Shown here: one piece after another, positions 1-64,000 of the stretch | Layout of the letters: every line of letters begins with the position of its first letter | Numbering within the stretch: position 1 is the stretch's first letter | DNA from: Thermococcus sp. 18S1 | GTDB lineage: Archaea > Methanobacteriota_B > Thermococci > Thermococcales > Thermococcaceae | NCBI RefSeq assembly: GCF_012027645.1 | Contig: NZ_SNUU01000001.1 | Span: 62,001-126,000, forward strand | DNA: 64,000 bases | Reading direction: 5' to 3' | Made by a program: the position numbers and the translations under genes | Notes under the pieces: generated by a model | The model's input: the letters and a program-made list of their open reading frames with translations, nothing else | Told to the model about the DNA's origin: nothing | The model's database searches: none

Positions 1-1458
1 CAGGAACTCCATCTCGGTAAGCTTCCTCTGTTTGTAAGGTAAACCGGAGTGGTAGGGCTTGGCCTTCAGGCCTTTGCTCGTGAGGTAGGCGGCAAGCTCG
101 TGCGTCCTCTTGCGCGAGAATGTGAAGACTATCGTCTGCCCCTTGTAGCCCTGCCGGGATTTCCTCATCGCCTCCGCCCGGCAGAGAACCGCTATGTGGC
201 GCCACTTCTCGGACTCGTTTCTCGCTATGATTATGTGCCTCTCCAGATCCACCGGTCTCTCGTCGTAGAGCACCAGCTTCAGCCCGAGCTCCTTCGCCAG
301 TTCACCGGCGTTTCCAACGGTTGCGGAGAGGCCGATGAACTGCGCGCTCGGATAGAGCTTCCTCAGCCTCGCAATTAAACCGTCCAGCCTCGACCCGCGC
401 TCCTCGTCGTCGAGGGTGTGTATCTCATCTATCACTATGGTTCCAACGTTGCCGATCTTCCTGCCGGCACGGAGAAGGTAGTCTATACCCTCGTAGGTTC
501 CCACTATAATGTCCGCGTCGATGCCCGTGTCAACGACGACTAACTCGTCCCGGGTCTTTATGCGGCTCATTCCGACGCGGATGGCCACGCGGAGGCCGAG
601 CTTCGAGTACCTCCTCTTGAAGTCCTCGTACTTCTGGTTCGCCAGGGCGACGAGGGGGACGAGGAAGAGGAGCTTCCTGCCCTTCATGGCCTTCGGGACA
701 CCGGCCAGCTCGCCGATGAGGGTTTTGCCGCTCGCGGTGGCGGAAACCACGAGGAGGCTCTCGCCCTCAAGGAGGCCGTTCTTTATTGCCAAACTCTGGA
801 CCGGGAGGAGCTCGTTAACGCCTTCCGCCTTGAGGACGGATTTAAACTTCTCGGGAAGCGGGAGCTCGTCGAGGTGGATTTTCTCAACGCGCACGTGTTT
901 GGCCTTCAGCTCGTCCCACTTGGTTATCTCAGGATGCCTCGTAGGGTCGAAGCGGGGGTCGAAGGCGTAGAGGACTTTATCGAGGTCCCTGAACCTGTCG
1001 AGGAGCTTCTTAGCCTGGTCAAACATGGCAACGCTCCTGAACCTGAAGCGGAGCTCCCTCTTCAGCTCGTCCTCGGCACAGCGCTCGCAGATATACTCGC
1101 CGTGGTATTTAATGCGGTTGCCCTCGGTGAGAACTGTCACCCTGCCGTCGAGGAGGCAGAGGCGGCAGAGCTCGGCTTTCTCAACGCGCTTGTTCTGGAG
1201 CCTCCTCCTGAAGTAGTCCTCCCACTCGTCGGCGTTCACAAGGACGATTCTGGCCTGACGGAGGAGCTTCTCGATCTCCTTGGGGTTGCGGTACTGACTC
1301 CCCTCAAGAACCTTGAAGAGCCTTCCCTCACGCATTATGAAGCGGTATATCCTCTCGGCCTTCAGGTTCTTCATCGCGGTTAGTTTTTCTGGCTCGTTCT
1401 CGATGAAGAATGCCTCAAGCTCGTTCTTCTTTCTCCCAGGTCTCACGACGAAGAGCAT
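1..1458 (-). CDS. DEAD/DEAH-box helicase with zinc-binding insert (partial, 3' end outside window)
   Basis: Superfamily 2 ATP-dependent helicase; the first 486 residues are in the window and the gene continues past base 1. A Walker A motif (SATASGKT, about residues 239-246), a DEIH motif II (about 344-347) and a following LSAT-type motif III are visible. Upstream of the motor are two CxxC pairs (C98/C101 and C124/C127), which should bind zinc. The start ATG at 1458 follows a GGAGTGGGG stretch. It is the last gene of a tyrS-lrp-helicase run on the minus strand. The zinc insert before the motor points to a Thermococcales-specific helicase family; the substrate (DNA or RNA) cannot be told from sequence. 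Confidence 0.85.
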   Translation of the reverse strand, partial: MLFVVRPGRKKNELEAFFIENEPEKLTAMKNLKAERIYRFIMREGRLFKVLEGSQYRNPKEIEKLLRQARIVLVNADEWEDYFRRRLQNKRVEKAELCRLCLLDGRVTVLTEGNRIKYHGEYICERCAEDELKRELRFRFRSVAMFDQAKKLLDRFRDLDKVLYAFDPRFDPTRHPEITKWDELKAKHVRVEKIHLDELPLPEKFKSVLKAEGVNELLPVQSLAIKNGLLEGESLLVVSATASGKTLIGELAGVPKAMKGRKLLFLVPLVALANQKYEDFKRRYSKLGLRVAIRVGMSRIKTRDELVVVDTGIDADIIVGTYEGIDYLLRAGRKIGNVGTIVIDEIHTLDDEERGSRLDGLIARLRKLYPSAQFIGLSATVGNAGELAKELGLKLVLYDERPVDLERHIIIARNESEKWRHIAVLCRAEAMRKSRQGYKGQTIVFTFSRKRTHELAAYLTSKGLKAKPYHSGLPYKQRKLTEMEFL

Positions 1459-1479
1459 CCCCACTCCCTCACCGAGCGG

Positions 1480-1953
1480 TCAGCGTTTTCCCTTCTCACA
1501 GGACACCCAGTTCTCCTTGAAGGTGTCTATTATGAGCGTAACCTCAACCCGCTCCAAGTTCTTGCCGAATAACCGTTTGAGCCTTCCGGCGAAGGCCTTG
1601 ACCTCATCCGTGTCGTGGAAGCTCGCCCTCACGAGTATCTGCCTCTCACCGCTGCGCCGGTAGAGGCTCTGAACTTCATCCAGCTTGGCTACCCGTCTCA
1701 GAATCGGGTCGATGGTGTGGTCGTCTATGGCAAGCTTGAGCTCAAAGAACGCCTGAACGTATTCGTCGAGGAAAGCCGGGTCAACGATGGCGGAGTAGCC
1801 CTTAATCGCCCCGAGCTTCTCCAGCTTTTCTACCCTGTTCTTCACGCTGGCCGGGGACAGGCCAACCCTCTTCCCGAGCTCGGTTAGGGTTATCCTGCCC
1901 TCCTTCCGGAGGATTCTGAGTATCTCCCTGTCCTTCTCGTCTATTCCCGGCAT
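1480..1953 (-). CDS. Lrp/AsnC family transcriptional regulator
   Basis: A 157-residue feast/famine regulator. The N-terminal winged helix-turn-helix (about residues 5-50, with the segment LTELGKRVGLSPASVKNRV) binds DNA; the rest is the alpha-beta RAM domain that oligomerises and usually senses amino acids. The ATG at 1953 is preferred over an in-frame GTG at 1962 because GGTGG lies five bases before it. It sits 30 bases after tyrS and 21 bases before the helicase, so the three are probably co-transcribed. The effector is unknown; co-occurrence with tyrS is suggestive at most. Confidence 0.88.
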   Translation of the reverse strand: MPGIDEKDREILRILRKEGRITLTELGKRVGLSPASVKNRVEKLEKLGAIKGYSAIVDPAFLDEYVQAFFELKLAIDDHTIDPILRRVAKLDEVQSLYRRSGERQILVRASFHDTDEVKAFAGRLKRLFGKNLERVEVTLIIDTFKENWVSCEKGKR

Positions 1954-1983
1954 CGGCTCCACCAGCTAAAAGGGAAGGAAAAA

Positions 1984-3111
1984 TCAGCGGGTGATCTTTA
2001 TCTCCCGCATCAGCTCAAGGGGCTCAGGGTTCTTCTCAAAGTAGTCCCTGACCGGCTTGAGGAGTTCGATAAGGTATTCAGCGACCGCGTTCTTGAGGTC
2101 GAGCGGGTGGAGCTTTCCTTCCGCGAAGTCCCTCTTGAGCTCCTCAATGGTCGTGTAGGTAACGTCGCCGCCGAACTTGGCCGGGCGGTGGATGGTGAAC
2201 TCGGTCGGCTCCTCGCGGAAGATTATGTACTCCGCCCAGTCGAGGACCGGGTTGTACCTGACTTCCTTCGCCGGGCAGAAGGCCTTCCTGAGCTTCTGCT
2301 TGATCTCCTCCGGCGTGTCGTGGATGAAGACCGCCGAATACGGCTTGCTCTTGCTCATCTTCATCTGGGTCTTGAGTTCCTTGAACTTCTCCTCGCTCTC
2401 AATCGGCCAGACCGGCGGCTCCTGGAGGCCGAGCAGGAGGTGGTGGTGAAGAGCGACCGGCTTGAGCTTCTCGCCCTTCCATTCGAGGGCGTGGTACTTG
2501 AGCTTCTGGGCCACTTCGATGGCTATGACGTGCGCCTTCCTCTGGTCCATTCCGGCGTGCGCTATGGTAACGCCCTGGTAGTAGATGTCGGCCACCTGCA
2601 TGGCAGGGTAGATGAGCTTGGCGAAGTCTATGGCCTCCCCCATCTGGCGCCCCATTATCGTTATCGAGCGCATCATTCTCGCGAGGGTGACGTTCTTGGA
2701 GATGTCTATAACGGTCTGCCAGTAGTCACCCTTCTCCAGTATCTCGCTGGCCAGAACGAACTCGACCTTGTCGGGGTCGCCGCCCATGACCTTTATGCTC
2801 TGTTTCATGCCCTCCTTGAAGTAGCTCAGCGCGACCTTCTGGATGACCTCAAGGTCCCCTCCGAGCTTGTCGTTTATCCAGCTGTGCCAGTCGGCGAGGA
2901 AGATTCTCGTCTTGATTCCAGCCTTTTGAAGGTCGGCTATCTTCGCTCCCGCCATGAGTCCGGTTCCGAGGTGAATGTAACCGCTTATCTCAAATCCTAT
3001 GTAGTGCTGCATTGGAACGCCGACTTCGAGCAGGTGCCTGAGGTTTTCCTCCGTCAGGAGCTCCTCCGTTGGCTTTCTCTTAATGAGTTCTATCCTTCTC
3101 TCAATGTCCAT
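1984..3111 (-). CDS. tyrS: tyrosyl-tRNA synthetase
   Basis: Class I aminoacyl-tRNA synthetase charging tRNA-Tyr in the cytoplasm. At 375 residues it has the compact archaeal/eukaryotic form without a C-terminal S4-like domain. The HIGH-like motif is IHLGTG (residues 46-51) and the KMSKS loop is intact (251-255). The start is ATG 3111 with GGTGG five bases upstream; an in-frame GTG at 3120 overlaps that binding site. It is the first gene of the run that continues with the Lrp regulator and the helicase and is divergent from the CGP-CTERM gene at 3274. Confidence 0.96.
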   Translation of the reverse strand: MDIERRIELIKRKPTEELLTEENLRHLLEVGVPMQHYIGFEISGYIHLGTGLMAGAKIADLQKAGIKTRIFLADWHSWINDKLGGDLEVIQKVALSYFKEGMKQSIKVMGGDPDKVEFVLASEILEKGDYWQTVIDISKNVTLARMMRSITIMGRQMGEAIDFAKLIYPAMQVADIYYQGVTIAHAGMDQRKAHVIAIEVAQKLKYHALEWKGEKLKPVALHHHLLLGLQEPPVWPIESEEKFKELKTQMKMSKSKPYSAVFIHDTPEEIKQKLRKAFCPAKEVRYNPVLDWAEYIIFREEPTEFTIHRPAKFGGDVTYTTIEELKRDFAEGKLHPLDLKNAVAEYLIELLKPVRDYFEKNPEPLELMREIKITR

Positions 3112-3235
3112 ACTCACCACCTGAAGCCTGAACGGTACAAGCCTTTAAGGGTTTTACTGCGGGGAAAGTACAGCAGGAGGCTTGGGGGATGGCTCAAAAG
3201 TTTAACTGAATCGAAAAACTTCCCACTTCATAAGA

Positions 3236-3242
3236 TTTATAA
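3236..3242 (+). promoter_or_regulatory. TATA box of the 3274 surface-protein gene
   Basis: TTTATAA lies 32-38 bases before the start codon at 3274. With the usual archaeal spacing, transcription would begin near 3265, leaving a short leader containing the GGTGATACC ribosome binding site. Confidence 0.6.
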
Positions 3243-3273
3243 CTTCCTAGGCCTTAGATAACCCGGTGATACC

Positions 3274-4323
3274 ATGAGGAAGGCTGCAATAATACTTGCG
3301 GTGTTTGTTTTCTTTGGTGTTTTTGGATTTGCCATGGCCAGTGCTACGACCGTCGGTGTTGACCTCGCCCACGGCGAGAGCGACAAGGGTCTGGCAGTTC
3401 TGACCGACAGGGACGGCAACGTTCTCGCTGAGGGAATGATAAAGACCATCAGCGACGTTACATGGGCCTACATCGGTCCGGCCGACAAGGCTGATGAGCT
3501 TGGAATCAAGCAGCTCGGCGATAAGATAACCTACGACGCCATCAAGGACGTGGACTTCCTTATCCTCGGCCAGCCGACCCAGGCCTTCAGCCCGGACGAG
3601 GTTCAGGCCATCGTCCAGTGGTGGAACGACGGAAACAGGATTCTCTGGGTTGCGGGCGACTCAGACTACGGTGACGGCCCGCAGAGGATAGACTTTGCTA
3701 ACACCATTCTCGACGCCATCGGTGCCAACCTCAGGCTCGACCAGTGCTCCGCCGAGGACGCCACCAGCAACGCCGGTGCCGGCTACCGTGTCGTCGGTCT
3801 TGTCAACCCCGACAGCGGAACCCCCGACAAGGACATGCTCACCAAGGACTTCAAGAACGGAGGAAAGGTCCTCTTCCACGGCCCGGGTGTCGTTGCTTAC
3901 GTCGATGAGAACGGCAACTGGAAGAAACTCCACGGCGGAATCGCCGAGGGAATCTACATCATAGTCACCACCAGCGCCGACGGCCAGATAGTCGAGAACA
4001 CCGACCCGGCGGCCCAGGCCTACACCGCCGGTGACGTCGGCGAGTTCCCGCTCATGGCCGTCCAGCTCTTCGACGACAAGAAGAACGTCCTCATTGTCAG
4101 CGGTGAGACCCCCTACGGTGGCTACGAGCCTATGTGGAGCCCGACCTACCACGGCGTTGACCTCGACGGCCCGCAGTTCGTCACCAACTTCATCCACTGG
4201 GCCATCAGCGTCCAGCAGAACCTCGGCAAGGAAGAAACCAGCGAGGGCGGAAGCACCTGCGGTCCGGCTGCTCTGATCGGTCTCGCCCTCATACCGCTTG
4301 CCCTCTACAGGAGGAGGAAGTGA
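3274..4323 (+). CDS. CGP-CTERM surface protein, DUF4350-like
   Basis: A secreted protein of 349 residues. Residues 1-23 form a signal peptide ending near AMASA. The body looks like a Rossmann-type fold of the DUF4350/GATase-like kind, where a loop with AFSPDEVQAIVQWWNDG suits a non-enzymatic sensor or binding role. The C terminus carries a CGP-CTERM signal: a Ser/Gly-rich linker, STCGP, a hydrophobic stretch and a final RRRK. In Thermococcales this tripartite tail marks surface proteins anchored or processed at the cysteine. ATG 3274 follows GGTGATACC. It lies just upstream of an ABC importer lipoprotein but has its own terminator, so a functional link is only a guess. No enzyme activity is claimed. 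Confidence 0.8.
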   Translation: MRKAAIILAVFVFFGVFGFAMASATTVGVDLAHGESDKGLAVLTDRDGNVLAEGMIKTISDVTWAYIGPADKADELGIKQLGDKITYDAIKDVDFLILGQPTQAFSPDEVQAIVQWWNDGNRILWVAGDSDYGDGPQRIDFANTILDAIGANLRLDQCSAEDATSNAGAGYRVVGLVNPDSGTPDKDMLTKDFKNGGKVLFHGPGVVAYVDENGNWKKLHGGIAEGIYIIVTTSADGQIVENTDPAAQAYTAGDVGEFPLMAVQLFDDKKNVLIVSGETPYGGYEPMWSPTYHGVDLDGPQFVTNFIHWAISVQQNLGKEETSEGGSTCGPAALIGLALIPLALYRRRK

Positions 4324-4328
4324 TCTCC

Positions 4329-4345
4329 TCCATTTTTTTGCTTGT
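4329..4345 (+). terminator. T-rich transcription terminator
   Basis: A run of seven T (4333-4339) within a pyrimidine-rich stretch right after the stop codon at 4323. Archaeal RNA polymerase stops at such T tracts without needing a hairpin. Confidence 0.45.
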
Positions 4346-4409
4346 TGAACCATTAATTTTTTATTGAGTTTCTCTAATCACCCACGATTGACATAACCAG
4401 GTGATAAAC

Positions 4410-5855
4410 ATGAAGAAGCCCGTGGCGATTGGCTTTATCCTGCTTCTTGCCCTCAGCGTCGTGGCCAGTGGCTGCATAAGCGGAGGAAACGGCGGCGAAA
4501 CCTCCGGAATAACCCTTGTCATCGTCACCAGACACGACGCGACCATACAGTACATGGTCAAGCAGACCTTCCTTCAGAGCGATATCGCCAAGCAGTACAA
4601 CATCGAGGACATCAAGTTCATCAAAGTCCCTGAGAGCCTCTGGCCCAGCTACATAGACAAAGGAGCCGACGTTGGATGGGGAGGCGGACCGACGCTCTTC
4701 GACGACCTCTACAAGGCCGGCTACCTCGCTCCAATAACCGACGAGAAGGTTCTCGGCCTCCTCGGCAACCCGCTCCCCACCGAGCTCGCGGGAATGCCCA
4801 TGGTCAGGAAAGACGATGACGGCAAAGTTTACTGGATAGCCGCGGCGCTCTCCTCCTTCGGATACACCGTCAACAAGAAGCAGCTCGAGAAGTGGAATCT
4901 TCCTATTCCGCAGAAGTGGGAGGACATAGCCAGCGAGGAGTGGGCCCTTAACCCGCCGCAGTACGGCATAGCCGACCCGACCAGGAGCACCTCGAACACC
5001 AGGATATACCAGATCATCCTCCAGGCCTTTGGCTGGGAGGAGGGCTGGCGCATCATGACCCTCATCACGGCCAACTCCAAGGTTTACCTCGCCAGTGACG
5101 CCGTCAGGGACGCCGTTATCAACGGCGAGATAGCGGCAGGAAACACCATCGACTTCTACGGCTACACCGCCATGCAGCAGAACCCCGACTGTCTCTACGT
5201 CGTCCCGAAGGGAGAGAGCATCATCAACGGCGACCCGATAGCACTCCTTGCCAAGGCACAGCACCCGGAGGCGGCGCAGGCCTTCATCTACTGGGTTCTC
5301 ACAGAGGGCCAGGCCGTCTGGATGAGCCCCGACGTGAACAGGCTCCCGATCAACCCGCAGATATTCGACATGACCATCACCAAGCCCTACGCGGACGTTA
5401 TCTTCAAGGGACAGAACGAGGGCAAGACCTACGGCGAAGCCAGGCCCGCCCTTGAGAAGGCCTACGATGACGCCATACACGCCGAGGGAATCGAGTTTGA
5501 CGACAAGAGGGCCCTTGAGACCGTGAGCGCACTCCAGTACTACTTCAAGGCCACCCTCGTTGACCCGAACCAGAAGCTCCACGACGCATGGGTCGCCATA
5601 GTCCAGGCCTACAAGCAGGGCAAGATAACCAAGGAGCAGTTCGAGCAGCTCAAGGACGAGCTCACCGCCCCGATAGAGTTCAAGGACCCCGAGACCGGTC
5701 AGACCGTTACCTTCACCGAGGAGTACGCCAAGAAGATAAACGACAGGATCGTCAAGGACAGGAACTTCCAGGACCAGCTCGTTCAGGAGTGGCGCCAGGG
5801 TGCCATGGACAAGTACCAGAAGGTGCTCGACGACCTCAAGAGCATGCTCGGTTGA
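4410..5855 (+). CDS. ABC transporter substrate-binding lipoprotein (Fbp/2-aminoethylphosphonate-like)
   Basis: Extracellular solute-binding protein of 481 residues. A lipobox (VVASGC, Cys22) after a hydrophobic leader shows it is membrane-anchored. The fold signature matches family 1/6 binding proteins of the iron(III), thiamine and phosphonate group. About 100 residues beyond the usual domain form a charged, helical C-terminal extension. ATG 4410 is preferred over GTG 4401 because GGTGATAAAC lies directly before it. A fused permease and an ATPase follow, separated by a T-tract and a fresh promoter. The family is typical of iron or small-anion import, but the ligand is not readable here. Confidence 0.88.
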   Translation: MKKPVAIGFILLLALSVVASGCISGGNGGETSGITLVIVTRHDATIQYMVKQTFLQSDIAKQYNIEDIKFIKVPESLWPSYIDKGADVGWGGGPTLFDDLYKAGYLAPITDEKVLGLLGNPLPTELAGMPMVRKDDDGKVYWIAAALSSFGYTVNKKQLEKWNLPIPQKWEDIASEEWALNPPQYGIADPTRSTSNTRIYQIILQAFGWEEGWRIMTLITANSKVYLASDAVRDAVINGEIAAGNTIDFYGYTAMQQNPDCLYVVPKGESIINGDPIALLAKAQHPEAAQAFIYWVLTEGQAVWMSPDVNRLPINPQIFDMTITKPYADVIFKGQNEGKTYGEARPALEKAYDDAIHAEGIEFDDKRALETVSALQYYFKATLVDPNQKLHDAWVAIVQAYKQGKITKEQFEQLKDELTAPIEFKDPETGQTVTFTEEYAKKINDRIVKDRNFQDQLVQEWRQGAMDKYQKVLDDLKSMLG

Positions 5856-5880
5856 GTTTGATATCCCCCTGCGAATTTCC

Positions 5881-5901
5881 ATTCTTTTTTGGCACTTTTT
5901 C
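5881..5901 (+). terminator. T-rich terminator after the binding-protein gene
   Basis: Two T tracts (six T near 5885-5890 and five T near 5896-5900) follow the lipoprotein gene. They would separate abundant binding-protein mRNA from the permease-ATPase message. Confidence 0.4.
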
Positions 5902-5933
5902 AATATGGGCAAATCAACAAATTTTTGGAAATC

Positions 5934-5941
5934 TTTAAATA
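5934..5941 (+). promoter_or_regulatory. TATA box of the permease-ATPase operon
   Basis: TTTAAATA stands 72 bases before the permease start at 6006, predicting a leader of about 40 bases that includes GGAGGTTGATG. Confidence 0.5.
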
Positions 5942-6005
5942 GACTCTACCTCGACCAACTCAGAGTGGCGGGTATGGTCAGAAGCAGAACGGAGGTTGAT
6001 GCTCA

Positions 6006-7844
6006 ATGAAGGTAAGCAAGTGGAGCGAGAGACTCTTTGGAACACCCCTGTTCGATCCGGTCGTCACGACTTCGTTCCTGTTCCCACTCCTGTACTTGGT
6101 GGCCTTCCTGATAATCCCAGTGCTGGCAATGCTCGCGGTGGCCTTCGAGTACAACGGTCACTTCTCCTTCCACTGGTTCACCAGCATACTGACGTCGGAG
6201 TATTACATCAGCTGGCCGACCGGAGAGTTCTCCAGACTTGTCACCCTGCCCAATGGGGAGCAGATCTACTACGTCCAGGGCGTTGACTTCGGAGTGATAC
6301 TCAACTCCATAATAGTCTCCCTGAGCGTCATGATCCTGACCACGATACTCGGAACCGTCTTTGCCTTCGTCATGGCGCGCTACGACTTCCCGGGCAAGAA
6401 CATCGTCAGGATTCTGCTCTTCGTGCCGCTCCTCGTTACGCCCTTCGTCAACGTCTTCATCGTCAAGAAGATGTTCCTTCCCAATGGTCTGATAAACTGG
6501 TTGTTCTACGATATCCTTCACATATTCCCGCACAGAATCGTTATCGACGGTCTCGTGGGTGTTATAGTCGCCCAGGCGATGACCTACTACCCGATAGTTT
6601 ACCTCAACGCCTACGCAAGCTTCATCAACATCGACCCAACCCTGGAGGAGCAGGCCGAGAACCTCGGAAGCAGGGGCTTCCACCTCTTCAGAACCGTTAC
6701 GTTCCCGCTCGCCCTCCCGGGAATAGCCGCGGGAGCGACCCTCGTTGGAATCTTCAGCCTTGAGGACCTGGCCGCGCCTATAGTCTTCCAGGGCAACCCG
6801 CTTGCCAGGAAGCTCATGTCCTTCCAGATCTACAGCGCCTTCACCAGCGGTTTCAACGTTGGAAGCCCGCAGCTCGCTGCACTGGCCCTGATAATGCTCA
6901 CCATCGCCATCCTGATGTTCCTAGGAATCAGGAAGTACGTCAGCCTGCGCCAGTACGCCATGCTCAGCAAGGGCGGAAGGTGGAAGCCGCGCGTGGCCAA
7001 GCCCAAGGGCTGGCAGGCGGTTCTCATATACCTCGTCGTCCTTCCGATGCTCCTCATCTCGATATTCCCGCAGGTCGGTGTTGTGCTCCTCGCCTTCAGC
7101 GAGAGCTGGGTCGGAACCTGGCCCGAGGGCTTCACCACCGCTCACATCCAGAGCATCATAACCCAGCCGGACATTGAACGCGTCATCATGAACAGCATCA
7201 TGTATTCCACCGCCGCAATAATCGTCATCCTCCTCCTGTCGCTCACGGCATCCTACGCCTCCAGCAGGTTCAAGAAGAGCCAGCTCGGCCCAATCCTCGA
7301 CAGCCTCTCGACGATACCCATAGCAGTTCCGGGTATCGTCATAGCGATGAGCTACTTCTTCTTCTTCGCCAAGGTGTTCCCGGACACGCCCCTTGACCCC
7401 ACCAACCTGCTTGGCTTCAACCCGGCGATGGTTCTCGTGCTGGCGTACTCGATCAGGCGTCTGCCATTTGCGGCGCGCTCCATCTCAGCCGGAATCCAGC
7501 AGGTTCACGTGTCCCTCGAGGAGGCCGCGCTCAACCTTGGCGCAGGAAGGTGGAAGGCACTGACGGGAATTCTGATACCCCTGATACTCCTGAACCTGCT
7601 TGGAGGAGCCATGCTGAGCTTCGTCTACTGTATGAGCGAGACCAGCGTCGGCATCACCCTCGGTTCCATCAACCCGGACTACTACCCGATAACGGCAAGG
7701 ATGGTCGAGCTGATGACGAGCGCCGTTGGAAGCGCCAACCTCGCGGCCGCGCTCGGTGTCTTCCTCATGACGGTGCAGATTATAGCCATAGTCCTGGCGA
7801 ACGTGATAACCAAGCAGAGGTACTCGTTCATAGGTCTCACATGA
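6006..7844 (+). CDS. ABC transporter permease, fused two-domain FbpB type
   Basis: A 612-residue inner-membrane permease made of two fused binding-protein-dependent transport domains, about residues 60-310 and 350-605. Each half ends with the EAA loop that docks the ATPase: LEEQAENLGSRGFHLF in the first and LEEAALNLGAGRWKAL in the second. About a dozen membrane helices are visible. One chain supplying both halves is typical of FbpB/ferric and phosphonate importers. ATG 6006 follows GGAGGTTGATGCTCA. The ATPase gene begins 10 bases after the stop, so the two are co-translated. Confidence 0.9.
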   Translation: MKVSKWSERLFGTPLFDPVVTTSFLFPLLYLVAFLIIPVLAMLAVAFEYNGHFSFHWFTSILTSEYYISWPTGEFSRLVTLPNGEQIYYVQGVDFGVILNSIIVSLSVMILTTILGTVFAFVMARYDFPGKNIVRILLFVPLLVTPFVNVFIVKKMFLPNGLINWLFYDILHIFPHRIVIDGLVGVIVAQAMTYYPIVYLNAYASFINIDPTLEEQAENLGSRGFHLFRTVTFPLALPGIAAGATLVGIFSLEDLAAPIVFQGNPLARKLMSFQIYSAFTSGFNVGSPQLAALALIMLTIAILMFLGIRKYVSLRQYAMLSKGGRWKPRVAKPKGWQAVLIYLVVLPMLLISIFPQVGVVLLAFSESWVGTWPEGFTTAHIQSIITQPDIERVIMNSIMYSTAAIIVILLLSLTASYASSRFKKSQLGPILDSLSTIPIAVPGIVIAMSYFFFFAKVFPDTPLDPTNLLGFNPAMVLVLAYSIRRLPFAARSISAGIQQVHVSLEEAALNLGAGRWKALTGILIPLILLNLLGGAMLSFVYCMSETSVGITLGSINPDYYPITARMVELMTSAVGSANLAAALGVFLMTVQIIAIVLANVITKQRYSFIGLT

Positions 7845-7854
7845 GGTGGTTGGG

Positions 7855-8919
7855 ATGGTTGACGTCAAGCTTGAGAACATCGTCAAAACCTTCGGAGAAA
7901 CTGTCGCCCTTAAGGGAATAGACCTTCATATAAAAGCAGGAGAGCTCTTCACCCTGCTCGGACCGAGCGGGTGTGGAAAGTCAACGACGCTGAGAATCAT
8001 AGCCGGCCTGGACTTCCCGGACAGCGGTACAATACACTTTGGCGACGAGGAGGTCACATACCTCCCGTCCAGCAAGCGCGGTGCGGTGCTCGTCTTCCAG
8101 AACTACGCCCTGTGGCCCCACATGACGGTCTTCGACAACGTCGCCTATGGCCTGAAGCTCAAGAAGCTTCCAAAGGACGAGATAAAGAAGAAGGTCGAAT
8201 GGGCCCTCGAACTCGTCAAGCTCGAGGGCTTCGCGGACCGCTACCCGACCCAGCTTTCCGGAGGCCAGCAGCAGCGTGTCGCGATAGCTAGAGCTTTGGT
8301 CGTCGAGCCCAAGGTTCTGCTCCTGGACGAGCCGCTGAGCAACCTCGACGCCAAGCTCAGGCTTGAGATGCGTTCGGAGATAAGGAGAATCCAGCGCGAG
8401 CTTGGCATCACCGTCATCTACGTTACCCACGACCAGGAGGAAGCCATGGCCATAAGCGACAGGATTGCCGTCATGAACGTCGGAACCGTCGAGCAGGTCG
8501 GCACGCCGAAGGAGATATACGAGAGCCCGAGGACTGAATTCGTTGCCAGCTTCATGGGCAAGACCAACGTCATCCCGGCCAAGGTTGTCGAGAGGAACGG
8601 CGACCGCGTTTCCGTCGAGTTCGAGGGCATAAAGCTCGACGGCCTCTACTACACCGACAAGAGCGACGACGTCGTCATAGTCATCAGGCCCGAGAGGATA
8701 AAGCTCAAGCCTGTCGAGAACGCGGTCTCATTCACCGGAACCGTTGACCTCATCGAGTACTACGGATTCTTCATCGAGGTCGTCGGCCTCTTCGGTGACA
8801 CCAGGATCATCGCCAGAACCATCAGCGACAGGGAGATAGCGGGACTCAGGCCGCTCCAGCAGGTGACGTTCTACGTCGAGAGGGACGACATTATCGTCCT
8901 CCCGAAGCAGCAGCTTTAA
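7855..8919 (+). CDS. ABC transporter ATP-binding protein (FbpC/PotA-like)
   Basis: The ATPase of the importer, 354 residues. Walker A is GPSGCGKST (36-44), the signature is LSGGQQQRVAIARAL, Walker B is VLLLDEP, and the H-loop is VTHDQEEAM. The C-terminal 90 residues form a TOBE-type regulatory domain, as in iron, polyamine and maltose systems. ATG 7855 has GAGGTGG five bases upstream; an earlier in-frame GTG overlaps that site. It follows the fused permease directly and powers the same importer with the lipoprotein at 4410. Confidence 0.92.
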   Translation: MVDVKLENIVKTFGETVALKGIDLHIKAGELFTLLGPSGCGKSTTLRIIAGLDFPDSGTIHFGDEEVTYLPSSKRGAVLVFQNYALWPHMTVFDNVAYGLKLKKLPKDEIKKKVEWALELVKLEGFADRYPTQLSGGQQQRVAIARALVVEPKVLLLDEPLSNLDAKLRLEMRSEIRRIQRELGITVIYVTHDQEEAMAISDRIAVMNVGTVEQVGTPKEIYESPRTEFVASFMGKTNVIPAKVVERNGDRVSVEFEGIKLDGLYYTDKSDDVVIVIRPERIKLKPVENAVSFTGTVDLIEYYGFFIEVVGLFGDTRIIARTISDREIAGLRPLQQVTFYVERDDIIVLPKQQL

Positions 8920-8949
8920 ACCCCCTTTCCATTTCATTTAGGTGGTCAC

Positions 8950-9546
8950 ATGCGTGGATTTCTGGAGTTCCTCAACGAGGGACAGGTCTACGAGGTTCTG
9001 CTCGTCACGAGGTCAAATGCCACCCCAGTGGGCGTTGTAAGGAGAGGAAACAAGCTGTTTTTCAAACTCTTTGGTGGGAAGAGCGCAAGTGAGCTGAGGG
9101 AGCATCCATACGCGTCGGTGCAGATGACCAACGACGTTGAGCTGATAGTAAAGCTCGCCCTCAACCTGCCGGTGGAGCTTGAGTTCGAGAACATGGGAGT
9201 GCACAGGTGGATAAGGGGACTCCCAGGGGTTTATGGGCCGGTTATGCTCGCCGAGGAAGTCTACGAGGACCATCTGGGGAAAACTTCCGTTTTGAAGTGT
9301 TCGCTGGAGCCGGAGGGAACCATTGACGGGAGACTGCCCCCCAAACCACTTAGCAGGGCCGACTGGTACCTCCTGGAGATGGCCGTGGACTTCACTCGGC
9401 TGGGGGTGGCCCGGAGGAACGGGAAGATGGAGGCCGCCAGGAAGTTGCGCGGAAGGATACTCCACAACTATTCATCCTACCTGAGGTTCGGAGGCAGCTC
9501 AGAACTGGCGGAGATTATAATGGCGGCACTGGACGAAAATGGGTAA
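8950..9546 (+). CDS. DUF447 family protein (FMN-binding split-barrel-like)
   Basis: A cytosolic protein of 198 residues matching the archaeal DUF447 family, whose structures resemble FMN-binding split barrels of the flavin reductase type. The N-terminal 110 residues (EVLLVTRSNATPVGVVRRG and following) have the barrel pattern, and the last 80 are helical. It starts 30 bases after the ABC ATPase, with GGTGGTCAC before the ATG, so it may be read with the importer. Its reaction is unknown; a flavin-linked reduction of the imported ligand is only an inference. Confidence 0.75.
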   Translation: MRGFLEFLNEGQVYEVLLVTRSNATPVGVVRRGNKLFFKLFGGKSASELREHPYASVQMTNDVELIVKLALNLPVELEFENMGVHRWIRGLPGVYGPVMLAEEVYEDHLGKTSVLKCSLEPEGTIDGRLPPKPLSRADWYLLEMAVDFTRLGVARRNGKMEAARKLRGRILHNYSSYLRFGGSSELAEIIMAALDENG

Positions 9547-9573
9547 AGGAGCGCCCTTCATACAAGGGAAAGC

Positions 9574-9580
9574 TTATAAC
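9574..9580 (+). promoter_or_regulatory. TATA box of the metallophosphoesterase gene
   Basis: TTATAAC stands 31-37 bases before the ATG at 9611, inside the tail region after the DUF447 gene. It supports 9611, not an earlier in-frame start near 9539, as the true translation start. Confidence 0.55.
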
Positions 9581-9610
9581 CGATTCATTTCAGCTTTTCT
9601 TGGTGATACC

Positions 9611-11620
9611 ATGAAGGCCGGCAAAATTATGGCTCTTTTGGTGGCCCTGCTTGCCATAGCGGCAGTTCCAGTGAGCACTGTCTGGGCCGCTTCAAGCAGC
9701 GTGACACCGGGGGAGATCCTTATTCAGCCGCTCCCGGGGGTCCCAGCGATAGGAAAGCCAGGGGATATAGTTGAAATACACCCCGTCGATGGGGTTGCCA
9801 TCGATTCCCTTCAGATAGTCTCCATACTTCACGGGCCCTACGACCTCCAGATAGTAGGTACGGAGAACGGAGTCATTAAGGCCAAGATACCCGAAGACGC
9901 TGTGCCGGATGATTACTTCCTCGTAGTCAAGAGCAATAAGGGCGAGGTCACGATACCCAACGGCGTGTGGGTCATAAAGGACGCCCCGACGGTTCTCAGG
10001 ATAGCCCACGGCAGCGACCTCCACGTCACGAGCGGCTCAAAGATGGGCTTCGTCTGCGGGGATTACTTCCAGAAGAGCATTCCCGAAATACTCCAGTACT
10101 GTGACCACCCCTACGCGATGCACAGCTACACTGCCACCGACAGCTTCGTGACGTACTACTCCATGACAGGCCTGAGGAGTGAGAACGTCATCAACCTCAT
10201 AATCAGCACGGGCGACGATGTTGATACCAACGGCGACAGCGAGGGCTACAAGATGCTCGACGAGGCAATACTCCACGGTACCGCGGCTGGAACTCCGTTC
10301 ATAAGCATCAAGGGCAACCACGACCACCCGCCGACCTACTACAACAAGTACGTTGGTCCAAGGTACTTCTACGAGGTCATAGGCGACTTCCTCATAATAG
10401 GCCTGGACAGCCGCGGCGAGGAGAGGCACCCCGAACTTGAGCAGCTCCAGTGGATGGAGAACGTGCTTAAGAGCCACCCCAACAAGACGGTCATAGTTCT
10501 CGTTCACCACCCGTTCTGGTACAGCACCCCCGACGGCAAGTGGGGCGGAACCATAAAGGGTTACACGGCCTTTGACGACGGCGACTGGAACGCTCTGACC
10601 AAGTTCATAAGCTGGGACTGGGAGGGCAGAAACGGAGAGTACGACGAGATAGCCAGGTACTTCCTCCAGATGGTCGAGAAGTACAACGTCAGGCTCGTCC
10701 TCAGCGGCCACATCCACAAGGACAAGCCCGTTCTTTACATCGACAAGAACGGCGAGAAGCACTGGTTCTACGCCCTCACCACCACCGGCGCACCCGACAA
10801 GACCAGCAACCCGCCGAGTGAGACCGACAAGCAGAGGGGTTACACTAAACCCAGCTGGTACGGCTCCCAGGTAATCTACGTCTATGACAACGGTACCGTC
10901 GAGTTCCCGCTCGTTTCGGACATGTTTGTACAGGACAAACCGGTTTCCCTCCCCGTTCCGCAGAAGTTCATAGTCTACCGCCAGAACGGCGAGGATGGAA
11001 CCGCGGTCAAGTTCGTGAACGAGCTTGACAACGCCATCAGCGGCCCCATTGTCCTCGAGATACCCGAGGGGGCCAAGGTGGATCCCGAGCACACCAACAT
11101 AACCTACACCGTCCTGGGCGAGAGGGAGATCGGCGGTACATACTACATGCTGCTCAACGTCACCGTCCCCCAGGGCGTCAGCCAGATAACCGTAGTCAAG
11201 TCCCCCGACACCCAGGCGCCCACTGTGGATGTTGGTTATCTCACGCCGAGCAAGCCCCAGCCAGGAAGGCAGTTCAAGGTCTTTATAGCGGCCAAAGATA
11301 ACGTTGGAATCCGGGACATGAAGGTTCAGATAATCTCCGACGGAAAGGTCACAGCGGAGTACCCGGCGTTCTCAATGCAGCCCTCCAAGGTTGATGCAAC
11401 ATACTACACCGAGATTCCGGGCGTTGACACCAGTGAGTTCACCATCAAGGTCATCGCAACCGACTTCTACGGCAACACCGGCGAGACCACCTACACCGTC
11501 GGTGGAAGTGCAACCACCAGCCCGAGCACGACCCAGACGGAGAGCAGCGGAAGCACCTGCGGTCCGGCTCTCATCGTGGGCCTCGCACTCCTCCCAGTTC
11601 TCCTCAGAAAGAGGAAGTGA
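9611..11620 (+). CDS. secreted metallophosphoesterase with CGP-CTERM anchor
   Basis: A 669-residue exported calcineurin-like phosphoesterase. Residues 1-27 are a signal peptide (ending VSTVWA). A beta-rich domain of about 110 residues precedes the catalytic domain, whose metal ligands appear in order: GSDLH, TGDDVD, GNHDH, VHHPF and GHIH. A further Ig-like domain near residues 530-640 carries the chain to a Thr/Ser linker and the tail STCGP-hydrophobic-RKRK, a CGP-CTERM anchor. GGTGATACC precedes ATG 9611. It likely hydrolyses phosphoesters or nucleotides at the cell surface. The tail is nearly the same as that of the protein at 3274. Confidence 0.88.
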   Translation: MKAGKIMALLVALLAIAAVPVSTVWAASSSVTPGEILIQPLPGVPAIGKPGDIVEIHPVDGVAIDSLQIVSILHGPYDLQIVGTENGVIKAKIPEDAVPDDYFLVVKSNKGEVTIPNGVWVIKDAPTVLRIAHGSDLHVTSGSKMGFVCGDYFQKSIPEILQYCDHPYAMHSYTATDSFVTYYSMTGLRSENVINLIISTGDDVDTNGDSEGYKMLDEAILHGTAAGTPFISIKGNHDHPPTYYNKYVGPRYFYEVIGDFLIIGLDSRGEERHPELEQLQWMENVLKSHPNKTVIVLVHHPFWYSTPDGKWGGTIKGYTAFDDGDWNALTKFISWDWEGRNGEYDEIARYFLQMVEKYNVRLVLSGHIHKDKPVLYIDKNGEKHWFYALTTTGAPDKTSNPPSETDKQRGYTKPSWYGSQVIYVYDNGTVEFPLVSDMFVQDKPVSLPVPQKFIVYRQNGEDGTAVKFVNELDNAISGPIVLEIPEGAKVDPEHTNITYTVLGEREIGGTYYMLLNVTVPQGVSQITVVKSPDTQAPTVDVGYLTPSKPQPGRQFKVFIAAKDNVGIRDMKVQIISDGKVTAEYPAFSMQPSKVDATYYTEIPGVDTSEFTIKVIATDFYGNTGETTYTVGGSATTSPSTTQTESSGSTCGPALIVGLALLPVLLRKRK

Positions 11621-11788
11621 CCATCTCCTCTTTCAATTTTCCCTCCCGAAGGCCCCACCACAGAACTAGGGGAACTGGCCAGGTTTCTTTCCCGGAGCAC
11701 TTCCATAAGGGCTGTCAAGGCCAGATAAAGCCGCCAGCAGGCTTCTTCACGAGGGGAAGAGTTTTTAAACCGTCCCCATAAGCCCCCC

Positions 11789-12412
11789 ATGGTGATGAAG
11801 GTGAAGTTCAAAGGCAAAGCCTTCGGGAACATCGTGAGGATGGAGTTCGACATTCTCACGCTCAGCGAGCTTAAAATAGACGACCTGCGAGACTTTGACG
11901 TTGATTCCATCAAGATCGAACTCAAGCCCACCTCATCCGGCATACGGGTTACCGGCATATGGGAGGGTACCGTCGAGGAAGCCGGAGAGGGAATAAAGAA
12001 GGCCCTCCTTGAGAGCTACAAACTCCGTGAGAAGATTCTCAACAGGATAAAGAGCAAGACGGAGGCAATAAGGAGCACCATGCGTCAGCTTGGCTTCAAG
12101 GAGGAAGTGGAGGGCTACGGAAGTGCGCTGCGCTTTGTCAAGAAGGTCGGCGCCTACGACATAGTCGTCGTCGCCTCAACGACCGACGACGTTGTCAGGG
12201 TAGAGGTTTACGGCAACGACAAGAAGATCCTCAGCCCTGAGCTGGAAAGCATTTTCGAGGACGTCGAGGTGGAAGAGCTGGAGATATACGACTTCGAGGA
12301 CGACAAGGAGGAGCGGCTCGTTATAAACCTCGAGATACCGAAGAACGAAGAAAAGCCAGAGAGGAAGATAATGGAAGCCATCAGGATGATAGAAAGCATG
12401 CTGATGGCCTGA
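11789..12412 (+). CDS. conserved hypothetical protein (Thermococcales)
   Basis: I do not recognise a family. The 207 residues are soluble, rich in Glu and Lys, with an alternating alpha/beta pattern, a long helix around residues 60-100 and an acidic segment near 150-185. TTTTTAAA at 11762-11769 is only 20-27 bases before the ATG at 11789, and no ribosome binding site is seen, so the message is probably leaderless; ATG 11795 is an alternative start. It converges with the Mrr/PepSY-repeat gene, the two stop codons being adjacent. Confidence 0.65.
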   Translation: MVMKVKFKGKAFGNIVRMEFDILTLSELKIDDLRDFDVDSIKIELKPTSSGIRVTGIWEGTVEEAGEGIKKALLESYKLREKILNRIKSKTEAIRSTMRQLGFKEEVEGYGSALRFVKKVGAYDIVVVASTTDDVVRVEVYGNDKKILSPELESIFEDVEVEELEIYDFEDDKEERLVINLEIPKNEEKPERKIMEAIRMIESMLMA

Positions 12413-14551
12413 TCACTTGTATTTGCTGTCCAGCTGAAGCTGCTTCAGCTTTGCAGTTATTCCCTTTGTCGGCGCCCTGTCTTCACTTATTATCTTCCCG
12501 GTTCTTGTGTCTATTCTCGCGTAGTAAAGGGTCTCCTTCCCCGCCACCTTGATGTGGACGTAGCCCCTCTCCTCGTAGAGGACGAGGCGCTCCACTGCAG
12601 GCTGTTCTTCCTTGTATTTCTCCCTCACATGCGCGAGGTAGGACTCTTTTATCGCCATCTCCGTGAAGCGGACGTCGCTCTTCAGAACCTCCCCAGTGGT
12701 TCTGTGAAGGACGAACCTCCCGACCTTCGTTCTTCCGGCGAATTCGACCTCCCAGTTCTCGTTGAGCGTTACGGATCTTATCACAGCCTCCTCGTCTATC
12801 TCCTTCGCGGCATCAACTGCTATCCTCTCTGCTAGGTCCCTTCTCAGAACACGGTCCGTCTCCTCGATGAGCTTGCCGTCCCTGCTGACCCTGACGGTTA
12901 CCCTGTGGCGGTCGTTCTCGGCGGTAACGGTGTATTCGGTTTCTGTGCCCTCTACGGACTTTATCTCAAAGTCTGGATACTTCTCGGAGACTATCTCCTC
13001 CGCCCTGTCGGGCGTCACCTCGACGAGGTAGTCGAGGACGTCCCCCGTGGAGCCGTCCACCTTCACGACGGCATTTCCATCCGCGCTCTCAAGAACCAGC
13101 TCCAGGTACTTGTGCTCCAGCACACGGTATGATTCCATGACCAGGTCTCTCAGCGGAAAGTTGCCCTCTATGACAGTCCTGGCGTTTTCGAAGGCGTCTT
13201 CGGGTGATGGAAGTCTCCTGACCTCCTCGTAGCTGCCGTCTGTGAGATCGACGCTGACAACGACCACGCCCCCATCCAGTAGTATGTCCGCGATGGCGGC
13301 CTTCTTGCCCTTCTCGAGGTTGATGACCCTGCCCTGCGGATAGGCATTTCTCAGGAGTTCACTGAGGGCATCGTCGCTCATGAGAGCTTCCATACCAAGA
13401 AGCCTGCCTGTGTAGCCGTTGAACTGGGCCTCAAATGAGAAGCGCTCCGTCTTTCCAGATACCTTAACCTTCCCGTTTGTTCTCTTGAGCTCGTACTCGC
13501 CGATTTCCTCCCCGGTCTGCTTCCGAACGATATCCCGAACCCTCTCAACGAAGTAGTTATCGGGCAGGGGGTTCATCTCGAAGGTTACCTCTCCGCGCTC
13601 CAGATCGACCCTGGCCCCGGCCAGGTTTTCACCCACCCGAACCTCGAGTCTGGCCTCTTTGGGAACGTAGACCTTCTTCCTCTCGTGGATGGTCACCCGG
13701 CCCTCTGGAACGCCGAGCTCCTTTGCGGCGACGGCCTTAAGGACGAAGACCGCCTCGCTTGGGCTTAAGGGAACCTCCACCTCACGCTCCGTGGCGTGGA
13801 TAATCGAGCTGTCGTTCAGAAGGGCCTTGGTTACGGGAACGCTCAGGTTCTTGTCCTGCGTTGCCCTGAGGACTATGCGGTCCTCGGAAAACACCACCGC
13901 CTTGTCCTTCTCCCCATCACCCTCGACGGACCAGGAGAATATGTACGCACTGGACAGGGAGACTGAGATGGACTCGAGCTTCACCTCCTCCGGTTTCACG
14001 GGGTATTTGGAAGCCGCGAACGAGGCCACTTTTCCGAGCACGGCCTCTGGTGAAAAATCATGGAGAAGCGGGGCATCGAGCTCGAACTCCTCCAGAGGAC
14101 CTTCTTCCTCCCCCGCCTCTGTCTCAGCCTTAAGCCGCTCCACAAGATCGGCGGGCGGTTCCATCCGGTAGTTGTTGAACAGGGAGGCGAGCTTCTCGCC
14201 GTCCCACGGAACCACCCTCCCGCGGTGCTCCCGGGATATTAGAACCTTGGCGTCCTTCGTGAATCCTGCGGGGGATATTAGTATTCCCTTATCCGCCTTG
14301 TATTTGTTCACCAGGTCAGCGAAGACGTTGATGTCCCTCGAAGAAGCCAGTCCCTTAGGGTGAATCGCCAGAACAACTTTCTCGATCCCTGCTATGGGGT
14401 CATCCCTTATTGCCACGATGTCTATTCCCCACTCCTTCCTGCCCGCCACCCTCTCGTAGTCCCTGAAGCCCATTCTCTTCAGCAGCTCGATTACGTCTTC
14501 AACAAGCGTTTCCCTGTGTGCAAGCCTTATTAAATCCTGGGTCCACGGCAT
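12413..14551 (-). CDS. Mrr-like nuclease-fold domain fused to tandem PepSY-like repeats
   Basis: A 712-residue cytosolic protein without signal or membrane segments. Residues 1-130 look like an Mrr/restriction endonuclease domain: GIDIVAIRDD supplies the first acidic residue (Asp44), and the segment where families have QxK or ExK reads IHPKG (His64, Lys66), followed by the usual SPAGFTKDAKVL helix. Residues 170-710 look like five to six repeats of about 75 residues, each a helix then beta strands ending in a TGxV or similar turn, resembling PepSY/YpeB-type modules. GGTGAGACTG precedes ATG 14551. It diverges from pgk. The combination is unusual; DNA cleavage is unproven given the altered site. 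Confidence 0.7.
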   Translation of the reverse strand: MPWTQDLIRLAHRETLVEDVIELLKRMGFRDYERVAGRKEWGIDIVAIRDDPIAGIEKVVLAIHPKGLASSRDINVFADLVNKYKADKGILISPAGFTKDAKVLISREHRGRVVPWDGEKLASLFNNYRMEPPADLVERLKAETEAGEEEGPLEEFELDAPLLHDFSPEAVLGKVASFAASKYPVKPEEVKLESISVSLSSAYIFSWSVEGDGEKDKAVVFSEDRIVLRATQDKNLSVPVTKALLNDSSIIHATEREVEVPLSPSEAVFVLKAVAAKELGVPEGRVTIHERKKVYVPKEARLEVRVGENLAGARVDLERGEVTFEMNPLPDNYFVERVRDIVRKQTGEEIGEYELKRTNGKVKVSGKTERFSFEAQFNGYTGRLLGMEALMSDDALSELLRNAYPQGRVINLEKGKKAAIADILLDGGVVVVSVDLTDGSYEEVRRLPSPEDAFENARTVIEGNFPLRDLVMESYRVLEHKYLELVLESADGNAVVKVDGSTGDVLDYLVEVTPDRAEEIVSEKYPDFEIKSVEGTETEYTVTAENDRHRVTVRVSRDGKLIEETDRVLRRDLAERIAVDAAKEIDEEAVIRSVTLNENWEVEFAGRTKVGRFVLHRTTGEVLKSDVRFTEMAIKESYLAHVREKYKEEQPAVERLVLYEERGYVHIKVAGKETLYYARIDTRTGKIISEDRAPTKGITAKLKQLQLDSKYK

Positions 14552-14631
14552 CAGTCTCACCCATGAAAGTGAAGTCCATTATCACGGTTCTTTCGTCTTT
14601 ATTTTATAAATCTCTTTCCCTGGAGCGCTGT

Positions 14632-14648
14632 TATCACTGCAGGTGTTC
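14632..14648 (+). promoter_or_regulatory. Thermococcales glycolytic motif-like site, upstream of the pgk TATA box
   Basis: TATCAC-N5-GTGTTC matches the Tgr regulator consensus TATCAC-N5-GTGATA at ten of twelve positions. It lies directly upstream of the BRE/TATA region, the placement associated with activation of gluconeogenic genes when sugar is scarce. Confidence 0.6.
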
Positions 14649-14656
14649 AAAATAAG

Positions 14657-14664
14657 TTTTTAAC
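14657..14664 (+). promoter_or_regulatory. TATA box of pgk
   Basis: TTTTTAAC begins nine bases after the glycolytic-motif site and 39 bases before the pgk ATG. Confidence 0.55.
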
Positions 14665-14695
14665 CCCGCAGATTTAACATCCACGCGGTGATGGA

Positions 14696-15931
14696 ATGTT
14701 CAGGCTCACCGACTTTGACTATCACGGAAAAACCGTCTTTCTGAGGGCAGACCTAAATTCGCCGGTCACTGACGGGAAGATAATCAGCGACGCCAGGTTT
14801 AAAGCGGTTCTCCCGACAATAATATACCTCCTCGAGCACGGGGCTAAACTCATCATAGGAACTCACCAGAGCAAGCCTTACAAAGGGGACTACATCACCA
14901 CGGAGCAGCACGCTGAGATACTGAGCGGGTTGCTCGGCCAAGAAGTGGAGTATGTTGAGGATATCTTTGGAAAATACGCCCGCGAGAAGATAACGGCGCT
15001 GAAACCCGGAGAGGCCATCATGTTGGAAAACCTCCGCTTCGCCGCGGAAGAGGTCAAATACAAGCCCATTGATGATTGCGAGAAGACGTTTTTCGTGAGA
15101 AAACTTGCACCTCTGATAGATTACGTCGTGAACGATGCCTTCGCAGCGACCCACCGCTCCCAGCCTTCCCTGGTGGGTTTCGCAAGATTGAAGCCCATGA
15201 TAATGGGCTTTCTCATGGAGAAGGAAGTTCAGGCACTCACAAGGGCATACGAGACCCAGGAGAAGCCGAGGGTCTACGTGCTCGGCGGTGCGAAGGTTGA
15301 TGACTCCCTCCGCGTGGCGGAGAACGTGCTGAGGAACGGCAGGGCGGAGGTCATACTGACCGGTGGTCTCGTCGGCCACGTCTTCACCCTCGCCAAGGGC
15401 TTCCACCTCGGCGACTCTAACCTCGAGTTCATGGAGAGGAAGGGCCTTCTCGAACTGGTGGACTGGGCAGAGGAGATACTCAACGAGTTCTATCCCTACG
15501 TGAGGACCCCCGTTGATTTTGCCGTGGACTACAAGGGTGAGCGCGTCGAAGTTGATTTGCTGAGCGAGGAGAAGTGGCTCTTCGACGAGCACCCGATACT
15601 CGACATAGGCTCAAGAACCGTTGAGAAGTACCGCGAGGTGCTCATGGGGGCGAAGATAATAGTCGCCAACGGGCCGATGGGCGTCTTCGAGCGCGAGGAG
15701 TTCGCGGTAGGTACGGTCGGGGTTTTCAGGGCGATAGGTGAGAGCCCTGCCTTCAGCATAGTCGGGGGAGGTCACTCGATAGCCAGCATATACCAGCACA
15801 ACATAACGGGCATAAGCCACGTCTCCACAGGCGGCGGCGCGATGCTGAGCTTCTTCGCCGGTGAAAAGCTCCCGGTTCTGGAGGCGTTCAAGGAGAGCTA
15901 CGAACGCTTTAAAGACCTGCTCGAAGGGTGA
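14696..15931 (+). CDS. pgk: phosphoglycerate kinase
   Basis: Interconverts 1,3-bisphosphoglycerate plus ADP with 3-phosphoglycerate plus ATP. The 411 residues match the archaeal enzyme: an N-terminal substrate motif (FLRADLNSPVTDGKI), the hinge region, LGGAKVDDSLRVAEN in the nucleotide domain, and the GGGHSIA loop. In Thermococcales, sugar breakdown bypasses this step via GAPOR, so the enzyme serves mainly gluconeogenesis; this agrees with the regulatory site upstream of its TATA box. ATG 14696 has GGTGATGGA before it. Its 3' end overlaps the convergent membrane-protein gene by 23 bases. Confidence 0.95.
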   Translation: MFRLTDFDYHGKTVFLRADLNSPVTDGKIISDARFKAVLPTIIYLLEHGAKLIIGTHQSKPYKGDYITTEQHAEILSGLLGQEVEYVEDIFGKYAREKITALKPGEAIMLENLRFAAEEVKYKPIDDCEKTFFVRKLAPLIDYVVNDAFAATHRSQPSLVGFARLKPMIMGFLMEKEVQALTRAYETQEKPRVYVLGGAKVDDSLRVAENVLRNGRAEVILTGGLVGHVFTLAKGFHLGDSNLEFMERKGLLELVDWAEEILNEFYPYVRTPVDFAVDYKGERVEVDLLSEEKWLFDEHPILDIGSRTVEKYREVLMGAKIIVANGPMGVFEREEFAVGTVGVFRAIGESPAFSIVGGGHSIASIYQHNITGISHVSTGGGAMLSFFAGEKLPVLEAFKESYERFKDLLEG

Positions 15932-16430
15932 ACAACCAGACGAGGAGCACGGCGATTATGATGCCCCCAAGGAGCAGCATCAGAAGCCACTCGACCCTTT
16001 CCATAAGTTTTCTGTTTGAGTAGAGAACGTGTCCGATGATTCCAAGGAGGAGGGATGAGACTATCAGTATCCTCTCCTCCGCCGATTCGACCCTGCTGAG
16101 AACAGTTTCAACGCCCCAGAGGGCCAGGAGCAGCAGAACGGCCCCGGTGATGGCATAGCCGTGCCTCATCTTTCTCGCGTTTGTTATGTAGAAGGTCGCG
16201 GCGAAGGCCACGAGGAAAACCACCATCGCCTGTATCTCTAGGGGAATCGGAACCGTCTTCGAATGAACTGTCCTCTCATAAATCCATATGACCCCAGTGA
16301 GTATAGTGGAGACTATGAGCGCCATCACAAAGATGTTGTGGACGTGGTCGGCTATGCTAAGGGCCTCCTCAAGCTCCTCCAGTTCCTCCCGTTTAGAGAC
16401 TTCTCCGCCCGCTTCGGTCCCCTCCGCCAT
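15909..16430 (-). CDS. hypothetical membrane protein, five helices
   Basis: Not a recognised family. A charged N-terminal tail of about 30 residues with a Glu-rich stretch (KREELEELEEALS) is followed by about five hydrophobic helices (near 35-55, 65-85, 92-112, 122-135 and 145-170). Such helices with a cytosolic acidic tail fit a small integral membrane protein. ATG 16430 is taken; GTG 16439 is an alternative. It overlaps the end of pgk on the opposite strand by 23 bases. Confidence 0.65.
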   Translation of the reverse strand: MAEGTEAGGEVSKREELEELEEALSIADHVHNIFVMALIVSTILTGVIWIYERTVHSKTVPIPLEIQAMVVFLVAFAATFYITNARKMRHGYAITGAVLLLLALWGVETVLSRVESAEERILIVSSLLLGIIGHVLYSNRKLMERVEWLLMLLLGGIIIAVLLVWLFTLRAGL

Positions 16431-16477
16431 CGAACCCACGGCCTTCCTACGCGCTTTGGAATTTAAGGCTATCGCGT

Positions 16478-17020
16478 TCAGTCGATTCCGGTTTTCTCGT
16501 AGAGCCTCCCGTAGGCATCCCTAAACTGGAAAACCGAGACAACCGCATAGAGTGTCGCGAAGGATTTCAGGGGGAAGTGGCCGCCGAGGAAGTGATTCAG
16601 CAGGGCTATGGTCCCTAGAACGGTCAGGTAGGTTGTGAGGACGTTCAAAAATGCCGCCAACGTCGCTCCGCGGCGGTACGCGAGCCAGACCCAGAACGAC
16701 GAGTTGAGCGCTACCAGCCAGCGGAGCCTGAGGGGTTCATCTGGGGAAACCTCCACCGAGTAGGCGTCCCTCAGCATCTCCTTTCGGAACACAATAGCAA
16801 GGCCGACGGTAAGTAGCATTACTGCAAAGGAGCCGATTACAAGGGGGCCGCTGTTGAGGATCGTTCCAAAGGCCAGCATGACGACCCATACCATGAAGGC
16901 TAGATAGACTATCAGGGATTCCAGCGAGAGTCGCCCTTTCCGAAAGAGGTATGCGGGATAAACACCGAAGAACGGGATGCCGACCATCAGTAGGACTGTG
17001 GCGAGTGTCACATCACCCAT
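16478..17020 (-). CDS. hypothetical membrane protein, four to five helices
   Basis: A 180-residue hydrophobic protein, family not recognised. Helices are seen near residues 3-22, 35-55, 60-80, 100-115 and 120-145, and the C terminus is short and polar (FRDAYGRLYEKTGID). The AT-rich stretch before ATG 17020 (the segment AATATTTTTAATC) may be its promoter, with little or no leader. It sits 60 bases downstream of the ABC-2 exporter cluster and may be a separate unit. Confidence 0.6.
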   Translation of the reverse strand: MGDVTLATVLLMVGIPFFGVYPAYLFRKGRLSLESLIVYLAFMVWVVMLAFGTILNSGPLVIGSFAVMLLTVGLAIVFRKEMLRDAYSVEVSPDEPLRLRWLVALNSSFWVWLAYRRGATLAAFLNVLTTYLTVLGTIALLNHFLGGHFPLKSFATLYAVVSVFQFRDAYGRLYEKTGID

Positions 17021-17080
17021 TTCGCATCAAAATTTTTAGAATCCAAAAGATTAAAAATATTTCGACAGAAAATTAAAACT

Positions 17081-17389
17081 TCAGTAGCCCATCAGCACGC
17101 CGAAGATCACCGCCACCCACCAGACCTCAAGGAAGGCAAAGCCCACCGTGGCCGTTCCTGTTACGAGCCACCCGATGAATATAGCATAGGCTATGAGCGT
17201 CACCGCCACGTGAAGCTTGAGGAAGGTTCTGTTTATCTCCCTTCCAGCCTTCATCCAGCCAGTCGGCAGGGGCAGCCAGTCGAAGAACGCCCCGATGAGT
17301 GCCAGGAGAGGCTGGTTGAAAAAGACTGCTGGAATGAAGATGAGGCCCGCGAGGGCCACGCAGAGCATAGTAAGCACCTGCTTCTTCAT
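17081..17389 (-). CDS. small membrane protein of the ABC-2 exporter cluster
   Basis: A 102-residue protein with three hydrophobic segments (near 5-25, 27-40 and 58-100) and a short basic loop between the second and third. The ATG at 17389 has GAGGTGAGGGGAG directly upstream, and the gene starts only 11 bases after the exporter permease, which makes co-transcription very likely. Its role is unknown; an accessory subunit of the exporter is an inference from position. Confidence 0.65.
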   Translation of the reverse strand: MKKQVLTMLCVALAGLIFIPAVFFNQPLLALIGAFFDWLPLPTGWMKAGREINRTFLKLHVAVTLIAYAIFIGWLVTGTATVGFAFLEVWWVAVIFGVLMGY

Positions 17390-17400
17390 CTCCCCTCACC

Positions 17401-18165
17401 TCAGTCTATCGTCGCCTTCCTGAAGCCCAGTGCCGCGATTCCTGCGAACAGGGCGGCAAGACCGATGAGCACCAGCCAGTCGGTGACGATTCCGAAGGTA
17501 GGCTCAACCCCAGCGAGGTAATACCTGGAACCGTCCACGGCGTAGGTCAAGGGGTTCACCTTGGCCAGCCACTGCATCCACTCCGGCATCGTGCTTATCG
17601 GGTAGAACGCTCCGCTCAGGAAGGTCATCGGGAGCATTATCATGGTCACTATCATCTGGAAGCCTTCCATGCTGGTCATCTTGAGGGCTATAGCCACTCC
17701 CATGCCGGCTATCGCTATTCCGACGAGGAAGCTCATTCCAAGCGCGGGAAGGATTCCGCTCACGTTGAGGTCCGCCAGGAAAAAGCTGAGCGCGAGTATT
17801 ATGACGCCCTGTATCATGGCCATTAGTGCTCCCCCGGTGATTCTCCCGAGTATTGCCTCCGTCCTGCTGGCAGGGGCGACGAGAATCTCCTTAAGGAAGC
17901 CGAACTGCTTGTCCCAGATGAGCGTTATGCCCTGCATGAAGCTCATGTTGAAGACCGTCATGGCTATTATTCCAGGCACGAGGTAGGTCATGTAGTCAAC
18001 GCCTCCGAAGATGGGCGCCGCGGCGGGGTTGTTGAATACCCCACTCCAGCCCTTTCCGAAGAAGATGAGCCAGATGAGCGGGTTGATGAGGCTTCCGATG
18101 ACCCTGGCACGGGAGCGCGAAAAGCGCTTCAGCTCGCGGTATATCATGGTGAAAAAGACCTGCAT
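17401..18165 (-). CDS. ABC-2 type exporter permease (DrrB-like)
   Basis: Integral membrane subunit of an ABC exporter, 254 residues with six hydrophobic helices. The cytosolic stretch between helices has the family pattern DKQFGFLKEILVAPASR, and the helix with GAFYPISTMPEWMQWL is the typical external re-entrant region of DrrB/NodJ permeases. ATG 18165 follows GAGGTGATGGC. The cognate ATPase ends four bases upstream, and a PadR regulator heads the operon. These exporters usually move drugs, lipids or polysaccharides; the substrate here is unknown. Confidence 0.88.
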   Translation of the reverse strand: MQVFFTMIYRELKRFSRSRARVIGSLINPLIWLIFFGKGWSGVFNNPAAAPIFGGVDYMTYLVPGIIAMTVFNMSFMQGITLIWDKQFGFLKEILVAPASRTEAILGRITGGALMAMIQGVIILALSFFLADLNVSGILPALGMSFLVGIAIAGMGVAIALKMTSMEGFQMIVTMIMLPMTFLSGAFYPISTMPEWMQWLAKVNPLTYAVDGSRYYLAGVEPTFGIVTDWLVLIGLAALFAGIAALGFRKATID

Positions 18166-18169
18166 GCCA

Positions 18170-19153
18170 TCACCTCCTCCTGGCCCTCATAATCATCTTT
18201 GCCACGTTCTGCTCGCCGCCCTCTTCCCTGATTTCCCTGCCCGTGAGGTGCAGGAAGACGTCGTTGAGCGTCGGCCTGTGGTAGGTGACTTCGAGAATCC
18301 TAACGTCTGTTTCCTTCGCCAGTTCAAAGAGCTTTGGCAGGGCTTCAGCGGCGTTGTCCACGTCAATCCTTATCCTCCCATCGGGAAGCATCTTGCAGCC
18401 CTTGATGAAATCAGCCTTAAGGCACTTGAGCTCCTCTCTCGGGCTCTGGAGCTTCAGATAGATTATGTCGCTGCCCACGAGTTTCTTGAGCTCCTCAGCG
18501 GTGCCTTCCGCGATTATCTCACCGTGGTCCATTATGGCTATTCTATCGGCCAACTGCTCGGCCTCGTCCATGTAGTGCGTGGTGAGGAAGATGGTCATGT
18601 TGTGTTCCTCCTTCATGGCCCTTATGTAGTCCCATATGTGCGCCCTCGTCTGCGGGTCGAGGCCTATCGTCGGCTCGTCGAGGAACAGTATTTCAGGCTC
18701 GTGGAGGAGGGAGCGGGCTATCTCAAGCCTTCTCTGCATTCCTCCGGAGAAGAACTTAACGGGTCGATCCTTGAACTCCCACAGCTCAACAAACTTGAGG
18801 AGGCGTTCTATCTTCTCCTTCAGCTCGCTTCCACTGAGTCCGTATATCCTGCCGTGGATGAGCATGTTCTCGTAGGCCGTCAATTCCCTATCAACGCTCG
18901 GATCCTGAAAGACGATGCCTATCTTCCTCCTAACATCCATCGGTTCCCTTGCAACATCATGGCCAGCAACTACAGCCTTTCCAGCCGTCGGCTTCAACAG
19001 CGTCGTGAGGACGTGGACGGTGGTGGTCTTCCCGGCACCGTTCGGCCCCAGGAAGGCGAATATCTCCCCCTGCTTCACATTGAAAGATATCCCCCTAACG
19101 GCCTCAAAGTCCCCGTACTTCTTCACGAGGTTCTCAACCTCAATCGCGTTCAT
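18170..19153 (-). CDS. ABC exporter ATP-binding protein (DrrA-like)
   Basis: The 327-residue ATPase of the exporter. Walker A is GPNGAGKTT, the signature is FSGGMQRRLEIARSL, Walker B is ILFLDEPTIGLD, and the switch is LTTHYMDEAEQL. The C-terminal quarter is the DrrA-type domain (ending with DVFLHLTGREI). ATG 19153 has GGAGGTGAGAGGT before it and overlaps the end of the PadR gene by 14 bases, so translation is coupled. It works with the permease at 17401. Confidence 0.93.
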   Translation of the reverse strand: MNAIEVENLVKKYGDFEAVRGISFNVKQGEIFAFLGPNGAGKTTTVHVLTTLLKPTAGKAVVAGHDVAREPMDVRRKIGIVFQDPSVDRELTAYENMLIHGRIYGLSGSELKEKIERLLKFVELWEFKDRPVKFFSGGMQRRLEIARSLLHEPEILFLDEPTIGLDPQTRAHIWDYIRAMKEEHNMTIFLTTHYMDEAEQLADRIAIMDHGEIIAEGTAEELKKLVGSDIIYLKLQSPREELKCLKADFIKGCKMLPDGRIRIDVDNAAEALPKLFELAKETDVRILEVTYHRPTLNDVFLHLTGREIREEGGEQNVAKMIMRARRR

Positions 19154-19604
19154 ACCTCTCACCTCCAAGAAGAATCAGTCTCAATTCCTTCGCGCAGCCG
19201 GTGAAGAGCCTCCTAACCCTCTCCCTCTGCTCGTCCGTCAGTTCATCCACGGCCTCAAAGAGCTCCTTGAAGGCAGTCCTGAGCTCGTCACCCCCCAGCT
19301 CAAGAAACGCCTTGTAGGCGCGCATCCTGCGCTTTGCCTCGGCGAGGTCCTCGGCGTGCTCCGCGAGGTAGTCCAACCCCTTCTCGGTGATCACGTAGGT
19401 CTTTTTCTCCCTCTCACCTTTGCTGGCCACCTCAATCAGGCCGCTTTTCCGCAGGGACGCGAGGATTGGATAGACCGTCCCCGCGCTCAGCTTCATGCCG
19501 TATCTCCCTTCCAGCTCTGCCATTATCCCGTAGCCGTGCATCGGCTCCCTGAGGAGGTCCAGGATAAGTACCTTCATGTGACCACGAAAATTGGGACGTT
19601 CCAT
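19140..19604 (-). CDS. PadR family transcriptional regulator
   Basis: A 154-residue winged-helix repressor: the PadR motif (LREPMHGYGIMAELEGRYG, then SAGTVYPILASLRKSGLI) covers residues 10-60 and the dimerising helices follow. The start is ATG 19604 with GGTGAAGAAA upstream; a longer reading from 19673 would place the codon ahead of the TATA box. It is first in the exporter operon, overlaps the ATPase gene, and a palindrome lies between its TATA box and start. This is the usual arrangement for drug-responsive self-repression; the inducer is unknown. Confidence 0.88.
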   Translation of the reverse strand: MERPNFRGHMKVLILDLLREPMHGYGIMAELEGRYGMKLSAGTVYPILASLRKSGLIEVASKGEREKKTYVITEKGLDYLAEHAEDLAEAKRRMRAYKAFLELGGDELRTAFKELFEAVDELTDEQRERVRRLFTGCAKELRLILLGGERYERD

Positions 19605-19615
19605 TTTCTTCACCG

Positions 19616-19633
19616 ATATATCGTTCGATATGT
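19616..19633. promoter_or_regulatory. palindromic operator of the PadR-exporter operon
   Basis: An 18-base near-perfect palindrome (eight-base arms ATATATCG and CGATATGT with one mismatch, two-base centre) covers the predicted transcription start, just downstream of the TATA box at 19639-19645 and 11 bases before the PadR start codon. Binding there would block the operon. Confidence 0.6.
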
Positions 19634-19638
19634 CATCC

Positions 19639-19645
19639 TTATAAA
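19639..19645. promoter_or_regulatory. TATA element, possibly bidirectional
   Basis: TTATAAA reads as TTTATAA on the minus strand (PadR operon) and as TTATAAA on the plus strand, where it would drive the gene at 19697 with a leader of about 30 bases. Both genes may share it. Confidence 0.45.
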
Positions 19646-19696
19646 CCTTCCCTTCGAAACGCTTATCATCCATGCATGTGGAATGGGAGTGATACC

Positions 19697-20128
19697 ATGC
19701 GGGCCGTTCTAAAGCCCCTCTTCGAGGCCGAACTGCCGGCCGATTTCAGCGAGGTCATACGGAGCAAGCTCATGGGAGAGGAACTAAGAACGGGTGAGGA
19801 AATCGAAGTCGAGCTCCTCGGAAAGTCCCTCCGCTTCAAGGTCGTCCTGGCGGAGCCCTCGCCGCTGAAGGTGAACAGGAGCACTATGATAGAGTTCTCC
19901 CAGGGCGAGGTTGAAGTCGTTGATTTTGAGTTCGATGAATCCGTTAGGGATGTAATCCCCTTCGAGAAGGGGTTCGTCGTTGTGCTTGCAAGTAAGGTTC
20001 TGATTCTGAACCGGGACGGGCAAAAGATTTATAGCGACGAGTTCGATAACCTTAATGGGGTTAGAGTGGCCAAAGGAAGCGTGGTGATAATCCATGGCGG
20101 AAGCAAAATTAGGCTCATTAAGCCTTAA
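19697..20128 (+). CDS. conserved hypothetical protein, possible double-psi-barrel domain
   Basis: A 143-residue soluble protein. The middle (IEVELLGKSLRFKVVLAEPS, then a conserved T-x-I-E-F step) recalls the C-terminal part of the Cdc48/VAT N domain, but the resemblance is weak. The rest has a beta-rich pattern with a hydrophobic VVVLASKVLILN strand. ATG 19697 follows GAGTGATACC. Its last 35 bases overlap the endonuclease III start, so the two are translationally coupled. The link with DNA repair is positional only. Confidence 0.6.
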   Translation: MRAVLKPLFEAELPADFSEVIRSKLMGEELRTGEEIEVELLGKSLRFKVVLAEPSPLKVNRSTMIEFSQGEVEVVDFEFDESVRDVIPFEKGFVVVLASKVLILNRDGQKIYSDEFDNLNGVRVAKGSVVIIHGGSKIRLIKP

Positions 20129-20810
20129 AAAGTTCACCTTTGACGAAAGCTGGGAGGAAAAGAAGAAACGTGCAGAGAGAATCGTCGAGATTCTGATGAA
20201 GACGCATCCTCGGGAGAAGCTCCTAATCGGCGACCCCTACAGGACCTTAGTCCACTGTATAATCTCACAGCGCATGAGGGACGAGGTAACCTACAAGGTC
20301 TGGGAGAGGCTGTTTGAAAGATACGGAGACATCCACAGGATAGCCAACACGCCTGTCGAGGAAATGCAGGAGTTCCTAAGAAAGAACGGTGTCGGCCTTT
20401 GGAAGACCAAGGGCGAGTGGATAGTGAAGGCTTCCCAGATAATACTCGAAAAATACGACGGAAAGGTTCCGGACGACATTAAGGAGCTGATGAAGCTCCC
20501 TGGAATCGGAAGGAAGTGCGCCAACATAGTCCTGGCCTACGGCTTCGGCAGGCAGGCGATACCCGTTGACACCCACGTGAACAGGATAAGCAAGCGCCTC
20601 GGCCTGGCTCCGCCGCGCGTTCAGCCGGAGAAGGTCGAGGAGTACCTCGCGGAGCTGATCCCCTACGAGAAGTGGATTTACGTCAACCATGCGATGGTGG
20701 ACCACGGGAAGAGAATATGCAACCCGATAAGGCCGAAATGCAACGAGTGTCCGCTGAGGGAGCTGTGCCCCTACGCGAAGGGCTTAGTTGGGGACGGGGA
20801 CATCAGGTAG
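20094..20810 (+). CDS. nth: endonuclease III (bifunctional DNA glycosylase/AP lyase)
   Basis: Removes oxidised pyrimidines and cuts abasic sites. The 238 residues contain the helix-hairpin-helix LPGIGRKCANIVL with catalytic Lys141, the VDTHVNR motif with Asp159, and a C-terminal iron-sulphur loop with Cys209, 216, 219 and 225 in the standard C-x6-C-x2-C-x5-C spacing. All functional residues are intact. ATG 20094 has GGTGATAATCC before it and lies inside the preceding gene. It converges with the gene at 20825. Confidence 0.96.
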   Translation: MAEAKLGSLSLKKFTFDESWEEKKKRAERIVEILMKTHPREKLLIGDPYRTLVHCIISQRMRDEVTYKVWERLFERYGDIHRIANTPVEEMQEFLRKNGVGLWKTKGEWIVKASQIILEKYDGKVPDDIKELMKLPGIGRKCANIVLAYGFGRQAIPVDTHVNRISKRLGLAPPRVQPEKVEEYLAELIPYEKWIYVNHAMVDHGKRICNPIRPKCNECPLRELCPYAKGLVGDGDIR

Positions 20811-20824
20811 TGCTCCTCCCAACG

Positions 20825-21529
20825 TCATGGAGTTCGAGCCTTAGGGGGAACTCCAGCTTCACCCACCTTTTTTTCTGCCGTGAAGAGGCCGGTTCCGACC
20901 TCGTACTCAACCGCGACCACGAAGGTAACATTACCCGAGTAAGCCGGCGGATTCCCGTTCACTATGAAGTCCGGCCACGCCTCGAAGAGCAGTCTCCTTC
21001 CCCATGCCGGTTCCGTGGGCGTGGCGACTATGCAGCCGGCCTCGTCGGGGCCACCACAGGGCCTCGCCTCCACTAGGAACGGCCCGTCGAGGGACTTGAA
21101 AACGGGGAACCCCACGAAGTCGTCGGGAATCACATCGCCAAGCCAGGTGTTGCCGGACGCTAGGACCTTAACCTCCGCCCGCGTGATCCGGATGGAGGAG
21201 TTGAGGGGCAGGGCCTCGACGGTCATCGGGGCCGAGATGTGGACCTGAGTGCCGGCGACGTTCCTACGCCCGGAGAGTCTGATTCCTAGGCAAACCCTGA
21301 CGTCGGTCTCGACGCAGGAGGTCCTCAGTGCCCCAATCAGCTCCCACCTGTCGATTCTCGCCGGGAAGGTTGAGGCATTGATTGTGAGGGTCTCGCCCCG
21401 AAGGTTGAAGTCCTCCCGGCCACCCGGGTCAGCAATAGGATTGAGATGGAGCCAGTGGAGGGCATAAGCGACGACCGCAGTTAGGAATATCAGAACTATG
21501 AGAAAGACGTGCTTTCTTCCAACCTTCAT
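20825..21529 (-). CDS. hypothetical membrane-anchored extracytoplasmic protein
   Basis: A 234-residue protein with one N-terminal hydrophobic helix (residues 7-26) acting as signal anchor, then a beta-rich domain presumably outside the cell. Four cysteines (in CVETDVRVC and CGGPDEAGC) could make two disulphides, plausible in an exported protein. TTTATA is 28 bases before the ATG and there is no ribosome binding site, so the message is probably leaderless. No family is recognised. It converges with nth. Confidence 0.65.
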   Translation of the reverse strand: MKVGRKHVFLIVLIFLTAVVAYALHWLHLNPIADPGGREDFNLRGETLTINASTFPARIDRWELIGALRTSCVETDVRVCLGIRLSGRRNVAGTQVHISAPMTVEALPLNSSIRITRAEVKVLASGNTWLGDVIPDDFVGFPVFKSLDGPFLVEARPCGGPDEAGCIVATPTEPAWGRRLLFEAWPDFIVNGNPPAYSGNVTFVVAVEYEVGTGLFTAEKKVGEAGVPPKARTP

Positions 21530-21562
21530 GGAGAAAAGTTGGAGGAAGGATATAAAAGCCTT

Positions 21563-22141
21563 TCACTCCTCCTCTTCCACTTCCTCGCCGGCGAGCTTCC
21601 TCAGCTTATCGAGGTCGGAGCCAACCGCTATGAGAACGTCGCCCTCCTTGAGGACGTCGTTTCTCCCGGGGTTGTAGATGTACCTGCTCCCGCGCTTTAT
21701 TGCCAGTATCCTCGTGCCTATCTTGCTGGGGAGCTTGAGCTGGGCGAGGGTCTTGCCGTGGAGAACTGAACCCTCGTGGATGACCACCCTCCCGAGCTCC
21801 TCCTCCGTGTCCTCCATTATCCTCAGGATTATCGGGTGGGGCTCCACATCACGCAGGATCAGGTCGGATATCTTGTATGCCGCGTCGCTTATCTGCTCGT
21901 TTATCTCCGCCATGTCTATGACGCTGAGGAGCTTCTCCGGGTCCTCCTCTCTCTTGGCGAGCCTCAGGGCGAGTTTCTTGACCTTCAGGGTGAGCTCGTC
22001 CATGCGCTCCTCAAGCAGGTAAACCTCCTCCGCGATGTCCTCGCTCTTGTACATGACGGAGGAGAACGCCAGGTCAACCATCAGGGACGAGAGGTCCTTC
22101 ATCTCAATGAGGCAGTTCCTGATATCCTCAAGCTCACTCAT
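21563..22141 (-). CDS. PhoU-RCK_C (TrkA-C) fusion protein, second copy
   Basis: A 192-residue cytosolic regulator: a PhoU-like helical domain (residues 1-115) followed by an RCK_C/TrkA-C ligand-binding domain (about 118-190; HGKTLAQLKLPSKIGTRILAI, then LKEGDVLIAVGS). Its ATG overlaps the end of its paralogue by eight bases, and GGTGATGTCC precedes it. RCK_C domains gate potassium or divalent-ion transporters and in many microbes bind c-di-AMP. The adjacent MgtE-type gene is the obvious partner, by context. The C-terminal tail is a run of Glu. Confidence 0.82.
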   Translation of the reverse strand: MSELEDIRNCLIEMKDLSSLMVDLAFSSVMYKSEDIAEEVYLLEERMDELTLKVKKLALRLAKREEDPEKLLSVIDMAEINEQISDAAYKISDLILRDVEPHPIILRIMEDTEEELGRVVIHEGSVLHGKTLAQLKLPSKIGTRILAIKRGSRYIYNPGRNDVLKEGDVLIAVGSDLDKLRKLAGEEVEEEE

Positions 22142-22742
22142 TGGACATCACCTTGATGTTGCCCCGGGCTATCTCCTTGAGGTAGTCCACGGAGGTGTTC
22201 GTCCCGCGCCCGATGAGAATGTCGCCGGGGAATATTTTGAAGTCCCCGTCGGGGTCGAAAATCCAGCGTTTGCCCCTCCTCACCGCCACTATCCAGACGC
22301 CGGTGTTGGCGGCGAGGTCCAGCTCTTCCAGCGTTTTTCCGACAAGTATGGACTCGGCCGAGACGAAAATCTTGCCGATTATCTCCTCGCTGCCGAGGAT
22401 AGCCTCGGTTATGACTGGGTGGAGCTCGACGCCGTCGATGACCATTTTCGCCAGGTCAGCCGCCGCGTTGGACATGTCGTCTATGGCGTGCGCCATGTGG
22501 AGGATGGACGTTATCTGCTCCGCCTCCTTCGGCCTCCTCGCGGCAAGAACCGCATGGACCATGAGATGGTAGTTGAGCAGGTCGAGGTACTCCTCGAGTT
22601 CGAGCACCTCCTCGGCCATCTCCTCCTCGTTGAATAGTATGGAGGAGTACGCCAGGTCAACCATCAGCTCGGCGGTGTTCTTCATCTCAACGAATATATC
22701 CTTGACGTTTTTAGGAACCTCGATTTCGTCCCACTCTTCCAC
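22134..22742 (-). CDS. PhoU-RCK_C (TrkA-C) fusion protein, first copy
   Basis: A 202-residue paralogue of the gene at 21563 with the same layout, PhoU-like helices (about 12-120) then RCK_C (about 125-195; VGKTLEELDLAANTGVWIVAV, then IFPGDILIGRG). It probably starts at GTG 22742, seven bases after GGTGA. The two copies differ widely outside the shared pattern, suggesting an ancient duplication and perhaps a hetero-oligomer. The 108-base gap to the MgtE-type gene holds divergent promoters. Confidence 0.82.
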   Translation of the reverse strand: MEEWDEIEVPKNVKDIFVEMKNTAELMVDLAYSSILFNEEEMAEEVLELEEYLDLLNYHLMVHAVLAARRPKEAEQITSILHMAHAIDDMSNAAADLAKMVIDGVELHPVITEAILGSEEIIGKIFVSAESILVGKTLEELDLAANTGVWIVAVRRGKRWIFDPDGDFKIFPGDILIGRGTNTSVDYLKEIARGNIKVMSNE

Positions 22743-22850
22743 CCGGCTCTCACCGATGGGGGAAAGGGGAGAAATCTTATTTAGTTTTCGCTTCGAAAAG
22801 TTTAATACCCGCGAATGTCAACGTCTACGGGGTGAGAGCGATGGAGAGTG

Positions 22851-24044
22851 ATGGCAGTGATCGGCGGAGAGGTCAGGGAGGAGCTGAAGGGAAAGGTCAA
22901 GGAAGCCTACAGGGTTACGCTGCCGTCCCTGTTCACATCACAGATATTCGGCCTATTCGGGGGCACGTTTCTGGGTAAGTACTTTGAAACCATAAGGACC
23001 CAGTTCCCTGGCCTCCTGGTTGTTCTGCCGGGCATAATGGGCCTCCGCGGCAACGTTTTCGGGTCGATGGCATCGCGCTTCTCCACTATGCTCTACCTCG
23101 GTGACCTCGAACCCTCGATGAGGGATAAGAAGGTCCTCAAAGAGATAGTTCTCAGAATGCTCATCTCGCTCATCCCGATAGTCATGCTGTGGGTCATAAG
23201 CGTTGCCACGGGGGTTAAAAAGAACGCCTTCGACGTCCTCCTCATAGTCGTCACCTCAACGATACTCGTGTCATTCATCCTCGGCTACTTCACGTCATTC
23301 GTCACGATATTCTCCTTCAGGCGCGGCACCGACCCGGACAGCGTTGCGGCACCCCTTGTGGCATCCATGGGCGATTTCCTCACGGTTCCCTCGCTGGTGC
23401 TGTTCATCCTCCTCATCGAGCACTCACCGGAGGGCTTCAGGGTCTTCAACTACGCTGTGCTGGCCCTATTTGCCGTCGTGGCCGCTATAAGCCGGGTCAG
23501 GAAGGCGGAGTTCGTTGAGCTCAAGCAGGTCTTCATAACGATAACCGGGCTGGCGCTCCTCTCGACGGTATCGGGTTCAATACTCGCCAAGTTCAGCGAG
23601 ATAATCCAGGCGTCGGTTATACTGAGCTTCATATACCCCGCGATACTCAGTTCATTCGGCAACTACGGCTCCATAATAGCCGCGAAAACCTCGACAAAGC
23701 TTCACCTCGGTGAGATAGAGAGCTTCATCTGCTGGAAGCCCCTCACAGACATACTGGCGCTCTTCACAACTGCACCCATCATTGGAACGACGAAGCTCCT
23801 CATAGGCATCGCCCTGGTGAAGCTGACGACAGGGGTAGCGGTTCCGAGCTCCGCCTGGATAATAGCCCTCACTTACCCGTTCATGGCCCTGTTCATCATG
23901 CTCTACTCGTACACGATCTCCTACTTCCTCTTCCAGAAGAACATCGACCCCGACCACGTGGCGATACCGCTCATCTCGAACAACAGCGATATATTCGGCA
24001 CGATCTACGTCGTGCTCATGGCCAAGCTGATGGTGGGTGGTTGA
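22851..24044 (+). CDS. MgtE/SLC41-type divalent cation transporter (membrane domain only)
   Basis: A 398-residue membrane transporter made of two homologous MgtE/SLC41 halves. The signature repeats: PGIMGLRGNVFGSMASR near residue 62 and PAILSSFGNYGSIIAAK near 264, each followed by L(Y/H)LG(D/E)(L/I)E. About ten helices are seen. It lacks the cytosolic N and CBS domains that sense magnesium in bacterial MgtE, so another sensor is expected. ATG 22851 follows GGAGAGTG; an out-of-frame ATG at 22841 is not used. A TATA-like TTTAATAC lies near 22800. The TIM-barrel gene begins directly after the stop. Confidence 0.88.
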   Translation: MAVIGGEVREELKGKVKEAYRVTLPSLFTSQIFGLFGGTFLGKYFETIRTQFPGLLVVLPGIMGLRGNVFGSMASRFSTMLYLGDLEPSMRDKKVLKEIVLRMLISLIPIVMLWVISVATGVKKNAFDVLLIVVTSTILVSFILGYFTSFVTIFSFRRGTDPDSVAAPLVASMGDFLTVPSLVLFILLIEHSPEGFRVFNYAVLALFAVVAAISRVRKAEFVELKQVFITITGLALLSTVSGSILAKFSEIIQASVILSFIYPAILSSFGNYGSIIAAKTSTKLHLGEIESFICWKPLTDILALFTTAPIIGTTKLLIGIALVKLTTGVAVPSSAWIIALTYPFMALFIMLYSYTISYFLFQKNIDPDHVAIPLISNNSDIFGTIYVVLMAKLMVGG

Positions 24045-24812
24045 ATGATAGGCCTCTCCATGACCGCCTATCCCGGAAGGGATCTCCTCGAATTTGAGGG
24101 ATGGGTGGGCAGGGCGAAAGAACTGGGCTTTGATTTCGTCGAAATTCTGAGCGAATGGCCCCACTACCTGACGAGGGACAGCTACCGCCTCTTCTCCGAG
24201 GTTCTTGATGGCTGGGGCATGAAGAGAACCGTCCATGCGCCGTTCAGCGACGTCAACATAGGCTCCTTCAACGACAGGCTGAGGAGGACGTCCCTGGAGA
24301 TAATCCACGAGACCATCGAGCTGGCGGCCGAACTTGACGCCCTCTCCGTCACGATACACCCCGGCCACTGCTCGCCGGTCAGCGTGAAGAACCGGAGGAA
24401 GTACCTGGAGATACACAGGGAGTCCCTCGGGGAGATAGCCCGCTGGGGGGAGGAGTACGGGGTTAAGGTCGGCGTTGAGAACATGCCGCGCTTCGTAATC
24501 CTCGACGCCCAGACGTGCGAGAGGCTGTGCGAGATACTCGGTGACGTCGAGATAGGGGTGACCTTCGACGTTGGGCACCTGAACACGACAACCGGAGAGT
24601 TCGAGCGCTTCCTGGAGGTTCTCGGGGACAGGATAGTTCACGTTCACCTCCACGACAACCGGGGCGAGAGGGACGAGCACCTCGCCCTGGGTGACGGCAC
24701 GGTTCCCTGGGCCAGGGTGCTTCCAAGGCTCCCGAGGGTGACCTGGACCCTCGAAGTTGGCGACATCGAATCTGCCCGGAGAAGCCTCGAATTTTTGAGA
24801 AACCTGCATTGA
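24045..24812 (+). CDS. sugar phosphate isomerase/epimerase-like TIM barrel (AP endonuclease 2 family)
   Basis: A 255-residue xylose isomerase-like TIM barrel. Likely metal ligands are visible in HAPFSDVN, TIHPGHCSP, GVENMPR, DVGHLN and VHLHDN. The family includes endonuclease IV and many sugar epimerases; the short length and lack of the full nine-ligand endonuclease IV pattern favour an isomerase or epimerase. The ATG follows the MgtE-type stop with no gap, and GGTGGTTGA is upstream, so translation is coupled. The substrate is unknown. Confidence 0.82.
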   Translation: MIGLSMTAYPGRDLLEFEGWVGRAKELGFDFVEILSEWPHYLTRDSYRLFSEVLDGWGMKRTVHAPFSDVNIGSFNDRLRRTSLEIIHETIELAAELDALSVTIHPGHCSPVSVKNRRKYLEIHRESLGEIARWGEEYGVKVGVENMPRFVILDAQTCERLCEILGDVEIGVTFDVGHLNTTTGEFERFLEVLGDRIVHVHLHDNRGERDEHLALGDGTVPWARVLPRLPRVTWTLEVGDIESARRSLEFLRNLH

Positions 24813-24858
24813 TGGACGTTTCAGTTCATTGGCGTCCTATTTTTACAAAACGCAACTC

Positions 24859-24866
24859 TTTTATAC
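24859..24866 (+). promoter_or_regulatory. TATA box of the acyl-CoA synthetase operon
   Basis: TTTTATAC stands 50-57 bases before the ATG at 24916, predicting a leader of about 28 bases with GGAGGGATACCA before the ATG. Confidence 0.55.
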
Positions 24867-24915
24867 ATTTAAAATGAAGTTCTTGCGAGAAGCAGTTTCT
24901 GGCGGAGGGATACCA

Positions 24916-26334
24916 ATGGTGGAAAAGATAGTTGAGGAGATGAGGCCCTTCTTCGACCCGAAGGCGGTCGCTATCATCGGTGCAACCAACAAGAAGGGTA
25001 AGGTTGGAAACGTCATCTTTGAGAACTTCAAGATGAACAAGGAGCGCGGGGTCTTCAAGGGCAACATATACCCTGTGAACCCCAAGCTCGATGAGATTGA
25101 CGGATACAAGGTCTACAAGAGCGTCGAGGAGCTTCCGGAGGACACCGACCTGGCGGTCATATCAATTCCCGCCCCGTTCGTCCCGGACACCATGAGGCAG
25201 GTGGCGAAGAAGGGGATAAAGTCCGTCATCATCATCACCGGCGGCTTCGGTGAGCTCGGCGAGGAAGGAAAGAAGCTGGAGCGCGAGATTCTTGAGATAG
25301 CCAGGGAGAACGGAATAAGGATCATCGGCCCGAACTGTGTCGGCGTCTACGTCCCGGACACCGGCGTTGACACCGTCTTCCTGCCGGAGAGCAAGATGGA
25401 CAGGCCGAAGAGCGGACCGATAGCATTCGTCAGCCAGAGCGGTGCCTTCGCCGCCGCGATGCTCGACTGGGCGGCGATGGCCGGCATAGGCATAGGAAAG
25501 ATGGTCAGCTACGGCAACAAGCTCGACGTTGACGACGCCGACCTTATGGACTACTTCATCCACGACGATGGCATAAACGTCGTCACCTTCTACATCGAGG
25601 GTGTCAAGGACGGTAGGAAGTTCATAGAGGCCGCCAAGAGGATAACCCAGGTCAAGCCGGTCATAGCCCTCAAGAGCGGAAGGACCGAGTACGGTGCCAA
25701 GGCCGCCTCGAGCCACACCGGTTCTCTTGCCGGTGCTGACACGATTTACGACGCCGTCTTCAAGCAGACCGGCGTCATCCGCGCCGAGGACTTCGAGCAC
25801 ATGTTCGACCTCGCGAAGGCCTTCGCCGCGCTCAAGGACAAGCTCCCGAAGGGGGCCAGGATAGGCATCATCACCGACGGCGGTGGAGCGGGCGTTATGG
25901 CCAGCGATGCGGTTGCCAAGTTCGGCCTCAAGATGGCCGACCTCAGCGAGGGGACCCTCAGGTACCTGAAGGAGAACTTCCCGCCGCACGCTGTTCCGGG
26001 CAACCCGACCGACGTCGTTGGAGACACCGACGCCGAGAGGTATAGAATCGCCATCGAGGGCTTCGTGAACGACCCCAACGTTGACGCAATACTCGTCATA
26101 GTCCTCTTCCAGGTCCCGCTCCTCGAGGAGGAGAAGATAATCGACATCCTCGCGGAGTACCAGAAGAAGAGCGACAAGCCGATCGTCGCCGTTGCCATGG
26201 GTGGTAAGAAGACCGACCACTACGCCAGAATCCTCGAGGACAAGGGAGTTCCCGTTTACCCGACCCCCGAGAGGGGTGTCCGCGCCCTGGCGGGCCTTGT
26301 TAAGTACGCTGAATACCTCAGGAGGGGGGCCTGA
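24916..26334 (+). CDS. ADP-forming acyl-CoA synthetase, alpha subunit
   Basis: The alpha subunit (472 residues) of the archaeal ACD, which turns acetyl-CoA or aryl-acyl-CoA plus ADP and phosphate into acid, CoA and ATP, the main ATP step of sugar and peptide fermentation here. Domains are an N-terminal CoA-binding Rossmann fold (IIGATNKKGKVGNVIFENF) and two succinyl-CoA-ligase-type domains. The phospho-histidine is His267 in ASSHTGSLAG. GGAGGGATACCA precedes ATG 24916; a longer in-frame start lies upstream of the expected transcript. The beta subunit follows 27 bases on. Which acyl group it prefers cannot be read off. Confidence 0.93.
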   Translation: MVEKIVEEMRPFFDPKAVAIIGATNKKGKVGNVIFENFKMNKERGVFKGNIYPVNPKLDEIDGYKVYKSVEELPEDTDLAVISIPAPFVPDTMRQVAKKGIKSVIIITGGFGELGEEGKKLEREILEIARENGIRIIGPNCVGVYVPDTGVDTVFLPESKMDRPKSGPIAFVSQSGAFAAAMLDWAAMAGIGIGKMVSYGNKLDVDDADLMDYFIHDDGINVVTFYIEGVKDGRKFIEAAKRITQVKPVIALKSGRTEYGAKAASSHTGSLAGADTIYDAVFKQTGVIRAEDFEHMFDLAKAFAALKDKLPKGARIGIITDGGGAGVMASDAVAKFGLKMADLSEGTLRYLKENFPPHAVPGNPTDVVGDTDAERYRIAIEGFVNDPNVDAILVIVLFQVPLLEEEKIIDILAEYQKKSDKPIVAVAMGGKKTDHYARILEDKGVPVYPTPERGVRALAGLVKYAEYLRRGA

Positions 26335-26361
26335 CCCCCTCAATCTTCCGGTGGTGGTATC

Positions 26362-27072
26362 ATGAAGGAGGAAGCCCTTAAAGTTATTGAAGAGGTTTTG
26401 AAGTCCGGAAGGACTTCGCTCGTTGAGTACGAGGCAAAGCAGGTTCTCAAAGCCTACGGCCTCCCGGTTCCGGAGGAAAAGCTCGCCAAGACCCTTGACG
26501 AGGCACTCAAGTACGCCGAGGAAATCGGCTATCCCGTCGCCATGAAGCTGATGTCCCCGCAGATTCTCCACAAGAGCGACGCGAAAGTCGTACTTCTCAA
26601 CATCAAGACCCCCGAGGAGCTGAAGGAGAAGTGGGAGCTCATCCACGAGAACGCGCGCAAATACCGCCCGGACGCTGAAATCCTGGGTGTCCTTGTGGCC
26701 CCGATGCTGGAGGTCGGAAGGGAGATCATCATAGGCGTCACCGAAGACCCGCAGTTCGGCCACGCCCTCATGTTCGGACTCGGCGGAATCTTCGTTGAGG
26801 TTCTCAAGGACGTCACCTTCCGCATAATCCCAATAACCGAGCGCGACGCCAGGAAGATGATAAAGGACATAAAGAGCTACCCGATTCTCGCGGGGGCCCG
26901 CGGCGAGGAGCCAGCTGACATAGACGCAATAGTCAACCTCCTCCTCAAGGTCAGCGAGCTCGTGGACGACCTCGACGAGTACATCAAGGAGATGGACCTC
27001 AACCCCGTCTTCGTCTACGAGAAGGGCAAGGGTGCCGTCGTCGTCGACGCCAGGATAATCCTGAAGGGCTGA
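26362..27072 (+). CDS. ADP-forming acyl-CoA synthetase, beta subunit
   Basis: The 236-residue ATP-grasp subunit, partner of the alpha subunit directly upstream. The pattern (EYEAKQVLKAYGLPVPEE, then PVAMKLMSPQILHKSDAKVV, and EMDLNPVFVYEKGKGAVVVD near the end) is that of ACD beta chains, where nucleotide and the second histidine site lie. Having the subunits adjacent, not scattered, suggests that this pair forms one alpha2-beta2 enzyme. ATG 26362 follows GGTGGTATC. Confidence 0.93.
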   Translation: MKEEALKVIEEVLKSGRTSLVEYEAKQVLKAYGLPVPEEKLAKTLDEALKYAEEIGYPVAMKLMSPQILHKSDAKVVLLNIKTPEELKEKWELIHENARKYRPDAEILGVLVAPMLEVGREIIIGVTEDPQFGHALMFGLGGIFVEVLKDVTFRIIPITERDARKMIKDIKSYPILAGARGEEPADIDAIVNLLLKVSELVDDLDEYIKEMDLNPVFVYEKGKGAVVVDARIILKG

Positions 27073-27091
27073 TTTCCCTTTCTTCCACTTT

Positions 27092-28225
27092 TCAACGGTT
27101 GATTTCCTGCGAGAAACCGCTCTTGGCCCGCAGGAGAAAAACCACCAGTGCCCCCAACCCAAACACACCCACGAAGAGGAATCCGGTTCTAAACCCGAGG
27201 AATCCTATCAAAACCGGCCCCAGTGCCTGGCCGATGTCCTTTATGCTCTCCAGGAAACCCAGCGCGGTTCCGCGGAGCTTCGAGACTTCCGTGGCCAGGG
27301 GTTTCGTCGAGGCCTCGCTTATCGAGGCGCCCACCGAAAAGACCACCGCACCCAGAACCACCAGCGGGAGGGAATCCGAAAGGGCAAGCATGAACATCGC
27401 CAGGCCCACCATGCTCATGCCCGCCACTATCGGCTTCGTCCTGCCAATCCTATCGCTGAGATAGCCCGCGTAGGGCTTAACGACCGCCATTATGGCGATT
27501 TCCACCGTCAGTATAAGTCCAGAGAGCCAGGCCTTGTCCTGGAGGTAGTAGAAGAGGGGCAGGAAGGTTTCTATACCTTGATAAGCCATGTACACGGCCG
27601 CGTCCAGGAGGCCAATTAGGAGGAGCTCCCCGCTGAACGTGAACTCAAACCTCCTGAGCCCGCCTCCTGTCTCGGGGAACCTGAAGGTGAGGGCAAAAAC
27701 CACCAGGCCAGTCAGCGAACAGAGGATGAAGACCAAGGAGAAGCCGAGGAAGTAGATAATGCTTCCCGCGAGGACCGGGGCAAGGGCGCGGCCGACGAGG
27801 GTTGATGAGCTTAGGAAACCCATGAAGGTGCCCTTCCCCTCTGGATAGAGGTCGCTGACCAGTGCGAAGGACACCGGGACGAAGATGGCCGTGGCAACGC
27901 CGTAGTAAACCCTGACGAGGGCGAGGCTCAACGCGTCGCCCGCGAGAAAGTACAGCAGCGGGGCGCTGAGAAAAACGAAGCCGCTCATCTTCAGGAGCCT
28001 CTTCCTTCCGTAAACGTCGCTGAGAAGGCCCGAGGCAAAGTTTATGAAGATGCCCGTCACCGTCGAGGCGGCAGCCACGAGACCGATTTCCTCCTTTCCG
28101 AGCCCGATACTCTGGGCGTAAAGGGGAAGCGTGGGGGACTTGCTCATGGTGGAACCTAGGATTGCAAAGAATCCAGCGATAAGGATGAGGTAGATGGCCT
28201 TGGAGTCGGTTCTCACTCCCCGCAT
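27092..28225 (-). CDS. major facilitator superfamily transporter
   Basis: A 377-residue transporter with about twelve membrane helices in two bundles. The loop between helices two and three (GLLSDVYGRKRLLKMSG) and the matching loop in the second half (GYLSDRIGRTKPIV) carry the MFS signature, and both bundles look like those of drug or metabolite exporters. It begins 24 bases after the small membrane protein at 28250 and may share its message, with weak ribosome binding before ATG 28225. The substrate is unknown. Confidence 0.88.
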   Translation of the reverse strand: MRGVRTDSKAIYLILIAGFFAILGSTMSKSPTLPLYAQSIGLGKEEIGLVAAASTVTGIFINFASGLLSDVYGRKRLLKMSGFVFLSAPLLYFLAGDALSLALVRVYYGVATAIFVPVSFALVSDLYPEGKGTFMGFLSSSTLVGRALAPVLAGSIIYFLGFSLVFILCSLTGLVVFALTFRFPETGGGLRRFEFTFSGELLLIGLLDAAVYMAYQGIETFLPLFYYLQDKAWLSGLILTVEIAIMAVVKPYAGYLSDRIGRTKPIVAGMSMVGLAMFMLALSDSLPLVVLGAVVFSVGASISEASTKPLATEVSKLRGTALGFLESIKDIGQALGPVLIGFLGFRTGFLFVGVFGLGALVVFLLRAKSGFSQEINR

Positions 28226-28249
28226 CCCCAGTTGTTTACGAGAGACAAT

Positions 28250-28594
28250 TCACCCATCCCCCGCACCGGCTTCAGACTCTTCCTCACCTTCCTCCTGGGC
28301 CACCTCCTTGATATAGCCCAGAATGTCGTGGAGTATGAAGAAGCTTATCGCGGCATCGATTGCCGAAAGGAGGTTGCCGGCGATAAGGAACAGCAGGGCG
28401 AAGAAAAACTCAACGGCCGAGTAGATGAGCGCCACCTTTACCGCGGTTCTGTTCTCAGCACCTACACCGTACGCAAGGACAAGGCTCAGGAGGGCGAAGG
28501 CCAGGTAAACCAGGGATCCCCAGGAATAGGCATAATACAGCAGCAGTACTCCATTGATTGAAAGAAGGAGAGTGGCAAGGGCAAGTCGCTTCAT
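28250..28594 (-). CDS. hypothetical membrane protein, four helices
   Basis: A 114-residue protein with about four hydrophobic helices and an acidic C-terminal tail rich in Glu, Ser and Gly. Its ATG overlaps the TGA of the cysteine-synthase-like gene (ATGA), so it is translated in coupling with it. No family is recognised. It lies between a PLP enzyme and an MFS transporter. Confidence 0.6.
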   Translation of the reverse strand: MKRLALATLLLSINGVLLLYYAYSWGSLVYLAFALLSLVLAYGVGAENRTAVKVALIYSAVEFFFALLFLIAGNLLSAIDAAISFFILHDILGYIKEVAQEEGEEESEAGAGDG

Positions 28595-29494
28595 GTCATC
28601 CCCAGATAGCTCTCAAACACCTCGACGTATTTAAACCCATCGTCGGGGAATATGAGAACGTACGTCCCCTTGCCTAGCTCTCCGACGACCTTCTCGTAAC
28701 CCTTAACAACGGCACCGGAGCTGAGACCTATGAGAAGACCATCGCTTCTGGCAACGCGGATTGCCCCTTCAATGGCCTCTTTCCTCGTTATCTCCAAGAC
28801 CCTGTCTATCTCGACCTGGAAGTACCACTTGGGCCTCGTTTCAAGCCTCTTGATGCCGGGTATCTTCTCGCCCTTCGCTGGAACGACGCCGATAACCTGC
28901 GTGTCGTAGCGCTCCTTGAAGTACTGCGCCAGGCCCGCTATGTGGCCCGAAGTGCCTATGCCGGCTATCAGGACGTCGGGCTTTTTGCCGATGCTTTTCA
29001 GCTGCTCGTCTATCTCCCTGGCGGTGAAGCGGTAGTGGGCGTCGAAGTTGTCGTCGTTCTCGAACTGGTTGAGGTTCGCGGCCCCCGCTTTCCTTGCCTC
29101 CTCGATGACGTACTGCACCATCGTCGGGTCTATGGTCTCGAAGTCCGTCATGACGACCTCTGCACCGAGCACCTTGAGCAGAACCTGCGTGGCCTTGGGG
29201 GTCGGCTTCGGAAGGTATGCCCTGAACTCTATTCCCAGAACGTTGCTGAGCGCCGCAAGAGAAATCCCGACGTTGCCGGAAGTTGCCTCAAAAAGCTTCC
29301 TGGTGCCGTTGATGTCCCCGCGCTCGATGGCCTTCATAAGCATGTTAAAAACGGCCCTGTCTTTGATGCTCCTGCTGAAGGGGTTAAAGAACTCTAGCTT
29401 GGCAAAATACATCCCCCCTCTCGGCTGAGAGTTTGACCAGGGGGGTAGGCTTGTACTTCTCGAACAGTTCGAGGGTGCTGTTAAACACGTTCAT
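28591..29494 (-). pseudogene. cysteine synthase family PLP enzyme with an apparent frameshift near the N terminus
   Basis: The full gene should start at ATG 29494 (GGTGATGGCAA upstream) and gives MNVFNSTLELFEKYKPTPLV in one frame. Near 29404-29418 there are a four-T run and a six-G run (minus strand), after which the original frame stops within about 10 codons. The other frame continues with AKLEFFNPFSRSIKDRAVF, the cofactor-lysine region, TSGNVGISLAAL, GTSGHIAGLA and GLLIGLSSGAV, all typical of CysK/CysM enzymes (cysteine from O-acetyl- or O-phosphoserine). Removing one base restores one 300-residue chain. It could be a real shift, a sequencing slip, or a shortened protein restarted at ATG 29412 (273 residues). 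Confidence 0.75.
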
Positions 29495-29572
29495 TTGCCA
29501 TCACCGAAAACGGGTGAGAAGAGGGCTTTAAAAACTTTCCTAAAACGAACAGTTATGGACAGAATTGGGTAA

Positions 29573-30163
29573 TCAAAGCACCCCTTCCCTCACAAGCTTC
29601 TCCTTTATCCTCCCGAACTCGCCGAGGGAGCCCCTCACTATTGGATACCTCGGAACGAAGGGGCACGGCTCTTCAGGCTCAATGCTTATTTCGAACGTTC
29701 CGATTTCCTTGGCGATTCTGACTATCTCCTCCTTGTCTAGGCCTATGAGCGGCCGCAGAATCGGAAGGTCGCTCGCGGTGCTTATGATGAGCAGGTTGTC
29801 GAGGGTCTGGCTTGCCACCTGGCCGAGGCTGTCGCCGGTGATTATCGCCTTTGCCCCAATCCGGTGCCCCACCCTGCAGGCCATCCTCAGCATCGTCCAC
29901 TTGCAGAAGAGGCACGTCCACTTCGCTTTTCCAATCTCGCGCAGCTTCGAAAAAACCGGCGCCTGTTCCTCGTAGGCGTCAACTACGACAGGCTCGTTCA
30001 GCCTTCCGTACCTTCCTAGAACCTCGCAGAGCTCAAAAACCTTGGACTCCTTCGTGCCGCTCTGCCTGAAGTGAACCGGGGTCACTTCAAAGCCCCTTCT
30101 AAGCATGAGGTAGATGGCCACAGGTGAGTCGATGCCCGAGCTTAGGAGCGCCACTGCCTTCAT
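29573..30163 (-). CDS. ThiI-related PP-loop protein lacking THUMP domains
   Basis: A 196-residue stand-alone PP-loop ATPase matching the adenylating half of ThiI. The nucleotide loop is SSGIDSP (residues 8-14) and a CxxC is at Cys84/Cys87. It shares long motifs with the full ThiI at 30770 (GDSLGQVASQTL, IGLDKEEIVRIAKEIGTFE). It lacks the ferredoxin-like and THUMP parts that bind tRNA. It probably adenylates a tRNA base or another acceptor for sulphur transfer; the target is unknown. TATATA lies about 28 bases before ATG 30163, suggesting a leaderless message. Confidence 0.8.
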   Translation of the reverse strand: MKAVALLSSGIDSPVAIYLMLRRGFEVTPVHFRQSGTKESKVFELCEVLGRYGRLNEPVVVDAYEEQAPVFSKLREIGKAKWTCLFCKWTMLRMACRVGHRIGAKAIITGDSLGQVASQTLDNLLIISTASDLPILRPLIGLDKEEIVRIAKEIGTFEISIEPEEPCPFVPRYPIVRGSLGEFGRIKEKLVREGVL

Positions 30164-30205
30164 GATTGAGAAAATCGGGGAAGGATATATGAAGCTTTCC
30201 TCAAC

Positions 30206-30760
30206 TCAGAGTTTGAAACCCCTGAGCTGGAGCAGGCCGATGTAGACGAACCACGCCAGTATAGTGGCGGCTCCGACCAGCTCCGGAATCGCGAGCCCCT
30301 TGAAAACCCTCGCCTTAACGAGATAGAGCATCAGGGCGAAGGTGAGAACCGCCAGAACGCTCCAGACGTAGCCCGCCGAAATCCCATTCCTGCCGAGTTT
30401 CAGGCCGATGAGTGCTATATCCGCCAGGGCGAGGACGTAGAAGAAAACCGCCGCCGGGGCGTGTGGCGCGTACTCCTCCGGGAAGACTCCCACGAGGAAC
30501 AGGAGAACCATCGCGAGAGGCATCAGGTAGGACAGACCGTTTCTCAGAGCACCGATGGCGGCTGTGAAACCGAGAACCGCGAAGACCATAAGGAAGCCGT
30601 TGAAGTAGTAGTTCACGGGATTTCGGATTGAGCCCATGTCGCTCAGGGCGTTTCCCGTGAAGGAGAACCACGGGTTCTGGCTCATGACGATGAGCAGTCC
30701 CGCGATGAAGATGAGGGGAAGGGAAAGGCTAAGGTACGCAGACATCTTGGAGAAGTCCAT
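30206..30760 (-). CDS. DUF998 family membrane protein
   Basis: A 184-residue protein with six predicted membrane helices and the DUF998 pattern near the start (PWFSFTGNALSDMGSIRNPV). The function of the family is unknown. ATG 30760 follows GGTGGTTCC. It starts 9 bases after thiI, so the two are co-transcribed, though no link to tRNA thiolation is known. Confidence 0.82.
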   Translation of the reverse strand: MDFSKMSAYLSLSLPLIFIAGLLIVMSQNPWFSFTGNALSDMGSIRNPVNYYFNGFLMVFAVLGFTAAIGALRNGLSYLMPLAMVLLFLVGVFPEEYAPHAPAAVFFYVLALADIALIGLKLGRNGISAGYVWSVLAVLTFALMLYLVKARVFKGLAIPELVGAATILAWFVYIGLLQLRGFKL

Positions 30761-30769
30761 GGAACCACC

Positions 30770-31915
30770 TCAGCACTGCCTTTTCCTGGGCTCCTCACCA
30801 AAGACCGCCCGGTAGAGCTTCCTGAACTCCTCCCAGGAGCCCCTTATAACGGGATGCTTCGGTATGAACGGAATCTCATCCTCCGGCAGGGTTGAGAGCT
30901 CGAAGGTTCCTATCTCCTTCGCTATCCTAACGATTTCCTCCTTGTCGAGCCCAACGAGCGGACGGTATATCGGTAAATCAGTCGCCTGGCTGACTATGTA
31001 CATGTTCTCAAGGGTCTGCGAAGCGACCTGTCCAAGGGAATCGCCCATGACGATGCCCTTCGCCCCGAACTCCCGGGCTATCCTATCGGCGTGCCTCACC
31101 ATCATGTACTTGCAGAAGACGCAGGTGTACTTCTCCTTTTTCATCTCGCGCAGCTTCTCAATTATTTTCTCGCGGTTCTCGGGCTTGATCACTATCAGTT
31201 CGCCCTTTCCACCGTAGCCATACCGCTTAAGCTGGTTCCATATCCTCCTGACCTTCTCAAGGGTTTTCTCACCCATGTAGATGTGGACGGGAATAACCTC
31301 AACACCGCGCTTCATCATAAGGAAAGCTGCAACCGGCGAATCTATACCGCCACTGAGCAGGGCCACCACCTTCCCCTGGGTGCCAATCGGCAGGCCGCCC
31401 CAGGAGTAGATTTTATCAACGAAGACGTAGGCTTTGCCCTCCATCAGCTCGACACCGACCTCGATGTCGTAGCTGTGTAGATCAACCTCGCTCTCCTCGT
31501 TTTCGAGGATGTACTCACCGACCTTGGCCTGAACCTCGGGGCTCTTGAGGGGAAACTCCTTGGTGATTCTCCTCGCGGTGACTCTAAAGCGCGGCCTCTC
31601 AAGGCCCAGATCGCGCTTCTTCCTCCTGAAGAGCTTCAGAGCGGTTTTGTTGATCTTATCCAGTTCGGCGTCGATTTCCATCGCCGGGGAGAGCGACACT
31701 ATGCCAAAAACTCGCCCAAGAACATCAACGGCCTCCCTCGCTTTATTCGTCTTCACGAGGATTCTCCCATGCTTCGCCTCGACCTTCTTGAAATCAATCT
31801 CCTCGCTTATCAGGGCCTCGCGGATGTTGTTCATGAGGATGTTTTCGAACCATCTCCTTGTCTGCCTGGACTTCGTCCCTATCTCACCGTATCTGACAAT
31901 AACCACATTGAACAT
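30770..31915 (-). CDS. thiI: tRNA sulfurtransferase ThiI
   Basis: Makes 4-thiouridine at position 8 of tRNA and can supply sulphur to thiamine. At 381 residues it has the classic order: ferredoxin-like N terminus, THUMP (about residues 60-165), and PP-loop domain with SGGIDSP (188-194) and a CxxC. The rhodanese domain of the E. coli protein is absent, as usual in archaea, where a separate sulphur source is used. ATG 31915 follows GGGGTGATTCC. It belongs to the run 31920-30206 with a small membrane protein before and DUF998 after. Confidence 0.93.
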   Translation of the reverse strand: MFNVVIVRYGEIGTKSRQTRRWFENILMNNIREALISEEIDFKKVEAKHGRILVKTNKAREAVDVLGRVFGIVSLSPAMEIDAELDKINKTALKLFRRKKRDLGLERPRFRVTARRITKEFPLKSPEVQAKVGEYILENEESEVDLHSYDIEVGVELMEGKAYVFVDKIYSWGGLPIGTQGKVVALLSGGIDSPVAAFLMMKRGVEVIPVHIYMGEKTLEKVRRIWNQLKRYGYGGKGELIVIKPENREKIIEKLREMKKEKYTCVFCKYMMVRHADRIAREFGAKGIVMGDSLGQVASQTLENMYIVSQATDLPIYRPLVGLDKEEIVRIAKEIGTFELSTLPEDEIPFIPKHPVIRGSWEEFRKLYRAVFGEEPRKRQC

Positions 31916-31919
31916 GGAA

Positions 31920-32246
31920 TCACCCCACCGTACCAGGGAACTTGATTATTATCTCCACGTACTTCTGTATGCCCTCGTAGAGGAGCAGGGAAACCAGATA
32001 CGAGGACAGCAGGATGAGCTCGTTCATCTCAAAGATGTGCGCCGCTATGGCCTTGGCCCTGGGCGTCGCATCGACTATCGTACTCATGTACTTTCTCTTG
32101 AGGGAGTGGTTAACCAGGATGAATCCGATGAGCAGGGCGACGCCGATAAGGCCCCACGTCTGGCCCAGCGCGAGCATCAGGAAGAGCGTCGAGGCCACTA
32201 TTATCCAGCCGCCTATGACCCCGAGCAGTATCACGAACTCTATCAT
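31920..32246 (-). CDS. hypothetical membrane protein, three to four helices
   Basis: A 108-residue protein with hydrophobic helices near 3-25, 27-45 and 73-92, linked by a basic loop (NHSLKRKYMSTIVDATPRAK). GGTGGGACG precedes ATG 32246. The stop lies four bases before the thiI start, so it is in the same operon. No family is recognised. Confidence 0.6.
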   Translation of the reverse strand: MIEFVILLGVIGGWIIVASTLFLMLALGQTWGLIGVALLIGFILVNHSLKRKYMSTIVDATPRAKAIAAHIFEMNELILLSSYLVSLLLYEGIQKYVEIIIKFPGTVG

Positions 32247-32290
32247 CGTCCCACCGGAGGTTGGTAAGGCGGGGAGAATAAAAAGGTAAC

Positions 32291-32899
32291 TCAGACGAAG
32301 CTGAGCACCTCGTCGATGCTTTTCCTCCGTTTTCTCGGCTGTATCTCCTCCCGCGGATAGCCAACAGGGATGACTCCCACCAGGTAGTGGTTCTCGTCGA
32401 GGCCCGCAAGCTCCCTGACCTCATCCTCTATGCCCTGAAAATTAGTAACTCCTATGTAGACCGTTCCGAGGCCGAGCTCAACGGCCTTGAGCATGAGGTT
32501 CTGAATGGCCATAGCCGCGCTTTCCACGCTCCAGATGAACTCGAGTTCGTCGAACTCGCTCCCTTTGAGGAAGCGAACACGCCTGTCGATGAAGACCGCC
32601 ACGTAAACCGGTGCACGGTACATTCCGCTTTCGTACATGCGCGTCTTGAGCTTCTCTATCTTCTCATCGGACAGGTTCACAGCGCGGTAGTATCGGATCA
32701 TGCCTTCAGCTATGAGGCCGTAGAGCTTTTCCCTCGCTTTTTTACTCCCGAAGACCACGAACCTCCAGTTCTCCAGGCCGCTTGCGGTCGGTGCCCTCAC
32801 CGCGGCTTCCACAAGCTCTCTAACGTGCTCTTCGGGCACGTTCTTCTCCTCAAAGTACCTCACGGAAGTCCTGTTCAATATCGCGTCGTGGAGTTCCAC
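32291..32899 (-). CDS. nitroreductase family flavoprotein
   Basis: A 202-residue FMN enzyme of the nitroreductase superfamily. The flavin-contact region RTSVRYFEEKNVPEEHVREL starts the fold, APTASGLENWRFVVFGS gives the next binding loop, and the C terminus has VGVIPVGYPREE. Such enzymes reduce nitro groups, quinones or flavins with NAD(P)H. It begins at GTG 32899, seven bases downstream of GGGGTGATAGC. It is separate from the thiI operon. Confidence 0.88.
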   Translation of the reverse strand: MELHDAILNRTSVRYFEEKNVPEEHVRELVEAAVRAPTASGLENWRFVVFGSKKAREKLYGLIAEGMIRYYRAVNLSDEKIEKLKTRMYESGMYRAPVYVAVFIDRRVRFLKGSEFDELEFIWSVESAAMAIQNLMLKAVELGLGTVYIGVTNFQGIEDEVRELAGLDENHYLVGVIPVGYPREEIQPRKRRKSIDEVLSFV

Positions 32900-32994
32900 G
32901 CTATCACCCCCAAGGATTTCTCACCGGCCCTAATCAGCCTTTCCGAAACCAAAGGTTTAAGAGAATTCCGGAGTAATCTCCAGGAGGTGAAAAC

Positions 32995-33708
32995 ATGTAC
33001 GGATGGAGAGGCAGGCTTGGTCTTATCGTTCCATCATCGAACACCACCATGGAGATGGAGCTTCACTCCGCGCTCCCAGAGGGGGTCTCCCTTCACACGG
33101 CGAGGGTTCCGCTGAAGAACGTCACGGAGGAAGAACTGGTCAAGATGAACGCCATGGCCGTTGAGAGTGCCAGGCTTCTGCGTGACGCGGGCGTTGAGCT
33201 TATCCTCTACGGCTGCACGAGCGGCTCATTCATAGGAGGAAAGGACTACGAGAAGGAAATCGAGGCGAAGATCGAGGAAGAGGTAAACGTTCCCGTTGTC
33301 AGCACTAGTACGGCCGTTGTCGAGGCCCTTAAGATACTCGACGCCCAGGCGGTACTGGTGATAACCCCCTACACCGACGAGATAAACGCGCGGGAGAGGG
33401 AGTTCCTCGAGGCCAATGACTTCGAGGTCCTTGACATCCGGGGGCTGGGGATAGAGGACAACACCCAGATTGGAAAGCTCGAACCCCACGAGGCCTACCG
33501 CCTCGCCAAGGCGAGCTTCATGGACGAGGCAGATGCGATTTTCATCAGCTGCACCAACCTCAGAACCTTTGAGATAATCGAAGTTCTCGAGGAGGACCTC
33601 GGCGTTCCGGTCGTTACGAGCAACCAGGCATCGCTTTGGCTGGCCCTCCGCCAGATGGACGTTATGGAGCGGATCCCCGGGTTGGGGAGGCTATTCATCG
33701 ATTTCTGA
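32995..33708 (+). CDS. Asp/Glu racemase superfamily protein (maleate isomerase/arylmalonate decarboxylase-like)
   Basis: A 237-residue two-domain alpha/beta protein with the pair of catalytic cysteines of the family: YGCTSGS in the first half and ISCTNLRT in the second. The N-terminal GLIVPSSNTTMEME is typical of maleate cis-trans isomerase and arylmalonate decarboxylase branches. It probably does cofactor-free deprotonation chemistry on a carboxylic acid; the substrate is unknown. ATG 32995 follows GGAGGTGAAAAC. Confidence 0.82.
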   Translation: MYGWRGRLGLIVPSSNTTMEMELHSALPEGVSLHTARVPLKNVTEEELVKMNAMAVESARLLRDAGVELILYGCTSGSFIGGKDYEKEIEAKIEEEVNVPVVSTSTAVVEALKILDAQAVLVITPYTDEINAREREFLEANDFEVLDIRGLGIEDNTQIGKLEPHEAYRLAKASFMDEADAIFISCTNLRTFEIIEVLEEDLGVPVVTSNQASLWLALRQMDVMERIPGLGRLFIDF

Positions 33709-33741
33709 CTCCCTTCCTTCTGCCCCTTCATTCCGAAACCC

Positions 33742-33748
33742 TTTTAAG
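33742..33748 (+). promoter_or_regulatory. TATA box of the ADP-phosphofructokinase gene
   Basis: TTTTAAG about 50 bases before ATG 33794 predicts initiation near 33768-33770. Confidence 0.45.
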
Positions 33749-33773
33749 AACTCCCCCACATTTCTTAGGTGTT

Positions 33774-33790
33774 AGTCACTGAGGGTGATA
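33774..33790 (+). promoter_or_regulatory. Thermococcales glycolytic motif downstream of the pfk promoter
   Basis: AGTCAC-N5-GTGATA matches TATCAC-N5-GTGATA in ten of twelve positions, with the right half perfect. It lies downstream of the TATA box and predicted start and includes the ribosome binding site, the placement linked with Tgr repression of glycolytic genes without sugar. Confidence 0.65.
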
Positions 33791-33793
33791 CAT

Positions 33794-35173
33794 ATGGGGC
33801 TCCTGGACGAGGCAAGGAAACTTTCGGTGTACACGGCATACAACACAAACGTCGACGCGATAACCTTTCTGAAAGGGGAGATAGTGCAGCGGCTCATAGA
33901 CGAGTTTGGGGCCGAAGCTGTCAGGAAGCGAATGGAAGAATACCCCAGAGAGATAAACGAGCCCTTGGACTTCGTTGCCAGGCTGGTACACGCCCTCAAG
34001 ACGGGCAAGCCCATGGCGGTGCCCCTCGTCAACGAGGAGCTCCACGCGTGGTTCGACTCCCACTTCAAATACGACGTTGAGAGGATGGGCGGTCAGGCCG
34101 GAATCATAGCCAACCTCCTGGCGAATCTGGACTTCAAGCGGGTGATGGTTTACACCCCCCACCTCGCGAGGAAGCAGGCCGAGATGTTCGTGGACCGGCC
34201 CAACCTCGCATACCCTGTCGTCGAGGACGGCAGGTTGGCCTTCAAGCACCCCCGCGAGGCCTACAGGGAGGGCGACCCGATAAAGGTGAACCGCATCTTT
34301 GAATTCCGCGCCGGGACGACGTTCAAGCTCGGGGACGAGACGATAAAGGTTCCCTTCTCGGGCAGATTCATCGTCTCGGCCCGCTTCGAGAGCATAAGGA
34401 TTTACACCGACCCCGAGCTGAAGCGGTTCCTACCTGAGATAGGCCTCCAGGTTGATGGGGCCATTCTGTCTGGCTACCAGGGGATAAAGCTCCGCTATTC
34501 CGACGGGAAGGACGCGAACCACTACCTGAGGGAGGCCAAAAAGGACATACTCCTGCTCAAGCGTGAGAAGGACGTTAAGGTTCACCTGGAGTTCGCCTCG
34601 ATACAGAACCGCGAGCTCAGAAAGAAGGTCATCTACAACCTCTTCCCGCTCGTTGACAGCGTGGGGATGGATGAGGCGGAGATAGCCCACGTCCTCAACG
34701 CCCTCGGCTACTCCAAGCTCTCGGACAGGATTTTCACATACAACCGCATCGAGGACACGGTTCTCGGCGGAAAAATCCTCATAGACGAGATGAACCTCGA
34801 GGTGCTCCAGATACACACGATTTACTACATCATGTACATCACCCACTCCGACAACCCGCTAAGCGAGGACGAGCTGAGGAACAGTCTTGAGCTCGCAACA
34901 ACCCTGGCCGCTGCCCGCGCGTCCCTCGGAGAAATCCGCTCGCCGGAGGACTTCAAAGTGGGCACCAGCGTACCGTACAACGAGCGCGGGGAGTACGTCA
35001 AACTGCGCTTCGAGGAGGCAAAGAGGCGCCTGAGAACCAGGGAGTACAAGGTCGTCATAATCCCGACGAGGCTCGTCAGGAACCCGGTCTCAACGGTTGG
35101 CCTGGGCGACACAATATCCGCCGGAGCATTCACGAGCTACCTCGCGATGCTGAGGAAGAAGGGAGAGCTTTGA
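33794..35173 (+). CDS. pfkC: ADP-dependent 6-phosphofructokinase
   Basis: Phosphorylates fructose 6-phosphate with ADP, a hallmark of the modified Embden-Meyerhof pathway of Thermococcales. The 459 residues match the ADP-PFK/GK family closely: ATREINEPLDFVARL-like region, GGQAGIIANLLA, SGYQGIKLRYSDGKDAN, VDSVGMDEAEIA, and the catalytic NPVSTVGLGDTISAG with Asp near 439. The detailed pattern resembles phosphofructokinase more than the paralogous glucokinase. ATG 33794 follows GGGTGATACAT; in-frame GTG 33785 lies within the regulatory site. Confidence 0.93.
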   Translation: MGLLDEARKLSVYTAYNTNVDAITFLKGEIVQRLIDEFGAEAVRKRMEEYPREINEPLDFVARLVHALKTGKPMAVPLVNEELHAWFDSHFKYDVERMGGQAGIIANLLANLDFKRVMVYTPHLARKQAEMFVDRPNLAYPVVEDGRLAFKHPREAYREGDPIKVNRIFEFRAGTTFKLGDETIKVPFSGRFIVSARFESIRIYTDPELKRFLPEIGLQVDGAILSGYQGIKLRYSDGKDANHYLREAKKDILLLKREKDVKVHLEFASIQNRELRKKVIYNLFPLVDSVGMDEAEIAHVLNALGYSKLSDRIFTYNRIEDTVLGGKILIDEMNLEVLQIHTIYYIMYITHSDNPLSEDELRNSLELATTLAAARASLGEIRSPEDFKVGTSVPYNERGEYVKLRFEEAKRRLRTREYKVVIIPTRLVRNPVSTVGLGDTISAGAFTSYLAMLRKKGEL

Positions 35174-35210
35174 ATATTCATATTTTTGGTACAGCACAGC
35201 GTACCTTTCT

Positions 35211-36053
35211 CTACTCCATCAGCCCCTCTATCAGCCTCGCCTTCTCCTGCGCCTTTCTGAGGTGCTCGACGGTAACCTTGGTGTAAATCTGCGTCGTTGA
35301 GAGGTTCGAGTGGCCGAGGAGCTCCTGGATGGCCCTTATGTCGACGCCGTTTTCGAGCATGTGGGTCGCGAAGCTGTGGCGGAGCTTGTGGGGCGTGACT
35401 TCAACACCGGCCCTGACGCCGTAGCGCTTCAGGAGGTACCACACGGTTTTGGTGGAGAGTCTGTCCTTTTCCCTCCTTCTCTCCTCGACGAGGAGGTACT
35501 CGCTGTCGTCGGATCGCGTTTCGAGGTATGCCCGTATCTCCCTCGCAAGGAACTCCGGAATGGGTACGACGCGGTCCTTGGCACCCTTGCCGCCCCGAAC
35601 CACGATGATGGAGCGCTCCAGGTCAACGTCGCGCCTCTTGAGGTTGCACAGCTCGCTGACGCGTAATCCCGCGCCGTAGAGGAGGAGAACTATAAGCCTA
35701 TCGCGCTTTTTTGTCGGCGGAATAACCGAGAGGAGCCTCTTAACCTCCTCGCGCGTCAGAGCCTTCGGGAGACTCCTGGGGACCTTCGGGGGCTTGAGCT
35801 TCTCGGCCTCTTCATCGTAGCCCTCGAAGCGGAAGTAGGAGCGCAGGGCCTGAACCACGAGATTAAGGCTCCTGTTGGAGTAGCCTTCTTTCCTAAGCCT
35901 CGCGAGAAAACGGAGGGCGGAGCGGGCGTTTGGGGAGCCGCCCCACTCCAGATACCGGCGCACGTAGTAGGAGTACATCCTAATCGTGTTCGGGCTCTTT
36001 CCCTCGAGGTCGAGGTACGTCTCGTACTCCTCTATCAGCTCGGGGACTTCCAT
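35211..36053 (-). CDS. xerA: tyrosine recombinase XerA
   Basis: A 280-residue archaeal Xer recombinase that resolves chromosome dimers at dif. The SAM-like core-binding domain (residues 1-90) precedes the catalytic domain with all active residues: Arg131, Lys156, His222, Arg225, His248 and Tyr257. Length and pattern match chromosomal XerA. No att-like repeats or viral genes surround it, so a host role is favoured over an integrated element. The ATG lies one base beyond the TGA of the upstream Toprim gene, so the two are tightly coupled. It converges with pfkC. Confidence 0.92.
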
Positions 36054-36054
36054 A

Positions 36055-36957
36055 TCACAGGCCCTTCAGGAGGTTTTCAAGCTCCTCAGGCTTCACTTCC
36101 GCACTCTCGGCAACCTCTTCCTCCCCTGTTGGCTCGGCCCGTGCGGGGGGCTCTTCCTTTGGAGGCTCCGGCCGGGGCGGCTTTGGCTCCGGCTCCTCCC
36201 GGATGGCTATGCTGAGGTAGACGGTTCTGAGGAGCTCGTCCACAAGAGACCTGTCCTCGGCGAAGATGTATCCCTGACCCACTATGACCCTGCCGGTAAG
36301 TCCGAGCTTCTCGACGGCCTTTCCAATGTACGCCTCGTCAGGGACCGGCTCGGCGGGGAAGAGGGACTTCCAGGCTTCTTCAACGCGATAAACGTTCTTA
36401 CTGTTCTCAAGGAGGGCTTTAAGGCCAGAGTTCTCCTCGGCAAGCTTTTCACTCTCGGCCTTCAACTCGTCGTAGGCCTTTCTCAGAGCCTCGTACTCGC
36501 CGTGAAGGCGCTTGTATTCGTCCGTGAGACCATCGTAGCGTCCCTTGAGGTCGAGGAGCTGGTTCCTGAGCGCCATGTACTCCGGGAGTATCTGGAGGCT
36601 CTTGAGACCGGCGCGGACGAGGGTGTTCTTGAGCTCCTTCCTGACGAGCTCAACGTCAACGTGCTCGAGATCGTGGCCGAGGGGGAGCTTCATCCTTTCA
36701 ACGTGCCCGACCATCTCCCCCAGCTCTCCAAAGAGCCTCTCGGCCAGATCCCTTCCGACCCTGTCTGCATCGGTCGCTATGATGAGGAGGTCAGCGCCCG
36801 CGGCGGCGCTCTTCGCTATCTCCACGTTGGTCGTCGGGATTATCGCGGAAATCGTGATGTTGTACTCGCTTCCCAAAGCCAAGCCCTGAAGGGCCTTACT
36901 TACAACCTCAACGTCGCTCGCACCTTCTACGAGGATTCTAACATCGACTATGGCCAT
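36055..36957 (-). CDS. Toprim-domain protein with coiled coil and acidic Pro-rich tail
   Basis: A 300-residue protein with a Toprim domain at the N terminus: the glutamate in LVEGASD (Glu11) and the DxD in ATDADRVG (Asp63/Asp65) are intact, which in this fold hold magnesium in nucleases, primases and topoisomerases. A coiled coil (about residues 115-190), a small alpha/beta part and a Pro/Glu-rich tail (about 250-290) follow. ATG 36957 has AGGTGATGCGT upstream. It is translated together with XerA. A nuclease or DNA-structuring role is possible, not shown. Confidence 0.75.
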
Positions 36958-37017
36958 ACGCATCACCTGACTTTCTCTCCCCCTTCGGGTTTAAAACGCT
37001 TCCGCGTTGGAGACAGG

Positions 37018-37025
37018 CTTATAAG
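37018..37025 (+). promoter_or_regulatory. TATA box of the glycosyltransferase gene
   Basis: CTTATAAG 30-37 bases before ATG 37055; the short leader holds GGGAGGGGAGC. Confidence 0.5.
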
Positions 37026-37054
37026 GAAAATAACATAACAACTGGGAGGGGAGC

Positions 37055-38293
37055 ATGGAGCCGCTAACTGGTGCCGTGGACATCGTAGTGTCCGTCCTCC
37101 GCTTCATCTGGCTGTTCTCAGTTGCGATTATCTACCCAGTGTTCTTCTACTACATAGCCCTGACGATAGCTGGGTTGAGGTACAACTCAAAGTTCAAGGA
37201 GCCCGAGATTCCAGAGGAACTTCCCTCCGTCACCATCCTCATCCCCGCCCGGAACGAGGCCGTGGTGATAAAGGACACGCTTCTGGCGATGGCAAACCTC
37301 GACTATCCAAAGAATAAACTGGAGGTTCTACTCTTGGACGACGGTTCCACTGACGACACGGTGAGGGTAGCCGAGGATGTCGCCAAGGAATACCCGTTCA
37401 TCAGGGTAGTCCGTGTTGAGAATGGAGGCAGGGGAAAGAGCTACGTCCTGAACTACGGCCTAAAGCTGGCGAAGGGAGAGGTCATAGCGGTCTATGACGC
37501 GGACAACAGACCCGAGCCCGGGGCGCTCAAGGCTCTGGTGGCGATGCTGAGCGATGAGACGCCGGCAGTAACTGGAAAGGTCAGGACGATAAACTGGAAC
37601 AGGAACATCCTCACGAGGTTCATATGCATGGAGTACCTCTACTTCCAGCTGGCAGGTCAGAGTGGAAAGAGCAAACTCTACAAAACCGCGGTGCTTCCAG
37701 GGACGAACTTCGTTATCAGAAGGGACCTGCTCGAAGAGCTCGGCGGCTGGGACGAGGAAGCCCTGGCCGAGGATCTGGAGCTGTCATTCAGGATAATCGC
37801 AACGGGCAAGAGGATAGCCTACAATCCACTCGCCATCACCTGGGAGCAGGAGCCCGAGAGCTGGCGTGTGTGGTTCAGGCAGCGGACGCGCTGGGCGGCG
37901 GGAAACGTCTACACCGTGAGGGAGCACATAAAGAGGTTCCGCGAGATTCCCGGCTGGGGTCTGCGCTTTGACCTGCTCCTCACGCTGATGGTGTACTACC
38001 TCCTGGCGATAGCGGTCATAGTGGCGGACGTGGCCTTCGTAGCGCTCCTGGTAACCTTCGGAAACATCACATGGTTCACGGGGCTCATCTTGAGCTTCGT
38101 TTATGTCTCGTTCCTGCTGGAGATATTCGCCGGCCTCTACGACGGAAAGATAAGGAGCGTTGGCTGCTGGCTCCTTGCGCCGCTCATGTACTACACCTAC
38201 TCCCAGATATGGATATTCATTTCGCTGGCCGGCCTCTGGGAGGCTGGAAAAGCCAAGAAGGTGTGGTACAAGACCCCGCGGACGGCGGTTTAG
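37055..38293 (+). CDS. membrane glycosyltransferase family 2 (processive, hyaluronan/cellulose synthase-like)
   Basis: A 412-residue membrane GT-A enzyme. One helix precedes the catalytic domain, with LDDGSTD (Asp95/Asp96), the metal motif YDADN (148-150), the base-containing AEDLELS and the QxxRW-type RQRTRW motif; three to four helices follow (about 310-400). This arrangement fits processive polysaccharide synthases. It probably adds sugars to an extracellular glycan or lipid, the sugar being unknown. Its last four bases overlap the convergent sfsA. Confidence 0.88.
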   Translation: MEPLTGAVDIVVSVLRFIWLFSVAIIYPVFFYYIALTIAGLRYNSKFKEPEIPEELPSVTILIPARNEAVVIKDTLLAMANLDYPKNKLEVLLLDDGSTDDTVRVAEDVAKEYPFIRVVRVENGGRGKSYVLNYGLKLAKGEVIAVYDADNRPEPGALKALVAMLSDETPAVTGKVRTINWNRNILTRFICMEYLYFQLAGQSGKSKLYKTAVLPGTNFVIRRDLLEELGGWDEEALAEDLELSFRIIATGKRIAYNPLAITWEQEPESWRVWFRQRTRWAAGNVYTVREHIKRFREIPGWGLRFDLLLTLMVYYLLAIAVIVADVAFVALLVTFGNITWFTGLILSFVYVSFLLEIFAGLYDGKIRSVGCWLLAPLMYYTYSQIWIFISLAGLWEAGKAKKVWYKTPRTAV

Positions 38294-38994
38294 AGCTCGA
38301 TTTCAAGGCTCGGCCTCTCAAGAACGACCCTCCCATCTGGCAGGAGGGATATGCCCAGCGCGTGGATTTCAACGCCCACCTTGTTCGCCTCTCTAAGGAG
38401 CCTCGCTATCTCCGGGTCGCCCCTCCCGTAGGGACGGAATCTCTCAACGCCCGGCATCGCGCCGATGAAGAAGATCATGGCTTTTTTCCCAGCTTTAGAG
38501 AGCTCTATAAGCTCCCTGATGTGCTTCTGTCCTCTGAGGCTCGGGCAGTCCGGGTACATCGCGTACTCGCCCTTATTCCCGCCGCGCAGGACGGCGCTCT
38601 TCATCTCGGCGTAGACCTCCCCTTCAGGACATTCGAAGAGGTAATCGAGGCGCGATTTGCCGACCGTGATTTCCTTCCTCTTTATCCTGCAGTCCCTAAG
38701 CCATGGAACCAACCCGAACTCCAGAGCCCTTTCGAATGCTTTGGCCTGGGTTCGGGTGTCTATCACCGCCCCTTTTCCGCCCAGGTCCTCGAAGGCGACC
38801 AGAACGAAGTCCGTCTTTCCACCGGTCTTGGGCGTGCAGAAGGCCTTCCTGCCCGGAACCATGAACTCCTCCAATCGGCCGGTGTTGGTCACCAGGGCTT
38901 TCCTTTCCTCACCATCAACCTCTACCAGCGCCACGAAGCGGTTGAGCCTTTTGCGGAAGGTGCAGGGGACTACGTTAAGCCTAAGCAACTCCAT
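38290..38994 (-). CDS. sfsA: SfsA family protein (putative DNA/RNA nuclease)
   Basis: A 234-residue SfsA protein. The N-terminal OB-like domain (residues 1-80) and the C-terminal nuclease-like domain with SRLDYLFE, YAEMKSAVL and DCPSLRGQKHIREL match the family, whose PD-(D/E)XK-type site (here Asp, Glu and Lys) is intact. The old name (sugar fermentation stimulation) does not describe the activity. It overlaps the glycosyltransferase gene by four bases on the opposite strand and diverges from the M42 peptidase gene. Confidence 0.92.
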   Translation of the reverse strand: MELLRLNVVPCTFRKRLNRFVALVEVDGEERKALVTNTGRLEEFMVPGRKAFCTPKTGGKTDFVLVAFEDLGGKGAVIDTRTQAKAFERALEFGLVPWLRDCRIKRKEITVGKSRLDYLFECPEGEVYAEMKSAVLRGGNKGEYAMYPDCPSLRGQKHIRELIELSKAGKKAMIFFIGAMPGVERFRPYGRGDPEIARLLREANKVGVEIHALGISLLPDGRVVLERPSLEIEL

Positions 38995-39067
38995 GTGGGA
39001 TGTTCCTCCCCGAAGCTAAAAAATCTTTGGGGTGCACCTAAAACCTTAAATATCCCTGGCATGACCA

Positions 39068-40149
<1,082 letters not shown>

Positions 40150-40159
40150 GCCTTCCTCC

Positions 40160-40178
40160 GTTTTTTCATCGTTTTCCA
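40160..40178 (+). terminator. T-rich terminator after the M42 peptidase gene
   Basis: CCGTTTTTTCATCGTTTTCC-type tract directly after the stop codon, followed by a new TATA-like AATTTAAAAA near 40184 for the next gene. Confidence 0.4.
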
Positions 40179-40239
40179 TCGCCAAATTTAAAAACCCGTT
40201 CGAGTACATTCTGGGGACGAATGCACAAGGGTGCGCCCC

Positions 40240-40938
40240 ATGGAGTCAAGGACGGCAGAGGTGCCCTTCTCGGCAGGGTGGGAAGCGCTTGTGGGGGTAG
40301 CTTCAAGGCCGGAGAGGGTTTTCTCGACGTTTCCGTATGAGGCAGGGGTAATTCAGAGGGGTGAGAAAGTTTTCGCAAGGTTTGCCATCAGAAAGTTTCT
40401 GCTCAAGTTTGAGTTTGAGGGAGTCCTCGAGTTCACCTTTAACGAACCCCACGTCACCTATGTCGTGAAGGGGCCCAGAGGGCTTCTGATACTCTCCTTC
40501 GCCGCGGATAGGGGGCTCATCGCGAAGGCCTCCGCCGACATCCCCGGTGAGAGAATGCTGGGCAAGAAGCTTGAGTTTCTGGCGAAGGGCTCCGGCACCG
40601 CCCTGGCCAGAATGGCGGAGAGCCACCACACGATAGCGGCCAGGGCCTTCGGCTCCCCCCAGAACTTCATAATAAGAAACTTTGAGCCATCCCTAATGGC
40701 ACACACGATAAGGTACGTCCGGTTCCATATCGGGAGCCCTTCGTTCACCCTCAGGGGCGAGAATGGAGGGGAGTGGTTCACGGTCACGGTGGAGAACGAC
40801 ATTGTGAGAATGGTCGAGTACGGGTCTGATTCGGGTAGTTCAATCATCGAAGTGGAGAAGGGGATTCTAAACGTGGGAGCGGAGGATTTTGAGGGGATAG
40901 ATGCGAAGGGGGAATATGTCATCAGGATCCGGGAGTAG
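40240..40938 (+). CDS. hypothetical protein, possibly SRPBCC/CoxG-like
   Basis: A 232-residue soluble protein. The N-terminal 140 residues (FSAGWEALVGVASRPERVFS, then alternating strands) resemble the helix-grip fold of SRPBCC/CoxG proteins by pattern only. The C-terminal 90 residues are beta-rich. ATG 40240 is taken because GGGTGC lies seven bases before it; in-frame GTG 40231 overlaps. It ends 16 bases inside the convergent gene at 40922. Confidence 0.55.
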   Translation: MESRTAEVPFSAGWEALVGVASRPERVFSTFPYEAGVIQRGEKVFARFAIRKFLLKFEFEGVLEFTFNEPHVTYVVKGPRGLLILSFAADRGLIAKASADIPGERMLGKKLEFLAKGSGTALARMAESHHTIAARAFGSPQNFIIRNFEPSLMAHTIRYVRFHIGSPSFTLRGENGGEWFTVTVENDIVRMVEYGSDSGSSIIEVEKGILNVGAEDFEGIDAKGEYVIRIRE

Positions 40939-41260
40939 TCTCTTCCCTTTCTCCCGTCTCCGAGGCCCCTTCAGAGGGCTCCTCGAGGGAATTCGAGCTT
41001 CTGGAAACCACTGGGATCGCAGACTCACTGGCAGCTTCCTCCCTCTTGGCGAGTTCTTTTTCGAACCTGTTCCACTCGTACCAGAAGAACAGAATTCCCA
41101 GGATCACTCCAAGGAGGATGAACGGGAATCTGGAGGGCAACGGAAGGCCACGATGCCACCGGTAGAGCAGGTAGTTCTGATAGAAGAACAGGTATCCCAG
41201 CCACGTCACCACGAGGGCCTCAACCGCGTATTCGATGAACCTGCCCGTCTTCTCGTCCAT
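40922..41260 (-). CDS. hypothetical small membrane protein, two helices
   Basis: A 112-residue protein with two membrane helices (near 12-28 and 38-56) and a charged C-terminal tail rich in Glu and Ser. AGGTGACAGTA precedes ATG 41260. It overlaps the end of the gene at 40240 by 17 bases and diverges from the XPD-type helicase. No family is recognised. Confidence 0.55.
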   Translation of the reverse strand: MDEKTGRFIEYAVEALVVTWLGYLFFYQNYLLYRWHRGLPLPSRFPFILLGVILGILFFWYEWNRFEKELAKREEAASESAIPVVSRSSNSLEEPSEGASETGEREETTPGS

Positions 41261-41309
41261 TACTGTCACCTGGGGAAAAGTTAAAAGCGAGCCGTTAAAA
41301 CTCTTTCCC

Positions 41310-43250
41310 ATGACCGACTACTTCCCGTACAAAAACCTGCGACCGAACCAGCGCAATTTCATAGAACTGGTCTCAAAAGCCGTTGAAAACGGAGAGAACG
41401 TCATCATCGAGGCACCCACAGGATTCGGAAAGACCGTGAGCGTCCTGGCGGGAGTACTCCCCCACGCCAAGGAGATGGGCTACAAGGTGCTCTACCTGGC
41501 CAGAACACACAGGCAGATGGACAGGGTCATAGAGGAGCTGAAGGCGATAAGCAGGAAGAGCCCCGTTTCCGGCGTTGAACTCAGGAGCAGGAAGGACCTC
41601 TGCCTGCACACGTACCTCACCCAGTTCACGAGCGACGCATACACCGCAATGGTCGTCTGCAAGAACCTCAAGAAGATGGGCAAATGCGAGTTCTACGAGA
41701 ACGAAAAGAAGAAAAAGGCGGAGTTCGACGAGCTGGTGCGCTTCTTCCTCGGGGAGCCGAGTCACCCCGCGGAGATACTCGACTACTCCCAGACCCTGGA
41801 GCTGTGCCCCTACGATTTAACCAAGAGGATAGCGGAGAAGGCGGACGTGATAGTCGCCAGCTACCTCTACCTCCTCAGCCCCACCATACGTGAGAACTTC
41901 ATAAGCTCCCTGGACCTCGATTACTCCGACCTGATAGTCGTCTTTGACGAGGCCCACAACCTTCCGGATCAGGCGATTTCGGCACTCAGCGATAAAATAA
42001 GCATAAACACAATCAACAGGGCAATAAAAGAGGCCGACGAATACAACGAGCACGAGATAGCAAACTTCCTGAGCATCCTGGGCAGGGGGCTGGAGATACT
42101 GTTCCAGGAAAAACTGGCGAACAGGGACATCCAGGAGACCGCCATCCAGCCCGAGCTGGTGTTCTCTCACGTTGTCGAGGTTCTTGGATTGGACACGAGG
42201 TGGCTCGTCAAGACACTCAACGACATGGTGGCGGTCGGGGATTCGATAAGGGAGGATAGGATAGAAAAGGGCAAACCTCCCCGCTCCTACATCGGGCGCG
42301 TCGGCGAGTTCCTTCTCCTGTGGCTCTCCCTCATCGGAAGGGAGGACTACCTGTTCCTCATGAGCAGGGACAGGGGGCTGAGCCTCGAGCTCGTTGCCCT
42401 CGACCCATCCAAGGCCCTGGGCTTCATAAAGGACGTCCAGAGCGCGATATTCATGTCCGGAACGCTCACCCCGCTTGAGGCCTTCCGCGATGTTATGGGC
42501 GTGGAGAACGCCCGCCTGAAGAAGTTCCCGAGGATGGTAAAGCGCGAGAACGCCCAGGTTTTGGTGGCCAAAGACGTCTCAACTAGGGGCGATGAGCGCT
42601 CGCTCCAGGTTTACCGGAAGATGGTGGACTACATCGTGGAAGCGGCGAGGATAATCCCGAAGAACGTCGGGGTTTTCGCGGCATCCTACGAGGTTCTCCA
42701 GGGTCTTTTATCCGCGAACCTCCAGGTTAGGCTGGAGGAGACGGGAAAGGCGGTCTTCATCGAGAAGCAGGGTGTCTCTTCGGCCGAGAACGACCTCATG
42801 GTCGCCCAGTTCAAGGCCCATGCGAGGGGCAACGGGGCGGTCCTGCTCGGCGTGATGGGCGGCAGGAACAGCGAGGGACAGGACTACAGCGGGGACGAAA
42901 TGAACGGCGTGGTGCTCGTCGGAATCCCCTACGCGAGGCCAACGCCGAGGGTTCAGGCAAGGATAAGGTACTTCGAACGCAAGTTCCCGGAGAAGGGCAG
43001 GTACTACGGCTACTACCTGCCTGCCCACAGAAAGCTCGTCCAGGCTGCCGGAAGGGTGCACCGTTCGGCGGAGGAGAAGGGTTCGATAGTGGTCCTCGAC
43101 TACCGCCTGCTCTGGAGGGGGATAAGGAAAGACCTGCCGGACTGGATGGTGGAAACGGTGAGACCCGTTGACCTGGGGAGGATGAGACTCTACCTCAAGA
43201 GGTTCTGGGAAAATGGCGAAAGATTTAAAAAGGCCCCCCGAAAGGTATAA
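41310..43250 (+). CDS. XPD/DinG-type iron-sulphur DNA helicase
   Basis: A 646-residue superfamily 2 5'-3' helicase. Walker A is APTGFGKT (35-42), motif II is FDEAH, and four cysteines lie between motifs I and II (Cys98, 117, 126 and 166), which hold the 4Fe-4S cluster of XPD/Rad3 enzymes. Motif VI is QAAGRVHRS. Archaeal XPD repairs bulky lesions and unwinds forks. ATG 41310 follows two TATA-like stretches, and the message may be leaderless. The tRNA-Met promoter overlaps its stop codon. Confidence 0.92.
   Translation: MTDYFPYKNLRPNQRNFIELVSKAVENGENVIIEAPTGFGKTVSVLAGVLPHAKEMGYKVLYLARTHRQMDRVIEELKAISRKSPVSGVELRSRKDLCLHTYLTQFTSDAYTAMVVCKNLKKMGKCEFYENEKKKKAEFDELVRFFLGEPSHPAEILDYSQTLELCPYDLTKRIAEKADVIVASYLYLLSPTIRENFISSLDLDYSDLIVVFDEAHNLPDQAISALSDKISINTINRAIKEADEYNEHEIANFLSILGRGLEILFQEKLANRDIQETAIQPELVFSHVVEVLGLDTRWLVKTLNDMVAVGDSIREDRIEKGKPPRSYIGRVGEFLLLWLSLIGREDYLFLMSRDRGLSLELVALDPSKALGFIKDVQSAIFMSGTLTPLEAFRDVMGVENARLKKFPRMVKRENAQVLVAKDVSTRGDERSLQVYRKMVDYIVEAARIIPKNVGVFAASYEVLQGLLSANLQVRLEETGKAVFIEKQGVSSAENDLMVAQFKAHARGNGAVLLGVMGGRNSEGQDYSGDEMNGVVLVGIPYARPTPRVQARIRYFERKFPEKGRYYGYYLPAHRKLVQAAGRVHRSAEEKGSIVVLDYRLLWRGIRKDLPDWMVETVRPVDLGRMRLYLKRFWENGERFKKAPRKV
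43246..43250 (+). promoter_or_regulatory. TATA box of tRNA-Met
   Basis: TATAA about 23 bases before the tRNA, overlapping the helicase stop codon. Confidence 0.5.
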
Positions 43251-43268
43251 CCCGAGCGCTCAGGCAGT

Positions 43269-43376
43269 GCCGGGGTAGCTTAGCCTGGTCAGAGCGCTCG
43301 GCTCATAGGGCCGCTCCCCTTCGGGGGAGCCTGAGAAACCGAGAGGTCCGGGGTTCAAAGCCCCGCCCCGGCACCA
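43269..43376 (+). tRNA. tRNA-Met (CAT), elongator, with a 30-base intron
   Basis: The acceptor stem GCCGGGG/CCCCGGC, D arm, TTC arm and encoded CCA (43374-43376) are intact. The anticodon CAT is at 43304-43306. Removing 43308-43337, just after position 37, joins A37 to A38 and restores the CTCGG/CCGAG stem. The intron forms its own GC-rich hairpin and the ends are consistent with the bulge-helix-bulge cut by the archaeal splicing endonuclease. GCC at the 5' end fits elongator, not initiator, tRNA-Met. Confidence 0.93.
43308..43337 (+). other. archaeal tRNA intron in tRNA-Met
   Basis: A canonical intron at 37/38 with the inverted repeat GCTCCCC/GGGGGAGC. Removal leaves a normal anticodon loop CTCATAA. 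Confidence 0.85.
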
Positions 43377-43378
43377 CA

Positions 43379-43403
43379 GAAACTTTTGCCAAGCAAAAGT
43401 TTC
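43379..43403. repeat. hairpin element downstream of tRNA-Met
   Basis: Eleven-base arms GAAACTTTTGC and GCAAAAGTTTC with a three-base loop, starting two bases after the CCA. A similar pattern follows tRNA-Leu and occurs at 43661. Confidence 0.6.
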
Positions 43404-43660
43404 ATCAAAGTTCGTAGCTCTTTTTGGAAAGCTGGATTCTAAAGTGATTTTCCTACCAGCCGGCGGTTTTTAGTATGAGAACTTTTCAAGTTGCTCTTTG
43501 AGTGTGGGTTTAACTTTAAAATCGACGCCCTTCGGGCGTCAAGAAGAGAGTAACCCCGTTTTGAGGCTTATTCTCAACGTGTTCTCTCTTGGAAGCGAGC
43601 ACTGAGGGGGTAAAATCCTTACATTAGGGCCTTTTTAAAGAGGAGCTACATGCTTTTGGT

Positions 43661-43681
43661 GAAGCTTTTGGAAAAAGCTTC
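43661..43681. repeat. hairpin element related to the post-tRNA elements
   Basis: Arms GAAGCTTTT and AAAAGCTTC with loop GGA, matching the GAAnCTTTT...AAAAGnTTC pattern at 43379. Confidence 0.5.
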
Positions 43682-43830
43682 AGCGTTGACAGGGAATCAC
43701 GTGCGATTCTAAAAATATTCCAAGATTTACTCCCCAAATACCGTTCCACAACGTTTTACTCTCCAGGGATTAAACTGGTCACTGGGGAGTTATGACCCTC
43801 GGACATTCGTAAAATTGAAAAAACGAGACG

Positions 43831-44445
43831 TCACCACCCGTACCCATACATCCTCGCCATCAGGTGTCTCTTGATCCGTTTGCCGTAGTAGTAGCCAATG
43901 GCCATTCCGACGACGAGCCCGCCGAGGTGGGCGTAGATGTTAACGCTCGGCAGCAGGCTGTTTATCAGGAAGAGCACGAAGGCGTTTATTAACGCCCCCT
44001 GCATGTTGCCACCAACGACTCCGGTTATAAGTATCAGCGCTCCGACTATGCCAAAGAGCGCCCCGCTCGCGCCGGCACTGACCGAGTTAAGGGGCAACAG
44101 GAGGAGCGTCAGCAGGTTTCCGGCAAGGCCTGAGACGAGGTAGACCATGACGAGCCTCTTCGGCCCGAGTATGCCCTCGAGCTGCCTGCCCATCATCAGG
44201 AGGAAGTACATGTTAAAGCCTATGTGGAGTATGCCGACGTGCACGAACATCGCGGTGAGGAGCTGCCACCAGTAGTTGAGATAAAGAACCGCGTAGTTCC
44301 ACTGGCCGAGCTTCGCCAAAACTTCGATGCTTATGCTGAAGGGATTTCCGCTGAGGATTACCTCGATCACGTAAACAGCCACGTTTATCAGGAACAGCGT
44401 GAACGTCGCCTTTCCGTAGCGGTAGAAATATCTTTCAACGCCCAT
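43831..44445 (-). CDS. rhomboid family intramembrane serine protease
   Basis: A 204-residue integral membrane protease that cuts substrate proteins within or near the membrane. The catalytic serine lies in SAGASGALFG (Ser127) and the partner histidine in NIYAHLGG (His173); HVGILHIGFNMYFL supplies the oxyanion-hole loop. Six helices are seen, the minimal rhomboid core. It overlaps the end of the IMPase gene by 11 bases and so is translationally coupled to it. Confidence 0.93.
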   Translation of the reverse strand: MGVERYFYRYGKATFTLFLINVAVYVIEVILSGNPFSISIEVLAKLGQWNYAVLYLNYWWQLLTAMFVHVGILHIGFNMYFLLMMGRQLEGILGPKRLVMVYLVSGLAGNLLTLLLLPLNSVSAGASGALFGIVGALILITGVVGGNMQGALINAFVLFLINSLLPSVNIYAHLGGLVVGMAIGYYYGKRIKRHLMARMYGYGW

Positions 44446-45205
44446 TTTCCAGCTCCTCCCGTATCATGTCGAGCAGGTAGCGGTCGTTCACGGCTATTAT
44501 GTTCGTCTGCTCGGTCGCGCTCAGGTGTATCTCCAGCTCCCTACCTGTCTCGTCGGTCACGATGGCACCCGCCTCCTTCGCTATCAGCGCACCGGCGGCT
44601 ATATCCGTCGGGCGGACGTAGTTCCGGATATCCAGAACGCCATCGAGGGCCCCCTTTGCCAGGTAGGTAAGCTCAACGGCTATCGCCCCGAGGACACGAA
44701 CGCGTTTGACCCTCTTTATCAGTCCGGTACACCTTCCTCGTGTGTAGAAGCTCAGGGCCTCTTTCCCACGCTCCGGCTTCCTGACCGTTATCCGTCTGCC
44801 GTCCATGAACGCGCCCTTCCCAGGCACGGCTTCGTAGAAGTGCTTCGGCACGAATTCGTAGATGGCTCCGTAAACTGGCTTTTTCCCCTTGAAAACCGCA
44901 AAGCTGAAGGCGAATACCGGTATTCCCGCGGCAAAGTTGTAGGAACCGTCTATGGGATCAACCACAACGGTATAGTCGCTCCCGTTGTCTATGAAGCCTA
45001 TCTCCTCGCTTACCAGATTGACGCCCAGGGGCTCGAGACGGCCGATGACCGCATCCTCCGCGACCTTGTCAACGTATTTCGTCACGTCCCCGCTCACATT
45101 CGTCCCCACGGTTTCCCCTGCCTCGGGGGTTCCAAAGAGGGGCATCACAACCTTCTCAACCTCTCGGGCCGTCTCAAGGGCCACTTCGTTCCACGCTATC
45201 TCCAT
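44435..45205 (-). CDS. inositol monophosphatase/fructose-1,6-bisphosphatase family enzyme
   Basis: A 256-residue magnesium phosphatase with the family's ligands in SEEIGF, VDPIDGSYNF and TDIAAGALI. In archaea such enzymes hydrolyse myo-inositol 1-phosphate and, weakly, fructose 1,6-bisphosphate; inositol is a precursor for phospholipids and compatible solutes. ATG 45205 follows GGGTGGTTGAG; a longer in-frame start at 45214 overlaps it. DUF63 ends one base upstream and rhomboid overlaps downstream: one operon. Confidence 0.92.
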   Translation of the reverse strand: MEIAWNEVALETAREVEKVVMPLFGTPEAGETVGTNVSGDVTKYVDKVAEDAVIGRLEPLGVNLVSEEIGFIDNGSDYTVVVDPIDGSYNFAAGIPVFAFSFAVFKGKKPVYGAIYEFVPKHFYEAVPGKGAFMDGRRITVRKPERGKEALSFYTRGRCTGLIKRVKRVRVLGAIAVELTYLAKGALDGVLDIRNYVRPTDIAAGALIAKEAGAIVTDETGRELEIHLSATEQTNIIAVNDRYLLDMIREELENGR

Positions 45206-45206
45206 C

Positions 45207-46019
45207 TCAACCACCCATCAACATTATCAGCAGGTTTCTCGTTCCAGGCCCGAAGCCGAGGATGAACACCGTCAGCTTCACGAAGTTTATCAAATCAGGG
45301 TCCTCGTCCGCCATCCACCTGTCGAGTATCCAGACCACCGGGAGGAGAATGAGGAACTTTTCGAGGTACATGACCGCCGCCGTTCCGAAGGTGTCTATGA
45401 GCCACCTCGCGAGAACGTGCTGCTCCCAGTATCCAAGGAACTGAATCCCAACGAACGTGGTGGTCGCGTCGTAGAAGTGGGTGTAGAAGAGGGCGCTGTT
45501 GTCTTTGATAACCCCGACCTTCTTCGCGAGCAGCCATACCGCCCCTTCCGCTATAACCAGGGCGGGGATGAAGTACTTGAAAACTTCCCAGTTGAAGCTG
45601 ACCTTGTCGAGGTTTATGACGAGCAGGAAGAGCAGTCCACCCACCAGCACCCAGCCGAAGTCACGGTAGAGCGGGTAGAGCCTCTCGCCCGGCCCGACAT
45701 GCCTCCAGACGATGTACAGGGAAGCTATCGCAAAGGCCGCTATGACGAAGTAGCCGCCAGGGCTCACGGTGAGGTACGTTCTTGGGAGCACTCCGACATC
45801 CGTCATGCTCCTCATCAGCGGTCCAAGGATTATATACGGAATGAGCGCCTTAAAGAAGCGGCCATCAACCCGGATTTCCATTCGCTTGAGCATCCTGTAC
45901 AGCAGCAGGACTGCTATGCCCAGGATTATGGCGTAGACAACCGTATTCACTGGGTTGTAACCCTGGTTCTCCTGTATGGGTCTGATGAAGTACTCGTAAA
46001 AGAACTCGTAGAGCCCCAT
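45207..46019 (-). CDS. DUF63 family membrane protein
   Basis: A 270-residue protein with about eight helices matching the archaeal DUF63 family, function unknown. Conserved charged and aromatic residues lie in the loops (RSMTDVGVLPRTYLTVSPGG, HFYDATTTFVG). It heads the operon with the phosphatase and rhomboid; GGTGGTCAA precedes ATG 46019. A role in lipid or membrane chemistry is a guess from neighbours. Confidence 0.85.
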   Translation of the reverse strand: MGLYEFFYEYFIRPIQENQGYNPVNTVVYAIILGIAVLLLYRMLKRMEIRVDGRFFKALIPYIILGPLMRSMTDVGVLPRTYLTVSPGGYFVIAAFAIASLYIVWRHVGPGERLYPLYRDFGWVLVGGLLFLLVINLDKVSFNWEVFKYFIPALVIAEGAVWLLAKKVGVIKDNSALFYTHFYDATTTFVGIQFLGYWEQHVLARWLIDTFGTAAVMYLEKFLILLPVVWILDRWMADEDPDLINFVKLTVFILGFGPGTRNLLIMLMGG

Positions 46020-46091
46020 TTGACCACCATAGAGGGTTGTTCCGATAGCCTTAAAGCTTTTCCCACCTTATGATTAGGGGTGGTGAGAAAA

Positions 46092-47132
46092 GTGCACCTG
46101 ATGCAGCTCCCGCGAGAGGTTTTGCTCGGCGAGAATCTAAAGGGAGAAGTTGTGAACGTCGCGAAGAGGCTAGGTCTGGGAAGAAAGGCGCTCGTGCTCT
46201 ACGGGAAACACACAAAAAAGATAGCGGGCGGAGAGGTCGAGGAGAACCTCTCGGGGGAGTACGAGGTAGATGGCCTCACCGTTAAAGGCGCGACGATGGA
46301 GGAGGTAAACCGGACCCTCGATGAAATCAGGGACGGCGGATTTGACTGGCTCATAGCCGTCGGCGGCGGGAGCATCATAGACGTCGCCAAGCTCGCCTCT
46401 TTCAAAGCGGGAGTTCCCTTCATCAGCTTTCCAACCACCGCCTCACACGACGGCATAGCGAGCGCCAACGCTTCGATAAAGGACATCGGAGCGAAGACTT
46501 CGGTTAAAGCGGTGCCCCCCATAGCCGTCGTGGCGGACGTCGAGGTCATAAAAACCGCCCCTTACCGCTACCTCGCGGCTGGCGTGGGCGACATGATAAG
46601 CAACCTGACGGCGGTGAAGGACTGGCAGCTGGCCCACCGCATTAAGGGCGAGTACTACAGCGAGTACGCGGCCTCGCTGAGCCTGATGAGCGCCAAGATG
46701 GTGATAAAGAACGCGGACATAATACGCCTCGGCAACGAGGAGAGCGTGAGAAAGGTTGTTAAGGGCCTCATCTCCTGCGGCGTGGCCATGAGCATAGCGG
46801 GCTCTTCGAGGCCAGCGAGCGGTGCGGAGCATCTCTTCAGCCACGCGCTCGATGCTATAGCTCCTAAACCGGCCCTGCACGGCGAACAGGTCGGGGTGGG
46901 GACGATAATAATGGCCTACCTCCACGGCATGAAGTGGGAACGTGTTAGGGAAACCTTAAAGAGGGTGGGGGCGCCAACTAACGCATACGAGCTTGGGATC
47001 GACCCGGAGTATATAATCGAGGCGTTAACGATTGCCCACACGATACGACCCGAGCGTTACACCATCCTTGGGAAGGACGGCCTCACGCGAGAGGCAGCGG
47101 AGAAGGCCGCTAAAATCACCGGAGTCATCTGA
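46092..47132 (+). CDS. egsA: glycerol-1-phosphate dehydrogenase
   Basis: Reduces dihydroxyacetone phosphate to sn-glycerol 1-phosphate, the first step to archaeal ether lipids. The 346 residues show the iron-type dehydrogenase fold with AVGGGSIIDVAKL (NAD(P)-binding), TTASHDGIASANA and the metal-binding histidines in HLFSHALD and HGEQVG. The start is GTG 46092, giving MHLMQLPREVLLGENL as in close relatives, with GGTGAGAAAA before it; upstream in-frame GTGs overlap that site. GGGP synthase at 59030 does the next committed step. Confidence 0.93.
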   Translation: MHLMQLPREVLLGENLKGEVVNVAKRLGLGRKALVLYGKHTKKIAGGEVEENLSGEYEVDGLTVKGATMEEVNRTLDEIRDGGFDWLIAVGGGSIIDVAKLASFKAGVPFISFPTTASHDGIASANASIKDIGAKTSVKAVPPIAVVADVEVIKTAPYRYLAAGVGDMISNLTAVKDWQLAHRIKGEYYSEYAASLSLMSAKMVIKNADIIRLGNEESVRKVVKGLISCGVAMSIAGSSRPASGAEHLFSHALDAIAPKPALHGEQVGVGTIIMAYLHGMKWERVRETLKRVGAPTNAYELGIDPEYIIEALTIAHTIRPERYTILGKDGLTREAAEKAAKITGVI

Positions 47133-47165
47133 AGATCACCGCTTCACAAAACGGAGGTGTTTGGA

Positions 47166-47600
47166 ATGGCAATAATCACGTTAGTTGGGGAAAAACTGGC
47201 AAGACCCGGGGTTGAATTCATATATTACGGCCCGGCTGAACCGTGCAAGACGTGCAAGCTCGCAGGAGTCTGCGTCGGAAACCTCGAACCCGGCAGGAGA
47301 TACAAAATCCTCCGCGTGAGGAGCATGCCCTCGCACTCCTGCCCGCTTCACGAGGGCAAGGTTCGCGTCGTCGAGGTCGTCGAGCCCAGCATCGAAGTAG
47401 CGATAGAGCCGAGGCTGGCGATAGCGGGCTCGGTGATAAAGCTCAAGTTCGAGGAGTGCAGCGACCCGGAGAAGGCAGAGCTTTTCAGCCCCGAGGGCCT
47501 CTTCGAGGGCGACCACGTAAAGATAATAGAAATCCTCGGCGACGTCGAGTGCAACGGCAGGACCTACAAGCACGTCAAGGTTATGCGCAAGAAGGACTGA
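47166..47600 (+). CDS. UPF0179 family protein with a cysteine cluster
   Basis: A 144-residue archaeal protein of UPF0179, function unknown. Cysteines in [10 protein letters not shown] (about residues 26-35), HSCPLH, EECSD and VECNG suggest metal binding, iron-sulphur or zinc. ATG 47166 follows GGAGGTGTTTGGA; an in-frame start 9 bases earlier overlaps that site. It lies downstream of egsA with a 33-base gap and may be co-transcribed. It converges with pxpC. Confidence 0.85.
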
Positions 47601-47602
47601 CC

Positions 47603-48604
47603 TCATTCTTTTTCCACTTTTGTGAACGCAATCAGCTCTTCTTCCCCCGTTCTTATCCTGTAGGCGCGCATCTTCCCGTCAAGGAAGTCCCTGATTGCCA
47701 TCAGGGTCTTTTCGCGCCCGATCAGAAGCTCCCGGGCTTCGTCGACGCTCACCGCCTCAAACCTCAGCCTCTCCCCCGGCCGGCTCTGTGCAACGATGGG
47801 AAGGTCTGCCGTTGAAACGACGGCTATCTTAGCGTAGCCGCCGGTCGTCTGGGCGTCCCGGAGCATCACTATTGGCTTTCCGTTGGCCGGAACCTGAATC
47901 GAGCCGGTCGGTATGGCGTCCGTCACTATCCCTGCGCCCTTCTCCGAGTGCTCTATGGCCTTTCCATCGAGACGGTAGCCCATCCTGTCGGACTCGGGAG
48001 TTACGGTATAGGACTCGCTCAGGAAGGTCTCTATCCCCTCCCCGGTGAAGTGGTCGAGGTTGGGGCCGAGAACGACGCGGACGGTCTTTTCCTTCGCTGA
48101 ATAGTCCGGCCTCAGTTCCGGAGGGAGGTATCTCCCATCCTTCCCGGTTAGTACCGAGTAGCCGAGGTTCAGAACATCCCCGGCCTTCAGAGACCTTCCA
48201 AGCCCGGCCTTGGGATAGGCCGAGCAACTCCCGAGGAGCGGCTCACACTTTATCCCGCCGGCGAAGGCTATGTAGCCGTAGAGCCCGTTTTTCAAAGCGC
48301 CAACCTCAAGGACGTCACCCCTCTTTGCCCAGTGGCTCATCCAGGGTTCAATGGGGGCGCCGTTGAGTCTGAGGTCAACGTCCCCAACAACAGCAAAAAC
48401 GCAGGAAGCGTTGAACCTGAGCGTTGGGCCGGCGAGGAGGAACTCAAGGAGAGGCGCATCACCGGGGTTTCCGACGAGGTAGTTAGCTATCCTCGCGGAG
48501 TAATCGTCCATGAAGCCGGAAACGGGGACACCAAGCTTTCGGTAGCCTCTCCTGCCGGAGTCCTGAACGGTGAGGAGTGAAGGGACGTTGAGGAGCTCAA
48601 TCAT
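47603..48604 (-). CDS. pxpC: 5-oxoprolinase subunit C (biotin-dependent carboxyltransferase-like)
   Basis: A 333-residue member of the KipA/PxpC family, with the pattern [21 protein letters not shown] at the start and a [10 protein letters not shown] turn, then [18 protein letters not shown]. With PxpA and PxpB it opens 5-oxoproline (pyroglutamate) at the cost of ATP to yield glutamate, a metabolite-repair step important at high temperature, where glutamine cyclises. ATG 48604 is preferred over ATG 48610; both lie inside the end of pxpB, so translation is coupled. Confidence 0.9.
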
Positions 48605-49292
48605 CTCCATTCCCCCATTCGGCCTCGTAGAGCTCCCGGAACTCCGACTCATCGATGGGGACGAACCTCACCATGTCGCCGGGCCTTAGAAGGGTCGGGG
48701 GTTCCCTTTCAGGGTTGAACAGTCTGAGCGGAGTCCTTCCAATGAGCCTCCAGCCGCCGGGGCTTTCGAGGGGATAGATGCCAGTCTGCTTCCCGGCTAT
48801 CCCCACGGAGCCGGCTGGGACCTTTAAGCGCGGTTTTTCAAGTCTTGGGGTTGCTATACGCTCGTCCATGCCGCCGAGGTATGCGAAACCCGGCAGAAAG
48901 CCAAGGAAGTAGACGCGATAGGTCGACTTGGAATGTATTTCAATCACGTCATCGACGGTCAAGCCGTTGTGTTCCGCCACAAAGCCGATATCCGGGCCGT
49001 ACTGGCCGCCGTAAACTACTGGAATCTCAACGAGCCTCCCCTTGAAGGATTCCGGCGGAACCTGGAGGAGGGGCTCAATGGCCGCCTTCACCTCTCTGAA
49101 GTTCGCCTTGAGGGGGTCGTAGAAGACGTAGACCGTCGAGTAAGCCGGCACTACCTCAACGAGCCATTCAAAGCCAGCCCTCTCCATCGCATCGGCAATG
49201 GCATGGACTCTGGCGTTTACTTCCTCGTCGATGACCTCGCCGAAGGACACGAGCAGCGCTGAATCGCCGGCGGCTTTTATCGTTGGTTGCAT
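48597..49292 (-). CDS. pxpB: 5-oxoprolinase subunit B
   Basis: A 231-residue KipI/PxpB family protein, paired with PxpC in many genomes, sometimes as one fused chain. The signature segments [33 protein letters not shown] and [16 protein letters not shown] are present. GGTGAGACC precedes ATG 49292. It overlaps pxpC by eight bases and follows pxpA by four. It has no hydrolase on its own; it works in the complex. Confidence 0.92.
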
Positions 49293-49296
49293 GGTC

Positions 49297-50064
49297 TCAC
49301 CGCACGATCTCCCTCATCGGCACTACCCTAACGCCCTCCTCCTCAAGGACCCTCCTTATCCGCGCTGCAATTTCGACGGCCTTCGGGTTGTCTCCGTGGA
49401 CGCAGATGGAGTCAGCCCTCAGCTCGACCCACTCCCCGTTTATTGCCCTGACTCCACCGTCCTTGACCATCGAGACCACGCGCTCGGCTATCGCTTCCTC
49501 CTCATGTATGACCGCTCCCGGCTTCGAGCGGGGGACGAGGGTTCCGTCGGGGTTGTAGGCCCTGTCCGCGAAGACCTCGTGGGCTACCTTAACCCCCATC
49601 TCTTCTGCTATTTCAGCCGGCCTTGAGCCGGAGAGGGCCACGAATATCAGGTTCCTATCGAAGTCCGCTATTCCCTCTATCACAGCTCTTGCGAGTTCTT
49701 CCTCCTTCACGAGGGCGTTGTAGAGCGCCCCGTGGGGCTTGACGTGCTGGAGCTCGATTCCCTCCGCCCTTGTGAAGGCGTAGAGGGCGCCGATCTGGTA
49801 GAGGATGTAATTGCGAGCTTCCTCCGGTGAGAGCTTCATGTACCTCCTCCCGAAGCCGAGCAGATCCGGGTAGCCGGGGTGCGCCCCAACGGCAACGCCC
49901 TTCTCCTTCGCGAGCCTGACCGTCATTCTCATGACTATCGGGTCACCGGCGTGCCAGCCGGTGGCGACGTTGGCGCTCGTGATGTAGTTCATGACCTCCT
50001 CGTCGAGGCCGAGCTTGTAACGGCCGAAGCTCTCGCCGAGGTCCGAGTTCAGGTCAACCTTCAT
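49297..50064 (-). CDS. pxpA: 5-oxoprolinase subunit A (LamB/YcsF)
   Basis: A 255-residue LamB/YcsF family protein. The start [17 protein letters not shown], then [31 protein letters not shown] and [10 protein letters not shown] match PxpA; histidine and aspartate in these segments are the probable metal site. ATG 50064 has GGTGGTGCGG before it; a longer reading from 50082 uses the start of that site. It is first of the pxpABC operon. Confidence 0.92.
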
Positions 50065-50123
50065 CCGCACCACCGGCTTCATTTCGACGGAAATCTAAAA
50101 AAGGGTTTCTCCGAGTTTAGGCC

Positions 50124-50630
50124 ATGAAGGTTCAGGTCATCGATGCGGCGGTCTTCATTCAGGGGTTCGATGTGGAGGGCGTTACGACGCCGAAGGTCGT
50201 CGAAGAGGTGAAGGACCCGGAGTCGAAGCTTTTTCTGGAGGGACTGATAAGCGCCGGAAAGGTGAGGGTTCTCTCCCCATCCCGGGAGAGCGTTGAAGCT
50301 GTAAGGGAAGCGGCCAGAAAGACGGGCGAGCTGGGAGAGTTAAGCGAGGCAGACATCGAGATTCTCGCCCTCGCGTACGAGCTTGGGGGAGTTCTCTTCA
50401 CCGACGACTACAACCTGCAGAACATAGCGAAAACCCTCGGGATAGAGTTCAGAACTCTGAAGCGCGGGATAAAGCGAGTCATTCGCTGGAACTACGTCTG
50501 CATCGGCTGCGGGAAGCGTTTCTCAGAGATGCCGCCGGAGGGAATCTGCCCGGATTGCGGCAGTCCTGTGAGGCTGATACCGAAGAAGAAGCGCCGGAGA
50601 AAACGCCCCGGACGGGCTCGGCGCTCATAG
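50124..50630 (+). CDS. nob1: endoribonuclease Nob1 (PIN domain plus zinc ribbon)
   Basis: Cuts the 3' end of 16S rRNA in ribosome maturation. Residues 1-120 form a PIN domain with Asp7 (VIDAAVF), Glu in [13 protein letters not shown] and Asp in LFTDDYN as the metal site. A zinc ribbon (CIGCGKRF...CPDCG) and a lysine/arginine-rich tail follow. The tail runs beside the candidate guide RNAs on the other strand. A TATA-like TCTAAAAAA lies about 25-33 bases before ATG 50124, with no clear ribosome binding site, so the message may be leaderless. Confidence 0.93.
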
Positions 50631-50691
50631 GGCACGTCACGACCGCGGAGCGGTTCAGCCCGTCTTGGAATCGTCACTGCCCGCCCGGGAC

Positions 50692-50746
50692 GGCGTCAGA
50701 TAGCGTTGCTCTTCACCGATCCGCGCAATTCGCTGTCATCATCCGC
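50692..50746 (-). ncRNA. candidate box C/D guide RNA
   Basis: On the minus strand: C box ATGATGA (50736-50742), 12-base guide (50724-50735), D' box CGGA (50720-50723), three-base spacer, C' box GTGAAGA (50710-50716), 10-base guide (50700-50709), D box CTGA (50696-50699). This is the compact archaeal layout with the canonical D' guide length. C and D are perfect; C' and D' are one mismatch from consensus. It lies between nob1 and the ribbon-helix-helix gene. Guide targets (rRNA or tRNA 2'-O-methylation) were not identified. Confidence 0.6.
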
Positions 50747-50749
50747 GGT

Positions 50750-51148
50750 TCAACCTTGGAGGTAGTAGGATATAAGCTTTCTCAGCTCGACGTTGCGCTC
50801 GGGCTTCATTCTCAGAAACCTCTTAAGCCCGCTGTTCTCGGCTATTAAGCCTGAAAGCTCGATGGCGAGCACCTTGTTGTCCTCGCTAAGGCCGTAGGCC
50901 TTGAAGCGGAGCGGGGCGTACTCCTTCTCAAGCTCCCACGTCCTTTCCTCAAGCTCTCTTGCCTTCTCCTCAAGTCCCTCAAGGCCGCCCTTGGACTTCT
51001 TGAATTCCCCCTTTAGGGCTATCTCGATGACCCTCTCGGGAGAAACGCCGTACCTCTCACTGAGGCGCTCTATCTCGCCCCACAGCTCTTCGTCTATCTC
51101 GACCTCAATTTTTCCAAAACCCCTGTTCGGCTTGATGATGAGCTTCAT
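50750..51148 (-). CDS. ribbon-helix-helix protein with coiled-coil extension
   Basis: A 132-residue protein. Residues 10-45 (KIEVEIDEELWGEIERLSER, then YGVSPERVIEIALKG) look like a ribbon-helix-helix DNA-binding fold; residues 55-120 are a charged coiled coil. ATG 51148 follows GTGAACGGG. Two GTTCA/TGAAC palindromes lie in the 40 bases before it, a likely self-operator. It is the last gene of a four-gene run with an AlkA-type glycosylase. The family is not otherwise recognised. Confidence 0.65.
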   Translation of the reverse strand: MKLIIKPNRGFGKIEVEIDEELWGEIERLSERYGVSPERVIEIALKGEFKKSKGGLEGLEEKARELEERTWELEKEYAPLRFKAYGLSEDNKVLAIELSGLIAENSGLKRFLRMKPERNVELRKLISYYLQG

Positions 51149-51150
51149 CC

Positions 51151-51190
51151 CGTTCACACTCCATGAACGACCCGTTCACGATCCGTGAAC
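51151..51190. promoter_or_regulatory. tandem palindromes before the ribbon-helix-helix gene
   Basis: CGTTCA-N7-TGAACG at 51151-51169 and GTTCAC-N5-GTGAAC at 51174-51190. Their centres are 22 bases apart, two helical turns, so bound dimers would sit on one DNA face. They lie between the coiled-coil gene's last codons and the next gene's start. Confidence 0.6.
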
Positions 51191-51508
51191 TTTCTCAAGC
51201 TCTCTCCTTTTCTCCTCCACCTTCTTTCTGAGCTCTTCGTTTTCCTTTCTTAGTCTCTCACGCTCAGCTGTCATGAGCCCCTTGTCCCGCAGGGCCTTCT
51301 CGTAGAACTCCCTGAGCTCCTCTATCTCCCCTTCCATCTTCCGGAGTTTTTCCTCGAGTTTTGCGATCTTCTCAAGAAGAACCCCCTCGCGCTCGGCCTT
51401 CAGGGTATCCTCCACCCGAGGAAGGTTTTCACGGAGGAGGGCGTTTATGTCGCGCCCCTTCAGGGACTTGAATTTCTCCTTTTCCAAAATGATCTTAATC
51501 TCGCTCAT
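51176..51508 (-). CDS. hypothetical coiled-coil protein
   Basis: A 110-residue protein with a short N-terminal region (MSEIKIILEKEKFKSLKGRD) that also could take a strand-helix shape, followed by one long charged coiled coil (about residues 40-108). ATG 51508 overlaps the stop of the AlkA-type gene (ATGA), so it is coupled, and GGAAGCGAAA precedes it. It could assemble with the coiled coil of the next gene's product; that is inference. Confidence 0.6.
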   Translation of the reverse strand: MSEIKIILEKEKFKSLKGRDINALLRENLPRVEDTLKAEREGVLLEKIAKLEEKLRKMEGEIEELREFYEKALRDKGLMTAERERLRKENEELRKKVEEKRRELEKVHGS

Positions 51509-52335
51509 TTTCGCTTCCTCTCCATCTCGGTCTTTCTGTCGTAGCAGAGGATATAGAACGCCAGAAGCCCCTTCCACTTCCCGTAGGGTTCTATAAGCTC
51601 CCTCACATCTTTCTCCTGTACTTCCTTAACGCGCTTCCCAAAAATCTTCGCTATCCCTCTCCTGAGCCCGAGGTCTCCTGCGGGATAAACGTTCTTTCTA
51701 AGACCATACGCGAGGAAAAGCTCGGCGCTCCACTTTCCTATGCCCCGAAACTTTGTGAGGTACCTGATGGCCTCATCAACGCCCCAGTCCCAGAGTTCAA
51801 GGTCGAGCTTTTTGGCAAGATAAAGCTCCGTCAGGGACTTTATGTAGCCCGCTCTATAGCCGAGCTTGGCCCCTTTCAGCTCCTCCTCGCCTAGGGACGC
51901 TATCCTCTCGGGGGTGGGAAATGCGTGTAAGTCCCCCACCTGCCTGCCCGCGAGCTTCACGAGGTTCGCGATAGTTCTCTGGGCGAATTCGAAGCTGACC
52001 TGCTGCTGGGCTATCGTTTCAACCAACGCCTGGTACGTGCCCGGTGAGGCGGGAACGGTGAGGCCATGGAACTCGTCAATCAGAAAGGAAAACGGGGAAT
52101 CGCTTATCTCGGCGTAGAAGGAATCCAGATCGGTTTCGAGACCGAGGACAAAGGACAGCTTTTCCTTCGCGGACCTCCTTTCCCCTCTGCCCCACGAATC
52201 GGGAAGAATGAAGTCCCCTCCATCGTAGCCGGCGATACCGCTCTCAAAAGCCTGGTAGAAAACACCGTCTTCGAACTTCCACGTTCCGTTGCGTATCATC
52301 TCGTGCGTGGTCTTCCTCAGGTCAATCTCAGCCAT
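51505..52335 (-). CDS. AlkA-type DNA glycosylase (HhH-GPD family)
   Basis: A 276-residue base-excision enzyme. The helix-hairpin-helix region FRGIGKWSAELFLAYG (about 196-210) and the catalytic aspartate in AGDLGLRRG (Asp221) match AlkA and 3-methyladenine glycosylase II. The lysine that would make it an OGG1-type lyase is not in the hairpin, so a monofunctional enzyme acting on alkylated bases is likely. No iron-sulphur loop. It overlaps the upstream 99-residue gene by 19 bases and the downstream coiled-coil gene by four. Confidence 0.88.
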   Translation of the reverse strand: MAEIDLRKTTHEMIRNGTWKFEDGVFYQAFESGIAGYDGGDFILPDSWGRGERRSAKEKLSFVLGLETDLDSFYAEISDSPFSFLIDEFHGLTVPASPGTYQALVETIAQQQVSFEFAQRTIANLVKLAGRQVGDLHAFPTPERIASLGEEELKGAKLGYRAGYIKSLTELYLAKKLDLELWDWGVDEAIRYLTKFRGIGKWSAELFLAYGLRKNVYPAGDLGLRRGIAKIFGKRVKEVQEKDVRELIEPYGKWKGLLAFYILCYDRKTEMERKRK

Positions 52336-52616
52336 CGGTCGAGCCTAACGGGGTTCTCCCTTATATCCTTTAGGGTCGAGACGTAGAGCCTCTTACCGTC
52401 AATGGAGCGTTTGATTTGAAGCTCGCCCCTTTCCTCCAGGAAGCGCATGGCCTCTTTAACCTCTTCCGCGCGGACGTCGAAGTTCTCCCTCAGGAAGTCC
52501 CAGTAGGGTTCGTGCAGGCTGTACCTGGCGGCCGCACGGACGAGCTCCCAGGCTCTCGCGGCCTTTTCATCGCCCCTGGCGACGCGGTAGAGCTTGGCCA
52601 GAGTTTTCAGCCCCAT
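52317..52616 (-). CDS. hypothetical small protein, possible winged helix
   Basis: A 99-residue soluble protein with a pattern (YWDFLRENFDVRAEEVKEAM, then RFLEERGELQIKRSIDGKRL) that could be a winged-helix fold: helices then a beta hairpin. TTTATA is 29 bases before ATG 52616, giving a nearly leaderless message. It heads the AlkA/coiled-coil run and diverges from the NfeD protease gene. Confidence 0.6.
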   Translation of the reverse strand: MGLKTLAKLYRVARGDEKAARAWELVRAAARYSLHEPYWDFLRENFDVRAEEVKEAMRFLEERGELQIKRSIDGKRLYVSTLKDIRENPVRLDRWLRLT

Positions 52617-52668
52617 GTTACTGAATTCCCACCCAACATATAAATCACTTTTGGAAGGCAGGCAAAAG

Positions 52669-52676
52669 ATTTAAAC
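52669..52676 (+). promoter_or_regulatory. TATA box of the NfeD-stomatin operon
   Basis: ATTTAAAC about 32-39 bases before ATG 52708. Confidence 0.5.
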
Positions 52677-52707
52677 CCTTTAGTAGTACTGATATTAGGG
52701 GGTAGGT

Positions 52708-54060
52708 ATGCGACCCAAGGTTGCGCTGGCGGCGCTGGTGCTCTTCGTAGTGCTCGTTCTTCAGCCGGGAGTGCACGCACAGAGGAACACGGTTTACGTT
52801 GCAAAGGTTGATGGAATGATAACCGGCTATACAGTTGACCAGTTCGACAGATACATAAGCAGGGCAGAGGATGCGAATGCCTCCGCAATAATCATCGAGC
52901 TGAACACCCCCGGCGGCAGGGCCGACGCCATGCAGGAGATAGTAACGCGGATCGAGAACGCCAGGGTTCCGGTTATCATCTACGTCTACCCCTCGGGCGG
53001 AATGGCAGCATCCGCGGGAACGTACATCGCCCTGAGTTCTCACCTCATCGCAATGGCCCCGGGGACCGTGATAGGGGCCTGCCGACCGATACTAGGCTAC
53101 GGACAGAACGGGAGCATAGTGGAGGCGCCGCCGAAGATAACCAACTTCTACGTGGCCTACCTCCGCGAGCTGGCCCGGATGAGCGGCAGGAACGAGACGC
53201 TCGCGGCGGAGTTTATAACCGAGGACAGGAGCGTAACCCCCGAGGAGGCCATGAAGTACGGGGTCATTGAGGTTATAGCAACCGACCTTGACGACCTGCT
53301 CCAGAAAGCCGACGGTATGGAGACAAAGATGCCCGTCAAAGGCAGGGGGAAGGTAGTGCTGCACATCAAAAACGCAGACGTGGTTTACCTGGAGCCATCA
53401 TTCAGGGACACGGTCGTGAAGTACATAACCGACCCAACCATAGCGTACCTGCTTCTGAACATAGGATTCATAGGGCTGATATTCGGCTTTTTAACCCCCG
53501 GCTGGCACGTGCCGGAAACCATAGGGGCAATACTCCTGGTGCTCGGCCTCATCGGACTGGGCTACTTCGGATACCGCAGCGCGGGCCTGATACTCATAGT
53601 CCTGGCGATGATATTCTTCATAGCCGAGGCGCTGACGCCGACCTTCGGCCTGTTCACAGTCGCGGGGGTTGTAACCTTCGTCATAGGGGGCATTCTGCTC
53701 TTCAGCGGAACCGGAGCTGGAGGTGAGTACTTGGTGACCGGTGAGACGTACTCGGTACTGCGTATAGCGATACTGGTAATGGCAATACTGCTCGGGCTGT
53801 TCTTCCTCTTCGGTGCGGCCACCGTGGTCAGGGCCCACAGGAAAAAACCCGAGGCGGGGAAGGAGGAGCTCATTGGGGAAGTTGGAAAGGTCGTGGAAGA
53901 CGTCGACCCCGAGGGCGTCGTCAAGCTTCACGGCGAGCTCTGGAAAGCGGAGAGCAGGGATGGAAGCAAGATTCCAGTCGGGGAGAAGGCCAAAGTTGTT
54001 GAAGTCAGAGGATTAACCCTCATTGTCGAAAAAGTTGGGGGAGTAAAGGAGGGAGAATGA
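52708..54060 (+). CDS. NfeD-type membrane serine protease (1510-N family)
   Basis: A 450-residue ClpP-class membrane protease that cuts the C-terminal region of stomatin. A signal peptide (1-24) leads a protease domain with catalytic Ser102 (GGMAASAGTY) and Lys143 (APPKITNF), a Ser-Lys dyad. Five or so helices (about 225-370) and a C-terminal OB-like NfeD domain (about 390-445) follow. The stomatin gene begins one base beyond its stop. It is the standard operon pair of Pyrococcus and Thermococcus. Confidence 0.94.
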   Translation: MRPKVALAALVLFVVLVLQPGVHAQRNTVYVAKVDGMITGYTVDQFDRYISRAEDANASAIIIELNTPGGRADAMQEIVTRIENARVPVIIYVYPSGGMAASAGTYIALSSHLIAMAPGTVIGACRPILGYGQNGSIVEAPPKITNFYVAYLRELARMSGRNETLAAEFITEDRSVTPEEAMKYGVIEVIATDLDDLLQKADGMETKMPVKGRGKVVLHIKNADVVYLEPSFRDTVVKYITDPTIAYLLLNIGFIGLIFGFLTPGWHVPETIGAILLVLGLIGLGYFGYRSAGLILIVLAMIFFIAEALTPTFGLFTVAGVVTFVIGGILLFSGTGAGGEYLVTGETYSVLRIAILVMAILLGLFFLFGAATVVRAHRKKPEAGKEELIGEVGKVVEDVDPEGVVKLHGELWKAESRDGSKIPVGEKAKVVEVRGLTLIVEKVGGVKEGE

Positions 54061-54906
54061 ATGGCCATAACGGCAAGTACCGTGGTTATTTCGATTGTTT
54101 TGTTGTTTGTTTTGATTATACTGGCGACGGCGATAAAGATAGTCAAGGAGTACGAGAGGGCGGTTATATTCCGCCTCGGTAGGGTCGTGGGAGCAAGGGG
54201 TCCCGGACTGTTCTTCATCATTCCGATATTCGAGAAGGCGGTCATAGTGGACCTCCGTACGCGCGTCCTCGACGTGCCGGTGCAGGAGACCATAACCAAG
54301 GACAACGTTCCAGTAAGGGTCAACGCGGTCGTTTACTTCCGCGTGGTTGAGCCTGTCAAGGCGGTTACCCAGGTGGCGAACTACATAATGGCCACCAGCC
54401 AGATTGCCCAAACGACCCTGAGGAGCGTCATCGGCCAGGCACACCTCGACGAGCTGCTGAGCGAAAGGGAGAAACTTAACCTTCAGCTCCAGAAAATCAT
54501 CGACGAGGCCACGGATCCATGGGGAATAAAGGTCAGCACGGTTGAGATCAAGGACGTTGAGCTGCCGAGCGGCATGCAGAGGGCCATGGCCAGGCAGGCC
54601 GAGGCAGAGCGTGAGAGGAGGGCCAGGATAACCCTGGCGGAGGCGGAGCGCCAGGCCGCCGAGAAGCTCCGCGACGCCGCCGAGATAGTGTCCCAGCACC
54701 CGATGGCCCTTCAGCTCAGGACTCTCCAGACCATAAGCGATGTTGCCAGCGACAAGAGCAACGTGATCATCCTGCCGCTCCCGATGGAGATGCTCAAGCT
54801 CTTCAGGAGTCTGGCGGACACCGCGGAGATGGCCAGGGTAAAGCTTGAAAAGGAAGTCCAGGAGAAGCTGGAGGCCGAGGCCAGGGCAAAGGCCGGGGAG
54901 GAGTGA
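54061..54906 (+). CDS. stomatin/SPFH-domain protein (slipin)
   Basis: A 281-residue membrane-associated SPFH protein: one N-terminal helix (7-25), the SPFH domain (about 30-180) and a coiled-coil C terminus that oligomerises. The segment [11 protein letters not shown] near residue 238 corresponds to the site cut by the 1510-N protease in Pyrococcus. ATG 54061 follows the NfeD stop with GGAGGGAGAATGA upstream. A T tract ends the operon. Confidence 0.94.
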
Positions 54907-54915
54907 AATACGAAT

Positions 54916-54936
54916 AGTTTTTCTTCTATCTTTTTC
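54916..54936 (+). terminator. T-rich terminator after the stomatin gene
   Basis: Tracts of five T at 54918 and 54931 in a pyrimidine-rich stretch just after the stop codon. Confidence 0.4.
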
Positions 54937-55080
54937 CCGCGTTTCTAGATGAACCGCAAAAAATAAAAGCATTGCCTGCATAGTTCATACACGCAAACTG
55001 GATACTCCGTATAAAATCGAAGGCATCAGGGATTATTACAGAAAAAGGGCGGTTACCGCTTAGCACCGGAGGTGTTAACT

Positions 55081-55860
55081 TTGGAAGGCCGTTCAATTGT
55101 TTTTGCATCTGGAAAAGGTGGAACTGGTAAAACAACGACGGTTGCAAACCTGGGTGTTGCTCTGGCCCAGTTTGGAAAGGAGGTCATTCTGCTGGACGCG
55201 GACATCACGATGGCGAACCTGAGCCTCGTCCTTGGAATGGAGGACATTCCAATAACCCTCCACGACGTTCTTGCGGGCGAGGCGGACCTCAAGGACGCCA
55301 TCTACGAGGGTCCAGCAGGAGTCAAGGTCATACCGGGAGGACTGAGCCTGGAGAAGATAAAGAAGGCCAAGCCGGAAAAGCTCAGGCAGCTCATCAGGGA
55401 GATAGGCCAGATGGCGGATTTCGTCCTCATCGATGCCCCCGCTGGTCTCGAGATGACATCCGTTACGGCACTCCTCATTGGTAAGGAGCTCATAATCGTT
55501 ACCAACCCCGAGATATCCGCCATCACGGACTCCCTCAAAACCAAGCTCATAGCTGAGAAGCTCGGAACGCTTCCCCTCGGAGCCATACTCAACAGGGTCA
55601 CCAACGAGAAGACCGAGCTCACCCAGGAGGAGATCGAGGCCATCCTCGAGGTCCCTGTTCTGGCGGTAATACCCGAGGACCCCGAAGTCAAGCGCGCAAG
55701 CGCCTACGGTGTTCCCCTGGTAATCAAGAACCCGACCAGCCCATCGGCAATAGCCATTAAGCAGCTCGCGGCCAAACTCGCGGGAATCAAGTGGCAGGCA
55801 CCGGAGCCGGAGAGCCCCATCAAGAGGGTCTTCAAAGCACTCTTCGGGGGGAAGAAGTGA
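55081..55860 (+). CDS. minD: MinD/ParA family ATPase
   Basis: A 259-residue deviant Walker ATPase. KGGTGKTT (12-19) with the signature lysine, DADITMANLSL and DAPAGL (switch II) are present, and the last 15 residues (SPIKRVFKALFGGKK) form an amphipathic membrane-targeting helix. TTG 55081 is the better start, six bases after GGAGGTG; in-frame GTG 55072 is inside that site. MinC and MinE are absent, as usual in archaea. The next gene overlaps its stop. Confidence 0.9.
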   Translation: MEGRSIVFASGKGGTGKTTTVANLGVALAQFGKEVILLDADITMANLSLVLGMEDIPITLHDVLAGEADLKDAIYEGPAGVKVIPGGLSLEKIKKAKPEKLRQLIREIGQMADFVLIDAPAGLEMTSVTALLIGKELIIVTNPEISAITDSLKTKLIAEKLGTLPLGAILNRVTNEKTELTQEEIEAILEVPVLAVIPEDPEVKRASAYGVPLVIKNPTSPSAIAIKQLAAKLAGIKWQAPEPESPIKRVFKALFGGKK

Positions 55861-56108
55861 TGGCCGACGCACTCGTGTACGGAATCGTGATCATCCTCCT
55901 CATCCTCAACATAATCCTGCTGATGCTATACTACTCGGCCAAAAGCAACCCCTACTACGTCGTCTACGACGAAGAGACCAAGAGCGCCCTGAAGAGACGC
56001 GTCTCAAGCCTCAAGGAGGATCTCGAGAGCGAGCTCGTTGACTTTGACGTCGATGAGTGGGAGAAGACCCTCGAAGAGTCCATAGACGAGGAAGTCAGGA
56101 ACCTTTGA
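55860..56108 (+). CDS. small membrane protein coupled to MinD
   Basis: An 82-residue protein: one membrane helix (about 5-24), then a charged acidic cytosolic tail with helix-forming pattern. ATG 55860 shares one base with the minD stop (TGATG), so it is made with MinD. Its tail could recruit or regulate MinD at the membrane; this is inference from context. No family is recognised. Confidence 0.65.
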   Translation: MADALVYGIVIILLILNIILLMLYYSAKSNPYYVVYDEETKSALKRRVSSLKEDLESELVDFDVDEWEKTLEESIDEEVRNL

Positions 56109-56197
56109 GCTTTTTAACCATTTTGTTATTAAACATTTTTGAGGCGTTAAATTTTAAAAGGTCTGTTCTATTAACTCTAAAATGGGGGTGGGCCATT

Positions 56198-56446
56198 ATG
56201 AAGGTCCGGCTCGGCTATCCAGACAGGATAGTCGAGGTTGATGATAGGACCGTCAGGGTTTTCAGGGGCAGACTCGTGAGCGCCCCCCTGAGCGAGGTTG
56301 TGAGCTACTACCTGAGGGGCGATGGACTTCTGCCCCCGGCGGTCAGGGAGATCGCTCGGGACATAGTTGCGGTTCTTCTCAGAACGGGTGAGATGAAGGG
56401 CGAGTACCACGGGGTTATAGGGCAGCTTCACGGCCTCAGCAGATGA
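56198..56446 (+). CDS. conserved hypothetical small protein
   Basis: An 82-residue soluble protein (MKVRLGYPDRIVEVDDRTVR, then helices) of unknown family. GGGGGTGGG lies seven bases before ATG 56198; TTTTAAAA near 56153 is a possible TATA box. The next gene is AMP phosphorylase, with a separate leader. Confidence 0.55.
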   Translation: MKVRLGYPDRIVEVDDRTVRVFRGRLVSAPLSEVVSYYLRGDGLLPPAVREIARDIVAVLLRTGEMKGEYHGVIGQLHGLSR

Positions 56447-56569
56447 TTTTTACATTTATCCTGCAAGGCCAGTCCCACCTTTAAGAACGTTTTTCCCGCA
56501 CATCAGTTGAAAAGGTTTAAGTATTCTTCTGCACAATACTGGGAACTAAACTCACAGGAGGGAACGGAA

Positions 56570-58081
56570 GTGAAGGCTAAGGTCAGGATACTGGATGTGT
56601 ACAGCGGGAGGTACTCGGTTTTCATAAACGAGAAGGAGGCCATGAGGGCCAAGCTTCACCCGGATGATCTTGTAAAGCTTGAGGCGGGCAAGAAGACGGT
56701 TTACGGCAGCGTGGTCATAAGCGGTCTTGTCAAGGAGGGAGAGATTGGAATAAGCAGGGACATCCTTCAGCTCCACAGCTTCTCCGAGGGTGAGACCGTT
56801 ACTGTCATCCCGAGCGGCACACCCGAGAGCGTCCGCTACATAAAGAAGAAGATGAACGGAGGAAAGCTCCGGAAGGTGGAGATAGAGACGATAATCAAGG
56901 ACATCGTTGACAGGAAGCTCCGCGACATTGAGATAAGCTCATTCGTCACCTCGCTCGAGATAAACGGCCTCGATATGGACGAGATAGCCGCACTAACGAT
57001 AGCAATGGCCGAGACGGGCGACATGCTCGACATAGACAGAAAGCCGATAATGGACGTCCACAGCATTGGAGGCGTCCCCGGCAACAAGACAAACATCCTC
57101 GTCGTGCCCATCGTTGCCGCCGCCGGCCTCACCATCCCGAAGACCAGTTCCCGTGCAATAACCAGCGCGGCCGGAACGGCGGACGTCGTGGAGGTCTTTG
57201 CGGACGTCAGCTTCTCCCTCGATGAGATAAAGCGCATCGTGGAGAAGATAGGCGCATGTATGGTCTGGGGAGGAGCGCTTAACCTCGCCCCGGCCGACGA
57301 CATAACCATCAAATCTGAGCGCGCCCTCAGCATCGACCCGACCGGCCTGATGCTGGCCAGCATAATGTCAAAGAAGTACGCCATGGGCAGCCAGTACGTC
57401 CTCATCGACATTCCCACCGGCAAGGGCGTCAAGGTCGAGAGTGTGGACCAGGCCAGGGCCCTGGCGAGGGACTTCATTGAGCTGGGCAAGAGGCTCGGTC
57501 AGTACGTCGAGGTGGCCATAACCTACGGCGGCCAGCCGATTGGACACACCGTCGGCCCGGCCCTCGAGGCGAGGGAGGCACTCCAGGCCCTCATGGCCGG
57601 CACCGGTCCAGGCAGCCTTATAGAGAAGGCCACCGGGCTCGCCGGAGTCCTCCTGGAGATGGGCGGTGTTGCACCGGCCGGAATGGGCAAGAAGATGGCG
57701 CGCGAGATACTCGAGAGCGGAAAGGCATACCAGAAGATGCGCGAGATAATAGAGGAGCAGGGAGGCAACCCGGACATCAAGCCGGAGGACATCCCCGTTG
57801 GCGACAAGACCTACACGTTCACTGCACCGACGAGCGGCTACATCACCGCCATAGACAACAAGGCCATCACGGGAATAGCCAGGGCCGCCGGGGCGCCGGA
57901 GGACAAAGGCGCAGGAATCGAGCTGTACGTCAAGGTTGGGGAGAAGGTCAAGGAGGGCGACCCGCTCTTCACAATTCACGCGGAGAGCGAGGCCAGGCTC
58001 GACCAGGCGATAGTCTTTGCAAGGAGGGCCGAGCCCATAAGAATAGAGGGGATGGTCCTTCAGAGGATAGGCAACATCTGA
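56570..58081 (+). CDS. deoA: AMP phosphorylase
   Basis: Turns AMP and phosphate into adenine and ribose 1,5-bisphosphate, feeding the archaeal nucleotide pathway through type III RubisCO. The 503 residues are typical of the archaeal enzyme: an extra N-terminal beta domain (1-85), then the thymidine phosphorylase-like core with [33 protein letters not shown] and the C-terminal domain. It starts at GTG 56570, with GGAGGGAACGGAA before it; an upstream in-frame start is in the leader. A TATA-like TTTAAGTA lies near 56516. Confidence 0.93.
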
Positions 58082-58137
58082 ACTGTGCTTTTCTCTTCTT
58101 TTCAAATTTAATGAGGAATCAAAGGGTGGAAAGGGCT

Positions 58138-58527
58138 CTACTCCCGCTTCCTGTGCCTCTCGTACCAGCCCCACTCCTTCTTGGAACCGAAGGCCCTGAC
58201 CCCCTTCTCGACCAGGGTTATTCTGAGCTCCTTGGCCATCTCGTGGGTTATCTCACCGCGCTCCTCCATCCAGTTTATTATCTCAAGCGCCTCGTCATCA
58301 GTGCTGCATCTTCTGAGGAAATCGATAACCGTGGGATTGTAGCCGGAGAAGTCCATTTCCTCCCGTTCTGTGGAGTCTTCCTCCTCGTTGGTGCGGTAGG
58401 CCTCTATCGGAACACCCTCCCCCTCGAGCTCCCTCGCAAGGGCCGGAAAGGTCTGTTCAAACTCCTCCCTCTCATACTCCTGCCAGGCGAAGTCGTCTGC
58501 AGGTTTCTTCTTTTTCTTTTCGTCCAT
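58138..58527 (-). CDS. conserved archaeal hypothetical protein (DUF2095-like)
   Basis: A 129-residue soluble protein with a charged N terminus (MDEKKKKKPADDFAWQEYER), an acidic middle and a helical domain with FLRRCSTDDEALEIINWMEE and EITHEMAKELRITLVEKG. The length and pattern fit the archaeal DUF2095 family, which has no known function. It converges with AMP phosphorylase and diverges from the GIY-YIG gene. Confidence 0.65.
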   Translation of the reverse strand: MDEKKKKKPADDFAWQEYEREEFEQTFPALARELEGEGVPIEAYRTNEEEDSTEREEMDFSGYNPTVIDFLRRCSTDDEALEIINWMEERGEITHEMAKELRITLVEKGVRAFGSKKEWGWYERHRKRE

Positions 58528-58589
58528 TCTTCACACCAGACTCGGTTTGGGGTCAGGGGTTTATAAATACTGAGTAGAATCCTCCCCTC

Positions 58590-59033
58590 ATGAGAGGGTC
58601 ATACCTCCTCGTAGTCCTGCTGGAGAAAGATAAAACCATCAAAACCAAGGGGCGGGAGTTCCGTCTAATGCGGGGCCACTACGTGTACGTCGGCTCGGCG
58701 ATGAATTCCCTTGAAAAACGCGTTGCCAGACATTTCAGCGAGCACAAGAAGCTCCACTGGCATATAGACTTCCTCCTGAAGGATGCCCAGCTCCTGAGGG
58801 CGTACCTTATTCCCAGTGAGGAGCGGCTGGAGGAAAAGCTCTCGCTGGAGGTGGCAAAGTACGGGGAGCCCGTCGAGGGATTCGGCGCGGGGGATGTTAG
58901 GGTCAGTACCAACCTTTATCGCTTTGATAGGGAACCGGATGAGACTCTCACCGCCATTCTAAGCGGACTCGGGCTGGAGTGGAAAAGGGTTAAAAGCAGG
59001 GAGGAAGTTATAGAGTTCGGTGGGAGAAAATGA
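58590..59033 (+). CDS. DUF123/GIY-YIG-like nuclease domain protein
   Basis: A 147-residue stand-alone DUF123 domain, a distant relative of GIY-YIG nucleases often found fused to endonuclease III in archaea. The signature GSYLLVVLL, GHYVYVGSAMNSLEKRVARH and HWHIDFLL are present. A TATA box TTTATAAA is 23-30 bases before the ATG, giving a short or absent leader. It overlaps the GGGPS gene by four bases (ATGA). Confidence 0.82.
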   Translation: MRGSYLLVVLLEKDKTIKTKGREFRLMRGHYVYVGSAMNSLEKRVARHFSEHKKLHWHIDFLLKDAQLLRAYLIPSEERLEEKLSLEVAKYGEPVEGFGAGDVRVSTNLYRFDREPDETLTAILSGLGLEWKRVKSREEVIEFGGRK

Positions 59034-59791
59034 GACTCCAGCTCGGAAAGGTCGAGACGTACATTCACGAGAAGATTGAGACCGAAAAGCTTCACTTCGT
59101 TCTCCTCGATCCCGATGACGTGACGCCCGAGGAAGCCGCCAGGATAGCCGAGATGAGCGAGGAGGTAGGGGTAGATGCGATAATGATAGGCGGCTCGACG
59201 GGGGCGGAGGGGGACGTCCTCGATGACGTCGTGCGGGCGATAAAAGAATCCTCAAGCCTGCCGACGATACTGTTTCCCGGTTCCCACGGGGGAATAAGCA
59301 GGCACGCCGATGCCATATTCTTCATGAGCCTGCTCAATTCGACCAACCCATTCTTCATAACCGGCTCCCAGGCCCTGGGGGCGTTCACGGTCAAGCGCTA
59401 CGGCATAGAACCGATACCAATGGCGTACCTCATAGTCGAGCCCGGAGAGACCGTCGGCTGGGTCGGAGATGCCAAGCCCATCCCGCGCCACAAGCCCAAG
59501 ATCGCCGCAGCCTACGCCCTGGCGGGCCAGTACCTCGGAATGCGCCTGGTGTACCTCGAGGCAGGAAGCGGGGCGCCTCAGCCCGTTCCCCCCGAGATGA
59601 TAGCGCTCGTGAAGCGCGTTATAGACGTTCCGCTCATCGTCGGCGGCGGCATAAGGAGTGCGGAGCAGGCGCGGGCGGCCGTGAGGGCCGGCGCCGACAT
59701 AATCGTCACGGGAACCGCGATAGAAAAGGCCGGCTCTCTGGAGAAAGCCCGGGAAAAGCTGGTGGAGCTGAACAGGGGAATAAAGGGATGA
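59030..59791 (+). CDS. geranylgeranylglyceryl phosphate synthase
   Basis: Joins geranylgeranyl diphosphate to sn-glycerol 1-phosphate, making the first ether bond of archaeal lipids. The 253 residues form a TIM barrel with LLDPDDVTPEEA, IMIGGSTGAEGD, FPGSHGGIS, YLEAGSGAP and VGGGIRSAEQA, typical of the group. It is coupled to the DUF123 gene by a four-base overlap. Its substrate is supplied by the dehydrogenase at 46092. Confidence 0.94.
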   Translation: MRLQLGKVETYIHEKIETEKLHFVLLDPDDVTPEEAARIAEMSEEVGVDAIMIGGSTGAEGDVLDDVVRAIKESSSLPTILFPGSHGGISRHADAIFFMSLLNSTNPFFITGSQALGAFTVKRYGIEPIPMAYLIVEPGETVGWVGDAKPIPRHKPKIAAAYALAGQYLGMRLVYLEAGSGAPQPVPPEMIALVKRVIDVPLIVGGGIRSAEQARAAVRAGADIIVTGTAIEKAGSLEKAREKLVELNRGIKG

Positions 59792-59794
59792 GGC

Positions 59795-60034
59795 TCAAAC
59801 CTCGGAGAGAACCTTGAACGTTATCTTTCCGTTCCTGACTATCTTTTTGAGGTCGGAGAGAAGCTTTGGAGCGTTGTCCTCGACCACTTCCATCTTGATT
59901 TCGCTTATGCCCTCGGCATCGGGCGGGAAGAAGTGAATGTCGCGAATCCTGCCCCTAACCTTGCCATACAAACGGCTCAGAATCTTTCCCCTTCCTTCGT
60001 AGGGCAATTTTATGTCGAGTTCAACAATTTGCAT
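59795..60034 (-). CDS. conserved hypothetical small protein
   Basis: A 79-residue protein with an alternating strand-helix pattern reminiscent of a ferredoxin-like (ACT/EF-G) fold. ATG 60034 follows GGTGATATGC; TATATA-like elements are near 60070 (TTATATAGG on the minus strand). It converges with GGGPS, stops three bases apart. The family is not recognised. Confidence 0.65.
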   Translation of the reverse strand: MQIVELDIKLPYEGRGKILSRLYGKVRGRIRDIHFFPPDAEGISEIKMEVVEDNAPKLLSDLKKIVRNGKITFKVLSEV

Positions 60035-60165
60035 GCATATCACCGCTCTATTTTATGAAAGAAGGCCTATATAACCCTTTTCATGAACAGGAATTATCGA
60101 GCCGATATGAAAATAGTCCTCGCAGTTATAACCCTAGAGGCAGCATGGGCGGACGTCCACGGATA

Positions 60166-60174
60166 AAGTTTAAG
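60166..60174 (+). promoter_or_regulatory. TATA-like element of the H/ACA candidate
   Basis: AAGTTTAAG is centred about 25 bases before the predicted RNA start at 60195. Confidence 0.4.
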
Positions 60175-60194
60175 TTCCGCATGCAGAACAGAAA

Positions 60195-60266
60195 ATGCCC
60201 CCGGGAAACCGCGGGGGATGAGCGCCTCGGCGAGCGATGATTTCCCTTCGCTCCCCGGGGGCACAC
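60195..60266 (+). ncRNA. candidate H/ACA guide RNA
   Basis: A strong hairpin: lower stem GCCCCC/GGGGGC (60197-60202 with 60257-60262, extendable to about ten pairs), an internal loop, an upper stem (60211-60217 with 60245-60251) and an apical part containing GATGAGCG...GATGA elements like a kink-turn. ACA at 60263-60265 follows the lower stem directly, as the H/ACA class requires; the minus strand has no such box. TATA-like AAGTTTAAG at 60166-60174 predicts a start near 60195. It would guide pseudouridylation of rRNA; the target is not identified. Confidence 0.6.
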
Positions 60267-60283
60267 TCATAACAGGAAAGGAA

Positions 60284-61543
60284 TCACCACTTTCCTCTGG
60301 AGCCACTGGTTCTTGAATAGCCTCCCGAGTAGTCTCTCCTTCCCCGTTTTCCGCCATTACTGCGTCTTGAGTTCCGGGAGTAGCTCCTCCGGTTCTCCCT
60401 CTCATACCTCTCGCGGTACTCGCGCGGAATCTCCTCGCTCAGCTCGGACTTGCGTATCTCAACGCCCGCAGTCTGAGCGATGTAGCGGAGTCTCCTGAAC
60501 TCACCGGGCATTATGAAAGTCACCGCCCTTCCTTTCTTGCCCATCCTGCCGGTTCTGCCTATCCTGTGGACATAGTCCTCGGCCGTCATTGGCAGGGAGT
60601 AGTTCACGACGTAGTTTATGTCCTGCACGTCGAGGCCCCTGGCGGCGACATCGGTTGCCACTAGAATCCTCGTTCGCTTGGTTTTGAAGCGCCAGAATGT
60701 TCTCTCACGTGCGGCCTGGCTCATGTCGCCGTTGAGTGCCTCGGCACTGTAACCGGCCCTCCTGAGCTTCTCGCTCAGCTCCCGGGTTTCCCTCTTGGTG
60801 GCGCAGAAGACTATGCCGTAGAAGTCCCCGGTTCCGTCGAGTATTTTCCTGAGCATCGTGAGCTTCCTCGCCGGAACGACCTCTATGTACTCCTGATCCA
60901 CCATCTCAGGGACGAGCTCGTCGCTGCTGACGCTTATGACCTCGTAGTCACCCATGTAGCGCCTCGCGAGCCTCTTTATCTCCGGCGGCATCGTGGCGGA
61001 GAACATCAGCACACGCTTCTTTCTCGGCGTCTCCCTGAAAATCGCCTCTATGTCGTCTATAAAGCCCATGTCGAGCATCCTGTCGGCCTCATCGAGGATG
61101 AAGAACTTCACGGAGCTCAGGTCGAGGGTCCCGCGCCTTATGTGGTCGAGAACCCTGCCGGGGGTTCCGACTACAACGTGGGTCCCCCGCTCAAGTGCCC
61201 TTATCTGCGGCCCTATCGGCTGGCCGCCATAGACGGCGTAAACGTAAACCCTCTTCCTCCCGCGGAGGCTTTTGATTTCATCCGACACCTGGAGGGCAAG
61301 CTCCCTCGTGGGCGTGAGGATTATCGCCTGAACGGCTTTTATCTTCGGATCGATAGCCTCGATTATCGGGAGCGCAAATGCCGCTGTTTTCCCCGTTCCC
61401 GTCTGAGACTGGCCGATTATATCGACGTCACCCGATAGAAGGCGCGGGATTACCTCCCTCTGAATATCCGTCGGACTTGAGAAGCCCTTCTGCCTGACGG
61501 CCACTAACGTGGCCTCCGATAAGCCTAAGCTTTCAAAACTCAT
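60284..61543 (-). CDS. deaD: DEAD-box RNA helicase (cold-shock type)
   Basis: A 419-residue ATP-dependent RNA helicase of the DeaD/CshA group. Q motif, motif I (SQTGTGKT), DEAD (ILDEADRML), SAT and motif VI (HRIGRTGRMG) are present, and the last 50 residues are Arg/Ser/Gly-rich, an RNA-binding tail. A homologue in T. kodakarensis is cold-inducible and has an unusual leader. The leader here is at least 70 bases, with AAGGAG before ATG 61543, and lies directly behind tRNA-Lys. No TATA box is seen between them, so transcription from the tRNA promoter is possible. Confidence 0.92.
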   Translation of the reverse strand: MSFESLGLSEATLVAVRQKGFSSPTDIQREVIPRLLSGDVDIIGQSQTGTGKTAAFALPIIEAIDPKIKAVQAIILTPTRELALQVSDEIKSLRGRKRVYVYAVYGGQPIGPQIRALERGTHVVVGTPGRVLDHIRRGTLDLSSVKFFILDEADRMLDMGFIDDIEAIFRETPRKKRVLMFSATMPPEIKRLARRYMGDYEVISVSSDELVPEMVDQEYIEVVPARKLTMLRKILDGTGDFYGIVFCATKRETRELSEKLRRAGYSAEALNGDMSQAARERTFWRFKTKRTRILVATDVAARGLDVQDINYVVNYSLPMTAEDYVHRIGRTGRMGKKGRAVTFIMPGEFRRLRYIAQTAGVEIRKSELSEEIPREYRERYERENRRSYSRNSRRSNGGKRGRRDYSGGYSRTSGSRGKW

Positions 61544-61612
61544 TTTTCTAACTCCTTACGTTACTCAAACGCATCCCTTCTCAAACGGAACGCGTCGAGA
61601 AGAAACGCGGTC

Positions 61613-61690
61613 TGGCGGGCCGGGGGGGATTCGAACCCCCGACCACGGGATTAAGAGTCCCGCGCTCTAACCATGCTGAGCTACCGGCCC
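61613..61690 (-). tRNA. tRNA-Lys (CTT)
   Basis: A complete cloverleaf on the minus strand: acceptor GGGCCGG/CCGGCCC, the anticodon stem CGGGA/TCCCG with the loop CTCTTAA giving CTT, TTCGAATC in the T arm, and encoded CCA (61613-61615). No intron. Divergent from tRNA-Leu, with a TATA box at 61721. Confidence 0.95.
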
Positions 61691-61720
61691 TCAACCCGAA
61701 GTCATAGACGGGAGGTTGCT

Positions 61721-61727
61721 TTATAAA
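61721..61727 (-). promoter_or_regulatory. TATA box of tRNA-Lys
   Basis: TTTATAA on the minus strand, 31-37 bases before the tRNA. The context AAAATTTATAAAG is nearly identical to the tRNA-Leu promoter. Confidence 0.6.
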
Positions 61728-61765
61728 TTTTTCGGTCGGAGACCTAGCCGGAGAGAACAGAAAAA

Positions 61766-61773
61766 TTTATAAA
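61766..61773 (+). promoter_or_regulatory. TATA box of tRNA-Leu
   Basis: TTTATAAA 29-36 bases before tRNA-Leu at 61802. Confidence 0.6.
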
Positions 61774-61801
61774 GGCTCCACGAGCCTTATAGTTTGGCGA
61801 C

Positions 61802-61889
61802 GCGGGGGTTGCCAAGCCTGGTCAAAGGCGCGGGATTGAGGGTCCCGTCCCGTAGGGGTTCCGGGGTTCAAATCCCCGCCCCCGCACCA
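61802..61889 (+). tRNA. tRNA-Leu (GAG)
   Basis: A type II tRNA with the long variable arm (after TCCCG, the arm TCCCGTAGGGG). Acceptor GCGGGGG/CCCCCGC, anticodon loop TTGAGGG giving GAG, T arm TTCAAATC, and encoded CCA at 61887-61889. No intron. Confidence 0.95.
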
Positions 61890-61924
61890 GAAACGTTTCT
61901 TCCGAAAAGCTTCATTGAGGTCGG
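61890..61924 (+). repeat. post-tRNA hairpin element, second copy
   Basis: GAAACGTTTC-TTCC-GAAAAGCTTC followed by ATTGAGGTCGG starts right after the CCA and aligns with the element after tRNA-Met (GAAAC, then AAAAG, then TTCAT and a G-T-CG pattern). The arms pair imperfectly. Confidence 0.5.
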
Positions 61925-62187
61925 TGATGATTTTCCAAAATACAATTTCTGGTGATTTCTCCACATCAGAATTCCAACCAGGCCTTTCTGGAGGTTGTAC
62001 CGCTCAAAACAACGCCGAGGACACTAAAAGGCAAACTCTGCGGCACAGTTTAGGTTGATTGAACTTCTTTGGGGATGTCAGGTCAGAACTACACTCGGCG
62101 AATTTTTAGTGATGAGCCCCCAAACCAAAGAACGCGCCGGCCAAACATATTTAAACCTTCAGTGCGTAAAATCCATCGGTGACTTTG
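61925..62187. other. intergenic stretch without recognised gene
   Basis: 263 bases; nothing certain before the TATA box CATATTTAAACC near 62143-62155 that serves the gene at 62188. An isolated GTGATGA at 61924 has no partner D box. Confidence 0.5.
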
Positions 62188-62904
62188 ATGAAAGGAATCT
62201 CCCGAGAGCTGGTGGTCGGGATTTTCGTGGGAATCGCGATCGGGGTGGTTCTCTCCTACGCTCTCGCCGTCCACGACGGTACCTCCGGTGATATTCGCAC
62301 CTGCCCTATAGTCAATCACGGAATCCTGACGGGATACTTGGTGAGGACCAGCCCCACCACCGGCGGAGAGGCCACCGCCAGGGCGGCGGAGAGAGCATAT
62401 CTAGAGCAGCGCAGCCCCAACTACCCCCTCGAGCTATTCAGGGAGATGTACCGTGACGTTCCGGGAAGGAAGGAATTCCTTGGACTGTCATACATCTTCT
62501 CAAATGACGCCCTCTCCTACGGCCAATTCACACTCACCAACGAAACGCCCTCGGAGTTTGAGTTCGCGAGCCCTGCTCCGGGCATGAGCCAGAGGATAGA
62601 CGGGGCAGGAATAATAACCCCTAAGTGGGCCGTTATCTTCGTGAGCCTCTATGATTTCAAGGGAATGAACGGCGTTGAGGAGCTCCGGCTCACCGTGCCT
62701 GGGGAATGGAAGCTTGAGTACTACGGGGGAACGGGAGACATTCTGACCGGAACCGTGCTCCGCGTGAGGTTCTCCAGCATGAAAAGGGACAACTACGTGG
62801 TCCTGGCCTTCGAGACCGACGGCTCCCTTGATCACCCACCGCAAATAGAAGTAGTCATCGATGGAGACAGCTACCGGCTGCTGAGGGACTATTCCTCCAC
62901 GTAG
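62188..62904 (+). CDS. hypothetical membrane-anchored protein
   Basis: A 238-residue protein with an N-terminal hydrophobic helix (7-27) as signal anchor, then a domain of about 210 residues presumably outside the cell, with helix-rich start and beta-rich end. ATG 62188 follows GGTGACTTTG. Its last 16 bases overlap the end of hef. No family is recognised. Confidence 0.6.
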   Translation: MKGISRELVVGIFVGIAIGVVLSYALAVHDGTSGDIRTCPIVNHGILTGYLVRTSPTTGGEATARAAERAYLEQRSPNYPLELFREMYRDVPGRKEFLGLSYIFSNDALSYGQFTLTNETPSEFEFASPAPGMSQRIDGAGIITPKWAVIFVSLYDFKGMNGVEELRLTVPGEWKLEYYGGTGDILTGTVLRVRFSSMKRDNYVVLAFETDGSLDHPPQIEVVIDGDSYRLLRDYSST

Positions 62905-64000
62905 GGAGCGGTTATCACCTTCCTTATCTCCCTCGCCTTCTTCGGCCCTATTCCCTCGACCTCCTTCAGCTCCTCCTCCGTTGCAGTGAAAACCCGCTCA
63001 ACGTTGCCGAAGTGCGCGAGGAGGCGCTTGGCGAGGGTTGCGGAGACGTTGGGCAGGCCCTCGACTATCAGGCGCTGCCTCTCGGCCAGCGTTAGGGCCT
63101 TCTTCTCGCTCCTGAGGCGGACCTCCTTCTTCCTCTCCTCCTGCTCGCGCTTCGCCATCAGGTATATGAACTGCGCCGTCTCCTCGGTTCCGGAGGAGAA
63201 AAGAATGGGCACCCCCCAGTCGAGGGTCACCGCCGCTATGGCACCCCTGATGGCGTTGGGATGGATGTTCCTTACCCCGTAAAGCTCGCCCTCGATGATT
63301 ATGACCGGCTTCTCGTAGGCCCTCTTGAGCCTCTCAACCTGGTCGAAGAGCCTGCCGTCGATGATCGACTGGATGAAGTCGTTGGCGCTCTTGCGCTCTA
63401 TGCCGACGTCCTCACTCACCACGTAGTCGGCAACGTCGAGCGTCCTGACCTCAACATCTGCTCCAAGCTCGCGGAGGTGCTTCGGCACCCCGCTCCTCAG
63501 CTCGCGGCTGTCGGCGTAGACCACTATGGTCCTCGGTTTCTTTACGAAAACCCCTTTCTTCGGAGGCTTCTCGGAAGCCCCGGATTCCTCCCCGGTTTTC
63601 TGGGTACCCCTGGGCTTCAGAAACGCATCAAGGGAAGTTATCTTTCCCCTGCTCATCCCGGCACGCTCCGGTGTTTTTTCAATGATTTCAGCGGGTTCCG
63701 ACCGCCCCCGGGGGCGGGCCCTTTCGAGCTCCCTAGCTATGGCCTTTATTGCGTCGAACATACCCTTCTCCTTTCGCTTCGAGCTCCAGTAGTAGGCCTC
63801 GTCCCTCGTCCCCCGGGCCATCAGGATTACAACCTTCCCCGGCCTGTGCCTGCCGGTCCTGCCGCGCCTCTGGATGCTCCGTATGGCCGAAGGCACCGGC
63901 TCGTAGAAAACGACGAGGTCCACCTCCGGAACGTCCAGTCCTTCCTCGCCAACGCTTGTGGCGACGAGGACGTTGAACTCGGCGCGGGAGAAGCGGTCGA
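62889..64000 (-). CDS. hef: Hef: helicase-associated fork-structure endonuclease (partial, 5' end outside window)
   Basis: The C-terminal 369 residues of the archaeal Hef, related to FANCM/XPF. The end of the helicase domain is seen, with motif V/VI (TSVGEEGLDVPEVDLVVFYE, then RRGRTGRHRPGK). A variable linker (about 100 residues, Lys/Pro-rich) leads to the ERCC4 nuclease with ERKSANDF as active site and GDX-type ligands nearby, then a (HhH)2 domain (VSATLAKRLLAHFG and EVEGIGPKKAREIR). It cuts stalled forks and flaps. Its start lies beyond base 64000. Confidence 0.93.
   Translation of the reverse strand, partial: DRFSRAEFNVLVATSVGEEGLDVPEVDLVVFYEPVPSAIRSIQRRGRTGRHRPGKVVILMARGTRDEAYYWSSKRKEKGMFDAIKAIARELERARPRGRSEPAEIIEKTPERAGMSRGKITSLDAFLKPRGTQKTGEESGASEKPPKKGVFVKKPRTIVVYADSRELRSGVPKHLRELGADVEVRTLDVADYVVSEDVGIERKSANDFIQSIIDGRLFDQVERLKRAYEKPVIIIEGELYGVRNIHPNAIRGAIAAVTLDWGVPILFSSGTEETAQFIYLMAKREQEERKKEVRLRSEKKALTLAERQRLIVEGLPNVSATLAKRLLAHFGNVERVFTATEEELKEVEGIGPKKAREIRKVITAPYVEE

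Follow-up and report, generated by a model that had tools for sequence, protein, structure and literature searches.

The gene divergent from pgk and its surroundings

The question raised by this locus is what a restriction-enzyme fold joined to a chain of PepSY-type modules might be doing inside an archaeal cell, and whether the nuclease part of such a protein can still cut. The gene lies in a 64,000-nucleotide stretch of Thermococcus sp. 18S1 DNA, here called the window. An intact reading frame of 712 codons runs from 14551 to 12413 on the minus strand and encodes a protein of 712 amino acids. Its start codon is the ATG at 14551. A GGTGA ribosome-binding site 5 nt ahead of it and a TATA-like box support this assignment; both signals were found again upstream of close orthologues, becoming less regular in the distant ones.

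12413 to 14551, minus strand: whole gene for the protein with Mrr-like domain and PepSY array, 712 aa (intact reading frame; only copy in the 1.99-Mb genome)
14556 to 14611, minus strand: promoter and ribosome-binding region, with TATA-like ATTTATAAAAT at 14601-14611 and GGTGAG at 14556-14561 (direct reading of the sequence)

As a preliminary description of this DNA had stated, the gene is divergent from pgk (14696-15931). On the other side it is convergent, tail to tail, with a gene for a 207-aa protein (11789-12412, plus strand). With one neighbour divergent and the other convergent there is no operon clue to a partner, and no conserved co-transcribed partner of the gene was found.

The stop codons of the two convergent genes touch, with 0 bases between them. 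In many Thermococcus the 207-aa gene is over 80% identical, and it stands beside the Mrr-PepSY gene in most relatives; neither Pfam nor NCBIfam has a family that matches it above threshold, and a weak similarity to RNA polymerase subunit L (E 0.02), also below threshold, is probably due to chance. Further along (9539-11620, plus strand) is a calcineurin-type phosphoesterase whose N-terminus resembles a signal peptide and which carries a CGP-CTERM anchor; it is syntenic with the Mrr-PepSY gene in many relatives at an identity that varies from 43 to 81%.

The N-terminal domain has an Mrr fold and an altered active site

The preliminary description had read the first 130 residues as an Mrr/restriction-type fold with Asp44 in place, and here the sequence profiles and the predicted structure agree with it.

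14162 to 14551, minus strand: N-terminal Mrr/restriction-endonuclease-like domain, residues 1-130 (Pfam Mrr_cat and NA-iREase1; fold match)
14420 to 14422, minus strand: codon of Asp44, the retained metal-ligand Asp of the family (D in 49/51 orthologues, E in 2/51)
14360 to 14368, minus strand: codons of Ala62-Ile63-His64, the equivalent of QxK (alignment to two Mrr proteins with an intact motif)

Residues 20-124 match the Pfam family Mrr_cat (PF04471) with an E-value of 1.5e-14 and 54.5 bits, where the cut-off is 21; the domain extends over about residues 10-130. NA-iREase1 (PF22722) matches at 7e-7 (29.6 bits against a cut-off of 27). Mrr_cat was found in all 34 of the orthologues scanned, as was NA-iREase1 at E≤0.1. 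In the AlphaFold model, which has a mean pLDDT of 88.9 and a whole-chain pTM of 0.48 that leaves the relative placement of the domains uncertain, the N-terminal domain fits phage restriction-endonuclease models with an rmsd of 1.9-2.9 A over 118-135 columns, and its fold is thus related to that of the PD-(D/E)XK nucleases. Membership of the Mrr_cat domain family is statistically clear for residues ~10-130, by sequence and by fold. The family has invariant features of its own, namely a hairpin R49-x-D51-P52-x-x-G55-x-E57-K58, T98-K99-D100 and W116, and the net charge of the domain is only +3. For residues 1-130, 13 of 14 pairs gave a dN/dS of 0.01-0.13 and the remaining one gave 0.22 (dS being saturated in some pairs), and the domain is therefore maintained rather than decaying.

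The active site had been described as altered, with His64-Pro65-Lys66 in place of QxK. The alteration is real, but this assignment is out of register by two residues. The register was set by aligning the family profile to two Mrr proteins whose motif is complete. One, from a Pseudoalteromonas plasmid, is annotated as a restriction endonuclease (GLEMIYLQAKRY; 'LQAKRY'), and the other is an archaeal Mrr_cat protein (EKTAVQAKRY; 'VQAKRY'). The Q-A-K of both falls on columns 62-63-64, where the window protein has A-I-H, so that the true equivalent of QxK is Ala62-Ile63-His64. Lys66, earlier taken as a motif residue, is not conserved, being K in 27 of 51 orthologues and otherwise G, R, D or E among others. 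Column 62 holds A in 24 orthologues, K in 22, L in 3, R in 1 and S in 1, and in none of the 51 is it Q, E or D; column 64 is H in 38 and K in 13, and nothing else. By genus, three have Lys at position 64, and Thermococcus and one other have His. The root of the family not being fixed, the likely order of events is that the Q/E ligand was lost before the genera split and that Lys then changed to His in one part of the family. An active Mrr enzyme requires D...(Q/E)xK, of which D44 is kept and the Q/E is absent from all 51 orthologues; judged from these motifs, the domain probably does not function as a nuclease.

Eight PepSY-type modules and a conserved terminal helix

In the AlphaFold model an acidic linker leads from the N-terminal domain into eight modules, each of a helix and an antiparallel sheet (residues 165-696), which are followed by a conserved C-terminal helix.

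14060 to 14161, minus strand: acidic linker, residues 131-164 (predicted disordered at 144-150, where pLDDT is <50; net charge −10)
13844 to 14059, minus strand: PepSY-type module R1, residues 165-236, irregular (AlphaFold secondary structure)
13565 to 13774, minus strand: PepSY-type module R2, residues 260-329, irregular (AlphaFold secondary structure)
13379 to 13564, minus strand: PepSY-type module R3, residues 330-391 (helix and 4 strands)
13208 to 13378, minus strand: PepSY-type module R4, residues 392-448 (helix and 4 strands; profile match to R6)
13016 to 13207, minus strand: PepSY-type module R5, residues 449-512 (helix and 4 strands)
12845 to 13015, minus strand: PepSY-type module R6, residues 513-569 (helix and 4 strands; PepSY_like stretch)
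12665 to 12844, minus strand: PepSY-type module R7, residues 570-629 (helix and 4 strands)
12464 to 12664, minus strand: PepSY-type module R8, residues 630-696 (best Pfam PepSY match in orthologues)
12416 to 12463, minus strand: C-terminal helix, residues 697-712 (best conserved segment; common to the paralogue described below)

Tandem repeats of PepSY/YpeB type had been predicted, and the type of module was right, although the number is eight rather than five or six. Residues 449-712 modelled alone gave a pLDDT of 94.7, and this C-terminal model matches both 5boi and 3u1w: in the Foldseek search of R5-R8 the YpeB C-terminal domain (5boi) and the PepSY_like-type 3u1w had the highest TM-scores listed, yet modest ones (0.18-0.24), in a list that also holds spurious beta-propellers. 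The propellers, which were found again with the whole model against the PDB (TM 0.08, rmsd >30 A), were rejected as an artefact of repeated strands. The helix-plus-sheet topology is that reported for the PepSY/DUF2874/BLIP group (PMC2954215). Matches to PepSY (PF03413) and PepSY_like were weak and below the Pfam cut-off in the window protein; in orthologues the cut-off was exceeded (5e-7, 30.4 bits against 24). Sequence likeness between modules is low, R4 and R6 being the best pair (hhalign probability 82-86%) and several pairs negligible. The net charge of residues 165-696 is about −22. The terminal helix has a mean identity of 71% within the pgk-linked group of proteins (clade A) and of 46% between this group and its paralogue (clade B).

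Neither a signal peptide nor a membrane span was found by hydropathy in the 712-aa protein, whose highest 19-residue value (1.83) falls within predicted strands of the array, and it contains 0 cysteines. From the absence of such segments we infer that the protein is probably cytoplasmic; the sequence thus appears to lack the secreted or membrane-anchored location that is typical of PepSY/YpeB proteins. A conventional PepSY protein of the Thermococcaceae (locus L132, 1372-2019, minus strand, 215 aa) has an N-terminal hydrophobic segment. Short reading frames of this sort that match PepSY occur in a minority of Thermococcaceae and are absent from the genome of the window.

Vertical inheritance with repeated loss

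The family is present in 64 of the 115 genomes of the class, all of them Thermococcaceae and from five genera (the search set for the phylum consists of the same 115 genomes). Pattern scans of 84,980 species gave no relatives beyond the Thermococcaceae/Thermococcales, a search that may overlook distant relatives whose motifs have changed. Scanning genome contigs with the single protein gave no match, and the alignment was used as the query instead. Clade A adjoins pgk in nearly all loci with the flank covered (the exceptions are L033 and L037) and usually has the 207-aa gene on the other side. No defence, conflict or modification-enzyme genes and no other restriction partners were seen among the conserved flanking genes. 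Viral contigs and phage records held no relative of the protein, and plasmids gave only weak matches to the Mrr domain, at about 30% identity.

Four genomes have pgk next to the 207-aa gene, 70-253 bp apart, with no trace of the gene between them, and in a fifth (G080) only short remnants are left, corresponding to residues 615-648 and 694-712. On the pgk tree at least 7 changes of the state 'absent' and 4 of the state 'broken' are required. The distribution is thus patchy because of repeated loss: the gene has been vertically inherited and repeatedly lost or broken, with no sign of horizontal spread, and is dispensable in some lineages. Its conserved synteny differs from the patchy, horizontally moved and defence-linked pattern of a mobile defence system. 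Where the gene is kept it is under constraint, with full-length frames in the 51 orthologues sampled and a whole-protein dN/dS of about 0.1 (14 pairs).

The orthologues in G041 and L085 are split in two frames near residues 414-447 (split sites at about 7360-7393 in L067 and about 5060 in L085), which probably reflects frameshift decay or sequencing error. A programmed frameshift in these two was rejected, since other broken copies carry many lesions; recoding at residues 414-447 may occur.

A paralogue near purA has lost the centre of the Mrr domain

A second clade (clade B; loci L051-L066), with 30-34% identity to clade A, is fixed between purA (adenylosuccinate synthetase) and an alpha/beta-hydrolase (lysophospholipase-like) gene. 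Its N-terminal domain is degenerate, with Asp44 and the QxK strand lost, and the array and C-terminal helix are kept; it is closest to clade A in R6, R7 and that helix. Within clade A the mean identity is 58% for the N-terminal domain against 42-58% for each module, and dN/dS of the domain is lower in most pairs.

What the protein may do

The computed results are the architecture, the loss of the motif, the purifying selection and the vertical inheritance with repeated loss. The reading that we tentatively prefer, while holding it with less than even confidence, is that the N-terminal domain is a non-cleaving binder of nucleic acid or of a nucleotide and that the array and terminal helix hold a client protein. 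The protein would be a two-part adaptor, specific to the Thermococcaceae and probably cytoplasmic. Its Mrr-type domain has kept the restriction-endonuclease fold and Asp44 and has lost the catalytic Q/E and, in Thermococcus, also the Lys (His64), and for this reason would most likely bind DNA or nucleotide without cleavage; inactive restriction endonucleases have been proposed as non-cleaving nucleic-acid sensors or decoys (PMC12839542). The acidic eight-module array, ending in the conserved helix, would by analogy most likely bind and restrain or scaffold a protein partner, as PepSY, YpeB and BLIP-type modules do elsewhere: those of the PepSY/DUF2874/BLIP group are described as inhibitory binding modules (PMC2954215), and enzymes that pair with PepSY/YpeB modules are stabilised or inhibited by them (PMC6660665, PMC2954215). 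Binding of nucleic acid may then be coupled to holding or releasing the client. In favour of the adaptor we count the paralogue in which array and helix are kept while Asp44 and the QxK strand are gone; against it stand the low charge of the N-terminal domain, the want of a conserved co-transcribed partner, the uncertain placement of the domains in the model, and a conservation of Asp44 and His/Lys64 that leaves room for weak or changed catalysis.

Ranking just below the adaptor, and nearly as likely, is a purely structural or protein-protein role, in which both halves bind without nucleic acid, as in an intracellular regulator of a protease or chaperone, and the Mrr fold is a scaffold. The same purA-linked paralogue speaks for this possibility, and PepSY proteins are known regulators of peptidases and lytic enzymes (PMC6660665, PMC2954215). 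However, the N-terminal domain of clade A is constrained at least as much as the array, and the surface of the restriction-endonuclease-like domain therefore matters in that clade. A more specific version of the adaptor is less likely. In it a non-cleaving Mrr domain with a D...H site would bring an eight-module PepSY array to DNA inside the cell, or would switch it in response to a nucleotide, and the array would restrain a cytoplasmic protease or DNA-processing enzyme; such a protein would be a kind of archaeal regulator not described before.

It is unlikely that the protein is still a nuclease with a rearranged centre, in which a single metal ion is bound by Asp44 and His64 (in the deeper genera Lys64) and the array serves as a specificity or autoinhibitory domain. 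Motif swaps and migrated lysines are compatible with activity in PD-(D/E)XK enzymes, the N-terminal domain is under strong purifying selection, and the conservation of Asp44 and His/Lys64 is higher than a wholly inert site would be expected to show, so that weak or changed catalysis is possible. Against this, no orthologue has the second ligand Q/E62, in whose place A, K, L, R or S is found; the paralogous clade lacks the whole centre while keeping the remainder; and the conserved genes on either side showed neither a modification enzyme nor another restriction partner.

The preliminary description had also suggested an anti-element protein or decoy nuclease, and a defence factor of this kind (type IV restriction-like or decoy) is more doubtful still. 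The weak PADLOC matches that point to it (PDC-S02 and mREase_IV, 2e-6 to 2e-3) are confined to the Mrr domain; repeated loss is common among defence genes, and inactive restriction endonucleases do occur as decoys (PMC12839542). The gene, however, occupies a fixed housekeeping locus beside pgk, and usually the 207-aa gene too, in the genera that carry it, is vertically inherited and has neither defence genes alongside nor relatives in viral contigs or phage records (in plasmids only the weak Mrr-domain matches), which leaves the anti-element suggestion with little support. A DNA-end sensor, likewise proposed in the preliminary description, or a decoy may still be considered. That the gene is a decaying relic without present function, as the broken copies in several genomes, the remnant in G080 and the clean losses elsewhere might suggest, is very improbable in view of the low whole-protein dN/dS, the full-length frames in the orthologues sampled and the invariant signature residues.

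Should the reading as a nucleic-acid-tethered inhibitor be true, an uncharacterised protein family would gain a function, in hyperthermophiles that are open to genetic work, and it would be seen how a restriction-enzyme fold can be turned into a non-cleaving sensor; the series across genera, with D kept, Q/E lost and K changed to H, would be a natural record of the change from nuclease to sensor.

Comparison with known systems

Both halves of the protein are of known kinds, and it is their combination that would be new. Comparison of the protein and of two profiles with the sequences in the PDB yielded chance matches only, NCBIfam and PHROGs hold no family for it, and the open-access literature yielded no paper joining PepSY, Mrr and archaea and nothing under the presumed T. 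kodakarensis neighbour locus tags. The fusion, absent from the sequence libraries, PDB entries, phage models and open-access papers searched, may thus be new. PepSY modules are otherwise extracytoplasmic, and here they stand in a probably cytoplasmic protein.

With Mrr_cat (PF04471, PD-(D/E)XK) the N-terminal domain shares the fold, Asp44 in GxD and the F-T/S-K-x-A segment, but it lacks the catalytic Q/E, has His for the catalytic Lys in Thermococcus, is without the N-terminal winged helix and has the invariant hairpin R-x-D-P-x-x-G-x-E-K. It resembles NA-iREase1 (PF22722, NACHT-associated inactive restriction endonuclease) in its significant match, its restriction-endonuclease fold and its degenerate active site, and so has the conserved domain, fold and degenerate motif of the inactive restriction endonuclease class. 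Unlike NA-iREase1, it has no NACHT/STAND NTPase, and its setting is a housekeeping locus of a single gene, not a conflict system; an association with an NTPase or conflict system was looked for in the domains of the protein and in the conserved flanking genes, and was not seen.

The array has the tandem helix and four-stranded antiparallel sheet of PepSY and the YpeB C-terminal domain (PF03413; 5boi), with Pfam and Foldseek matches. It differs in having eight modules rather than two or three, a fused nuclease fold and no detected signal peptide or membrane anchor, and the overall superposition on 5boi is weak (TM 0.21-0.24), presumably because the modules pack differently. With the PepSY_like/DUF2874/BLIP group (PF11396; 3u1w, BVU2987) it shares module topology and overall acidity, the concave face of BVU2987 being acidic (PMC2954215), whereas the members of that group consist of two modules and no other domain and are found in the periplasm (PMC2954215).

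Follow-up and report, generated by a model that had tools for sequence, protein, structure and literature searches.

Palindromes at an operon junction of Thermococcus sp. 18S1 as the probable operator array of an absent HTH-MNT/HEPN toxin–antitoxin cassette

Two palindromes lie in the join of a coiled-coil gene and a ribbon-helix-helix (RHH) gene in the window, a stretch of 64,000 nucleotides from Thermococcus sp. 18S1. Comparison of this join with its counterparts in related genomes leads us to conclude, with a probability of roughly 0.7 as judged from sequence, that the palindromes are the operator of a mobile class II HTH-MNT/HEPN toxin–antitoxin (TA) cassette and that they have been retained next to an unfilled slot for it. 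The window has the empty allele of this slot, with palindromes 1 and 2 still in place.

In the model that we propose, palindromes 1 and 2 would be the first two repeats of a three-repeat operator array with a period of 22 bp. In loaded relatives, palindrome 3 appears to overlap a promoter, A-rich and TATA-like, that lies just ahead of the HTH-MNT start codon; the antitoxin would thus attach to the array through its N-terminal winged helix and keep its own operon repressed. The cassette is a presence/absence module passed between Thermococcus species, and the identity profiles suggest that it is exchanged by homologous recombination in its conserved edges, which are formed by the array and, at the opposite end, by the start of the RHH gene. 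In the empty allele, palindrome 1 supplies the stop codon of the coiled-coil gene and palindrome 2 carries the likely Shine-Dalgarno sequence of the RHH gene. The arms, which are invariant in the clade of the window, may still be bound by another factor or may be maintained by exchange with loaded alleles.

Gene cluster and palindromes of the window

All four genes of the cluster are on the minus strand, and they and both palindromes are found where the first-pass annotation had placed them. The first gene (52317..52616) encodes a small wHTH-like protein of 99 aa, possibly a winged helix, with sub-threshold Pfam matches only. Upstream of it, a reading by eye gave the TATA-like box TTTATATG (52637..52644, minus strand), which is the likely promoter of the operon; the element type follows PMC5316973. 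The second gene (51505..52335) had been called an AlkA-type glycosylase, and this assignment is borne out by an HhH-GPD domain (PF00730, 3.8e-13) and by the closest solved sequence, the 3-methyladenine glycosylase 2jhj (2.6e-29). The third gene (51176..51508; ATG at 51508, end at 51176) encodes a coiled-coil protein of 110 aa and precedes the RHH gene at 80 of the 88 loci compared; neither this protein nor the wHTH-like protein matched a Pfam or NCBIfam family above the cut-off. The fourth gene (50750..51148; ATG at 51148, end at 50750) encodes a protein of 132 aa with an RHH-like N-terminal domain and a coiled coil, and its orthologues occur in 93 of 94 genomes. An RHH fold is possible: RHH_1 gave an E value of 0.81 for the window protein and of 0.001 for one of 12 family members scanned, and an AlphaFold model has the right beta-alpha-alpha order at low confidence (pLDDT 59.8).

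Another slot is formed by the overlap of the glycosylase and coiled-coil genes (51505..51511, minus strand), where gap sizes and open reading frames place a cassette of a 55-aa protein and a VapC-like PIN protein (PIN_3, 1.6e-14) in some relatives; it is empty here. In 28 pairwise identity profiles we saw no PIN cassette moving with sharp edges in the way of the HEPN/MNT jump described below, and in the pair L040/L051 identity is somewhat higher inside the PIN cassette than outside it.

Palindrome 1, GTTCACGGATCGTGAAC (51174..51190, minus strand, centre 51182), and palindrome 2, GTTCATGGAGTGTGAAC (51152..51168, minus strand, centre 51160), are each 17 bp long, have the form GTTCA-N7-TGAAC and are centred 22 bp apart in the coiled-coil/RHH join. 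The TGA in the right arm of palindrome 1 is the stop codon of the coiled-coil gene. Palindrome 2 ends 3 nt before the RHH ATG, and its loop contains GGAG (51159..51162, minus strand), which lies 10 nt ahead of the ATG and is the likely Shine-Dalgarno sequence of the RHH gene when the slot is empty. The pair is present at the join of the last two genes with the spacing first reported, and it exceeds what chance would give: the pattern GTTCA-N7-TGAAC occurs at four places in the 1.99 Mb genome, two of them in tandem at this join, and the reversed pattern at none. The 39-bp tandem pattern was found in 47 of 94 Thermococcaceae genomes (reversed control, 0/94), and 36 array-less joins have at most 11 of the 20 arm bases in the 150 nt before the RHH gene.

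Loaded and empty joins and the movement of the cassette

Orthologous joins were compared at 88 loci, L076 (contig cut) being left out and L046 being the second locus of genome G060. Both palindromes are exact and no insert is present in 23 joins, and nine joins have one exact palindrome. In 18 joins a cassette of about 0.8–1.0 kb lies between the array and the RHH gene, at the point that corresponds to positions 51149..51151 (minus strand) of the window; it codes for an HTH-MNT nucleotidyltransferase of 202 aa and for a HEPN protein, and it adds palindrome 3 another 22 bp on. The coiled-coil gene is present without an exact palindrome in 30 joins, two of which (L021 and L054) retain a degenerate array, and is absent from eight, none of which has an exact palindrome. 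The junction is common to the 18 loaded loci, and a junction of 3–4 nt is found in nearly all empty loci with two palindromes; on the tree of the main Thermococcus clade, loaded loci are scattered among empty ones. The cassette is broken in L049 and split in two frames in L008, one palindrome is left in L012, L013 and L032, and the array is lost in five nested loci (L024, L031, L047, L052 and L057). In other genera with a coiled-coil match the coiled-coil and RHH genes mostly overlap or abut and no palindromes are found, with the exception of L050, which has the cassette.

The array is linked to the HTH-MNT/HEPN genes. Directly upstream of the antitoxin gene, where the operator of a class II HEPN/MNT module is expected, all 29 strong HTH-MNT homologues (E <= 2.9e-46) have a pair with the 22-bp period and 19 or 20 of the 20 arm bases within 75 nt. 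A hand count of 55 tandem arrays placed 40 at this join, 12 at a DUF62/NMNAT junction and one upstream of a further HTH-MNT gene; the remaining two, in G086 and G093, are orphan arrays with no MNT match. At the NMNAT junction the HTH-MNT/HEPN genes occur in eight loci (L153–L160), and in others the array is kept without the cassette. By hand count, and with cassette-less loci defined by the lack of a strong HTH-MNT match since the motif test missed L160, 17 such loci have a pair with 17–20 of 20 arm bases, three have one recognisable palindrome and 24, including that of the window genome, have none; eight loci of the set gave no NMNAT start, and L176 repeats L162. Six stretches on five viral contigs also match the tandem pattern, and on these five contigs we found no MNT match and HEPN matches at chance level only.

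In the representative cassette, the MNT gene (PF01909, 2.1e-8) precedes the HEPN gene (PF05168, 2.1e-23) and the GSX10DXD motif is readable, so that the loaded relatives have the class II combination of a PF01909 MNT with GSX10DXD beside a PF05168 HEPN. A profile of the N-terminal 76 residues of HTH-MNT matches solved wHTH regulators (best 1.6e-5), which identifies a DNA-binding domain; Pfam HTH matches fell below the cut-offs, the AlphaFold model (pLDDT 41.4) is too poor for use, and the recognition helix begins alike in both cassette types. The 18 loaded joins all have GAAAA or AAAAA as the spacer ahead of palindrome 3 and ATAAA as its core, and in loaded joins the HTH-MNT start codon follows 13 nt after palindrome 3. 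Promoters of T. onnurineus have TTWTAW boxes and A-rich BREs, according to PMC5316973; compared with these elements, the predicted palindrome 3 promoter gives an approximate and imperfect TATA match.

The cassettes of G023, G047 and G070 (loci L008, L018 and L010) have moved recently between species. Their cassette bins are 93–100% identical per 60 nt, and the three pairwise comparisons give fourfold-site matches of 84/88, 84/86 and 80/84 for MNT and of 50/52, 46/51 and 48/51 for HEPN. In the same comparisons the coiled-coil gene gives 17/29, 7/25 and 12/27, the RHH gene 26/44, 35/45 and 23/42, and DUF62, a reference gene at another locus, 81/117, 41/100 and 38/98. Cassettes that are nearly identical at fourfold sites, with flanks and DUF62 that are not, indicate a recent transfer among the three species. 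We considered that L010 and L018 might instead come from close species with fast flanks, as identity is 87–100% downstream of the RHH gene too, and the comparison of DUF62 fourfold sites upholds the transfer.

The identity transferred begins about 30 nt upstream of palindrome 1 or inside it and ends at +15 to +43 nt in the RHH gene, and in L015/L019 the shared identity reaches further into the flanks. Since the edges vary in this way, homologous recombination in conserved ends would be likelier than a dedicated recombinase. Other pairs lack an excess of this kind: between G071 and G070 the coiled-coil gene and DUF62 are closer than the cassette, which is consistent with exchange, and between G040 and G061 the cassette and other genes differ about equally. 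Trees of insert and flank built from 17 loci, with L049 left out, have 5 of 14 splits in common. Insert and flank identities correlate (r = 0.80), and much of the inheritance of the cassette therefore looks vertical.

Retention of the arms and alternative readings

The first-pass annotation had suggested aligning the join in related genomes to see whether the palindromes are kept, and the outcome was divided. Across most of the main Thermococcus clade the arms are retained while the loops and the spacer vary, which supports the description of the palindromes as operator-like; at 38 of 88 loci there is no exact palindrome. In 30 empty loci, a set without L012, L013, L032, L038 and the array-less loci, the changes per site numbered 0.5 for the palindrome 2 arms, 5.2 for the spacer, 3.57 for the palindrome 1 loop and 5.58 for the RHH gene at 12 of its fourfold sites. 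In 17 loaded loci, counted without L029, which is one of the 18 loaded loci elsewhere and in which palindrome 1 is lost and the register shifted, they were 0.1 in the arms against 3.4 at 15 fourfold sites. The coiled-coil reading frame may end in palindrome 1, end ahead of it (L003) or run on through the two palindromes, and in each case the arms are kept; the constraint therefore acts on the nucleic acid. The GGAG columns in the loop of palindrome 2, the likely Shine-Dalgarno sequence, have 2 Fitch changes over 30 empty loci against 9 over 17 loaded ones, and GGAG is present in 30/34 empty against 12/18 loaded loci, a difference that is suggestive only (Fisher p = 0.076). It is also common in loaded loci, where it starts no gene, and 11 of 18 loaded loci have another GGAG at the end of the cassette, at most 20 nt from the RHH ATG.

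None of 20 arm sites has changed in the five empty species of the window clade, where fourfold sites have 0.67 changes each (P = 1.4e-6), and a five-species clade with a common 4-nt junction likewise has 0 changes in 20 arm sites against 0.82 per fourfold site. These permutation and Poisson values treat sites as independent, take the empty state to last through each clade and refer to clades picked by eye; the window clade also contains the loaded L008, whose cassette was apparently acquired recently. Exchange with loaded alleles could also maintain the arms. The empty clade L021/L023/L026/L054 has 6 changes in 20 arm sites, a neutral-like decay.

These data bear on the possibility that the array is a neutral remnant of cassettes since lost, its conserved look resulting from recent loss or allele exchange, a reading that differs from the operator model only on retention. 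The decayed clade and the five nested losses, the intermixing of loaded and empty loci on the tree and the transfer among G023, G047 and G070 all speak for a left-over of this kind; the absence of arm changes in the window clade and the five-species clade, against the fourfold rates given above, speaks against it, and we consider it possible but doubtful. As tentative is the converse proposal, that cassette-less Thermococcus actively keep the operator arrays of absent TA cassettes at fixed operon junctions, whether as domesticated regulatory sites that serve a different protein, as ready-made homology arms through which the cassette can be gained and lost, or as sites at which a newly arrived antitoxin could instantly silence its operon. 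If it were true, the junctions would be standing docking ports for TA cassettes within housekeeping operons.

As regards a possible reader, the search of the window genome for an HTH-MNT homologue gave a best match of 2.3e-4, covering the MNT part only. A profile search of the same genome for a solo regulator akin to the HTH-MNT winged helix gave 11 matches with E <= 1; four loci were examined, three of them coding for HTH proteins, and the SKG-VS recognition helix was not found there. Without a strong HTH-MNT homologue, and with other helices in the HTH proteins examined, any active reader of the arms in this genome would therefore not be HTH-MNT.

The first-pass annotation had taken the RHH protein as this reader, its dimers binding both palindromes as an internal operator that would set the level of the coiled-coil pair apart from the repair enzyme. 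The position of the array directly before the RHH gene, the beta-alpha-alpha order of the low-confidence model and the persistence of the arms in cassette-less genomes agree with this proposal, which we nevertheless regard as unlikely. The palindromes do not track the protein, which is nearly universal, whereas an exact palindrome is lacking at 38 of 88 loci; the array follows HTH-MNT instead (29/29), and it is also found apart from the RHH gene, at the NMNAT junction and next to other HTH-MNT genes. Of 89 orthologues, 73 have Glu15 and 80 have Glu17 on the predicted contact strand, alike with and without palindromes. With positions 15 and 17 presumed to be the DNA-contact positions by analogy with CopG-type proteins, which presupposes the RHH fold, these orthologues mostly lack the polar or basic contact residues expected of an RHH ribbon.

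Many genomes have a second, weaker RHH match, mostly 33–47% identical, and a coiled-coil match lies just upstream in 12 of the 18 paralogue loci examined. The 18 paralogues mostly have Thr/Val and basic or polar residues at the contact positions, with a mean net charge of +3.6 against −0.6 in the orthologues (residues 1–47), and their loci have no exact palindrome. As to the separate setting of the coiled-coil pair, this part of the proposal finds no support either: by eye there is no BRE/TATA-like sequence at the empty join, and the TATA-like box is upstream of the first gene.

Still less probable is an RNA element, in which the palindromes, folded in the mRNA as a pair of small hairpins or as a single long one, would govern how accessible the Shine-Dalgarno sequence of the RHH gene is. 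GGAG does lie in the loop of palindrome 2. The join folds as one hairpin of −3.7 kcal/mol at 85 °C, whereas the single hairpins reach 0 to −0.5 kcal/mol at that temperature. Where the outer arm pair of palindrome 2 has changed, 7 of 9 cells keep a G-U pair, four of these from one related clade. The long hairpin pairs in 0.82 of cells with 0 double changes, and inside the palindromes empty loci have 3 double changes and loaded loci none, so that clear covariation is lacking and the hairpins are weak at 85 °C. Moreover, the arms are kept at least as well in loaded genomes, where palindrome 2 starts no gene, and at the NMNAT junction arrays are also found at a distance from any start codon. Equally improbable is a site-specific landing site, at which a recombinase would recognise the palindromes and insert the cassette: the common junctions of loaded and of empty loci and cassette edges close to the palindromes and the RHH start would fit, while seven cassettes inspected by eye have no recombinase-like ORF and the transfer edges differ by tens of bases, reaching further in L015/L019, as expected from homologous recombination.

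Relation to known toxin–antitoxin systems

Autoregulated type II TA operators have tandem palindromes at the promoter of the antitoxin gene. The operator array proposed here differs from them in general in that it is also retained without TA genes, at two chromosomal junctions. Work on TA cassettes usually concerns genomes that carry them; in the present case a TA control region can be seen loaded, empty and decayed at two operon junctions, chiefly within a single genus, with the palindromes persisting in several lineages that lack the genes. This provides a testable case of how a TA cassette enters and leaves housekeeping operons without breaking them and of whether a host can take over a TA operator. 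In the titles and abstract beginnings of the openly licensed literature, no paper on orphan TA operators or on these palindromes was recognised among the matches listed.

The cassette resembles the class II HEPN/MNT systems (HepT/MntA; PF05168 and PF01909) in that the MNT gene comes before the HEPN gene, the MNT has GSX10DXD and the HEPN belongs to PF05168 (class as given in PMC7641770). It differs in the N-terminal HTH of the MNT and in the phased palindrome array, of which the window has two palindromes with the genes absent. PMC7641770 states that its authors knew of no biochemical study of class II HEPN/MNT in 2020, and the array offers a predicted DNA target for such modules.

A further parallel is the HEPN-MNT pair SO_3165/SO_3166 of Shewanella oneidensis, in which the MNT binds to its own promoter, a region with two palindromes, and represses it (PMC4621449). 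The two Shewanella palindromes are dissimilar and the MNT has no predicted DNA-binding domain, whereas in Thermococcus the palindromes are alike and 22 bp apart and the MNT itself bears the HTH.

A second slot in the operon and neighbouring genes

The boundary between the glycosylase and coiled-coil genes (51505-51511) is a second slot of the same operon, and in some relatives a cassette encoding a 55-aa protein and a VapC-like PIN protein lies here, with a sequence ahead of it that is TATA-like as judged by eye. The PIN cassette occupies this slot at loci L014, L030, L033, L040 and L043, is assigned from gap size only at L035, L045 and L051, and looks decayed at L006, L028, L048 and L049. Elsewhere in the window, three minus-strand genes (47603-50082) apparently encode 5-oxoprolinase subunits, which we take from their sequence to be PxpA/B/C, and the interval 52708-54906 contains an NfeD-type membrane protease gene (Pfam) followed by a presumably stomatin-like gene.

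Palindrome pairs without the toxin-antitoxin cassette

Upstream of NMNAT and 3' of a DUF62-like gene, palindrome pairs are retained without the HTH-MNT/HEPN cassette (loci L161-L164, L166, L169, L178, L179, L189 and others), and in relatives the cassette is present at this same site; the NMNAT locus of the cassette-less genome G000 (L177) has no palindrome pair. Orphan tandem arrays occur in two other genera (genomes G086 and G093; L167:1167-1205 and L168:1208-1246) with similar upstream sequence, and no MNT or HEPN match was found in the 2.4 kb read. Six viral-contig stretches (L221-L226) also match the tandem pattern; no MNT match was found in them, and some may be unrelated operators.

A paralogous coiled-coil/ribbon-helix-helix pair

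A paralogous coiled-coil/ribbon-helix-helix pair with a more basic ribbon (L090 and G000:C1:1802246-1802650) lies downstream of a gene for a Cys-rich protein.
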